Assembly: GCA_029219345.1 (NCBI GenBank)
Contig: JAQXTF010000090.1
Span: 1-38,528, forward strand
Direction: 5' to 3'
DNA from: Eggerthellales bacterium
Lineage (GTDB): Bacteria > Actinomycetota > Coriobacteriia > Coriobacteriales > Eggerthellaceae
DNA: 38,528 nt
Part shown: in pieces, positions 1-38,528 of the stretch
Layout: each line of letters begins with the position of its first letter
Numbering within the stretch: the first letter of the stretch is position 1
The notes under the pieces: generated by a model
What the model saw: only the letters and a program-made list of their open reading frames with translations
Databases searched by the model: none
Told to the model about the DNA's origin: nothing
Translations under genes and position numbers: made by a program

Positions 1-1245
1 ATTGCTCTTTACGTGAACGTCATTTCGGGTAATCTGCACCGCGGCGTTGATGACGGCGTGCGCGATGTTTTGGTGAAAACCGACTACTCCAAAGAACCCT
101 TCTACATGTTGCTGCTGGGTACTGACGAATCGTCTGAGCGCAACGCAGATACAGTTGAAGATTACGGCGGATCCTTCCGTTCTGACTCCATGATGCTGGC
201 TCGTATTGACTGCCCCAACAAGAAGGTCACCCTGATTTCATTGGAGCGCGACACCCTGGTTGACATGGGCGAACATGGATGGGAAAAGCTTAATGCCGCG
301 TCGGCATGGGGTGGTCCTGCGTATGCCATTGAGATGGTTTCCAAGATGGCCCACAACGTGCCCATTTCCCATTTTGCCCTCATTGACTTTGATGGCTTCT
401 GCAGCGTAGTTGATGCTTTGGGTGGCATTGATGTGGATGTGCCCATTGAGATTAACGACGATGATGCTGGTGGATACCTGGCGGCAGGACCCCAGACTCT
501 CAACGGACAGCAAGCCCTTATTTTGTGCCGCTCCCGCAATGCTTATGAGAATTACGGTTCCGGCAATTCCTACCGCTCTGCTAACCAGCGCTTGGTGCTT
601 TCCGCCATTGCTCATAAGGTATTGCAGGCTGACATTGGCACCATTGCTTCCACGGTGAGCGCTCTTTCCGGTTATATGAGCACCGACCTGGAAATGAATG
701 ACATCATTGGTCTGGCCCAGGCTCTGCGCGGCCTTGATATGAGCACCGATATGCTTACGGCCATGCAGCCCACTACTGCCAAGTACGAGGATGGTATGTG
801 GTTCAACGTAAGCGATGAGCCCGAATGGGCCACCATGATTGACCGCGTGAGCAAGGGTCTTTCGCCTACGGAAGGCGATATTGTTGACTCCACGGGCACC
901 GTTATGGCCACTGCCGGCTCCGGCGAGCATCTGGGCGGATCGTCGGCCAACGTGTACCTGAACGCCAAGAGCGGTTTGGTGCTGGTGCGCAACGGAGGCG
1001 CGCCTGAAGGCTCGGGATCTGCAGCGGGCTATTTGCTGCAAAAGATGGGCTATGATACCGATATTGCCAACGCTAGCAGCAGCGATTACACCGAGACCCT
1101 CGTTGTGTTCAGCAGCCCTGAAAAACGTCAAGACGCCCTGCAAATTGCCCAAACCCTGGGCGTTGGCAAGGTGCTGCTCAACAACGGTGACTATCGCATT
1201 GACGGTGATTTCCTGGTGATTTTGGGCTCAAACTACAGCAATTAA
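1..1245 (+). CDS. LytR-CpsA-Psr (LCP) family ligase, 5' end outside window
   Basis: LCP enzymes transfer undecaprenyl-linked glycopolymers (teichoic acid-like or capsular polymers) onto peptidoglycan outside the cytoplasmic membrane. The frame is open from base 1. The GTG at 13 lies inside the sequence that follows the usual N-terminal membrane segment, so the true start is upstream of the window. Visible are the LCP hallmarks: MLLLGTDES near the start, SDSMMLARID, the ISLERDTLVDM stretch with its conserved Arg-Asp, and LCRSRNAYENYGSGNSYR with the substrate-contacting arginines. The last ~100 residues, with an LLQKMGYD..VVFSSPEKRQDALQIA pattern, resemble the LytR_C domain. It ends 12 nt before rlmH, so the two may be cotranscribed. 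The family is clear; the polymer substrate is unknown. Confidence 0.9.
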   Translation: MALYVNVISGNLHRGVDDGVRDVLVKTDYSKEPFYMLLLGTDESSERNADTVEDYGGSFRSDSMMLARIDCPNKKVTLISLERDTLVDMGEHGWEKLNAASAWGGPAYAIEMVSKMAHNVPISHFALIDFDGFCSVVDALGGIDVDVPIEINDDDAGGYLAAGPQTLNGQQALILCRSRNAYENYGSGNSYRSANQRLVLSAIAHKVLQADIGTIASTVSALSGYMSTDLEMNDIIGLAQALRGLDMSTDMLTAMQPTTAKYEDGMWFNVSDEPEWATMIDRVSKGLSPTEGDIVDSTGTVMATAGSGEHLGGSSANVYLNAKSGLVLVRNGGAPEGSGSAAGYLLQKMGYDTDIANASSSDYTETLVVFSSPEKRQDALQIAQTLGVGKVLLNNGDYRIDGDFLVILGSNYSN

Positions 1246-1257
1246 GAGGCTTTCTTT

Positions 1258-1728
1258 ATGAATATCACGGTGGTTTGCGTTGGCAAGCTAAAGGAAAAGT
1301 TTTGGGTTGATGCCTGCGCCGAGTATCTGAAGCGTCTGAAGCCCTATGCCCAGGTCACGGTGAAGGAAATCCCCGATGTTGACCCCGCCAAGGCAGGTGG
1401 CATTGCTGGCTCCCTGGAAAAGGAGGGCGCCGCAATTCTGGCTGCAATCCCTGATCGCTCCCATGTTTTGCTGCTGGCCATCAAGGGCAAGCAGCGCTCA
1501 TCGGAAGACTTTTCCGCCCGCATTGACGAACTGGCCCTGCAGGGCAAAAGCGACCTGGCCTTTGTTATTGGCGGAAGCGACGGGGTAAACGATGACGTGT
1601 GCGCTCGCGCCAACGAGACTCTGAGCTTTGGCGCCATTACGTTGCCCCACAACTTGGCGCGTGTGGTTCTGCTGGAGCAGATTTATCGAGCCTTTAAGAT
1701 TTCTCGAGGTGAACCTTACCATAAATAA
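1258..1728 (+). CDS. rlmH: 23S rRNA (pseudouridine-1915-N3)-methyltransferase RlmH
   Basis: RlmH is a SPOUT-class SAM-dependent methyltransferase that methylates pseudouridine 1915 in helix 69 of 23S rRNA on the assembled 70S ribosome. The 156-residue product has the usual family length. It starts [16 protein letters not shown], carries the cofactor-site stretch [13 protein letters not shown] (about residues 102-114), and ends with the trefoil-knot and C-terminal signature [26 protein letters not shown]. The ATG at 1258 is preceded by AAGAGG 7 nt upstream, and the gap to the LCP gene is only 12 nt. It ends in a strong hairpin shared with the convergent moaE-like gene. Confidence 0.97.
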
Positions 1729-1756
1729 AAAACCCAGCATGTGCTGGGGTTTTTAA
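1729..1756. terminator. Bidirectional rho-independent terminator between rlmH and the moaE-like gene
   Basis: A perfect stem AACCCAGCA / TGCTGGGGTT is flanked by an A run on the left and a T run on the right. It can terminate rlmH on the plus strand and the convergent moaE-like gene on the minus strand. Confidence 0.85.
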
Positions 1757-1817
1757 TAGCTGCTTCGGCGGAGCAGATTGGCGAGAAAGGCTCTGCGACA
1801 CGAGCTAAGTGGCCTTT

Positions 1818-1869
1818 GCGCCGTGTGCGAGGGAGCAGGTTCTTGGAGCGCCAAGATGCCCGCCCAATC
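1818..1869 (-). repeat. 3'-end dispersed repeat, copy 1 (downstream of moaE-like gene)
   Basis: Read on the minus strand, this 52-bp block begins 2 nt after the stop of the moaE-like gene. It matches 35166-35218 at 49 of 52 positions plus one inserted base, including a 24-nt exact run starting CTCCAAGAACC. It contains a small hairpin CTTGG-CGCT-CCAAG; in the other copy the TTGG/CCAA core is kept with a changed loop. Both copies lie immediately 3' of a stop codon in the same orientation relative to the gene, which suggests a transcribed 3'-UTR element. Confidence 0.8.
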
Positions 1870-1871
1870 AG

Positions 1872-2270
1872 CTATTCTGCGTAGATTTCCTTTTCCACAA
1901 CCAGATTGTTCTTGATGTGGCCAACCAGCTTCTGCAGAGCATCGATGCAACGGGGACGAATGTCAGCGCCAATGAGCACGTACATCAGAGAATCGCCCAC
2001 TTCGCAGCGGCCTTCATTGAGCCAGGTGCGTACGTAGTATACGCCGGGCCAGGTGAGAGCTTCGGCCTCAGCGGCGGCTAAGCCTTCCGCATCGTAAGAA
2101 AAGTCAACGGCTACAACTTCGGGCAGACCCTCTTCGCCACCGCGCACTTGAGCCTTGGGGGTGATGCGCACCACGCCGTTGTGAGTGAGCCACATGCCAC
2201 ATTGAGCGGCTGCTTCTGATTGCTTGGCTTCTTTCAGCCACTGATCTACAGAGGGTTCTTGCTTTGCCAT
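1872..2270 (-). CDS. moaE: MoaE-like molybdopterin synthase large-subunit family protein
   Basis: MoaE with thiocarboxylated MoaD converts precursor Z (cPMP) to molybdopterin. The 132-residue protein is shorter than typical MoaE (~150). The second half matches the family well: YYVRTWLNEGRCEVGDSLMYVLIGADIRPRCIDALQKLVGHIKNNLVVEKE. This includes the two lysines (HIK and VEKE) that correspond in position to the catalytic lysines of MoaE. The first ~40 residues are less conserved. The ATG at 2270 has AAGGAG 6 nt upstream. No other molybdenum-cofactor gene is nearby, so it may be the housekeeping MoaE or a stand-alone paralogue. It is followed directly by the 3' repeat and the shared terminator. 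Confidence 0.7.
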   Translation of the reverse strand: MAKQEPSVDQWLKEAKQSEAAAQCGMWLTHNGVVRITPKAQVRGGEEGLPEVVAVDFSYDAEGLAAAEAEALTWPGVYYVRTWLNEGRCEVGDSLMYVLIGADIRPRCIDALQKLVGHIKNNLVVEKEIYAE

Positions 2271-2305
2271 AGTTTCTCCTTAATTGGGAATAATCTTTTG
2301 CGAGG

Positions 2306-2311
2306 AGTATA
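2306..2311 (-). promoter_or_regulatory. -10 box for the moaE-like gene
   Basis: On the minus strand TATACT lies about 36 nt upstream of the ATG at 2270, within an AT-rich divergent intergenic region. No good -35 hexamer is visible at 17 nt. Confidence 0.45.
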
Positions 2312-2444
2312 CCATATTGTTAAATTCCAGGGGAAATACTAGGAAAATGATTTCTCAGATCTTTTCGCCTGTTCATCCCAAGGGCTCTTCGATAAAATAA
2401 AGAGGTTAGTGAAAAATTGCCGCTTAGTAGGAAAGGAGCAGCTC

Positions 2445-4538
2445 ATGAGCGTAATGGACGCCTACACCAGCTTTGTGGTGAACCATCGCAAGGGCATTGT
2501 GCTGGTCTCTTTCCTGCTGTGCTTGGTGTGCGCGGTGGGCGCTTTGATGGTTTCCGTGAACTACGACATGTCGTCGTATTTGCCTGAAGAATCTGAAAGC
2601 ACGCAGAGCCTGCGCGTTATGCAGGACGAATTCACCGCCGACGTGCCCAACGCCCGCGTCATGGTGGATGGGGTCTCGGTAAGCCAGGCCCTTGATTTCA
2701 AGAGCCGCATTCAGAACGCCGAAGGCGTTGACGCGGTTATGTGGCTTGACGATGTGGTGGATATTCGCGTGCCCCTGGAAACCCAAGACCCCAGCTTGGT
2801 GGAAAGCTACTACAAAAATGGAAGTGCCCTGTTCAGCGTAACCGTGGATGACGACAAAGACACCCAGGCCATTGCGGCTCTCTATGACATCGTAGGAGAG
2901 CGCGGTCATGTAGCGGGCGAGGCGGCCAAGAACGCTGAGACCAAGGCCATGGCTGTGAGCGAGGTGGTTAACGCCTTCTTCATTCTGGTGCCCCTGATTT
3001 TGCTGCTGCTGGTGGTGTCTACCACCTCGTGGCTGGAGCCGATTTATTTCCTGCTGGCCATTGGCGTGTCCATTCTGTTCAACATGGGCACCAATATCTT
3101 CCTGGGCCAGGTGTCCAACGTGGCCTACACGGTGTCGCCCATTCTGCAGCTGGCGGTGTCGCTTGACTATGCTATCTTCCTGCTGCACGCCTTCCGCCGC
3201 TTCCGCGAAGACGAACCCGACGTCATGGAAGCCATGCGTAAGGCCATGAAGCAAAGTTTCTCGGCTGTAGCCGCCAGCGCTGCTACCACGGCTTTTGGCT
3301 TCGCGGTGCTCTCCATCATGGATTTTCGCATTGGCGCCGAGCTGGGCCTGACCCTGGTAAAGGGCATCGTGTTCAGCTTCCTGTGCGTTATGGCCTTCTT
3401 GCCGGCCTTCACCTGCCTGACCTACAAGCTCATCGATCGCACCCAGCACCGCCCCTTGATGCCCAGCTTCAAAAGCGTGGGGAAGTATCTGGCGCCTTTG
3501 CGCGTTCCGGTGGTGCTTCTGATTGTGGTGCTTATTGTGCCTTGTTTCCTTGGTCAGCAGCGAACTGCTTTTACCTACGGCATGGGCTCAACCCCCGAAA
3601 GCGAAACCCGCGCTGCGGCTGACCAAATAGCCATTGAGGAGGTCTTTGGCAACTCCACCGCAACGGTGGTCTTGGTGCCTCGTGGGTCTGCAGGCACCGA
3701 GCTGGCTTTGGCCCAGCAGCTGGGGAAGCTCGATCATGTGACAAGCGTGGTATCGTATGCAACGTCTGTGGGCGCTAGCATCCCCGAGTTTATGGTGCCC
3801 CAGGCGGCACTGGAGCAGTTTTATTCTGAGCATTACTCTCGTCTCATTGTGTACTCCGACACGCCCACCGAAGGCGATGTTGCCTTTAGCCTTTACGAAA
3901 ACATTCGGGCTGCCAGCGAAAACTTCTATGATACTGTCTTTGTGGCGGGTGAAATTCCCAGCTTGTATGATATGCGCGACGTGACTTCCCGCGATAATTC
4001 CAAGACCAATCCGCTGGCCATCATTGCTATTTTGCTGGTGTTGCTGCTTACCTTTAAGAGCGCTACGCTGCCGGTGATTTTGGTGGCTACCATTGAAAGC
4101 GCTATTCTGATCAACTTGTCCATTCCGTATTTCACAGGCGATTCCTTGAACTATATAGGATATCTGGTTATGAATACGGTGCAGCTGGGCGCCACGGTTG
4201 ACTATGCCATTTTGCTCACCGATACCTACCGCGACTTCCGCAAGGTTATGCCTGCCCGACCTGCACTTATGCGCGCTACAGGCCAAAGTTTTGCCAGCGT
4301 GCTTATTTCTGCGAGCGTCTTGGCGCTGGCGGGCGGTGTGCTATGGCTCACCAACACCAATGAGCTTATCTCCTTGCTGGGTCTGCTGCTGCTGCGCGGC
4401 ACTATCATGTCCCTGTTCCTGGTGATGACGTTCCTGCCAGGCATTTTGCTGCTATTCGACAAGATTATCGGCAAAACCACCTGGCGTTCGAATTTCTATA
4501 ATGGTCCCACTTCAGTAGAGGTTGCCCATGAGAACTAA
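2445..4538 (+). CDS. RND superfamily (MMPL/SSD-type) transporter
   Basis: A 697-residue integral membrane protein with the duplicated RND/MMPL plan. Each half has one leading membrane helix (about 17-37 and 353-373), a large extracytoplasmic domain and a cluster of helices (about 175-340 and 522-680). The repeated motif LAVSLDYAIFLLHAFRRFRED in the first half and LGATVDYAILLTDTYRDFRK in the second is the family's TM4 signature, with the Asp expected to relay protons. The ATG at 2445 is chosen over an in-frame GTG at 2409 because AAAGGAG precedes it by 6 nt. It overlaps the start of the next gene by 11 nt, so the two are translationally coupled. Such transporters usually export lipids, siderophores or drugs; the substrate here is unknown. 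Confidence 0.9.
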   Translation: MSVMDAYTSFVVNHRKGIVLVSFLLCLVCAVGALMVSVNYDMSSYLPEESESTQSLRVMQDEFTADVPNARVMVDGVSVSQALDFKSRIQNAEGVDAVMWLDDVVDIRVPLETQDPSLVESYYKNGSALFSVTVDDDKDTQAIAALYDIVGERGHVAGEAAKNAETKAMAVSEVVNAFFILVPLILLLLVVSTTSWLEPIYFLLAIGVSILFNMGTNIFLGQVSNVAYTVSPILQLAVSLDYAIFLLHAFRRFREDEPDVMEAMRKAMKQSFSAVAASAATTAFGFAVLSIMDFRIGAELGLTLVKGIVFSFLCVMAFLPAFTCLTYKLIDRTQHRPLMPSFKSVGKYLAPLRVPVVLLIVVLIVPCFLGQQRTAFTYGMGSTPESETRAAADQIAIEEVFGNSTATVVLVPRGSAGTELALAQQLGKLDHVTSVVSYATSVGASIPEFMVPQAALEQFYSEHYSRLIVYSDTPTEGDVAFSLYENIRAASENFYDTVFVAGEIPSLYDMRDVTSRDNSKTNPLAIIAILLVLLLTFKSATLPVILVATIESAILINLSIPYFTGDSLNYIGYLVMNTVQLGATVDYAILLTDTYRDFRKVMPARPALMRATGQSFASVLISASVLALAGGVLWLTNTNELISLLGLLLLRGTIMSLFLVMTFLPGILLLFDKIIGKTTWRSNFYNGPTSVEVAHEN

Positions 4539-6285
4539 TATCAAAAAACGCCGCAGCAATGCGGGTCTGAAGGTGGCGCTGGGTACGTTATGCGTGCTGC
4601 TGGTGGCTGCTGGCGGCATGACGGGTGCCCAGGTGGTTGTAGCCACCGAGGCTGAAAACGCCCTGACCGCAACGGTAGAAGAAACGGTCAACAACGTGGA
4701 AAAGACCGAAGTGGTCTATGCCAAGCTGGATAATGCTGGCGCGCTGGTGAACACCTATGTAGTGAACACCTTGGAGCCTTCCCAAGGGGGTACCTTAGTG
4801 GACTTTGGTTCGTATAAAAAGGTTCAGAACCTGACCAACGCTCAGGCCTTGGGTGCTGATGGTGATGCCGTGTTTACCGATATTTCACCTGATCAGGTTG
4901 ATAAAGCTTTCAGCTATCAGGGTGACATGGGCACTCAGGCTATGCCGTGGGACATTGCGGTGAGCTACACCCTTGATGGGGAAGAGGTGTCGGCTCAAGA
5001 TCTGGGCGGCGCCACGGGCCACATGGGCCTGGAGATTGCGGTTGCTCCCAATTATGATCACGCCGACGCAGCTTTTTGTGATAACTACCTGGTAACGGTT
5101 ACCGTAACTCTGGGCGGCAAGGTGGCCCGCAACGTTCAGGCTCCTGATGCTCAGGTGGCCATGGCGGGCTCTGATACCCAGCTGACTTTTATGGTAATGC
5201 CTGGCAAGAGCGCAGTTCTCACCGCTTCCGCCGATGTGGAAAATTTTGAGATGGCGGGCATTCAGGTGGCGGCTATTCCGTTCTCCATTGCCTTCGATTT
5301 TCCCGATACCGATGATATGATTTCGCAGTTTTCCCAGCTTACGGATGCTATTGGGGCGCTGGAGGCTGGTGCGGCCGCTTTGGCTACCGGTGCCGAAGAC
5401 CTAGCTTCGGGTGTGCAGCAGCTTTCTGATGGCGCCAGCAATCTTGCTGCGGGCGTGGACGGCATTGCGGCAGGCACTCAAGGTGTTGCCGAAGGCTTGG
5501 CTCTGTATCAGGGCGCTTTGCGCCAGCAGGCGGCAGACCTTCAGGCGGCTGCCGATGCCCTGGGCACCGATGACGAGCTGACCCAGGCTTATACGCAGGC
5601 CATGATGAATTACTTCCAGGCTTTTGCTCTGGCCTTCGCTCAGGAGTTCCCGCAAGCTTTCTCTGATGCGTATGCGGCAGCTATTGCCAAGGGCATGACT
5701 CCTCAGGAAGCCACAAGTGCGGCGGCGGAACAGGGTGCGGCTGTGGCGGCTGCAGCTGCTCAGGGAGCCTGCGTTGAGCAGCAGGCGGCATTGCAGCAGT
5801 GCATCACCAACATTGCCTCCAAGGCAGGCTATGCTGGGTCTGCGCAGGCATTGGCGGGCGCGGCTGATGGCGTGGGGTCTGCCGATGACCAGGAAAGCCT
5901 GTTGGGCGGTGCTGCCGCGGTGGCAACGGGTGCAACCCAGTTGGCTGGCGGCGCCTGGGAATTTGCTTCGGGCGTAGGCGAAACCGCTGATGGTTTAGAC
6001 GAATACGCTCAGGGCTCTTTGGAATATGCTGATGGCATGGGCGAGTTTAAAACTCAGACCCATGGCTTGCCTGACACCATCAAGAGCGAAATTGACAAGC
6101 TAATGAGCGAATATGACAAGAGCGATTTTGTTCCCCGCAGTTTTGCGAGCAGCAAAAACACCAACGTGAAGCTGGTGCAATTCGTTATGAGCACCCAAGG
6201 CATTTCCCTTCCCAAGGAAGACAAGCCCCAGGAGCCCGAAAAGGAACTGACCCCCATTGATAGGCTGTTGGCCCTGTTCAGGTAA
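4528..6285 (+). CDS. YhgE/Pip-like extracytoplasmic heptad-repeat protein
   Basis: A 585-residue protein with a basic N-terminus, one membrane or signal segment (about residues 16-36) and a long extracytoplasmic body. Two stretches (about 271-325 and 460-505) carry the 7-residue pattern LA-G---LA-G---L--G seen in YhgE/Pip and related phage-infection-type proteins. A ~130-residue Ala/Gln-rich helical region lies between them. No C-terminal membrane helices are seen, unlike full YhgE, so it resembles the secreted or anchored half of that family. The ATG at 4528 (AGAGG 7 nt upstream) lies inside the end of the RND gene. The overlap suggests it is a dedicated partner of that transporter. The function is not established. 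Confidence 0.75.
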   Translation: MRTNIKKRRSNAGLKVALGTLCVLLVAAGGMTGAQVVVATEAENALTATVEETVNNVEKTEVVYAKLDNAGALVNTYVVNTLEPSQGGTLVDFGSYKKVQNLTNAQALGADGDAVFTDISPDQVDKAFSYQGDMGTQAMPWDIAVSYTLDGEEVSAQDLGGATGHMGLEIAVAPNYDHADAAFCDNYLVTVTVTLGGKVARNVQAPDAQVAMAGSDTQLTFMVMPGKSAVLTASADVENFEMAGIQVAAIPFSIAFDFPDTDDMISQFSQLTDAIGALEAGAAALATGAEDLASGVQQLSDGASNLAAGVDGIAAGTQGVAEGLALYQGALRQQAADLQAAADALGTDDELTQAYTQAMMNYFQAFALAFAQEFPQAFSDAYAAAIAKGMTPQEATSAAAEQGAAVAAAAAQGACVEQQAALQQCITNIASKAGYAGSAQALAGAADGVGSADDQESLLGGAAAVATGATQLAGGAWEFASGVGETADGLDEYAQGSLEYADGMGEFKTQTHGLPDTIKSEIDKLMSEYDKSDFVPRSFASSKNTNVKLVQFVMSTQGISLPKEDKPQEPEKELTPIDRLLALFR

Positions 6286-6320
6286 TGCTTTCATTGCGAA
6301 GAAGTACTCCGTGTGCACTT

Positions 6321-6559
6321 TGCAGAAACGTGCGATATGTTGCCATCGGGCGGCGGATGGGGCGTTTTTTGGGGCCTCAGATACAGAAATGAACGATATG
6401 TTGCCGCGCGAAGGCGTTTTTAGAAGAATCGTTCAACGTTTTCCCAGGTCAGTATTTTTCTAACGTCTTCCCTCGGCAACTTATCGTGCATTCTTGTGTA
6501 AAACGGGTCGATTTTGCGCCCGGTTGTCTTCCTCCGGCAACTTATCGTGCGTTTTTGCA
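6321..6559. repeat. Symmetric 239-bp intergenic element, copy 1
   Basis: Four copies of a 24-nt motif with core ACGATAWGTTGCC are arranged forward at 6321-6344 and 6382-6405, and inverted at 6475-6498 and 6536-6559. The spacing is 24-37-24-69-24-37-24. A second element at 35230-35468 has exactly the same lengths although the spacers differ in sequence. It fills most of the 344-bp gap between the YhgE-like gene and the minus-strand small membrane protein gene. If transcribed, the outer and inner pairs could each form near-perfect 24-bp stems. Confidence 0.9.
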
Positions 6560-6564
6560 TAAGA

Positions 6565-6592
6565 ATGGCGCCCCACGAGGCGCCATTTTCTT
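6565..6592 (+). terminator. Rho-independent terminator after the 239-bp element
   Basis: A 9-bp perfect stem AATGGCGCC / GGCGCCATT is followed by TTTCTTT. It probably ends plus-strand transcription through the RND/YhgE-like operon and the repeat element. Confidence 0.7.
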
Positions 6593-6602
6593 TCCGAGAA
6601 CA

Positions 6603-6622
6603 AAAAGAGGGCCGAAGCCCTC
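6603..6622 (-). terminator. Terminator of the small membrane protein gene (minus strand)
   Basis: On the minus strand GAGGGC-TTCG-GCCCTC is followed by TTTTTG, just after the stop codon of the 62-residue gene. Confidence 0.8.
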
Positions 6623-6629
6623 GTGGTAA

Positions 6630-6818
6630 TTACTCTTCTTCGTCGTCGTCGAACAACGACCAGTCGTCTTCGGTCTTTTCGTGGTTCTTGTAAATAGAAC
6701 GGGTCTTTCTCTCCAGTACCACGCAGAAAATGAGGCTGATGAGCAGGCCCAATCCTATCAGGCATCCAATGCCGTAGAAGGTTTCGAAGAGGAAATGATA
6801 AATCTCGCTGAAATCCAA
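6630..6818 (-). CDS. Small single-pass membrane protein, function unknown
   Basis: A 62-residue protein with one hydrophobic segment (about residues 9-35, GIGCLIGLGLLISLIFCVVL), then a basic patch (ERKTRSIYKNHEK) and a very acidic tail ending DDDEEE. The topology and length suggest a small inner-membrane protein with a charged cytoplasmic tail. The start is TTG at 6818, with GAGG 6 nt upstream on the minus strand. It ends in its own terminator. I do not recognise a family; a real gene is supported by the ribosome-binding site, the terminator and a coherent membrane-protein composition. Confidence 0.6.
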   Translation of the reverse strand: MDFSEIYHFLFETFYGIGCLIGLGLLISLIFCVVLERKTRSIYKNHEKTEDDWSLFDDDEEE

Positions 6819-6908
6819 AATATGCCTCAGAGCTTTCGTTGACGGGTGGTTTGTTATCTGTCAATTATAACCCATACCCGCTTCATGAGCAGGTGGTTTT
6901 CTTGGCGG

Positions 6909-9425
6909 CTAAGAAACCTGGGTAATGATGACCTCATTGCGCATGGCGCGAGCCACGGGGTCGTAGAAAGAGCGGCCAAAGCAGAAGACGGTAACGGTCG
7001 CGCCGTCTTTGCGCAGGATACGGTGCTTCAAATAGGCTTCGGCATGATCGTCTAGTTCCGCGCGGACCATATCAAGATACTCATCGAAGCATTCAGGCGG
7101 AATGAGGTCATACTGCGTCAGTGACTTTGCCAGGGCCTCGCTTTCGGTGTAGCCGGTAATGGCGGTAAAGCCCTCATCAGCGCCAATGATCACGTTGTTC
7201 TCGTCCAGGAAATAGCGGCCATGGGGAATGCTGGTGGGTCGGTTCTCTTCATTGGTGTCCACGCTGACCTCGCTTGGCTGGGCAGCGTGCTCGGGGGTTT
7301 CCTCAAAAAGGGTGCTGTAGGTGCGGCGGTCGTCCGCATCGGAGACGGCCAGCTCGGGATGCTCTTCCAGCAGGTCCAAGAACGCTTCAACCAGAGTGGG
7401 GTCAAACTGGGTTCCTGCGCATCTTTGCAGCTCATCCTCGGCTTCGGCCGTTGTAAGCGCCCTGCGATACGGGCGGTCGTGAGTCATTGCGTCGTAGGTG
7501 TCAACCACCGACAGAATGCGGGACAGCAGGGGAATGCGCTCACCCGAAAGCCCCAGAGGGTAGCCCTTTCCGTCCCAGCGCTCGTGATGGCATAAGATGA
7601 GCTTGGCAATGCCGCTGAGCTCGGGGGAAGCGTTGGCAATCTCAAAGCCCTTGATGGTATGGCTCTTCATGACTTCCCATTCGGCATCAGAAAGCTTGGT
7701 GGGCTTGTTCAGAATTTCCAGGGGAATGCCAATTTTGCCAATGTCATGCAGCAAGCAAATCAGCGCAAGGGTGCTTTGCTGCAGGTCGGTAAGGTGCAGG
7801 CGCATTCCCAGCAGCTCACCGCTTTGGCGGGTGCGAGCCACGTGATCTTCGGTTTCGCCATCGTTTTGGCGCTGCGCCTGGGCCAGGGATGCCAGCAGCG
7901 ACGCGTGGGTGGAATGAGGGTCCAGCAGCTTGCGGTTGCGCATGCTGCGAATGGCAATGAGGGCGGCATTCTGCACGGCGTTGCGGTGCGTGTAGTCAAT
8001 GGAACAGGTGGCGTATTGCACGCGGAAGGGCGCCACTTCCTCACCCGTGGGGTTAGTCTTTGCCAAGCGCGCCATGACCGTCTTCATAAAGACGTCGACT
8101 TTCTGCCCATCTACGTCTGCGCATATCATGAACAGCGTGCCCTCTTCCTGGCGCACGAAATAGGTATCAGAGGGAAAAACCGCCACAAGCGCCTGGGAAA
8201 GCTGGCGCAGGGCCTCATCGCCTATGGTGCGGCCATGGTTGCTGTTGATCAGGGAAAGTCCGTTAATGTCGCAGGCCACAACCAGGGAATAACGGGGAAA
8301 GATCGTCCCTTCTTCCTGCATGAGGCTGGAAGTTCTGTCGAAGGCGGCCTTGGTATGGAAGCCCGTGAGCAGGTCGGTTTCCAGGGAGCTGTCGGTGCAG
8401 ATGAGCAAATAGCCGGAGAGGGTCTTGTGGTCTTCGCGAATGAGCTTCAAAGAGCAGTGCCAAGGGATTATTTCGCCATTGATGCGGGCGTTCCAGGCGA
8501 ACTTCACGTCGTGGTCCATGCTTCCAACGTACTTGCCCAAATCGTGTTGGGCAACAAGGTAGCTCAGGGTGAAGCTTTGGTTTTGCTTCTCTTCGGGAAT
8601 GAGCACCGATGCCTGATTGTTGCAGCTTACAAAGCGCTGCTTGTAGTCGAAAAACACCACAATGCTGTCCATCTCGTTGAGGGCCAGCTTGTAGCTATCG
8701 GCCGTGACCAGGCGTTTTGAGTAGCGATAGTGGTTGAGGTAAAAAATCAGGCCCGCAATGCTGTAGAAGTACACCGAAAAGTCAAACAGCTCTGCGGCGG
8801 GCAGATACAGGAAGGCCGCGTTCATGAGCACAACTACCAGCAATGTGATAAGGGGCGTGCGGAAACGGCGGCGGTACACCTTGGGCACAAGGCGAATCTT
8901 CACCACCAGGTTGATGACTACGAACACAATGAGCAGGTAGGTGAACAGCAGGTGCAAATCGTAGGTGAGATGCGGATCGTAGCGCCAGTGGGCAATGGCC
9001 GTGGCCGAGTAGGTGTAGCCGATGGACAGCCCCGTTAGAGGGTTGGTCATCATGAAGAAGATGTCAATGATGCCATAGACCAGAGAGCCCGCGGCGAAGC
9101 GTCTGCTGATGATGTGATTTTCATGCTCGGTGAAATTGGAGATGTATGCGGCTAGGAACAGGCACAACAGGGTTACGGAGCTGAAGTAGGCGCTGGAAAA
9201 CCAAGACATGGTTTGGAAGTCGTTGCCGGCAAGAACGCTGGCGGTGTAGGTGAGGTCAACAACGGCCGCCATGAACATCATAAGGCCCAGATAGATGCCG
9301 CCTTTGTCGCGTCGGGATAGCGACAGCAGTGCCAAGGCGATATCCGTCAAGGCAACAATAAAAGAGATGATAACAATGCTCGTCAGCAATGAATCTGCTT
9401 TCTCACGGCGGTCGAGGTTCAGCAT
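6909..9425 (-). CDS. 7TM - degenerate GGDEF - HD-GYP - PAS signalling protein
   Basis: An 838-residue membrane protein. The N-terminus (about 14-232) has seven likely membrane helices like histidine-kinase 7TM sensors, followed by a PAS-like region (250-345). A GGDEF-fold domain (350-500) has RQEEGTLF (425-432) where an active diguanylate cyclase has GGDEF, so it is probably inactive or only a GTP-binding module. An intact HD-GYP phosphodiesterase domain follows (about 528-690), with H528, HDIGKIGIP at 560, HHERWDGKGYP at 613 and RPYR at 651. A second PAS (735-838) sits at the C-terminus, an unusual position. The predicted role is c-di-GMP hydrolysis in response to a membrane or small-molecule signal. 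The ATG at 9425 (AAGGTG upstream) is chosen over a longer in-frame extension whose extra residues look like intergenic translation. Confidence 0.88.
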   Translation of the reverse strand: MLNLDRREKADSLLTSIVIISFIVALTDIALALLSLSRRDKGGIYLGLMMFMAAVVDLTYTASVLAGNDFQTMSWFSSAYFSSVTLLCLFLAAYISNFTEHENHIISRRFAAGSLVYGIIDIFFMMTNPLTGLSIGYTYSATAIAHWRYDPHLTYDLHLLFTYLLIVFVVINLVVKIRLVPKVYRRRFRTPLITLLVVVLMNAAFLYLPAAELFDFSVYFYSIAGLIFYLNHYRYSKRLVTADSYKLALNEMDSIVVFFDYKQRFVSCNNQASVLIPEEKQNQSFTLSYLVAQHDLGKYVGSMDHDVKFAWNARINGEIIPWHCSLKLIREDHKTLSGYLLICTDSSLETDLLTGFHTKAAFDRTSSLMQEEGTIFPRYSLVVACDINGLSLINSNHGRTIGDEALRQLSQALVAVFPSDTYFVRQEEGTLFMICADVDGQKVDVFMKTVMARLAKTNPTGEEVAPFRVQYATCSIDYTHRNAVQNAALIAIRSMRNRKLLDPHSTHASLLASLAQAQRQNDGETEDHVARTRQSGELLGMRLHLTDLQQSTLALICLLHDIGKIGIPLEILNKPTKLSDAEWEVMKSHTIKGFEIANASPELSGIAKLILCHHERWDGKGYPLGLSGERIPLLSRILSVVDTYDAMTHDRPYRRALTTAEAEDELQRCAGTQFDPTLVEAFLDLLEEHPELAVSDADDRRTYSTLFEETPEHAAQPSEVSVDTNEENRPTSIPHGRYFLDENNVIIGADEGFTAITGYTESEALAKSLTQYDLIPPECFDEYLDMVRAELDDHAEAYLKHRILRKDGATVTVFCFGRSFYDPVARAMRNEVIITQVS

Positions 9426-9604
9426 AGCACCTTTTTTTGGGACAAACCGTAAAGCGGAGCGAAAACGGAATGCGCGCAGGGTGGACGTAACGTTTCTGCG
9501 GGCCTGCGGCGTTAGGGCGCTGCGGGCCGCTGTGTAAGGAGCGCAAAGCTCGCAATAAAACAAGAGTTTTGTCGAATAACTGAATAGCTCACTGCTAGCT
9601 GGGG

Positions 9605-9610
9605 TATACT
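9605..9610 (+). promoter_or_regulatory. -10 box of serS, with leader hairpin
   Basis: TATACT lies 61 nt upstream of the serS ATG. No strong -35 hexamer is seen. The leader holds a short hairpin AACGCAGC / GCTGCGTT (about 9624-9644) but no T-box features, so serS regulation is probably not tRNA-sensing. The rest of the 245-bp divergent gap (9426-9670) holds two CTGCGGGCC direct repeats and nothing else I can name. Confidence 0.5.
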
Positions 9611-9670
9611 GTAGGTTCATAAAAACGCAGCCTCTCGCTGCGTTGAAAGCAACCCGCAAAAGGAGAAAAC

Positions 9671-10954
9671 ATGTTAGACATCAAGTTTGTTCGCGAGAAC
9701 CTGGCCGTAGTTGAAGAAGCGATGAAGAATCGCAACTCTTCATTCGACTCAGCTCGCTTCCTGGAACTTGATGAAGAGCGTCGTGCAGCAATCGCCGAAG
9801 AGGAAGCGCTGCAGGCAGAGCGCAACTCTTCATCTAAGGAGATTGGCAAGCTCATGGGCCAGGGCAAGAAGGAAGAAGCCGAGGCTCTGAAGGCTCGCGT
9901 TGCCGAAGTAAAGGACCTGCTGGAGGCTGCTTCCGCTCGTCGTGCCGAGGCTGATGAGCAGCTGAAGTACATTCTTATGCGTACCCCCAACATCCCCCAC
10001 GAGTCTGTTCCCGTGGGCAAGGACGAAAATGACAATCCCGAAGTTCGTCGTTGGGGCACTCCTCGTGAATTTGATTTTGAGCCCAAGGCTCACTGGGATC
10101 TTGGTCCCGACCTGGGCATCATGGACTTTGAGCGCGGCGTAAAGCTGGCTCACAGCCGTTTCTATTGCCTGGGCGGCCAGGGTGCTCGCCTGGAGCGCGC
10201 CATCATCAACTTCATGGCTGATACCCACACCAGCCGCGGCATGAAGGAATGGTGGCTGCCTGCGCTGGCCAACGAAGAGACCCTGACCGGTACTGCTCAG
10301 CTGCCCAAGTTCGAAGAGGACCTGTTCAAGACCACCGATGGTCTGTACCTCATTCCCACCGCTGAAGTTCAGCTGACCAACCTGCATCGCGATGAGGTGC
10401 TGGACGGCAGCAAGCTGCCCATGAAGTATTGCGCTTTCACCCCTTGCTTCCGCTCTGAGGCTGGCGCCGCTGGTCGCGATACCCGTGGCATCATTCGCGT
10501 GCACCAGTTCAGCAAGGTTGAGATGGTGAAGTTCTCCAAGCCCGAGGAATCTCAGGCAGACCTGGAGGCCATGGTCAACGACGCCGAATACATTCTGCAG
10601 CAGTTGAAGCTGCCTTATCGCGTGATCACCCTGTGCACCGGCGATATGGGCTTCAGCTCTTGCAAGACCTACGACCTGGAAGTGTGGCTGCCCTGCTACA
10701 ACGCTTACAAGGAAATTTCCTCCTGCTCCGACTGCTGGGATTTCCAGGCACGCCGCGCCAATATTCGCTACCGCGACCCCGAGAACTTCAAGGGCACTCG
10801 TTACGTGCACACCCTGAATGGCTCCGGCCTGGCTGTAGGCCGCACCATGGCTGCCATCGTTGAGAATTACCAGAACGAAGACGGCACCATCACTGTGCCT
10901 GACGTGCTGGTTCCCTACATGGGCGGCGCCACCATTATTGGCAAGCAGGACTAA
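9671..10954 (+). CDS. serS: Seryl-tRNA synthetase
   Basis: A class II aminoacyl-tRNA synthetase that charges tRNA-Ser with serine in the cytoplasm. The 427-residue length is standard. The N-terminal coiled-coil arm that contacts the tRNA spans about residues 1-110. Motif 2 is [22 protein letters not shown] (about 260-280) and motif 3 is [16 protein letters not shown] (about 385-400). The ATG at 9671 is preceded by AAAAGGAG. The next gene starts 15 nt after the stop, so serS is probably the first gene of a short operon. Confidence 0.98.
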
Positions 10955-10969
10955 TCGAAAGCGACTCCC

Positions 10970-11944
10970 GTGCCCACCCGCCGCTCGCTGAAGGATTCGT
11001 CTGCGCAGAAGCCTGCATCCCAAGAGGGAAAGGCCGTGTCTGCTCGTCCTTCTGCTCGTGGTAAGCGCGTAAGCGTGCACGTTGCGGCGTCTGAAACTGA
11101 AACCGAAGAGAAGCCGGCTTCCTCTCAAGAGAAGCTGGCTTCTGCTTTGTCTGTTGAAGAAAAGCCTGCTCAGCAGCAGGTTTCCAGTGGGCTAGCTGCC
11201 CAGGAAGCCCCCGCTGCCCATGAAGCTCCTTCCGAAAACGCTCCTGAGGCTAAGCCTCTTTCGGCCCGTCCTTCCGCCCGCGGCAAGCGTGCCAGCGCCA
11301 AGTTGACGGCTACACCCGCCGGGGAAGAGGAGCCCAAGGAAGAGGAATCCAAGAGAAAGCCAACCCGCAAAAGGGTGCAAAAGAAGAAGTCGCCGCTGCG
11401 CATTGTAATTGCGGTGCTGTGCGGCATTCTGGCTGCCTTGATTGTGGTTTCAGTAGCGTTTCTCGTTGACCGCTGGGCTATGCATGATGATGCCGCTGAT
11501 ATGCAGGGCACCTGGTATATCTACGGCACGGCGGCCTCGGTACCCATTGAATCCAACACCATTGGCCTGTCTTCTGACACCAGCTACAAGTACACCCTGG
11601 ATGACCAGGCAAAAACCATCACCTACACCATTGGCAACCTATCGGGCATCAGCCATTACCGCTTCTCGCCCGACCGTTCCATGGTGGCCCTTCTGGAAGA
11701 TGGCAAGACGGTGTTCACCGCTACGCTCATGGACGACGTTTCGTGGTGGCTTGCCTCGCTGTGCAATCTGATCACGGGCGATCCCGTGCTGCCGGGCCCC
11801 CAGCAAAGCAACGTGGTGATACTTTCCCGCAACCCTTCGTTGCCTGCGCCGACGGTTGATCCCCAGCAGGATGCCGAAGCAGATGGGACGGAAGAAGCGG
11901 AAGAGCCCGCCGATGACGCCGAAGAATCGGAAGATCAGGAATAG
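10970..11944 (+). CDS. Single-pass membrane protein with Ala/Arg-rich cytoplasmic repeats, unknown function
   Basis: A 324-residue protein downstream of serS. The first ~130 residues are low complexity, and the motif SARPSARGKR occurs twice (about residues 24-33 and 98-107). A Lys/Arg cluster (KRKPTRKRVQKKK) then leads into one membrane helix (about 145-165). A ~110-residue extracytoplasmic domain with YIYGTAASVPIES, SYKYTLDDQAKTITYTIG and FSPDRSMVALLEDG looks like a small beta-rich fold. The C-terminus is strongly acidic. The GTG at 10970 has only a weak ribosome-binding site, which may mean translation is coupled to serS. The charged cytoplasmic part resembles disordered interaction tails. 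I do not recognise the family. Confidence 0.7.
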   Translation: MPTRRSLKDSSAQKPASQEGKAVSARPSARGKRVSVHVAASETETEEKPASSQEKLASALSVEEKPAQQQVSSGLAAQEAPAAHEAPSENAPEAKPLSARPSARGKRASAKLTATPAGEEEPKEEESKRKPTRKRVQKKKSPLRIVIAVLCGILAALIVVSVAFLVDRWAMHDDAADMQGTWYIYGTAASVPIESNTIGLSSDTSYKYTLDDQAKTITYTIGNLSGISHYRFSPDRSMVALLEDGKTVFTATLMDDVSWWLASLCNLITGDPVLPGPQQSNVVILSRNPSLPAPTVDPQQDAEADGTEEAEEPADDAEESEDQE

Positions 11945-11945
11945 C

Positions 11946-12374
11946 GTGGCGCCGTTTGTTTCCGCTGATAAGATTGTGGTGAAGGCCGATCGCCTGGTGT
12001 GCACCTTGCAGCTTTCCCCTTCTTGCCCCCGCAGCTCGTGGCCGGCTCTGATGGAGGCGCTTGCAACGAAGCACCCCTTGCTGCCGCAGCATGCATGTAA
12101 GAATAGAGCGGGGCAGACTTTTGCGGCTGTGATGAATCGCACGTCCCTTGTACATGTGGTTGAGCATGTGGCAATAGATTGGCAGGTTCAGGAAAACTCC
12201 TGTTCAGATGCTGTTTTTGTTGGCAATAGCCAATGGATTGACAAGCAGGCGGGCACAGGGCGCGTGGAGCTGAGCTTTGTGGACGACGTCGCGGCCTTGC
12301 GCGCTCTTAAAAATGCACTGAAAGAGCTTAACGAGGCTCTTGAATCCTGCGATAAGTTACGGAATAGCAACTAG
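11946..12374 (+). CDS. Small protein resembling the N-terminal domain of cyanophycin synthetase
   Basis: A 142-residue protein. The order and spacing of LPQHACKN, then TSLVHVVEHVAIDWQVQ (about residues 85-101), then GRVELSFVDDVAALRALKNALKELNEAL near the C-terminus recall the N-terminal domain of cyanophycin synthetase CphA. There an LP--EH-C segment precedes a GT--HV-EHVALELQ helix and a V-YEDE--G--AL--A--L strand-helix. No ATP-grasp or Mur-ligase domain follows, so it cannot make cyanophycin alone. The GTG at 11946 is chosen because AGGA lies 5 nt upstream and the upstream gene ends at 11944. It is probably cotranscribed with the preceding membrane protein. The resemblance is from memory of motifs; the function is unknown. 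Confidence 0.55.
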   Translation: MAPFVSADKIVVKADRLVCTLQLSPSCPRSSWPALMEALATKHPLLPQHACKNRAGQTFAAVMNRTSLVHVVEHVAIDWQVQENSCSDAVFVGNSQWIDKQAGTGRVELSFVDDVAALRALKNALKELNEALESCDKLRNSN

Positions 12375-12410
12375 GGTAGTTTTTCGCTGTTGCGGCGCGC
12401 GGCGGCAGCG

Positions 12411-12416
12411 TATAAT
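12411..12416 (+). promoter_or_regulatory. -10 box TATAAT of the YtxH-domain gene
   Basis: A perfect TATAAT lies 38 nt upstream of the ATG at 12455. The best -35 candidates are CTGTTG with an 18-nt spacer or TTGCGG with a 15-nt spacer. Confidence 0.65.
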
Positions 12417-12454
12417 GCAGTTCATAGGATCACCTTCGAATCAAGGAGACCGAC

Positions 12455-12895
12455 ATGGTTAAAAAATTGGGCGTATTTGTTGCAGGCACCGTACTGGGCG
12501 CTGCCATTGCATATTTCACCTCCCCCCGTTCTGGCTTTGAGAACAGGAATCTGGCCAAGGATGCTGTTTCCGCTGTATTGGAAACTGCCAACGTGGCCCC
12601 TGAAGGCGTTGTAGCTCAAGCAACCCAGGGAGCAGAAGAGCTGGTCAAGCAGGCCACTGAGCGCACTCATGAGTTCTATGCAACCGCTAGCACCAAAGTG
12701 CAGGAAATCGCCGCAGGCGTTGCTCCTTCCGTGGTTTCCGCCACCGACAACGATGAGCTGCGCGAGAAGATTGAAGCTGCTCGTCAGCGCATTGCTGCTC
12801 AGGTCATCAAGAACGCTGAAGAAGCTCAGCTGGTTGATGTCGAGCCCGAGGCTGTTGAGGCTGTTGTAGAAGAGCCCGCAGCTGAAGAAGAGTAA
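12455..12895 (+). CDS. YtxH domain-containing membrane-anchored protein
   Basis: A 146-residue protein starting with one glycine-rich membrane helix (VKKLGVFVAGTVLGAAIAYFTSPRSGFENR), the signature of YtxH-type general-stress proteins. An amphipathic helical body with repeated Ala/Glu/Lys heptads follows, then an acidic tail. AAGGAG sits upstream of the ATG, TATAAT precedes it, and a strong terminator follows, so it is a monocistronic unit. YtxH proteins are envelope-associated and often stress-induced; the molecular function is not known. Confidence 0.8.
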   Translation: MVKKLGVFVAGTVLGAAIAYFTSPRSGFENRNLAKDAVSAVLETANVAPEGVVAQATQGAEELVKQATERTHEFYATASTKVQEIAAGVAPSVVSATDNDELREKIEAARQRIAAQVIKNAEEAQLVDVEPEAVEAVVEEPAAEEE

Positions 12896-12910
12896 TCTTT
12901 GCACGAAGCG

Positions 12911-12945
12911 AGGGCTGACATGAAAAGGTGTCAGCCCTTTTTCTG
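12911..12945 (+). terminator. Rho-independent terminator after the YtxH gene
   Basis: A 10-bp perfect stem AGGGCTGACA / TGTCAGCCCT with an 8-nt loop and a T-rich tail. Confidence 0.9.
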
Positions 12946-12975
12946 TTTTTAGCACCACTATAAAGAGAGTTTTTC

Positions 12976-13848
12976 ATGTCTCAGACCCTTATTACCTCAA
13001 CTAAACTGGTTGGTACCAAAGTTTTTGGCGGCAAAACGGGCGAGCAGCGCATTGGCAAGGTGCACTGCTGCGTGTTCCATCCCACCGAGAAGCGCTGCAT
13101 TGGCTTTTTGATCAAGCGCCCCGACCTGCTGCTTATGTTCCATCGCCCTGATTCTTTCGTGCCGCTGGATGGCTTCGATGTGGAAGACGGTCATATTGTG
13201 CTTAAGACCGAAAAGGGCACTTCGGGCGAAGCTGCATGCAAGCGTCTGGGCTTGAACTGGGAAGATTGCGTTATCTGGGTTGGTTTGGTCATGTGCACCA
13301 AAGACGGCAGAGCCCTGGGATACGTGGGTGACGTTGAGTTTGATCTGAAGACCGGCGCGGTAAGCAAGGTGTTTTTAGACGAAGGCGCCACGGCTGGCAT
13401 GCTTCTGGGCAAGCGCGAACTGCCCGCAAGCATGGTGCTGGGTTTCAAGCGCGGCATTGGCAGCCCGCTGGCCGCATACGATAAGCATGAGGCTCAAGAA
13501 GACGTTAACGGTCCCACCAGGCACGAGATGGCTTTGGCCGAGGAGCTTTCTGAGTATGGCGCTCTGTTGGTGTCCGATGAGGCCAAAAACGTTCAGAACA
13601 GCGGCGGCCTTGCTGAAAAGGCGGGCGCTGCTACTGCAGTTGCCGGCGCTAAGGCCAAAAAGACGGTTGATACTGCTACCCAGACGGTGAAAAAGGCTGC
13701 GGAATCGGCCAAGCCCACTGTGCAAAGAGCAACTAAAACCGCAGGTAAAGCAGTGAATAAAGGCGCCTACGTTACCGGTAGGCAGCTGGGACGTGCTAAA
13801 GGCATGTTCGGCGCCTTCATGGATGAATTCAATAAGGCTCGCAAGTAG
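12976..13848 (+). CDS. PRC-barrel domain protein with helical repeat C-terminus
   Basis: A 290-residue protein. The first ~165 residues hold two PRC-barrel-like units, with GKVHCCVFHPTEKRCIGFLIKRP and later LGYVGDVEFDLKTGAVSKVFL. These barrels are common in ribosome maturation (RimM) and photosynthetic reaction centre subunit H. The C-terminal ~90 residues are Ala/Lys-rich amphipathic helix (KKTVDTATQTVKKAAESAKPTVQRATKTAGKA), similar to phasin or apolipoprotein-like repeats. No membrane helix is seen. It lies between YtxH and TM2 genes and may be an envelope- or surface-associated scaffold; that is inference only. Confidence 0.75.
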   Translation: MSQTLITSTKLVGTKVFGGKTGEQRIGKVHCCVFHPTEKRCIGFLIKRPDLLLMFHRPDSFVPLDGFDVEDGHIVLKTEKGTSGEAACKRLGLNWEDCVIWVGLVMCTKDGRALGYVGDVEFDLKTGAVSKVFLDEGATAGMLLGKRELPASMVLGFKRGIGSPLAAYDKHEAQEDVNGPTRHEMALAEELSEYGALLVSDEAKNVQNSGGLAEKAGAATAVAGAKAKKTVDTATQTVKKAAESAKPTVQRATKTAGKAVNKGAYVTGRQLGRAKGMFGAFMDEFNKARK

Positions 13849-13860
13849 GGGTGCCGCGGA

Positions 13861-14361
13861 ATGGTCGGGCAGATAAACAGAAGGTCTATTTCGGCGGCTG
13901 ACGAGGTTGCTGCCGCAGAGGCCAACCTGAAGGCTGCTCAGGAGCGTCTGAATGCGGCGCGCCAGTGCTACGCTCAAGAGGTCTATGGGGTGGATTCGTC
14001 AGCGGCGCAGCCAGCCCAGCAGCCGGCCCATGATACCTTCGCGCATACGCCCGTCGCTTCCTTCTCGGGCTCCTACGATGCTTCCGCTGGCAAAAAGCAG
14101 ATAAAGCCTGTTAAAGACCACATTGCCGCGGGAATCTTGGCTATTTTCTTCGGTGTGCTTGGTATTCATAAGTTCTATATGGGTTTTGCCAACACGGGCT
14201 TTTTGGTGCTGGCCATAACCATCATTGGATCTCTTCTGACTTTTGGCACTGCTGCCTTGATTATGCAGCTCATCGCCATAGTTGAGGGCATAGTCTATCT
14301 GGTGAAAACTCAATCCCAGTTTGAACAAGACTACGTTATAGGTAAAAGAAAGTGGCTCTGA
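13861..14361 (+). CDS. TM2 domain-containing membrane protein
   Basis: A 166-residue protein. A short N-terminal coiled coil (ADEVAAAEANLKAAQERLNAAR), a flexible Ala/Pro/Gln linker and a C-terminal TM2 domain of two helices (about 95-150) are visible. The domain signature KDHIAAGILAIFFGVLGIHKFYMGF followed by a Gly-rich loop and FEQDYV is clear. It starts at ATG 13861, 12 nt after the PRC-barrel gene, with AGGGG upstream, so the two are probably cotranscribed. The terminator hairpin begins inside its last codons. TM2 proteins have diverse or unknown roles. Confidence 0.85.
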   Translation: MVGQINRRSISAADEVAAAEANLKAAQERLNAARQCYAQEVYGVDSSAAQPAQQPAHDTFAHTPVASFSGSYDASAGKKQIKPVKDHIAAGILAIFFGVLGIHKFYMGFANTGFLVLAITIIGSLLTFGTAALIMQLIAIVEGIVYLVKTQSQFEQDYVIGKRKWL

Positions 14362-14386
14362 GGGCAAAAACCCAGAGCCACTGGTT
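14351..14386 (+). terminator. Hairpin overlapping the 3' end of the TM2 gene
   Basis: A 10-bp stem AGTGGCTCTG / CAGAGCCACT begins before the TGA stop, so the left arm is coding. The T tract is weak (GGTTTAT). It separates two convergent genes and could act on either strand. Confidence 0.6.
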
Positions 14387-14392
14387 TATATG

Positions 14393-14635
14393 CTAGTGGC
14401 TGAGCTCGCGCTCAAGGCCCGATGCAACGCTGGGAGCGGGGGAGAAGATAGCTTCCAATTCCCGGCTGATTTTGTCATCCAGCTCTGCGAGGCCCAGGTC
14501 TTTCTTGGTCTCTTCGGCAAGGGAGGTGGTTCCCATGGCAAAGAATTCAGCCAGCTGTCTTGCGGCTTCATCTTCTCTTTGGCGGAACCAGGCGGTCTCG
14601 GGAGCTTCAGCAGCAATTCGTTCTTGATTTGTCAT
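14393..14635 (-). CDS. Small acidic helical protein, unknown function
   Basis: An 80-residue soluble protein, rich in Glu and Ala and predicted mostly helical (TAWFRQREDEAARQLAEFFAMG; ETKKDLGLAELDDKISRELEAIF). No signal peptide or membrane segment is present. The ATG at 14635 has AGGAG 7 nt upstream. It lies alone between the convergent TM2 gene and the ABC transporter gene. I do not recognise a family. Confidence 0.6.
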   Translation of the reverse strand: MTNQERIAAEAPETAWFRQREDEAARQLAEFFAMGTTSLAEETKKDLGLAELDDKISRELEAIFSPAPSVASGLERELSH

Positions 14636-14773
14636 GGTGAACTCCTAACTTCTAAACACCATCCAATGGCTTTATTGTAGGAGCTTTTTGCGGGCTTCCC
14701 CTGTATGTTTATGAGGCGAAACCGACTGTTAACCCTTGCGTAACATGAGCATAACGGGGTCATAAAGCGCGCG

Positions 14774-14808
14774 AAAAAAACGACCCAGCTGCAGACAGCT
14801 GGGTCGAA
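14774..14808 (-). terminator. Terminator of the ABC transporter fusion gene
   Basis: On the minus strand CGACCCAGCT / AGCTGGGTCG is a perfect 10-bp stem followed by a run of seven T. It lies 24 nt after the ABC gene stop. Confidence 0.92.
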
Positions 14809-14831
14809 ACAGTGCGAAATGGGCAGTTGCT

Positions 14832-17800
14832 TTATTCGATGCGCAGGGCCTCCACGGGGTCTTTCTTGCTGGCGCTGCGGGCGGGCAGCAGACCTGCCAC
14901 GAAGGAGAGCACGACGCTGATAACAATCAGGATCAGTGCTGCGTTGATGGGCAGCTGGGCAACCTGCGGATAGCCGGTGGCGTCCAAAATCGTATTCGCT
15001 ATGAAGCAGCCTATGAAGGTGACCACAATGCCCAAGACGCCGGAAATGAGGCCCTCGATGATGGTCTCGGCGTTGAAGATGTGGCTGACGTCCTTCTTGC
15101 TGGCGCCAATGGCGCGTAGGATGCCAATTTCCTTAATGCGTTCCAGAACGCTGATATAGGTAATAACGCCAATCATAATGGAGGAAACAATCAGGGAGAT
15201 GGCTACGAAGGCGATGAGCACCATAGAAATCATGTCAACGATTTCAGTGACGCTGGTCATGAGCAGGCCAACGATGTCGGTGTAGTTGATAACCTTGTTC
15301 TCGTCTTCTTCCTTCATCTTGGCATTGTACTCATCCAGGATGTTGATGACCTCAGACTTGCTTTCGAAGCTGATGGGATAAATGCTCACTTCGTAAGGCT
15401 TGTTCAGGTCAGCATAGCCAAAGTTCTTCAGGTTGTTGTCGTAAGTGCGATCTTCCTTCTTCATCATGGAGGACATGATGGCGGAAAGGTCGTCGGCATT
15501 CATATTCATTTGGAAAGCGCCAGCAAATGCGCTCTGATCAAAGCTAAAGGCGCTTTCCATGTTCTTGGTCAGATCAGCGAAGGTAAGGTTGAGGGCGTTG
15601 CCCATCTCGGCCGTGACGATGTCGCTGATTTGCTTCATCACGCTGTTCATAGTGGTGTAGATGTAGGCGTTAACCACGTTTCCAATTTGGTTGCGAATAC
15701 CTTCATCGTCAATCAGGAGAACACCCCTAATTGCGGTTGCCAGAGCTTCCTGCTGATGGGGATTTTCTTCCAGGAATGTCTCAAAGTCTTCGGGCTGGGG
15801 GTCGGAGATGCCCTTTTGGATAAGCCAAACGCCATAATCGGTGGTAACAGCGCTAATCGTGGTGGTAAGGGGACCGATGCCCTCGGGGTTGATGGAGATG
15901 TTGTCGCTGATATCGCCAATACCGCTGGGGTCAAAGGGCGGAATAACCACCTCGTTGAAGGCGTCTTCCATGTTCTTCTGCATGTCGGCGATATGGGACA
16001 TGTCGGGCTGCATCTTGCTCTGATCAATCTTGAAGGCATTGCTCAGAGCGTTGGTGTCAATGGAGAACAGGGAACCCATATCGAAGTCGCTGCGGTCTTC
16101 CTTTTCGCCAAAAGCGGTGCCGGTAATGACGTCGATGCTGGGGTTGTCAATCTGATCCTTAACAATCTGGCTGTTTCCAGCAACCTCAATGACGTGCTGG
16201 GTCAGTTCGTAGGGGTAGTTGATGCCTTGCTTCAGCATGGCAATGCGGGCATCGGGGGTTGCGCGCACAATGCCAACGATGTTCAGGTCTTCGCCGTTGT
16301 CTACCAGGTTCTTTACGTAAGATTCGTCGTCGCTCTTGTCTTTCCAGACGTTGTAGGAGCTGTCGTATTCGTAGAAATCAGCAGCATTTACCAGCTTGTA
16401 CTTCAGGTTCAGGATGGTGTCGAAGGAAACACTGGAGTAGTTCTCGGGAGTAACTGCTTCCTCTTCGTTCATGAACGCCTTCACCATATCATTGAGCTCT
16501 TCGGGGTCGCGTTGGCCCAGGGAATACAGCATGAAGTCGTTGATATAGCCACCACGAGAAACAACCAGCACGCACTCGTTGTAGTTTTCAGGCCAACGGC
16601 CCTTCAGCACCTCATAGGAGTCACGGTACAGGTTCTTGTCCTTAGGCAGCTGGGAGAAAGTGTCGGTGCTCATGGCCATGGACATGAGGCCGTTGCTGCT
16701 GCCCGAGCCCATGCCTAGTGCGGCAAAGCTCTTGTCAGGGTTTACCTGGTGCAACTGGTTGCTGGTGTCGGCCGCGAAAATAAGCGGGGTAACGTTGTAT
16801 TTGTACTCGATGGAGTTGACGTAGGGTTCAATGCCGCTGGTGCCGCTATCGAAGTAATCCTTCAGGGAACCCAGGTCGTTGCTGCCAATGCTGCCAAACA
16901 TGTTGGAGATGCTCTTGATAACGCCAATCTGCTCTTCCTCGATGTTGGCGCGAACGAAGTGATCGTTTGCGGGCATAGAGGCCGATGCAGAAGAAGCGGA
17001 GCTGGACTCTTCTTCGCCCTCGGAGGAGCCGCCCAAATTAAAGCTGGAGCTGGTAATTTGCAGCGGGTATTCAGAGAGGGTTTCCTCTTCAACGTTGGCA
17101 ATGTATTCGTTGACGCCGTTGGCCAAGGCCAAGATGGCGGCAATGCCGATGATGCCAATGGAGCCAGCCACGGCGGTCATGATGGTGCGGGCCTTCTTGG
17201 TCATCAGGTTGTTGAGAGAAAGGGAAAGGGCTGTGAGCAGGCTCATGGAGGTGTAGCGCGTCTTCTTGGTGCTCATCTTCTCCAGCTCTTCGGCGGTGGG
17301 ATTGTAGGGGTTGGTGTCGCTGCGGATAACGCCGTCGGCCAGAGTCACAATGCGGTTTGCGTACTGTTCGGCCAGTTCAGGGTTGTGAGTGACCATAACA
17401 ACCAGACGGTCGGAGGCAATTTCCGTAAGCAGATCCATGATCTGCACGCTGGTCTTGGAGTCCAGAGCGCCGGTGGGTTCGTCAGCCAGCAGAATTTCGG
17501 GATCGTTGATCAGGGCGCGAGCGATGGCAACGCGCTGCATCTGGCCACCGGACAGCTGGTTGGGGCACTTATTGATGTGCTGGCCCAGGCCAACGCGCTC
17601 CAGCGCTTCGGTAGCGCGCTCCTTGCGCTCTTCGGGGGAGATGCCCGAAAGGGTCAAAGCGAGCTCTACGTTTGCCAAGATGGTCTGATGGGGAATCAGA
17701 TTGTAGCTTTGGAAAACGAAGCCGATGCGGTTGTTGCGGTAGGCGTCCCAATCGCGATCTTTGTATTGCTTAGTGGAAATGCCGTCGATAACCAGGTCGC

Positions 17801-17978
17801 CGGAATCATAGTGGTCAAGACCGCCGATGATGTTCAACAAAGTGGTCTTACCAGAACCGGAGGGGCCCAGAATGGCTACAAATTCGTTGTCGCGCAGGGT
17901 GAGCGAAACGTCATCAAGTGCTTTCTGCGTAAAAGAACCTGTGGTGTATGATTTGCGAATGTTCTTAACTTGAAGCAT
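14832..17978 (-). CDS. ABC transporter ATPase fused to FtsX-like permease (MacB type)
   Basis: A 1048-residue fusion. The ATPase (1-235) has Walker [10 protein letters not shown] at 38, signature [15 protein letters not shown] at 142, Walker [14 protein letters not shown] at 162 and the His switch in MVTHNPE. A first membrane helix (about 266-288) is followed by a ~600-residue extracytoplasmic region. The last ~140 residues carry three helices and the FtsX-type coupling motif [18 protein letters not shown]. MacB-type proteins are mechanotransmission transporters acting on peptides, antibiotics or lipoproteins in the periplasm or outside the membrane; a usual MacB extracytoplasmic domain is much smaller. 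The ATG at 17978 has GGGAG upstream. The substrate is unknown. Confidence 0.9.
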
Positions 17979-17989
17979 AGTACTCCCTG

Positions 17990-18013
17990 GGTATGGAATT
18001 TTTTGCATATACC
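17990..18013. promoter_or_regulatory. Possible operator upstream of the ABC transporter gene
   Basis: An inverted repeat GGTAT-14 nt-ATACC lies 12-35 nt upstream of the ABC start. Similar GGTAT half-sites are clustered between metQ and the PiT gene. It could be a repressor site or a chance AT-rich match. Confidence 0.3.
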
Positions 18014-18088
18014 ATAGTACGCGATTATTTGCGCAGGTAGAAGCCCCGTTACCATATTGGCAAAAAAATTTATTGCGCACAATTAATT

Positions 18089-18125
18089 AGGGCGAACCGA
18101 AGCTCGCCCTTTCATGCTTTTTTCT
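18089..18125. terminator. Hairpin downstream of the NSS transporter gene
   Basis: AGGGCGA / TCGCCCT stem just after the NSS stop. The minus-strand T tail is weak (AATTAATT), while the plus strand has a TTTTTT run 8 nt beyond the stem. Confidence 0.5.
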
Positions 18126-18136
18126 GGTGGTGTTTC

Positions 18137-19525
18137 TTAGGCCAAAAGTCCTTGAATAGTGGGAATCCAGCCCATGATCAGAATGAAGATAATCAATACC
18201 GGCGCACCGAACTTCATCCAGTAATACAGCCAGCGAGGGAACTTCAAACCGCTGCCGGTGTTGGCCTCTGCCAGGAAGTTTTCCCAGCCCCAGCCGCGCT
18301 TGTGCAGGCAGAACATGAGGAACACCAAAGAGCCAATGGGTAGCAGGTTGTTGGATACGATGAAGTCTTCCAGGCCGTCCACGGTGCCGCCAATGGGCAG
18401 GTAATTGCCCAAAGCGGGGTCCATGCCCAGCACGGCGGGCATGGCCAGAATGGCAATGGCTACGCCGGTAACCAGAGAGCTCTTCTTGCGGCTCCAGCCC
18501 CACTGGTCCATGCCGAAAGCGATGATGTTCTCAAATACGGCAATGACGGTGGAAAGGGCGGCGCAAGCCATGAACAGGAAGAACATGGTGCCCCACAGCT
18601 GGCCCAAGGGCATTTGTTCAAAAACATTGGGTAGGGTGATGAAGGCCAGGCCAGCGCCAGAGCCAGGCTCAATGCCAAAAGCGAAGCAAGAGGGGAAGAT
18701 GATCAGACCGGCAAGCAAAGCAACGGTGGTGTCCAGGATACCAATGGTCATGGCTTCGCCGAACAAGGCGCGGTCTTTGCCAATGTAGCTGCCGAAAATG
18801 GCCATGGAGCCAATGCCGACGGACAAGGTGAAGAAGCTTTGGCCCATGGCGGCGTAAATGGCTTCGCCGGCGGTATTAAAATCGCTGAAAATCTTGGAGA
18901 AATCGGGCATCAGGTAAAAAGCGATGCCATCGATAGCGCTGCCGCCCAGGGTGACGGAGCGCACCACCAGCGCCAGAATAAGGGCCAGCAGGCCAAGCAT
19001 CATAACTTTGGTAACGCCTTCGATGCCTTTTTGTACGCCCAGGCTGCAAACAACGGCGCCAACTGCCACTACCAGTAGAGTCCAGAAGGCAAGTTCGCCC
19101 GGATTGGCGAGCATTCCTGTGAAAACGGCAGCGGTAGATTCGGTGGTTGCACCTACGAACTGGCCCGATGCCATTTTCACCGAGTAGTTTAAGAACCAGC
19201 CGGCAACCACGGTGTAAAACATCATGAGCAGTATGTTGCCAACGACGGCGAACCATTTGTAGATGTGCCACTTGCTGCCCTCGGGCTCCAGGGTGTCAAA
19301 GCTGCGGGCGATGCCCTTTTGGCTGGCGCGGCCCGTGGCAAATTCCATGGCCATGATGGGCAAGCCAAGAATGATCAGGAAGATCAAATATATGAGAACG
19401 AAGGCGCCGCCGCCGTACTCGCCTGTGATGTAGGGGAAGCGCCAAACGTTTCCCAAGCCAATGGCGCAGCCGGCGCTAATGAGGATGAAGCCTAAGCGGG
19501 TGCCGAATTTTTCGCGGTTGTTCAT
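18137..19525 (-). CDS. Sodium-dependent symporter, NSS (SNF) family
   Basis: A 462-residue protein with about 11-12 membrane helices, the normal length for bacterial NSS members such as LeuT, TnaT and MhsT. The first helix carries the family signature SAGCAIGLGNVWRFPYITGEYGGGAF, with the unwound glycine/asparagine substrate and sodium site, and helix 6-like QSFFTLSVGIGSM is present. These transporters import amino acids or related amines driven by sodium. The ATG at 19525 has AAGGA 7 nt upstream. It starts 27 nt after the deformylase gene, so the two are likely an operon. The substrate cannot be told from sequence alone. Confidence 0.93.
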   Translation of the reverse strand: MNNREKFGTRLGFILISAGCAIGLGNVWRFPYITGEYGGGAFVLIYLIFLIILGLPIMAMEFATGRASQKGIARSFDTLEPEGSKWHIYKWFAVVGNILLMMFYTVVAGWFLNYSVKMASGQFVGATTESTAAVFTGMLANPGELAFWTLLVVAVGAVVCSLGVQKGIEGVTKVMMLGLLALILALVVRSVTLGGSAIDGIAFYLMPDFSKIFSDFNTAGEAIYAAMGQSFFTLSVGIGSMAIFGSYIGKDRALFGEAMTIGILDTTVALLAGLIIFPSCFAFGIEPGSGAGLAFITLPNVFEQMPLGQLWGTMFFLFMACAALSTVIAVFENIIAFGMDQWGWSRKKSSLVTGVAIAILAMPAVLGMDPALGNYLPIGGTVDGLEDFIVSNNLLPIGSLVFLMFCLHKRGWGWENFLAEANTGSGLKFPRWLYYWMKFGAPVLIIFILIMGWIPTIQGLLA

Positions 19526-19552
19526 GATGATGTCCTTCTGTATATGCAGGGG

Positions 19553-19963
19553 CTAGATGATGATGCCGTTGCAGTGGTCAATTTCGTGCTGGATGATTTG
19601 AGCGGTGAAGCCGGTGAAATTTTCTTCGCGCCAGGCGAAGGAAGGGTCTTGATAGCGCACTGTAATCTTCTTGTAGCGTGTGGTGGGGCGCTGTCCTTGC
19701 AGGGAGAGGCAGCCTTCCACGGTTTCGTAGGGCTGGAATTGCTTGGTGATTTCGGGGTTGAACATGAGCCTATTGCGGCTTCCATCTGCGAAAACAATGA
19801 TGCGTTTGTGTAGGCCAATCATGTTGGCCGCCATGCCGACGCATTCGTGAGCATGGGCTGCTAAGGTGTCCAGCAGGTCTTGACCCACGGCCGTGTCTGC
19901 AACGGTTGCGGGTTCAGAAGGGCGGCGCAAAGCAAGCTCCACTTTCACGATGTTCTTTATCAC
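19553..19963 (-). CDS. def: Peptide deformylase-like protein with altered motif 1
   Basis: A 136-residue protein, shorter than housekeeping deformylases (~170). Motif 2 EGCLS (83-87, metal-binding Cys) and motif 3 HEIDH (126-130, two metal-binding His and the catalytic Glu) are intact. Motif 1 reads GMAANMIG (43-50), with Met48 where most deformylases have the oxyanion-stabilising Gln. The GTG at 19963 is chosen because AAGGA lies 7-8 nt upstream; an in-frame TTG at 19969 is too close to it. The enzyme would remove the formyl group from nascent N-terminal methionine or a related N-formyl substrate. A second, canonical def elsewhere in the genome would be expected. A CTGCCA-TTT-TGGCAG inverted repeat lies just upstream (19982-19996). 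Confidence 0.8.
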   Translation of the reverse strand: MIKNIVKVELALRRPSEPATVADTAVGQDLLDTLAAHAHECVGMAANMIGLHKRIIVFADGSRNRLMFNPEITKQFQPYETVEGCLSLQGQRPTTRYKKITVRYQDPSFAWREENFTGFTAQIIQHEIDHCNGIII

Positions 19964-20041
19964 GAGCAATTCCTTTCAGTACTGCCATTTTGGCAGGTGA
20001 AGGCCTTGCTGTCACTGCATCACGGTGGAGCGTTGTGGCAC

Positions 20042-20076
20042 AAAAAAAGAAGGCCGCCTCCGAAGAAGCGGCCTGA
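20042..20076 (-). terminator. Terminator after pknB
   Basis: On the minus strand AGGCCGC / GCGGCCT with a 10-nt loop is followed by a CTTCTTTTTTT-like tract. It ends the fhaA-pknB operon before the deformylase gene. Confidence 0.88.
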
Positions 20077-20097
20077 AAAGGTAAATTGTTGTGCGCC

Positions 20098-22029
20098 TTA
20101 TTGAGCGGAGGTGTTCAGGGCAATGGTGGAACCCTTTGTGGCCTTGCCGCTGGGTGAGTAGGAAACAACGGTGGCGGTGTCATCGCTGGGTCCGTTGATG
20201 GTCCATGCAAAGCCGGCATCGCCCAGCATCTGCTTGGCTACGGCAACGGTTTTGCCTGTGACATCAGGGATGTCGTATTCCTTGCTGGAAGGATCTTCGC
20301 CCTTGCTTACGGTAATGGTGACCGTTTCGCCCTTCTCCAGCTTGCCGCCATTGGGGCTTTGGTTCATGACCAGGCCTTCCGATACGGAATCGCTGTAAGA
20401 TTCGGAAACGCTCACCTTGAAGCCGGCGGCGTTCAGCGCGCTAATGGCGCCATCCTTGGAGTAGCCCACAACGCTGGGAACCGCAACGTTTTCGGCACCC
20501 AGGGAAAGCACGTATTCAACTACATCGCCCTTGGTGACGGTCTCGCCAGCGGCGGGATTCTGCTTGATAACGTGGTTCACCTCAATGTCGGCGGAATACT
20601 CGGCGGTGCCTGCGTGGGCAACCAGACCGGCCTTGGTCAGGGCATCCTGAGCTTCCTTGGCGGTCATCTTCTCCAAATTAGGAACAACTACCTGCTCGGG
20701 GCCCAGGGAAACGGTGATGTTTACCTTGCTACCAGCGGCAGCCTTGCTGCCAGCGGTGGGGTTCTGCTTGATAACGGCGCCGTCCTTAGCGTTGGCGTCG
20801 TAAGATTTGTCGGTGGTGCCCAGCTCAAAACCGGCTTCTTTCAGAATAGCGGTTGCCTCGCGTACGGTCTTGCCCGTCACGTCGGGCACGGGAATGTCTC
20901 CCGATCCGCCGAAGAAATTGAAGCCAACAAAGGCCAGCAGGGCCACAACAATCAAGCCCAAAACGCCACCGAGAATGGCGCGGCGGGAAACGCCGGGCTT
21001 CTGGGGCTCTTCAATGGCGTTGTTTTGGCGATAGCTGCGGGTGCTCAAAGTGCCGGTGCCGCCGGTATGAACCGTTTCGGTAGCGGGAAGAACGGCGGTC
21101 TTATCCAGGGGCTTGCGCACATTGTTGGGAACGTTTGCACGAGGAGCGCGGCCCAGATAGGCGGTCTTGGCGGCAGAAGCGCTGCCGGAAATGTTAACAG
21201 GGCGGCCGGCCAGGTAGTCGTTCAGGGCGGCGCGCATATCCAAAGCGGAAGCGAATCGGTTACGAGGGTTCTTTTCCAGAGCCTTCATAATGATGTCTTC
21301 CAGATCGGGATCGATGCTGGGGTTAAAGTCGCTGGGATAAGGCGGCAGGTCGTTGACCTGCTTCATTGCCACGCTGATGGCGTCGGGGCCATCGAAGGGC
21401 AGCTTGCCCGTGGCGGCCTCAAACAGAACAACGCCCAAAGAATAGATGTCGCTGGCGGCATCCAGTTCCTTGCCCTGAGCCTGCTCGGGGGAGATGTAAT
21501 GGGCGGTGCCCAGTACGCTGGAGGTCTGGGTTTGCACCGAGTTCTTTGCGCGGGCGATGCCGAAGTCCATGACTTTGACGTTGCCATCGGGCTGCACCAT
21601 GATGTTTTGGGGCTTGATGTCGCGGTGAATCAGGTCTTGCTTGTGGGCAACGGACAAGGCGGAGCATACCTGGGATCCGATTTCTGCCACTTTGCGCTGA
21701 TTGAGGGCGCCGCGCGCCTTGATACCGCTCTTCAGATCGGTACCGCGAATGAGCTCCATGACAATGTAATAGGTACCATTATCATTTCCCCAGTCGTAAA
21801 TATTCACAATGTAGGGGCTCTGCAGATTGGCGGCCGATGCGGCCTCCTGCTTAAAGCGCCTGGTGAAGTCTTCGCTTTCGGCGTATTGGGGCAGCATCAC
21901 CTTAACGGCAACGGTACGGCCCAGAACGCTGTCCTGTGCGCGATATACCTCAGCCATGCCGCCAATGCCAATGCGATCGGTAATTTTGTAGCGGTCGTTG
22001 AAGACCCTTCCAACCATTTCTCCAGCCAT
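20098..22029 (-). CDS. pknB: PASTA-domain Ser/Thr protein kinase (PknB/PrkC type)
   Basis: A 643-residue membrane kinase. The cytoplasmic domain (1-275) has the glycine loop GIGGMAEVY, K43 in VAVKVM, HRDIKPQN (135-142), DFG (155-157) and a Ser/Thr-rich activation loop. A juxtamembrane linker and one membrane helix (351-373) lead to four extracytoplasmic PASTA repeats (378 to the end) that bind muropeptides or lipid II fragments. It phosphorylates cell-wall synthesis and division proteins, and PstP, encoded two genes upstream, should reverse this. The ATG at 22029 has AGGAG upstream. It lies 21 nt after the SEDS-PBP gene, in the order known from actinobacteria. Confidence 0.97.
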   Translation of the reverse strand: MAGEMVGRVFNDRYKITDRIGIGGMAEVYRAQDSVLGRTVAVKVMLPQYAESEDFTRRFKQEAASAANLQSPYIVNIYDWGNDNGTYYIVMELIRGTDLKSGIKARGALNQRKVAEIGSQVCSALSVAHKQDLIHRDIKPQNIMVQPDGNVKVMDFGIARAKNSVQTQTSSVLGTAHYISPEQAQGKELDAASDIYSLGVVLFEAATGKLPFDGPDAISVAMKQVNDLPPYPSDFNPSIDPDLEDIIMKALEKNPRNRFASALDMRAALNDYLAGRPVNISGSASAAKTAYLGRAPRANVPNNVRKPLDKTAVLPATETVHTGGTGTLSTRSYRQNNAIEEPQKPGVSRRAILGGVLGLIVVALLAFVGFNFFGGSGDIPVPDVTGKTVREATAILKEAGFELGTTDKSYDANAKDGAVIKQNPTAGSKAAAGSKVNITVSLGPEQVVVPNLEKMTAKEAQDALTKAGLVAHAGTAEYSADIEVNHVIKQNPAAGETVTKGDVVEYVLSLGAENVAVPSVVGYSKDGAISALNAAGFKVSVSESYSDSVSEGLVMNQSPNGGKLEKGETVTITVSKGEDPSSKEYDIPDVTGKTVAVAKQMLGDAGFAWTINGPSDDTATVVSYSPSGKATKGSTIALNTSAQ

Positions 22030-22050
22030 AATTGCTCCTTTAGGCCTTTC

Positions 22051-24807
22051 CTATAAAACACCCTGAACCCGCAGCGCGGCTTCGAAAATACCTTTTGCGC
22101 GACTTGCGGCAATGCCGCTTTCGCCCTTTTCAATGCAGATGGCCACTACAACGCTTGCGTCATCGGAGGGGCCCATGCCTACAAACCAATAGTTGTTGCC
22201 GTCGTTCAGCTCGGCAGTGCCGGTTTTGCCGGCAATTTGCACGCCCGGTACAGAGGCTGCATAGCCGGTGCCGTTGTTGACGACGCCTTCCAAAACCGCA
22301 CGAACACGCTGTGCGGTAGAAGAATCAGTTGCCTTGAGCAGGGTGGTAGGTGTGGCAGTGAAACTACGCTCACCACTTGCATTATATACGCTGTCTACCA
22401 GATAAGGCTGCTTTACCACACCATCGTTGGCAATTGCGCAGCCAACGAGAGCCATTTGCAACACGGTGGACTGAGGGCCCGCCGCGCTTTTATGCTGGGA
22501 CGACTGGGTTCCCACGGGTTCGCCGGCGGCGGCCCAGGCAAGTTCCCAGGTGGTCATATCGTTGGGGTCTGCCATAAGGGAAGAAATCAGGGGCAGCTCA
22601 AAGGAGATCTCAGTGTCAAAGCCGAAGTGGTCGGCGGTGGTCACCAGCTTCTTTGCGCCCAGCTCAACGCCAAGTTGGCCGTAAACGGTGTTGGAAGAAA
22701 CCTCGGTGGCGCGCGCCAGGGTGATGTTGCCGTAATCCATGTCGTCGAAGTTGGAAACAACGGCGTTGCCAATATCCATAACGCCGGGGGCAGCGTACAC
22801 GGTGTCTTCATCGGCGGTGCCCGATTCCAGCGCGCTGGCCAGGGTGATCATCTTGAAGGTGGAACCCGGGGCGTACAGGGCTTGGGTGGCGCGGTTGAAC
22901 ACGCTCATGGAATCATCCTGGCCAGAAAGGGCTTTTTCCAGCTGGGAGATGTCGTAATTGGGGCCCGAGGCCAGGCCCAGCACGGCGCCGGTCTTGGGGT
23001 TCATAACCACGCAGGCGCCGGCATAGCCGGAAAGGGCTTCTTCGGCGGCTTTCTGGATAGTAGAGTTGATGGTCAGGGTTATGTCGTTGCCAGCAGTGCC
23101 TGTTCCAGTGATGGCAGATAGGGCATCGTCCCAGGTGGCGAAGGACTTCTTGCCGGTGAGCACCTCGTTGTAGGAAGCCTCAATGCCGCTGGTGCCGTAC
23201 TGCTCAGAGAAGTAGCCCACCGTATGGGAGGCCAGCGTTCTCTGGGGGTAAACGCGATCGTAGGAGCCGTTGGCGTTTTCGCGGCTTTGGGCCAAAATGA
23301 CGCCATCGGCGGTGGAAATGGAGCCGCGCTGAATCTTGGCGTTGTTGATCACGGTGTGGTTGTTGCCGGGCATGTTTTGGTAATTTTCTGCCTGCAGCAC
23401 CATGATGTTGGTCAGGTTGCCCACCAGCAGCGCGAACATGACGGCGAACACAAACATGCCGCTGGTCAGGCGTTTGCCCAGCTGGAAGCGTCCCAGTGCG
23501 TTGTTGGGGCTGATGATGATGGTGGAAGAGGTGATCTCTTCATCAAGGGTGGTGCCTTCATCGCCGCAGCGCATGAGCAGCGCCACGCACACGAAAGTCA
23601 TGAGCAAAGAAGATCCGCCCTTACTGATAAGGGGCAGGGTCAGACCTGTCAGGGGAATGAGCTTGGTCACGCCGCCTACGATAATAAAAGCCTGCAGCAC
23701 GATGATGGTGGTCAGGCCGGCGGCCACGAAGGAGCTCACATCGCTCTTGGCGCGAGCTGCGGTGGCAAAGCCGCGAATGGCGAAGCTCAAGTACAAAAGC
23801 AAGATAGCGGCGGCACCCAAAAGGCCTGCTTCCTCACCGATGCAGGCAAAGATGAAGTCGCTTTCCACGACGGGAATCAGGGTGGCCAGGCCCTTTCCGA
23901 TGCCCGTGCCCAACAGGCCGCCATCGGCCAGGGAATACAAAGTTTGCACCAGCTGGTAGCCGGTGTTTTGGGCGTCGCTGAAGGGGTCAAGCCAGGTTTG
24001 CACGCGCACCTGCACGTGGCTGAACAGGAAATACAGGGCCACGGCGGCAATGCTTGCCAAAAGCAAGCTGATAATCAGGTAAAACTTCTTGCCGCTGGCA
24101 AAGTACAGCATGGCAATGAACACGAAGAAGAACACCAAGGCGCTGCCCAGGTCTTTTTCGAATACCACGATGACTACGGCAATTGCCCACATGAACAGCA
24201 GGGGCAAAAGGGTGCGGATGTCAGGCAGCTCAAAGGGGCCAACGCGCCAGGTGAACACCGAGAGCATTTCGCGATTGTGGGCCAGATAGCCTGCCAAGAA
24301 CAAGACGATGGCAATTTTGGCCACTTCGCCCGGCTGGAAGCTCAAGGGGCCCAGGGTAAGCCAGATGCGGCTGCCGTATGATTCGGTGCCAATGACGGGC
24401 AGCAGGGGCGAAAGCAGCAGCGCAAAGCCTACAACGGCCATGATGTACTTGTAGCGCGTGAGGCTGTCTATGCTTTTGACCAGCACTAACGTTGCAATAA
24501 AGGCGGCAACGCCCACGCCCAGCCAGATGAGTTGCTGCGATGCCATGGCGGCGTCGATGCGGGTGATGAAGGCAATGCCCACTCCCGTCAGGGTGAAGGT
24601 GATGGGCAGAAGGGCGGGGTCGGCGCCCGGGGCCAGCCTGCGCACGGCCATGTGGGCGATGATGAACAGGGCGAACATGCCCGCGGGCACGGCAACAGCA
24701 GAGATGCCCACCTGCTGGCCCTGGGTGAGGGCGAGCATGATGAACAGCAACGCAATGAGGGGTGCCGCTGCGCAGAGCAGGAAGAGTTCTGTTGCTCGTC
24801 TGGACAT
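22051..24807 (-). CDS. SEDS glycosyltransferase fused to class B penicillin-binding protein (RodA/FtsW-PbpA fusion)
   Basis: A single 918-residue polypeptide combining both halves of a septal or elongation peptidoglycan polymerase. Residues 1-420 are a multi-pass SEDS protein with GSRIWLTLGPLSFQPGEVAKI, EKDLGSALVFF (217-227), the loop TWLDPFSDAQNTGYQ (271-285) and LPLISKGGSS (391-400). A membrane helix at about 449-471 begins a transpeptidase with active-site STFK (649-652), SSN (704-706) and KTG (861-863). In mycobacteria and streptomycetes rodA and pbpA are separate adjacent genes at this spot. The ATG at 24807 is 7 nt after the pstP stop, with AAGG upstream; an in-frame GTG at 24837 inside pstP is less likely. 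The frame runs unbroken through the junction. Confidence 0.96.
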   Translation of the reverse strand: MSRRATELFLLCAAAPLIALLFIMLALTQGQQVGISAVAVPAGMFALFIIAHMAVRRLAPGADPALLPITFTLTGVGIAFITRIDAAMASQQLIWLGVGVAAFIATLVLVKSIDSLTRYKYIMAVVGFALLLSPLLPVIGTESYGSRIWLTLGPLSFQPGEVAKIAIVLFLAGYLAHNREMLSVFTWRVGPFELPDIRTLLPLLFMWAIAVVIVVFEKDLGSALVFFFVFIAMLYFASGKKFYLIISLLLASIAAVALYFLFSHVQVRVQTWLDPFSDAQNTGYQLVQTLYSLADGGLLGTGIGKGLATLIPVVESDFIFACIGEEAGLLGAAAILLLYLSFAIRGFATAARAKSDVSSFVAAGLTTIIVLQAFIIVGGVTKLIPLTGLTLPLISKGGSSLLMTFVCVALLMRCGDEGTTLDEEITSSTIIISPNNALGRFQLGKRLTSGMFVFAVMFALLVGNLTNIMVLQAENYQNMPGNNHTVINNAKIQRGSISTADGVILAQSRENANGSYDRVYPQRTLASHTVGYFSEQYGTSGIEASYNEVLTGKKSFATWDDALSAITGTGTAGNDITLTINSTIQKAAEEALSGYAGACVVMNPKTGAVLGLASGPNYDISQLEKALSGQDDSMSVFNRATQALYAPGSTFKMITLASALESGTADEDTVYAAPGVMDIGNAVVSNFDDMDYGNITLARATEVSSNTVYGQLGVELGAKKLVTTADHFGFDTEISFELPLISSLMADPNDMTTWELAWAAAGEPVGTQSSQHKSAAGPQSTVLQMALVGCAIANDGVVKQPYLVDSVYNASGERSFTATPTTLLKATDSSTAQRVRAVLEGVVNNGTGYAASVPGVQIAGKTGTAELNDGNNYWFVGMGPSDDASVVVAICIEKGESGIAASRAKGIFEAALRVQGVL

Positions 24808-24814
24808 GAAAGCC

Positions 24815-25939
24815 TTACGCCTCGCTTCCCGTGGCACTTACGGTTTTGTTGCGGGCGGCGTCTTCGGCGTATTCCTGCGCCAGGCGCTTGGCGTCATCCA
24901 CGCTATCGGCCTTGACCCCATCGCCCTTCAGGCGCTGGGCCAAGCCGGCGTTGAGCTCGTCCACCTTGATGGTTGTTTCTTCCACCAGGGTTCCGTCGCC
25001 GAAGCCCAAAAAGCCGCCGCGAACGCCCTGATAGATGGCTACGTTGCCGTTGTATTCAGCCAGATAAGCGGAATTGGTTACCCAGTGATGTATGCCGAAT
25101 GCGGTGGCGGCTAGCGCGGCCACCAGCAGGAAGGCCACAATGCCCGCGGTCAGGCGCGAGGACTTGTGAGCCCTGCGAATGCGCTCGGGAATGTCGCCCT
25201 CGATGTCCACAACCACAGCGGTAATGTTGTCGCGGCCGCCGTTCATGTTGGCGCGTTTGATCAGCTGGTTGGCGCACTTTTGGGGGTCGCGGAAGCGGGT
25301 GAGAATCTCAGTCAGGTCTTCTTCGCTTACCATGCCTGAAAGGCCATCGGAGCACAAGAGCAGGCGGTCACCTGCGGCAACGTTCAGTTCGTAGATGTCA
25401 GGAACGGTCTCAACGCCACCGCCGAGCGCGCGGGTGATTACCGAGCGCTGAGGATGCACCTCGGCTTCTTCCGGGGTGATTTGGCCTGTTTCAATGAGGA
25501 TGGACATCAGGCTGTGGTCGCGGGTGATTTGCTGCAGATGGCTTTGATGCAGCAAATAGGCGCGGGAATCGCCCACCTGGGCAATAAGCAGGCGCTCGCC
25601 CTGCACCATAGCAGCGGTGAGGGTTGTGCCCATGCCATCGGCTCCGCGGCCGTCTTCCACGGCGCGCAAAATGGCGTAGTTGGCGGTGACCACGGCGTTG
25701 GAAAGCGCATCGGCGTCCAGAGTGCTGGGGGCCTGCTGCGCTAGAATGTTGACGGCAATTTCCGAGGCCACTTCGCCTGCTTCATGGCCGCCCATGCCGT
25801 CGGCGACGGCATACAGGGGAGGCGCCACAATGAAGTTGTCTTCGTTGTGATCGCGCATGCGACCCACGTCAGTGCGTGCACCGACGGAGGGAATGGGGCC
25901 ATGCTGGCGTTCGGTCAGGGGGATGGTTGCGTGGGACAT
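24815..25939 (-). CDS. pstP: PP2C-type Ser/Thr protein phosphatase PstP
   Basis: A 374-residue metal-dependent phosphatase that dephosphorylates PknB and its targets. The cytoplasmic PP2C domain (about 15-245) has DHNEDNF, ADGMGGHEAGE, GTTLTAAMV, VGDSRAYLL, LCSDGLSGMV and GGRDNITAVVV, so all metal-binding Asp positions are present. One membrane helix (about 262-284) precedes a ~85-residue extracytoplasmic tail. The ATG at 25939 overlaps the fhaB stop by one base (TAATG), showing tight translational coupling. It is followed directly by the SEDS-PBP gene. Confidence 0.97.
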   Translation of the reverse strand: MSHATIPLTERQHGPIPSVGARTDVGRMRDHNEDNFIVAPPLYAVADGMGGHEAGEVASEIAVNILAQQAPSTLDADALSNAVVTANYAILRAVEDGRGADGMGTTLTAAMVQGERLLIAQVGDSRAYLLHQSHLQQITRDHSLMSILIETGQITPEEAEVHPQRSVITRALGGGVETVPDIYELNVAAGDRLLLCSDGLSGMVSEEDLTEILTRFRDPQKCANQLIKRANMNGGRDNITAVVVDIEGDIPERIRRAHKSSRLTAGIVAFLLVAALAATAFGIHHWVTNSAYLAEYNGNVAIYQGVRGGFLGFGDGTLVEETTIKVDELNAGLAQRLKGDGVKADSVDDAKRLAQEYAEDAARNKTVSATGSEA

Positions 25940-26352
25940 TATTCAAACCTTACGCGAATAGCGACGTCGCCGGTGTTGACCACGTCATTGTTTTTCAGGG
26001 AAACCGGGCCGTTGATGGGCTTGCGGTTTACCAAGGTTCCGTTTGCGGAGTTCAGGTCTTCCACGAAGAGATTTTGGCCCATGAGGGAGAACTTGGCATG
26101 CATGCTGGACACGTAGCCCGAGCCAATGACAATGTCGGCTTCGGGGCTGCGGCCGATGGTGATGGGCTTTTTCACGGGAATTGCCACGCCCATGAGTTCC
26201 TTGGGGCCGCGCTCTACCGTCAGCGACCAGCTGCGTTCCTTTTTGCGCTGACCGCGCACCAGGCCGATGCCGGTCTTCATAATGGCGAACAGGAAAATGT
26301 AGAGGAACGCTACTAATAGGATGCGCCCGGCCAGCAAGATCACGTCAATCAT
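25939..26352 (-). CDS. fhaB: Membrane-anchored FHA domain protein FhaB (FipA)
   Basis: A 137-residue protein with an N-terminal membrane helix (about 4-27) and a C-terminal FHA domain (about 55-137) carrying ITIGRSPEADIVI, YVSSMHAKF and DLNSANGTLVN. The phosphothreonine-binding arginine, serine and histidine are present. In mycobacteria FhaB binds phosphorylated FtsZ/FtsQ or kinase partners at the division site. It sits 18 nt after fhaA and is coupled to pstP by a TAATG overlap. Confidence 0.95.
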   Translation of the reverse strand: MIDVILLAGRILLVAFLYIFLFAIMKTGIGLVRGQRKKERSWSLTVERGPKELMGVAIPVKKPITIGRSPEADIVIGSGYVSSMHAKFSLMGQNLFVEDLNSANGTLVNRKPINGPVSLKNNDVVNTGDVAIRVRFE

Positions 26353-26370
26353 GGGGGTGCTCCTTTCGGC

Positions 26371-27339
26371 TTACGCCTGGGCGAAGAGGTACTCCGTGGT
26401 GCCGATGGTGATGATGTTGCCATCGCGCAGAACAACGGTTTCAATTTCGCGACCGTCCACCAGGGTGCCGTTGGTGGAGTTCTGATCGGTCAGAATCCAG
26501 CAGTCACGGCCGCGGGCGATGGTTGCGTGGTAGCGGCTTGCGCCCATGTCGGAAATGACGATGTCGTTATCGGTTTCGCGGCCCAGCTTGATGTTGCTGG
26601 CGCTCAGGGTGAAGCTGCGTCCGTTGGCGCGATCGGTCAGGGTTGCACGCAGGGGCTTTGCCTGGGGAAGGTCCATGCGCGCGCGGGGCACTGCACCTGC
26701 GCCGGCTGCACCTGCGGCTGCTGCACCTGCGGTAACGCCGGCGGCGGGAACATCGAACCCGGCGAAGTTGTCCGGCTGGTTTTCGCTTTCGAGGGCGTCA
26801 ACGGAGAAAGGATCTTCGTCCTGGAAATCGTCGGTGTAGTCATCGGCGTAATCGTCGGCGTCATAAACGGGAACGGGGGCAGGCTGGGGTGCGCGCTGGG
26901 CTTTGCGGGAGCGGCGCGGCTCAAAACCGTAGCGCTCCATTTCTTCATCGCGCAGGCGAGCGATGATGGGGGAGGCAACGCATTCGGCAATGACGTCGAA
27001 CTTGCCATGTTTCAGCGCAGGGTCGGCGATGAAGCGAACAAGCGGGTTGCCGTCCATGGAGAGGCCCATGTCGTGGGAGCGTGCGTTCAGGTAGGTTTCG
27101 GTTTCGCCGGCCAGGGTGGGGTAGTAGCCAAACAGGCGGCGGTCGTCATCTTCGTTTACCAGCACGGTGTACAGAGTGGGGGCAATTTGCTTGCCGGCGC
27201 CAACCATCTTGTTGCGCTTCATCTGCTTTTCGCACTGCTTTGCAATCTGAACAGGGGAAATGGGTGCGCTAGCCATCTTGCCGGCAGCGCCTTCGATGGC
27301 GTCTTCCATCTTGTTTTCTACGCGCGAGAAAAAGCCCAT
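26371..27339 (-). CDS. fhaA: DUF3662/FHA domain protein FhaA
   Basis: A 322-residue cytoplasmic protein. The N-terminal DUF3662 domain (about 1-120; MGFFSRVENKMEDAIEGA, then ISPVQIAKQCEKQMKRN and APTLYTVLVNEDDD) is typical of actinobacterial FhaA. A long disordered linker (130-225) is rich in Ala, Asp and Tyr, with DADDYADDYTDDF. The C-terminal FHA domain (about 230-320) has IKLGRETDNDIVI, ASRYHATI and DQNSTNGTLVDG. FhaA binds phosphorylated MviN and regulates peptidoglycan precursor flipping in mycobacteria. The ATG at 27339 has AAAAGGAG upstream. It is the first gene of the operon that ends with pknB. Confidence 0.95.
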   Translation of the reverse strand: MGFFSRVENKMEDAIEGAAGKMASAPISPVQIAKQCEKQMKRNKMVGAGKQIAPTLYTVLVNEDDDRRLFGYYPTLAGETETYLNARSHDMGLSMDGNPLVRFIADPALKHGKFDVIAECVASPIIARLRDEEMERYGFEPRRSRKAQRAPQPAPVPVYDADDYADDYTDDFQDEDPFSVDALESENQPDNFAGFDVPAAGVTAGAAAAGAAGAGAVPRARMDLPQAKPLRATLTDRANGRSFTLSASNIKLGRETDNDIVISDMGASRYHATIARGRDCWILTDQNSTNGTLVDGREIETVVLRDGNIITIGTTEYLFAQA

Positions 27340-27452
27340 GGGTGCTCCTTTTGGTCATAATGCTGCGTTTAGTGGGCGTATTTTTTGTATCAAGACATTT
27401 TGCCACGAATAATGCCTGCGTGGGGCCAGATTGTGCATTTTTCATGAGGTAG

Positions 27453-27465
27453 CCACGTTTCGTGG
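27453..27465. other. Small hairpin in the fhaA upstream region
   Basis: CCACG-TTT-CGTGG lies between the 35-bp dyad motif and fhaA. The intergenic stretch 27340-27536 otherwise shows no confident promoter. Confidence 0.3.
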
Positions 27466-27479
27466 AGGTTGACCGAAAG

Positions 27480-27514
27480 TGTGACAGAAATGCCCCGGGC
27501 GCTTTTGTCATATT
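27480..27514. repeat. 35-bp dyad motif centred on CCCGGG, copy 1
   Basis: TGACA and TGTCA arms flank GCCCCGGGC. The two 14-nt arms match at 11 positions. A second copy at 37583-37617 is identical at 32 of 35 positions in the same orientation. As plus-strand RNA two of the three arm mismatches become G-U wobbles. It lies 22 nt beyond the TauE/SafE stop and about 140 nt upstream of fhaA. Confidence 0.85.
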
Positions 27515-27536
27515 TGGGGTGGGAGAAGAGGTGAGA

Positions 27537-28331
27537 TTAGCCGGCGATGAGCTCCATGACCAGGCGAATTGCGAAAAGCGTCAACACCACCAGCATAATG
27601 GGGCGGGCGATTTGCGTGCCCTTTTCGGTGAATTGGTTAGCGCCAAAGTAGCTGCCGGCAATATTGAACAGGCCGCCGATGATGCCCACGGAAATCACCA
27701 CAGTGCCGTTGAGCAAAAACACCACCAGCGCAGTGAGGTTGGTGGTCGCGTTGACGCATTTGGTCACCCCGGCGGCGCGTTGGATTCCCAGGCCGCCAAA
27801 GCTGGTGAGCAGCAGCATGAGGAAGGTGCCGGTGCCGGGTCCATAAATGCCGTCGTATATGCCAATGAACAGGGAAATTACCAGGCAAATGCCCAGGGTT
27901 TTGCGGCGAGGCCAAGGGGCGTCTTCGGTTCCCATGTCCTTGTGGCGCAGCACGTAGAAGCCGGCCACGGGAATGACTGCCAGCATGATGATGCGCAGTA
28001 TATCTTCTGAGGCAAGAAGGGAAAGGTGCGCGCCGAAATTGGACCCAATGAGGGCCACCACAATACAAGGCGCGCACAGCCACAGCGCCATGTAGCCTTG
28101 GCGGGCGTACTTTACGGCTGCCAAGATGGTGCCCATGGGGCTTGCGAGCTTGTTGGTGCCAATGGCCAGATGGATGGGCAGGCCTGCCACAATGAAGGCG
28201 GGCAGTTGAATGAGGCCACCACCGCCAGCGATGGCGTCAACATAGCCGGCCAAAAAGCAGCCTGCGGCAACAATCAAAATGCCCCACCAGGTAATGAGGC
28301 CATTGGCAGTTATGAGTGACAAGAAATCCAT
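27537..28331 (-). CDS. TauE/SafE (TSUP) family sulfite/sulfonate exporter-like permease
   Basis: A 264-residue protein with about eight membrane helices in two repeated halves, the usual TSUP size. The first helix carries GCFLAGYVDAIAGGGGLIQLPAF and the second repeat GIYDGIYGPGTGTFLML, both conserved family motifs. TSUP proteins transport sulfite, sulfoacetate or other organosulfur anions; the substrate is not known here. The ATG at 28331 is used although no clear ribosome-binding site is present; an in-frame GTG at 28370 also lacks one. It is divergent from the NifX-like gene. Confidence 0.9.
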   Translation of the reverse strand: MDFLSLITANGLITWWGILIVAAGCFLAGYVDAIAGGGGLIQLPAFIVAGLPIHLAIGTNKLASPMGTILAAVKYARQGYMALWLCAPCIVVALIGSNFGAHLSLLASEDILRIIMLAVIPVAGFYVLRHKDMGTEDAPWPRRKTLGICLVISLFIGIYDGIYGPGTGTFLMLLLTSFGGLGIQRAAGVTKCVNATTNLTALVVFLLNGTVVISVGIIGGLFNIAGSYFGANQFTEKGTQIARPIMLVVLTLFAIRLVMELIAG

Positions 28332-28384
28332 TGAGCGCACTTTACCGCAATTGCGGCTCGCTGGCGGCACAATTGGGAGAAAGG

Positions 28385-28413
28385 TTGTATGAGTTTCGGG
28401 TTGGGAGTATAAT
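28385..28413 (+). promoter_or_regulatory. Strong sigma-70-type promoter of the NifX-like gene
   Basis: TTGTAT (28385-28390), a 17-nt spacer and a perfect TATAAT (28408-28413), followed 40 nt later by the ATG with GGAGG. Confidence 0.8.
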
Positions 28414-28453
28414 CCCGTAAAAAATTCCCGATTTAAAACAGGAGGTCTTCCTT

Positions 28454-28816
28454 ATGAAGATTGCTGTTCCTTGTGACACCCCTTTCGGCCTGAACGCCCA
28501 GCGTAGCGGCCACTTTGGCCACTGCGCCTTCTTCACCATTGCAACGGTGGAAGACGATCAGATCACCAACGTGGAAGTTGTTCCCAACGTTGACCATGAC
28601 ACCTACGGCTGTGGCGGCGTTATTGATTACGCCATGAGCCTGGGCATTGATGCTATTGTTGCCGCTGGCATGGGCGTGCCCCCCTTCACCCGCTTTACCA
28701 ACGGCGGCGTCAAGGTTTACCTGGAGCGCACTCAGTCTATTGCAGGCGAAGCCATCAAGATGGTTATCGCAGGTGAAGCTCCTGAGATGCAGCTGGATCA
28801 GGCTTGCGTGCACTAG
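28454..28816 (+). CDS. NifX/NifB-like iron-molybdenum cofactor-binding family protein
   Basis: A 120-residue protein of the dinitrogenase iron-molybdenum cofactor biosynthesis family. It begins MKIAVPCDTPFGLNAQRSGHFGHCAFFTI and later has CGGVIDYAMSLGIDAIVAAGMG, matching the family's conserved core. Such small stand-alone proteins are common in anaerobes without nitrogenase and may handle iron-sulfur or molybdenum clusters. No nif gene is nearby. AGGAGG precedes the ATG at 28454, a strong promoter lies upstream and a terminator follows, so it is a highly expressed single gene. Confidence 0.85.
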   Translation: MKIAVPCDTPFGLNAQRSGHFGHCAFFTIATVEDDQITNVEVVPNVDHDTYGCGGVIDYAMSLGIDAIVAAGMGVPPFTRFTNGGVKVYLERTQSIAGEAIKMVIAGEAPEMQLDQACVH

Positions 28817-28839
28817 TTTTTCTGCAGCACCGATGTTTG

Positions 28840-28869
28840 AGCGCCCGCCTCGTGCGGGCGTTTCTTTTT
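28840..28869 (+). terminator. Terminator of the NifX-like gene
   Basis: CGCCCGC / GCGGGCG stem with a 5-nt loop followed by TTTCTTTTT. Confidence 0.9.
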
Positions 28870-28917
28870 GCGGGGGGAATGTGCTGGATTTTTCCACTTT
28901 TCGGTGCGAAGAGGGGT

Positions 28918-29150
28918 AATTTTCCGCGCGAGCTGAATATGTCTCAGCCCAACTTGAGCCGCCACATGAAGCGTCTTGAGAAGGGGCTGGGGTTTAAGCT
29001 GTTTTATACCCAGCATCGTCGCATTTACCTGACCCCGGCGGGCAAGCACTTCTACAACAACGCTTCAATTATGAGCTCGCGTTTCGAGCGCATGGTGGAG
29101 GGGTGCCGACGCGTGGCTGTTCAGGATTTGCCGCAGCAGGAAGAAGCCGC
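28918..29150 (+). pseudogene. LysR-type regulator remnant
   Basis: The translated stretch MSQPNLSRHMKRLEKGLGFKLFYTQHRRIYLTPAGKHFYNNA is the second half of a LysR-type helix-turn-helix (recognition helix and wing). The first helices are missing: the upstream sequence is the NifX terminator region. The ~220-residue effector domain is also absent, as the frame runs into unrelated sequence within about 60 residues of the wing. No ribosome-binding site precedes the ATG at 28939. It is best read as a relic. Confidence 0.75.
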
Positions 29151-29156
29151 AGATTG

Positions 29157-29414
29157 TTACAGGCTTGCGGCGGCTTCAACAGAGCTGCTGGCGGGAGCGG
29201 CGGGCTCGTCGGGCACGGGCGGCTGCATCACGTATACGATGGGAGTGGGCTGGGGCAGCTCGTAGGCTTCGGCCTTTACGGGGCCGGCAGCCAAGGTGGT
29301 TACCAGCGCTGCGGCAATTGCCACACGCCCCGCCTTGTGCAAGGCTTCCTTTGAAGCGTCGCCCAGCTGAAAAGCCAGGGGAGCCTGCTCAGATTCAAAC
29401 CGTTCTTCGGCCAT
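29157..29414 (-). CDS. Small exported or membrane protein, unknown function
   Basis: An 85-residue protein with a polar N-terminus, one Ala-rich hydrophobic segment (about 32-48, AGRVAIAAALVTTLAAG) and a Pro-rich extracytoplasmic tail (ELPQPTPIVYVMQPPVPDEPAAP). It could be anchored or cleaved near AEA. The ATG at 29414 has a strong GGAGG 5 nt upstream. It lies between gene remnants, and its 3' end meets the decayed end of the LysR fragment on the other strand. No family recognised. Confidence 0.6.
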   Translation of the reverse strand: MAEERFESEQAPLAFQLGDASKEALHKAGRVAIAAALVTTLAAGPVKAEAYELPQPTPIVYVMQPPVPDEPAAPASSSVEAAASL

Positions 29415-29529
29415 TGTTCCTCCAAAGCCCAAATGAACCATGCGGCGCCATTGTACGCGCGGGGAAGGGCCAGGCAAGCAGCGCGGAAAAGACGTCACCA
29501 TTTTGTAGCGATTACGTAACCAAGGGCCG

Positions 29530-29556
29530 AGTAACGCCTTCTTGGCGTTACTTTTG
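29530..29556 (+). terminator. Orphan terminator-like hairpin
   Basis: AGTAACGCC / GGCGTTACT perfect 9-bp stem with TTCTT loop and TTTT tail. No intact plus-strand gene ends here, so it may be left over from the decayed LysR locus. Confidence 0.5.
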
Positions 29557-29592
29557 CGACAGTGCCGCGCATGATGCCCTTGAGGCCTTTGA

Positions 29593-29850
29593 GCTGGTAA
29601 AAGAGTATCCAGGCGCCGTATTTCCTACGGGGAAGACTCTGACCTGCGCGTATGGCTCAATGAGTCCTTCGAGCGCCTGTGTTTTTCGCCCGAGGAGCTG
29701 AAGATGGGCGATGTGTACTGGGTGCGCAACCCGGGTATCGCCCTGACGGCCACCGAGGCGGTGCTGGCCGATGGCGACCTGTGCCATCTTGGCGTGAACA
29801 GCGAGGATAAGCGCGTGATGGTGCGCCCGGTGGTGAAGGTTCGCTTGTAG
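29593..29850 (+). pseudogene. C-terminal fragment of a DUF6273-like protein
   Basis: The open stretch reads SYGEDSDLRVWLNESFERLCFSPEE, then YWVRNPG, then VRPVVKVRL at the end. This is the pattern of DUF6273-type domains (S-LR-WLN--F---F---E, W-RSPG, VRPAL), but the middle of the domain is deleted. There is no start codon or ribosome-binding site, and a stop lies directly before 29593. It is followed by a terminator. The family call is from remembered motifs. Confidence 0.5.
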
Positions 29851-29870
29851 AGCTTTTGCGTAAAGATTGA

Positions 29871-29918
29871 CGGAAAGCGCATGTTGACTTGCGGGTAAGT
29901 TGGCATGCGCTTCTTTTT
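29871..29918 (+). terminator. Terminator after the DUF6273-like remnant
   Basis: AAGCGCAT / ATGCGCTT outer stem with an ACTT/AAGT inner pairing, followed by CTTTTTTT. Confidence 0.7.
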
Positions 29919-29985
29919 TTCGATACTATAGAGGCTCCTGCATTTCTTTCTTTGACCCAGTTCGTGATTGCGATAAGGAATGATA

Positions 29986-31191
29986 TTGAGCGACCAACGA
30001 GATTATAGGCAACCCCGTCAGCGCAAGGCGCCTGCTCAGAGAGGGGATCTGCGTCAGCGCCCTCCGCGCTCCAGGCGTACCGCTGAAGATGTGAGCACCG
30101 AGCGCCGCGGGACGGAACGCCGCAGGTCGGAGCGCCGCGGGACGGACCGTTCTGGATTGGAACGCCGCAGGTCAGAGCGCTCTGGTCGGCGCGAGATAGC
30201 GGATGGCTGTCGTCCTTCTTCTGCCCAGGGAAGGCGCGCGACAACGCCGCGCCGTCCCGCTGCCGCCGCTTCTGCCCCTATGGTCATTGATGTGCGCTGG
30301 CTGCTCATTGCCCTTGCGGTGGTTATTCTGGTGGTTGTTCTTGTTGTTCGAGGTTGTTCCTCCCCCGAGCCTGACGTTAGCGCTTCTGCTGTGACTTCTT
30401 CCAGCGCCAGCCAAGAGGCGCCTGCTCCTCCTGAACCCGAGGTAGATTGGGAAGAGGTGAGCGCTGCGGTATATTCCCTGCTGGATGACGATTACGCTGA
30501 GGCGTTGCTGCAGGCGGCGCAGACCGATGCGGACGCCCGCTGGATTGCTTGCCATACGGGAGATTACACCGAGGATGGCTCTATTGTGCAGTACAAGCTG
30601 CTGAAGTTGGCGGCCCTGGAACCCCAGGCGCGTCCCTTTGTGCGCAACTGGCCCGAGCTGTATTCCCAGGATAAGGGCGAACCCTGCGATTCTTCCTGGA
30701 GCGGCCGCGTTCCCCACCTTTACCAGTGGGATCCGCGTTGGGGCTACACTTTGTACTGCAGCACCACTTTCGCCCTGACGGGCTGCTGCCCCACGTCCTT
30801 CGCCATGGTGTATCAGGCATTGACGGGCGCGGCGGATCAATCCCCCTATGACATGGGCGTTCTTGCCAGTTCGTGGGGTTATATGGATGAGATGAACGGC
30901 ACCGATGTGGGCTTCTTCTTTGCGGGCGCTGATGAATTCGGCTTCTCGTGCTGGCAAATTTCAACTGATTCCTATGCCCTTACGTCTACGTTGGCTTCGG
31001 GCAATCTGGTGATTTGCAACGTTGGTCCCGGCGATTTCACCACGGGTGGGCACTTCATTGTTCTGGCGGGCCTTGACGGTAACGGCGACCTGGTGGTGAA
31101 CGATCCCTTCTCGGTGGAGCGCTCTAACCGTTCCTGGGATGTGGATACGGTGCTTTCTCAAACCAAGGCTTTGTACGCCTTCTCTTGGTAA
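29986..31191 (+). CDS. Membrane-anchored C39-like cysteine peptidase with Arg-rich N-terminal repeats
   Basis: A 401-residue protein. The cytoplasmic N-terminus (1-100) is extremely Arg-rich, including three 10-residue tandem repeats (about 40-69; ERRGTERRRS-type). One membrane helix (104-123), a linker rich in Ser, Ala and Pro, and a C-terminal Peptidase_C39_2-like domain (about 245-401) follow. The putative triad is Cys268 in LTGCCPTSFAMVY, His356 in GGHFIVLAG and Asp373 in VNDPF. C39-like enzymes cleave peptides outside the membrane. The start is TTG at 29986, placed 6 nt after AAGGA; an ATG at 29980 abuts the Shine-Dalgarno and is unlikely. The substrate is unknown. Confidence 0.82.
   Translation: MSDQRDYRQPRQRKAPAQRGDLRQRPPRSRRTAEDVSTERRGTERRRSERRGTDRSGLERRRSERSGRREIADGCRPSSAQGRRATTPRRPAAAASAPMVIDVRWLLIALAVVILVVVLVVRGCSSPEPDVSASAVTSSSASQEAPAPPEPEVDWEEVSAAVYSLLDDDYAEALLQAAQTDADARWIACHTGDYTEDGSIVQYKLLKLAALEPQARPFVRNWPELYSQDKGEPCDSSWSGRVPHLYQWDPRWGYTLYCSTTFALTGCCPTSFAMVYQALTGAADQSPYDMGVLASSWGYMDEMNGTDVGFFFAGADEFGFSCWQISTDSYALTSTLASGNLVICNVGPGDFTTGGHFIVLAGLDGNGDLVVNDPFSVERSNRSWDVDTVLSQTKALYAFSW
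30101..30190 (+). repeat. 30-bp in-frame tandem repeat (three units)
   Basis: Three 30-nt units beginning AGCGCCGCGGGACGGA or AACGCCGCAGGTC encode the Arg-rich decapeptides in the C39-like protein. The unit boundaries keep the reading frame. Confidence 0.75.
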
Positions 31192-31247
31192 CAAGATGCT
31201 CGCTTGGTGAATTTAGGCCGGCTGGTTTTCCATCTTGCCTTGCGCTC

Positions 31248-31276
31248 TTGTGCAGTTTCCCCAGTTGAGCTATACT
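31248..31276 (+). promoter_or_regulatory. Promoter of tRNA-Thr
   Basis: TTGTGC, a 17-nt spacer and TATACT, ending 10 nt before the mature tRNA 5' end. Confidence 0.75.
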
Positions 31277-31286
31277 ATCTTGACGC

Positions 31287-31362
31287 GCCACTGTGGCTCA
31301 GTTGGTAGAGCAACGCACTCGTAATGCGTAGGCCAGCGGTTCGAGTCCGCTCAGTGGCTCCA
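31287..31362 (+). tRNA. tRNA-Thr (anticodon CGT), CCA encoded
   Basis: A 76-nt cloverleaf. The acceptor stem is GCCACTG / CAGTGGC with discriminator T and encoded CCA. The D arm is GCTCAGTTGGTAGAGC and the T arm is CAGCGGTTCGAGTCCGCTC. The anticodon stem ACGCA / TGCGT holds the loop CTCGTAA, giving anticodon CGT, which reads ACG threonine codons. It has its own promoter and terminator. Confidence 0.97.
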
Positions 31363-31375
31363 CTGAAAACGAAAT

Positions 31376-31403
31376 GGCTCCCTTTCGGGAGCCGTTTTTT
31401 TTT
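31376..31403 (+). terminator. Terminator of tRNA-Thr
   Basis: GGCTCCC-TTTC-GGGAGCC followed by nine T. On the minus strand the metI gene ends at 31422 just beyond it. Confidence 0.92.
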
Positions 31404-31421
31404 GCGTTGAGGGGGCGCTTA

Positions 31422-32099
31422 TTAGCGAGCGCGCTTGTCCACCTTGCGAGCGATGACATCGCCGATGGTCTGGAAGACCTGCACGAAGATAACGCACAGA
31501 ACAACGGACACAATCATGATGGCGGTGTTCCAGCGCTGATAGCCGGAGCGAATGGCGATGGAACCCAGGCCGCCTGCGCCAACGGTGCCGGCCATGGCAG
31601 CGTAACCGAACAGGGTCACGAAGGTGATGGCAGCGCCGCGGATCAAAGAGGGCAGGCTTTCCTTCAGCATAACCTTGGTCACAATCTGGAAGTTGTTGGC
31701 GCCAAAGCTGTGAGCTGCCTCAATGAGGCCTTCGTCAACTTCAGCCAGGCTCTGCTCCACCATGCGCGCAACGAAAGGGGCGGCAGAGATGGTCAGGGGA
31801 ACAATAGCGCCCTGCACGCCCAGGGACGTGCCTACCACCAAACGGGTGAAGGGGATGATGGCCACCAGCAAAATGATGAAGGGGATGGAACGGCCAATGT
31901 TGATAACCCAGCCCAGTACGGTGTTCACGGCCTTGTTGGGGGCCAGGCCATTGTCCTTGGTCATGTGGAACCAGGTGCCTAGGGGCAGGCCAATGACATA
32001 GGCGAACATGCAGGAAAGGGCGGTCATCAGGAACGATTCCCAGCAGCCAAGTGCCAGAAGCTCGCCGAATTCATCCATAAATGCGCTGATTGCTTCCAT
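31422..32099 (-). CDS. metI: Methionine ABC transporter permease MetI
   Basis: A 225-residue permease with five or six membrane helices, the normal MetI length. The ATPase-coupling EAA motif reads EAAHSFGANNFQIVTKVMLKESLPSL (about 135-160), and GYAAMAGTVGAGGLG is the conserved C-terminal segment. It forms the MetNIQ importer for methionine and its derivatives. Its ATG directly follows the metN stop with no gap, and AGGAGG lies inside the metN 3' end. Confidence 0.96.
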   Translation of the reverse strand: MEAISAFMDEFGELLALGCWESFLMTALSCMFAYVIGLPLGTWFHMTKDNGLAPNKAVNTVLGWVINIGRSIPFIILLVAIIPFTRLVVGTSLGVQGAIVPLTISAAPFVARMVEQSLAEVDEGLIEAAHSFGANNFQIVTKVMLKESLPSLIRGAAITFVTLFGYAAMAGTVGAGGLGSIAIRSGYQRWNTAIMIVSVVLCVIFVQVFQTIGDVIARKVDKRAR

Positions 32100-32855
32100 T
32101 TACAGCACCTCCTCGTCTACGATGGTGCCATTGTAATGGCTGATGAGCAGCTTGGTTGCCTTGCTCTGAGGGTTGTCGAACACTTCCATGGTGGGACCCA
32201 CTTCGGCAATCTGGCCATGGTCAATGACGGCAATGCGGTTGCATACGCGCTTGGCCACGTCCAAGCTGTGGGTAATCATGATCATGGTGACACCCATCTC
32301 CTTGTTGATGCTTTTCAGCAGATCAAGAATCTGGATGGTGGTGCGGCTGTCCAGAGCACTGGTTGCCTCGTCGCACAGCATGATTTGGGGCTGGTTCACC
32401 AGGGCGCGAGCAATGGCCACACGCTGCTGCTGGCCGCCGGAGAGCTCGCTGGGGTAGCTGCCGGCCTTATCGGCGATGCCCACGCGCTTCAGCAGTTCCA
32501 GGGCGCGGGTGTTGTCCTTCTCGCCGCGAATCTCCAGGGGGAACATGACATTTTTCAGCACGGTGGACTGTTGGAACAGGCTGAAGTGCTGGAAGATCAT
32601 GCCCACGCTGCCGCGGAATTCGCGCAGCTGCTGGCCCTTGTACTTGGTCACATCTTTCCCATCGATGAGAATCTGGCCGCTGGTGGGAGTTTCCAGCATG
32701 TTGATGCAGCGCACCAAGGTGGATTTGCCTGCGCCGGATTCGCCGATGATGCCAAAGATGTCGCCATCCTCAATGGTGAGGTTCACCTGGTCCAGAGCCG
32801 TGAAGTCACCTAAACGGGTGGGATAAACTTTGCAAATGTCTTTAATTTCAATCAT
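32100..32855 (-). CDS. metN: Methionine ABC transporter ATPase MetN, short form without NIL domain
   Basis: A 251-residue ATPase with Walker [10 protein letters not shown] (about 38-46), Q-loop FQHFSLF, signature [15 protein letters not shown], Walker [14 protein letters not shown] and the H-loop ITHSLD. It ends soon after the nucleotide-binding domain. Most MetN proteins have about 340 residues with a C-terminal NIL domain that binds methionine and shuts the transporter down; that domain is absent here. The ATG at 32855 has only a weak ribosome-binding site, following a stem-loop that separates it from metQ. Confidence 0.93.
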
Positions 32856-32879
32856 GAGTGTATCAAGCCTTTATCGCAG

Positions 32880-32915
32880 GTCAAGGATGCCGGGCATCTG
32901 TCCGACATCCTTGAC
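32880..32915 (-). other. Intercistronic stem-loop between metQ and metN
   Basis: GTCAAGGATG pairs perfectly with CATCCTTGAC over 10 bp. A competing small hairpin GATGC-CGG-GCATC overlaps one arm. No T tract follows on the minus strand, so it looks like an mRNA-stabilising or attenuating structure that would favour metQ over metN-metI. Confidence 0.6.
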
Positions 32916-32954
32916 GGAAACGCTATCTGTGTGCGGCTTGTGCCGCGGGGAAGA

Positions 32955-33830
32955 TTAGAACAGGGGAACGACTGCGCCCTTGTAGGTGTCTTCCATGTAC
33001 TTCTTAACCTCGGGAGAGGTCAGAGCCTTGTACAGAGCCTGGATCTTTTCGGAGTCCTGAGCGCCGTCCTTCACAACCAGAACGTTGCCGTACTGCTCGG
33101 CGACAACGCCCTCGGAAGATTCGATAGCCAGAGCGGTGTCAATGCTGATGCCAGCAGCGATTGCATAGTTGCCATTGATGACGCCGAAGTCGCAGTCGGC
33201 CAGAACATGGGAAACGTTAGCAGCTTCGACTTCCTTGATCTGCAGGTTCTTGGGGTTCTCGACGATGTCCTTGGTGGTGGCGGTCAGGCCAGCGCCGTCG
33301 GCCAGCTTGATCAGACCCTCCTGCTGAAGCAGCAGCAGTGCGCGAGCTTCGTTGGTGGTGTCATCGGGAACAGCGATGATGGCGCCGTCCTGGATTGCAT
33401 CCAGAGAAGCAGTCTTGCCGGCATACAGGCCGAAGGGCTCATAGTGAACGTAGCCAACGGAAACCAGGTGAGTCTTGTTCTCCTCATTGAAGGAGTTCAG
33501 GTAGCTGATGTGCTGGAAGTAGTTGGCATCCAATTCGCCCTGTTCAACGTTGGTGTTGGGCAGAACGTAGTCGGTGAATTCCTTCAGGTCCAGGGTGTAG
33601 CCTTCCTTGGCCAGGATGGGGGCAACGGCGTCCTTCAGGATGTCATAGTGAGGAACGGTAGCGCCAATCTTGATGGTCTTGTCTGCGGAAGCAGAGGCGG
33701 ATGCGCTAGCGGAAGCGCTAGCAGATGCGCTGGCGGAGTTGGAGCTGGAAGAGCAGCCAGCCAGAGCGAATACGCTCAGAGCCAGGGTTGCGGCAACAAC
33801 GCCGGCAACGATCTTCTTGTTGAACTTCAT
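32955..33830 (-). CDS. metQ: Methionine-binding lipoprotein MetQ (NLPA family)
   Basis: A 291-residue substrate-binding lipoprotein. The signal peptide has the lipobox LAGC (Cys26), followed by a Ser-Ala alternating linker (about 30-50) before the mature domain that starts IKIGATVPHYDIL. NLPA features include LKEFTDYVLPN, ELDANYFQHISYL and the FGVINGNYA segment. It captures methionine at the cell surface and delivers it to MetI. The ATG at 33830 has AAAGGAA about 7 nt upstream. It is the first gene of the metQNI operon; no SAM riboswitch is visible in the leader. Confidence 0.95.
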   Translation of the reverse strand: MKFNKKIVAGVVAATLALSVFALAGCSSSSNSASASASASASASASASADKTIKIGATVPHYDILKDAVAPILAKEGYTLDLKEFTDYVLPNTNVEQGELDANYFQHISYLNSFNEENKTHLVSVGYVHYEPFGLYAGKTASLDAIQDGAIIAVPDDTTNEARALLLLQQEGLIKLADGAGLTATTKDIVENPKNLQIKEVEAANVSHVLADCDFGVINGNYAIAAGISIDTALAIESSEGVVAEQYGNVLVVKDGAQDSEKIQALYKALTSPEVKKYMEDTYKGAVVPLF

Positions 33831-33918
33831 GGTTCGTTTCCTTTCGTTTACCGCATAAGCGGGGTGTTCGTTGCTTTTTTTGTGAAGCAATTTTTGGACG
33901 ATGCTTAGTATGCACTAT

Positions 33919-34047
33919 CGAGCTCGAAAGTGGTATTACTAATAACTTATACCCAGTATTGAAAAAAAATGAATACCCTATTGCTCCGTTTTTTATATTG
34001 CCAGCATGGGGAAGAGTCATAGGTATTAAAATACTAGTATTTTGGTA
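33919..34047. promoter_or_regulatory. Clustered GGTAT half-sites and 16-bp palindrome between metQ and PiT
   Basis: Within ~130 bp there are five GGTAT or ATACC half-sites (starting at 33932, 33949, 33973, 34022 and 34044), including GGTAT-12 nt-ATACC. There is also a perfect palindrome AAAATACTAGTATTTT at 34028-34043. The palindrome abuts the putative PiT -35 box. The divergent layout suggests shared control of metQNI and PiT. Confidence 0.5.
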
Positions 34048-34070
34048 TCCTGCCCGTTCTTTGGGCTAAT
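34042..34070 (+). promoter_or_regulatory. Putative PiT promoter
   Basis: TTGGTA, a 17-nt spacer and GCTAAT. The -35 box overlaps the end of the 16-bp palindrome. Confidence 0.45.
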
Positions 34071-34099
34071 GTGACTGTATTTTTCGAGACAGGATTGAT

Positions 34100-35158
34100 A
34101 TGGGCATTGACCTCTCAATTACTGCATTGTTTTCTCAGATGGCCGCTTATCCTATGCTGGCCGTCATTGTTGTGCTGGTTATTTTGGTAACCATTATTGC
34201 TGGTGCCACCGATGCCCCCAATGCCATTGCTACGGCGGTATCCACCCGTAGTATGAGTCCCGGCGCCGCTCTGGCATTGGCCGCCGCGTTTAACTTCTTG
34301 GGCCTTATTGGCATTACTACCATTTCCGCGGCTGTTGCTAAGACCATGTTCTCCATGGTTGAATTTCGCGGAAGCCCCCATGATACGCTGATGTGCCTCA
34401 TGGCGGCTATGATCGCCTCCATTGGCTGGGGCGTGTTCTGTTGGCTTAAGGGCATTCCCGCTTCCAAGTCCCACTCCCTGATCGCCGGTATCACTGGTGG
34501 CGCTATTGCCCTGGGCGGCGCAGGTGCTGTGGTTGTGGGCGAGTGGGTTAAGGTGCTGGAAGGCATGGCGTTTTCCCTGTTCGCGGGCTTTGCTGCTGGC
34601 TGGCTCATCGTGCGCTTCGTTGAGAAAGTGTTCGCAACTTGCGACAGGCGCAAGAGCAACAAGGCGTGCACGGTGATTATGAACGTATGCGCCATCATTC
34701 TTTCCGGCCTGCATGGTGCTCAGGATGGCCAGAAGTTCATGTCCGTTGCCTTACTGGGCTTCTTGCTGAGTTTCGACTACGGCTACAACGACCTGGCTGG
34801 CGTGGGCTTCCCTCTGTGGCTCATGGTGCTGTGCTCCAGTGCTATTTCTCTAGGTACCCTTATTGGCGGCAAGCGCATCATCAAGAGCGTGGCCATGGAC
34901 ATGGTGAAGCTGGACAAGTACCAGGGTGTGGCTGCTTCCGCGGCAACCTCTATTGTTCTAGGTATTTCCACCTTCATGGGGTGGCCCGTCTCCACCAGCC
35001 ACTGCTCCACCAGCGCCATCATGGGCGTTGGCGCTTCCAAGAACCCTCGCGAGGTGAAGTGGAACATCGCCGGCAACATGGTGAGGGCTTGGATTCTCAC
35101 CTTCCCTTGCTGCGGCTTTATTGGATGGGCGTTAGCGAGCCTTTTCATACTGCTCTAG
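34100..35158 (+). CDS. PiT family inorganic phosphate (or sulfate) permease
   Basis: A 352-residue membrane protein with about ten helices. The duplicated PiT signature is present: GATDAPNAIATAVSTRSM near the N-terminus and GLHGAQDGQKFMS in the second half. The flanking SKSHSLIAGITGGAIA and GWPVSTSHCSTSAIMGVG repeats are also clear. PiT carriers are low-affinity proton- or sodium-coupled phosphate importers, usually about 330-500 residues. The ATG at 34100 has ACAGGA about 6 nt upstream. Its 3' end leads straight into the 3'-end repeat and the second 239-bp element. The nearby VTC and two-component genes point to phosphate metabolism. Confidence 0.93.
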   Translation: MGIDLSITALFSQMAAYPMLAVIVVLVILVTIIAGATDAPNAIATAVSTRSMSPGAALALAAAFNFLGLIGITTISAAVAKTMFSMVEFRGSPHDTLMCLMAAMIASIGWGVFCWLKGIPASKSHSLIAGITGGAIALGGAGAVVVGEWVKVLEGMAFSLFAGFAAGWLIVRFVEKVFATCDRRKSNKACTVIMNVCAIILSGLHGAQDGQKFMSVALLGFLLSFDYGYNDLAGVGFPLWLMVLCSSAISLGTLIGGKRIIKSVAMDMVKLDKYQGVAASAATSIVLGISTFMGWPVSTSHCSTSAIMGVGASKNPREVKWNIAGNMVRAWILTFPCCGFIGWALASLFILL

Positions 35159-35165
35159 GGGAAGC

Positions 35166-35218
35166 GATTTGGGCGGGCATTTTGGCCCTCCAAGAACCTG
35201 CTCCCTCGCACGCGGCGC
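35166..35218 (+). repeat. 3'-end dispersed repeat, copy 2 (downstream of PiT gene)
   Basis: It begins 7 nt after the PiT stop and matches copy 1 (1818-1869 on the minus strand) with 49 of 52 identities and one inserted base. The TTGG/CCAA hairpin core is conserved. Confidence 0.8.
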
Positions 35219-35229
35219 CCAATAATTCC

Positions 35230-35468
35230 TGCAAAAATGAACGATATGTTGCCGCTGGCCAACGTATGGGCCATTTTTTGGGGTTTTGAATGCAGAAATG
35301 AACGATATGTTGCCGAGTTAGGGCGTTTTTTGGAGGAGCGCTTGACGTTTCCCCAGGTCAGAAATTTTCAAAAGCTTCTTGTCGGCAACTTATCGTGCAT
35401 TCTTGTATAAAACGGGCCATTTTTCGGCCCGTTTGTCTTTCTTCGGCAACGTATCGTGCATTTTTGCA
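35230..35468. repeat. Symmetric 239-bp intergenic element, copy 2
   Basis: The 24-nt motif occurs forward at 35230-35253 and 35291-35314, and inverted at 35384-35407 and 35445-35468. All spacings are identical to copy 1 (37, 69, 37). The right spacer contains a terminator-like hairpin AACGGGCC / GGCCCGTT followed by TTGTCTTTCTT. It fills the gap between the PiT gene and the minus-strand histidine kinase gene. Confidence 0.9.
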
Positions 35469-35479
35469 CGCGGCTGCGT

Positions 35480-36781
35480 TTACAGGGGAAGCGTTGCGGT
35501 GAAAGTGGTGCCTTCTGCCTGCGAGCTGGTTACCGTTAGCGTGCCGCCATGCTGAGAGGCAATCTTTTGGGCGATGGCGAGGCCCAAGCCAAAGCTGTGG
35601 GAGCCGTCTTCGCCGCTGCGGTCGCGGGACTTGTCGCTGCGATAGAAGCGATCGAACACGTGGGGCAAGTCTTCGGGGTCAATGGGTTCTCCCCAGTTAT
35701 GTACGCTCAAAATACTGTTCTGACCTGCAGTTTCAAGCGTGATGTCAATAGTAGTGTCAGGTGCGGCGTACTTGATGGCGTTGTCCACCAGGGTGCCAAG
35801 CATGCGCTGCAGCTGGGTGGCGTCACCTTGAACGATAACGTTTTCTTCTACATTGTCGTCGACCAGAAGGCCGCGCTCAAAGGCTACAGCTTCAAATTGC
35901 AAGCTTGCGCGCTGCGCCAGCTGAGTGAGGTCCACGGGTTCCAGGGCGCTGCCGTTTCCGGGTGCGCTTTCCGGTTGGGCCAGAGCCAGCATATCAAGCA
36001 CCAGCTGTTCCATGTTTTGGGCCTCGTCCTGAATGCCTTCGATCCACTGGCTTTGCTCCGCCACGGTGGCCTGGGGCTTCTTCAAGGCAATGGCGGCGTT
36101 GGCCAAGATGACCGTCAAGGGCGTTTTCATTTCGTGAGACGCATCGGCAATGAATTGCTGCTGCTGGTCCCAGGCCTGGCGCACGGGGCGAAGGGCCCAG
36201 CGAGAGAAAAACCAGGCCAGCACAAACACCAGAGCCATGATCATGAGGCCCACGGGCACCAAGAACCCAACCAGGCGGGATGAATCGCCCGCAACGCTTT
36301 TGTCGGCAAAGGCCACCACATAGGAGCCGTCGGCGCGTTGATCGCGCAGGTAGAAGAGGTTTCCTGCCTCTATGAGACCTCGGTCCTTTTCGCTGGTCAG
36401 GGCGATAGTCAGGGCGCTTTCCAGTGTCTCGTCGGCGATGGTGGCAGTGGATTCTTGTACCAGCTCGCCGTTTTGGGAACGCCAATCCACGTAGTAAAGA
36501 GCAATGGGGTAGGTCCAGCTGTCGCGGATGTGCCCGCCAATGTGGGGGGCCGTGGGCGCGAACATGTTGAAAGCACCAAAGCTGTCTCGTGACGCTTTGG
36601 CGATGGTGCTGTCAACGGCAATGGTCAGCTCCGCATACACCGACTTTACCTGCTGGTTATGATTGGCCCATGCGATGAAGCTGAAGGAAACCGCCAAGAT
36701 AAGAGCGGTAACGCCGCAGATGAGAGCCACGAATTTGATGCGCAGCTTGCTGAGCATGGTGTTTTCAGGGGTGCTCGTCAT
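35480..36781 (-). CDS. Sensor histidine kinase
   Basis: A 433-residue two-component kinase. Two membrane helices (about 18-38 and 172-193) enclose a ~130-residue extracytoplasmic sensor domain. The HAMP-like segment ALRPVRQAWDQQQQF precedes the H-box ADASHEMKTPLT with phosphorylatable His216. The ATP-binding domain has LVDNAIKYA (N-box), VFDRFYRSDKSR (F-box) and FGLGLAIAQKI (G-box). It lies 3 nt after the response regulator gene, so the two are cotranscribed. The signal is unknown; the location next to phosphate genes makes envelope or phosphate sensing a reasonable guess. Confidence 0.95.
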   Translation of the reverse strand: MTSTPENTMLSKLRIKFVALICGVTALILAVSFSFIAWANHNQQVKSVYAELTIAVDSTIAKASRDSFGAFNMFAPTAPHIGGHIRDSWTYPIALYYVDWRSQNGELVQESTATIADETLESALTIALTSEKDRGLIEAGNLFYLRDQRADGSYVVAFADKSVAGDSSRLVGFLVPVGLMIMALVFVLAWFFSRWALRPVRQAWDQQQQFIADASHEMKTPLTVILANAAIALKKPQATVAEQSQWIEGIQDEAQNMEQLVLDMLALAQPESAPGNGSALEPVDLTQLAQRASLQFEAVAFERGLLVDDNVEENVIVQGDATQLQRMLGTLVDNAIKYAAPDTTIDITLETAGQNSILSVHNWGEPIDPEDLPHVFDRFYRSDKSRDRSGEDGSHSFGLGLAIAQKIASQHGGTLTVTSSQAEGTTFTATLPL

Positions 36782-36784
36782 GGG

Positions 36785-37465
36785 CTATTCGGCCTCTTTT
36801 ACAGTGAGGCGATAACCGGTTTTGCGCAGCGATTCCACGCCCACGCGGCTGCCCAGGAAGCGCAGCTTCTTGCGCAGGAACGAAACGTAGGCCTCCACGT
36901 TGTTGTCCATGGCTGAGCTGTCAACGCCCCAGACCTTGGCGATGAGCTGCTCTTTGGTGATGACCTGGGTGGGATTGCTCAGGAAGATGCGAGCGAGGGA
37001 AAACTCCTTAAAGCCCAGGTGAATGGAGTTTTCGCCGCAAATAAGATCGTGGCTTTCCAGATTCAGGGTTACATCTTCAAAAGTGAGGGTCTCAAAGACC
37101 ACCTGGCCCTGGCGGCGCAGCAGCGCGCGCAGGTGAGCCAGCAGCTCGGCGGGGCTAAAGGGCTTGGTCATGTAGTCGTCGGCGCCGCTGTCCAGGCCGG
37201 CGATTTTGTCGCGGATGGCGTCACGGGCGGTAAGCAGCAAGATGGGTGTGGAAATTTGCGCGCGGCGCAGCTCTTTCGCCACGGTGAAGCCGTCCATTTT
37301 GGGCAGCATGGCGTCCAAAATGATCACGTCGTAGATGCCAGAAAGGGCGTAATCCAATCCCGATTGGCCGTCGTGCACGGCGTCAACCTGGTAGTCAGCC
37401 TCAATTAAGATTTGCTTTAATGCCAGCGCCAGCTTCTTATCGTCTTCCACAATGAGAATTTGCAC
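36785..37465 (-). CDS. OmpR/PhoB-family response regulator
   Basis: A 226-residue regulator. The receiver domain (1-120) has the acidic pocket VEDD (6-9), phospho-acceptor Asp51 in IILDAMLPKMDGF, Thr in LLTARDA and Lys in DYMTKPF. The winged-helix domain (about 130-226) has HLGFKEFSLARIFLSNPTQVITKEQLIAKVWG and VEAYVSFLRKKL. The start is GTG at 37465 with AGGAGG upstream. Its own promoter carries three 11-bp direct repeats of the sort bound by this family, so autoregulation is likely. Confidence 0.96.
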   Translation of the reverse strand: MQILIVEDDKKLALALKQILIEADYQVDAVHDGQSGLDYALSGIYDVIILDAMLPKMDGFTVAKELRRAQISTPILLLTARDAIRDKIAGLDSGADDYMTKPFSPAELLAHLRALLRRQGQVVFETLTFEDVTLNLESHDLICGENSIHLGFKEFSLARIFLSNPTQVITKEQLIAKVWGVDSSAMDNNVEAYVSFLRKKLRFLGSRVGVESLRKTGYRLTVKEAE

Positions 37466-37493
37466 AGTGGCCTCCTTTCTGATTCTTCCACTT

Positions 37494-37541
37494 ATTGTAA
37501 TAGCGCGGCTGAAACTTTTCTGAAAGCTTTCAGACCCTTTA
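37494..37541 (-). promoter_or_regulatory. Response regulator promoter with three 11-bp direct repeats
   Basis: On the plus strand CTGAAACTTTT (37509), CTGAAAGCTTT (37520) and CAGACCCTTTA (37531) are consecutive 11-mers. The middle and right units together make a perfect palindrome CTGAAAGCTTTCAG (37520-37533). A minus-strand -10 box TACAAT lies at 37494-37499, so the repeats cover the -35 position, the classic layout for PhoB/OmpR-type activation. Confidence 0.65.
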
Positions 37542-37582
37542 AGGCTTTTTTCAGCGCGTCCCCCTAGGATGCGAAACCGTGA

Positions 37583-37617
37583 TGTGACAGATTTGCCCCG
37601 GGCGCATTTGTCATATT
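37583..37617. repeat. 35-bp dyad motif centred on CCCGGG, copy 2
   Basis: Same motif as at 27480-27514 (32 of 35 identical), here in the divergent region between the response regulator and the VTC gene, 38 nt before the VTC start. Confidence 0.85.
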
Positions 37618-37655
37618 GGCGTTACGGCTTTACGGAGAAGAAAGGGGGCGTTGTG

Positions 37656-38432
37656 ATGGCATACGCAGCAACATTCAATCGCATTGAGAAGAAATATCTT
37701 TTACAGCAGCAACAGTACCAGGGTGTCATGGACGCCTTGCAACTGCATCTGCAGCCCGATGCGTTCCCGCGCTCGGTGGTCACCAGCCTGTATTGGGATA
37801 CCTCCAGCAACGACATCATCAGCCGGTCGCTGGAAAAGCCCCTCTACAAAGAGAAGCTGCGCGTGCGCCGTTACAGCGGGCTGCAAGCCAATGGCGCTTT
37901 GGCGCCTTCGGGGGGCTGCGTGTTCGTGGAGCTGAAGAAAAAGTTCAAGGGCGTGGTGCACAAGCGCCGCTTGAGCATGGCGGAAGACGGCGCCCGTGCC
38001 TGGCTGAGCGGAATGGACTTCCAGCAGGCATGTGCGCTGTTTCCCCTGGTGGGGAAGGAGTTTGCAGCTCCTACCACCCATGAGCAGCAAGTTGCACGGG
38101 AGATTGAAGCCTTTATGGCTCGCAACCCCGAGGCATGTCCGGCCATGATCACGCGCTGTGTGCGCACCGCATGGAAAGACCCCCAAAGCCAGCTGCGCAT
38201 CACCTTCGATTCCCCCATTCAAGCAGGCCGGCCAGCGGGTGATCCCTTTCTCATGCAGCTGGACGGTTGGGCCCTTGATCTGCTGGAACCAGGGCAGGTG
38301 CTTATGGAGGTGAAGCAGGTGGGCGGACTTCCGCCTTGGCTTCGCAAGGTGCTTTCGACCAACAAGATTTACCCGCAGTCGTTTTCAAAATACGGTACGG
38401 CCTTCCAGATGGAAGCGGAAAAGGAGTTCTAA
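37656..38432 (+). CDS. VTC domain polyphosphate polymerase
   Basis: A 258-residue protein with the VTC tunnel-fold signatures: RIEKKYLL near the start, KEKLRVRRYSG (about 70-80), VFVELKKKFKGVVHKRRL (about 93-110), LMEVKQ and SFSKYGTAF near the end. The basic residues and two glutamates line the polyphosphate tunnel in yeast Vtc4. The family makes polyphosphate from ATP or is a CYTH-like tripolyphosphate enzyme. The ATG at 37656 follows AGGGGG; an upstream extension to 37569 is unlikely because it would translate the 35-bp dyad motif. It is followed without gap by a DUF4956 gene, the usual bacterial partner. Confidence 0.85.
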   Translation: MAYAATFNRIEKKYLLQQQQYQGVMDALQLHLQPDAFPRSVVTSLYWDTSSNDIISRSLEKPLYKEKLRVRRYSGLQANGALAPSGGCVFVELKKKFKGVVHKRRLSMAEDGARAWLSGMDFQQACALFPLVGKEFAAPTTHEQQVAREIEAFMARNPEACPAMITRCVRTAWKDPQSQLRITFDSPIQAGRPAGDPFLMQLDGWALDLLEPGQVLMEVKQVGGLPPWLRKVLSTNKIYPQSFSKYGTAFQMEAEKEF

Positions 38433-38528
38433 ATGTTTGATGCAATGTTCACCAGTGTGCTGGGCACCACCGAATCGGTGGCCGCTAACGTGACCACCGG
38501 TGGTTTCATGCTGTGCAGCTTGGCTTCG
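38433..38528 (+). CDS. DUF4956-like membrane protein, 3' end outside window
   Basis: The ATG at 38433 directly follows the VTC stop, with AAGGAG inside the VTC 3' end. The visible 32 residues read MFDAMFTSVLGTTESV, then TTGGFMLCSLAS, which enters a first membrane helix. Bacterial VTC genes are commonly followed by a DUF4956 membrane gene with this kind of start, so the call rests mostly on context. Confidence 0.6.
   Translation, partial: MFDAMFTSVLGTTESVAANVTTGGFMLCSLAS

Follow-up and report, generated by a model that had tools for sequence, protein, structure and literature searches.

The window (the whole stretch of 38,528 nt analysed here) contains a 239-nt direct repeat at 6321-6559 (copy 1) and 35230-35468 (copy 2), which aligned without gaps at 78% identity. 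In the window, the neighbouring genes code for a PiT transporter, a histidine kinase and an HD/GGDEF protein; a further neighbour is an ORF without family match. In both copies, two direct 25-nt arms on the left (L1 and L2) are followed by two inverted arms on the right (R2 and R1), with intervening segments of 36, 67 and 36 nt (Table 1). Copies 1 and 2 differ at 5, 1, 1 and 2 of the 25 positions in L1, L2, R2 and R1, respectively, and at 13/36, 22/67 and 8/36 positions in the left, middle and right spacers. The first-pass annotation had described two copies with a shared geometry and diverged spacers, which is borne out by the ungapped 239-bp alignment and the retained arms. The spacer lengths it gave, 37 and 69 nt, are indeed equal in the two copies, and become 36 and 67 nt when the arms are taken as 25 nt, the motif bounds of that reading being slightly shorter. 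The islands CCAGGTCAG and TTTTC that it noted in the middle segment are present in both copies. It had also argued against a recent duplication of the element, a possibility that was rejected since the spacers of the two copies have diverged too far. Elsewhere in the window, a 50-nt repeat in inverted orientation (1818-1867 and 35169-35218, 94% alike) has one copy adjoining element copy 2 and is unrelated to the arms. The 35-nt repeat TGTGACAGAAATGCCCCGGGCGCTTTTGTCATATT (27480-27514 and 37583-37617, 91% alike) is found close to ORF starts, and tandem 15-bp units (GAGCGCCGCGGGACG) occupy positions 30100-30174 within an open frame.

Table 1. Features of the two element copies in the window.
Feature	Position	Strand	Basis or remark
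Copy 1, outer left arm L1	6321..6345	+	repeat alignment, arm word scan
Copy 1, inner left arm L2	6382..6406	+	arm word scan, copy alignment
Copy 1, constant core AACGTTTTCCCAGGTCA	6435..6451	+	eight-copy alignment
Copy 1, inner right arm R2	6474..6498	-	arm word scan, copy alignment
Copy 1, outer right arm R1	6535..6559	-	arm word scan, copy alignment
Copy 2, outer left arm L1 (TGCAAAAATGAACGATATGTTGCCG)	35230..35254	+	arm word scan, copy alignment
Copy 2, inner left arm L2	35291..35315	+	starts 61 bp from the L1 start
Copy 2, constant core GACGTTTCCCCAGGTCA	35344..35360	+	identical word in 36/138 Eggerthellaceae genomes; centred in inverted repeats
Copy 2, inner right arm R2 (inverted)	35383..35407	-	87 bp between 20-nt arm-word starts, L2 to R2
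Copy 2, right-spacer terminator-like hairpin	35410..35434	+	not kept in the other copies
Copy 2, outer right arm R1 (inverted)	35444..35468	-	arm word scan, copy alignment

In total, eight related copies, one of them truncated, were identified in the window genome, an incomplete draft assembly and the sole genome of its genus in the comparison set. Genome-wide scans were carried out as pattern searches, and the arm word (≤3 mismatches) gave 32 matches in this genome, nearly all inside elements, compared to one for the reversed control; its recurrence is therefore not due to chance. The starts of the 20-nt arm words are 61, 87 and 61 bp apart, the single exception having a 60, and the eight-copy alignment contains one internal single-base gap besides frayed ends and the truncated copy. 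Among the seven full-length copies, identity is 86-88% in the arms, 54-60% in the spacers and 65% in the middle segment. At arm position 18, the left and right arms differ in every full copy, with the states swapped in the copies on C86 and C6. The locus L012 (contig C131 of the window genome, ~1180-1455) is a hybrid with one window-type arm (CGGCAACATATCGTACG), inner arms of another type (TTTTTGCATTT) and the same core.

The inverted arms, the convergent location of copy 2 and its terminator-like hairpin would be consistent with an RNA-level element, that is, a bidirectional terminator or structured RNA at convergent gene ends with the arms as stems. As had been proposed, copy 2 carries, in its right spacer, a hairpin (AAACGGGCC-7-GGCCCGTTT; -15.4 kcal/mol, z -4.9) that is stronger than its counterpart in copy 1 (-8.5 kcal/mol, z -0.9). 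This hairpin is, however, particular to copy 2 and is not kept by the other genomic copies. The structural role suggested for the stems found no such agreement. Over the eight copies, changes affecting both sides of the arms numbered 2, compared to 5.8 in shuffles, and mismatches are nearly constant at the arm pairs 11/229, 18/222, 67/173, 72/168 and 79/161, one pair being mismatched in all eight copies. No compensatory stem changes in the arms were thus supported by the eight-copy alignment when set against shuffles, and a selected hairpin is unlikely because the arms lack such changes and carry consistent mismatches. Alignment of all genomic copies, suggested earlier as a check, accordingly recovered the conserved spacing and the variable spacers and not the paired stem changes. 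The element had no match in an Rfam covariance-model search, and a hairpin or RNA role was rejected on these two grounds. Considering also that the spacing follows the DNA helical repeat (see below), which an RNA stem would not need, the RNA-level explanation is largely refuted and very improbable.

The middle island extends to a core, GNCGTTTYCCCAGGTCR, which was found as an exact word in 36 of 138 Eggerthellaceae genomes and 19 of 48 genera, with up to 25 occurrences per genome and one in total for the reversed control. At most of these loci the core is central between inverted arms of 20-50 nt, and more than 20 unrelated-looking arm types surround it, several of them in the same genome. Since the core word served to collect most loci, core conservation at these loci is given by construction, and the arm-fetched loci L234-L252 provided the independent check. 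When fetched by their arms, the family-B loci of genome G003 mostly still had the core, on either strand, a few with a changed base. The core is also present in Corynebacterium, where two arm types are arranged in tandem runs about a CCCAGGTC core; the arrays of Corynebacterium sp. NML98-0116 (L150 and L136) alternate the arm types GCACCAAATTCC and AGTGCCAAAGGACGCAA, each with the CCCAGGTC core. The 239-bp element is thus a member of a large class of intergenic repeats in Actinobacteria that is apparently undescribed. Among the closest known systems are the BIME/RIP (RIB) elements of enterobacteria, in which REP palindromes are arranged around an IHF site; RAYT-linked REP/BIME elements are defined by palindromes of 20-40 nt, a GTAG/CGTC-type tag and a RAYT transposase. 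Like BIMEs (PMC2817692), the actinobacterial elements are short, multicopy and intergenic, often by gene ends, with inverted repeats on both sides of what is presumably the site of an architectural protein, but they belong to another phylum, have other sequences and are distinguished by a constant core, many arm families and quantised spacing.

The proposal that distance or helical phase is under selection is strongly supported by our comparison of arm-to-core distances, for which arms were aligned within one arm family. In 206 within-family comparisons, the distances on either side differed by 0, 1, 10, 11, 20, 21 or 42 bp, with nothing between. For a held-out test, 20 further regions were fetched, and the 11 new elements that they yielded gave differences of 0, 1, 10-12, 19-21 and 30-33 bp in 63 comparisons. 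When changes of more than 1 bp were counted along a spanning tree of 99 elements in 12 multi-member arm families, 18 of 21 fell within 1 bp of n x 10.5 (23% expected, p ~1.7e-9); the three off-phase changes were two of 61 bp, representing a swap of inner and outer arms in the window family, and one of 12 bp. The inner edges of separate arm families also follow a 10-11-bp comb. In G003, the family-B arms are 122 or 123 bp apart in 27 copies with spacers ~59% identical, and pairs with spacers less than 45% identical still hold this length to 1 bp. Core and arms are thus helically phased, and since a low indel rate alone cannot yield the whole-turn pattern, we infer that arm and core occupy a fixed face of the helix. 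The first-pass annotation had named spacer indels and missing compensatory changes as evidence against its reading; the latter weighs against the stem idea, whereas the indels seen within the class are of helical-turn size and therefore support phasing. Dispersed-repeat spacing quantised in DNA turns constitutes natural-sequence evidence for a selected helical phase between protein sites, and we know of no report of such spacing in BIME/RIP-type elements.

The elements are mostly intergenic, with 23 in convergent, 19 in tandem and 3 in divergent contexts according to crude ORF calls; copy 2 lies in a convergent setting. In Adlercreutzia, two copies located at unrelated positions have a sharp-ended block of ~200 bp in common, and a sister species has kept both, showing that units were dispersed and then inherited. 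Homology between dispersed units stops at the outer arms. As short non-coding units with terminal inverted repeats and several dispersed copies, the elements agree with the basic layout of MITEs, which they also resemble in their size of ~100-240 bp, lack of an ORF and homology ending at the arms (PMC10969869). They differ from MITEs by the conserved internal core and the selected spacing, and neither an autonomous partner nor a target duplication was found: inspection of the flanks of the window-genome copies gave no clear target-site duplication, and no autonomous transposon with the same ends was found. The arms in G003, a complete genome, are confined to pairs 122-123 bp apart, on which ground an autonomous transposon carrying them was rejected. 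That the whole element came directly from a phage or plasmid was likewise rejected, as there was no blastn match. Neutral relics of ordinary MITEs, whose constant length would merely reflect few indels, would also appear as dispersed, intergenic, multicopy units with sharp-ended inverted repeats. Indels do occur, however, and in helical-turn sizes only; moreover, the spacers change much faster than the arms and the core, and one core is common to families with unrelated arms, making neutral relics scarcely credible. The slow evolution of arms in old copies means that each copy has been under constraint, whether in a lineage that is still mobile or as an element serving the host.

The core word was also found in attachment regions of phages and ICEs: in cluster-K-like mycobacteriophages it lies upstream of tyrosine integrases, and it is further present in an element integrated at the guaA 3' end. 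In the guaA element (L206, L207, L209, L210 and L212), 330 bp around the core are identical across several genera and families, and L211 and L220 represent a second, related version. CAGGTCAG occurs 12 times in 4.7 kb comprising the int-upstream (attP) regions of 12 diverse actinophages, or 2.5/kb compared to 0.18/kb in mycobacteriophage DNA (Poisson p ~1e-10), while the looser C[AT]GGTC[AG] gave a p of only 0.008. A simple position-weight comparison of attP regions with the whole Eggerthellaceae core gave a weak match, the CAGGTCAG half alone being shared. Upstream of int in D29, two CAGGTCA sites, out of three in 6 kb, flank the tRNA att core, similar to the IHF sites of lambda attP. The phage form, GCAGGTCAGAGCGTTT, was identified in 52 viral contigs (L320-L371), as against 2 for the reversed word, yet only ~9 have it within ~1 kb of a tyrosine integrase detected by tblastn, and the flanking genes are mixed. 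A core specific to integration sites was therefore rejected, and since the phage form is common also outside integrase loci, the core is a general actinobacterial site. In a dozen viral contigs examined, GCAGGTCAGAGCGTTT is intergenic, in some with repeated arms of its own (L320, L322 and L347). The chromosomal elements share with attP of tyrosine-integrase phages (lambda layout; D29/L5) the combination of element-specific arm sites and a host-factor-like site, and with actinophage attP regions the word CAGGTCR, but they have symmetric inverted arms, are multicopy and are without a crossover core or adjoining integrase, neither of which was found at the window elements. Literature searches returned unrelated sequences only for the core word and, judging by titles, nothing relevant for CAGGTCA together with attP. 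The core could alternatively be a strong DNA gyrase site, with the element, like BIMEs and the Mu centre, serving as a supercoil sink. Its closeness to attP sites, which are known to need supercoiling, and the preference of the elements for convergent gene ends are in line with this, but inverted family-specific arms phased to the core and a strict asymmetric 17-nt core word are left unexplained, and a gyrase site is very improbable.

Judging from sequence comparison, actinobacterial IHF is the main candidate for a factor bending the core. The Actino_IHF gene was present in all 41 Coriobacteriia genomes tested, including the window genome, with mIHF and SCO1480 as solved relatives. mIHF is needed for integration of L5 and has nevertheless been reported without sequence preference, a long-standing gap that could therefore be tested by one binding experiment on the motif. 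Binding by actinobacterial IHF (mIHF/sIHF, NF041260, PDB 6tob and 4itq) is reported to lack sequence specificity and, for mIHF, not to be specific to attP (PMC6155035, PMC10028186, PMC3724605), and IHF is thus a candidate only. We tentatively suggest that CAGGTCR with T-rich flanks may be a sequence-specific site, so far unrecognised, of actinobacterial IHF or of a different bending protein universal in Actinobacteria, and that phage intasomes may use it along with a whole class of chromosomal elements with variable arms and helix-set geometry. The motif offers a concrete candidate site for a host factor required by actinophage integration.

Taken together, the element has the appearance of a DNA scaffold on which protein and DNA form a precisely folded complex. 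We favour a model with a recombinase-like protein on the arms and with the core bent by a host factor, and on balance consider it probable that this is a short dispersed element assembling a folded nucleoprotein complex, with arms for a family-specific recombinase-like protein and a core for a shared bending factor. The inverted arms, two per side in the window element and one in many relatives, are the predicted sites of a family-specific recombinase/transposase-like protein, and the asymmetric core GNCGTTTYCCCAGGTCR is a putative site of a DNA-bending host factor common to Actinobacteria. The bend at the core would join the two arm-bound proteins, so that arm and core would need a fixed helix face, and the complex may serve, or may once have served, mobility. 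An arm-binding protein was not found. A serious share must be given to a host-beneficial, BIME-like element of chromosome architecture, a possible though less probable explanation, in which the phased complex would stay where it is, forming a topological or transcriptional boundary between genes, and be not, or no longer, mobile. Old diverged copies have kept arms and core, which dead mobile relics would not, and the distribution of gene contexts, although based on crude calls, agrees with a host role, as do the vertical inheritance of copies at orthologous loci by two Adlercreutzia species and the element pairs beside molybdoenzyme operons. A host role is less easily reconciled with the several unrelated arm families per genome, differing between genera as selfish elements would, and with the many Eggerthellaceae genomes without the core. 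The pairs in question (L295, L296 and L298) come from three genera and consist of same-orientation elements 5.6-9.6 kb apart; the operons between them, named from sequence starts, are molybdoenzyme-like and often have a regulator.
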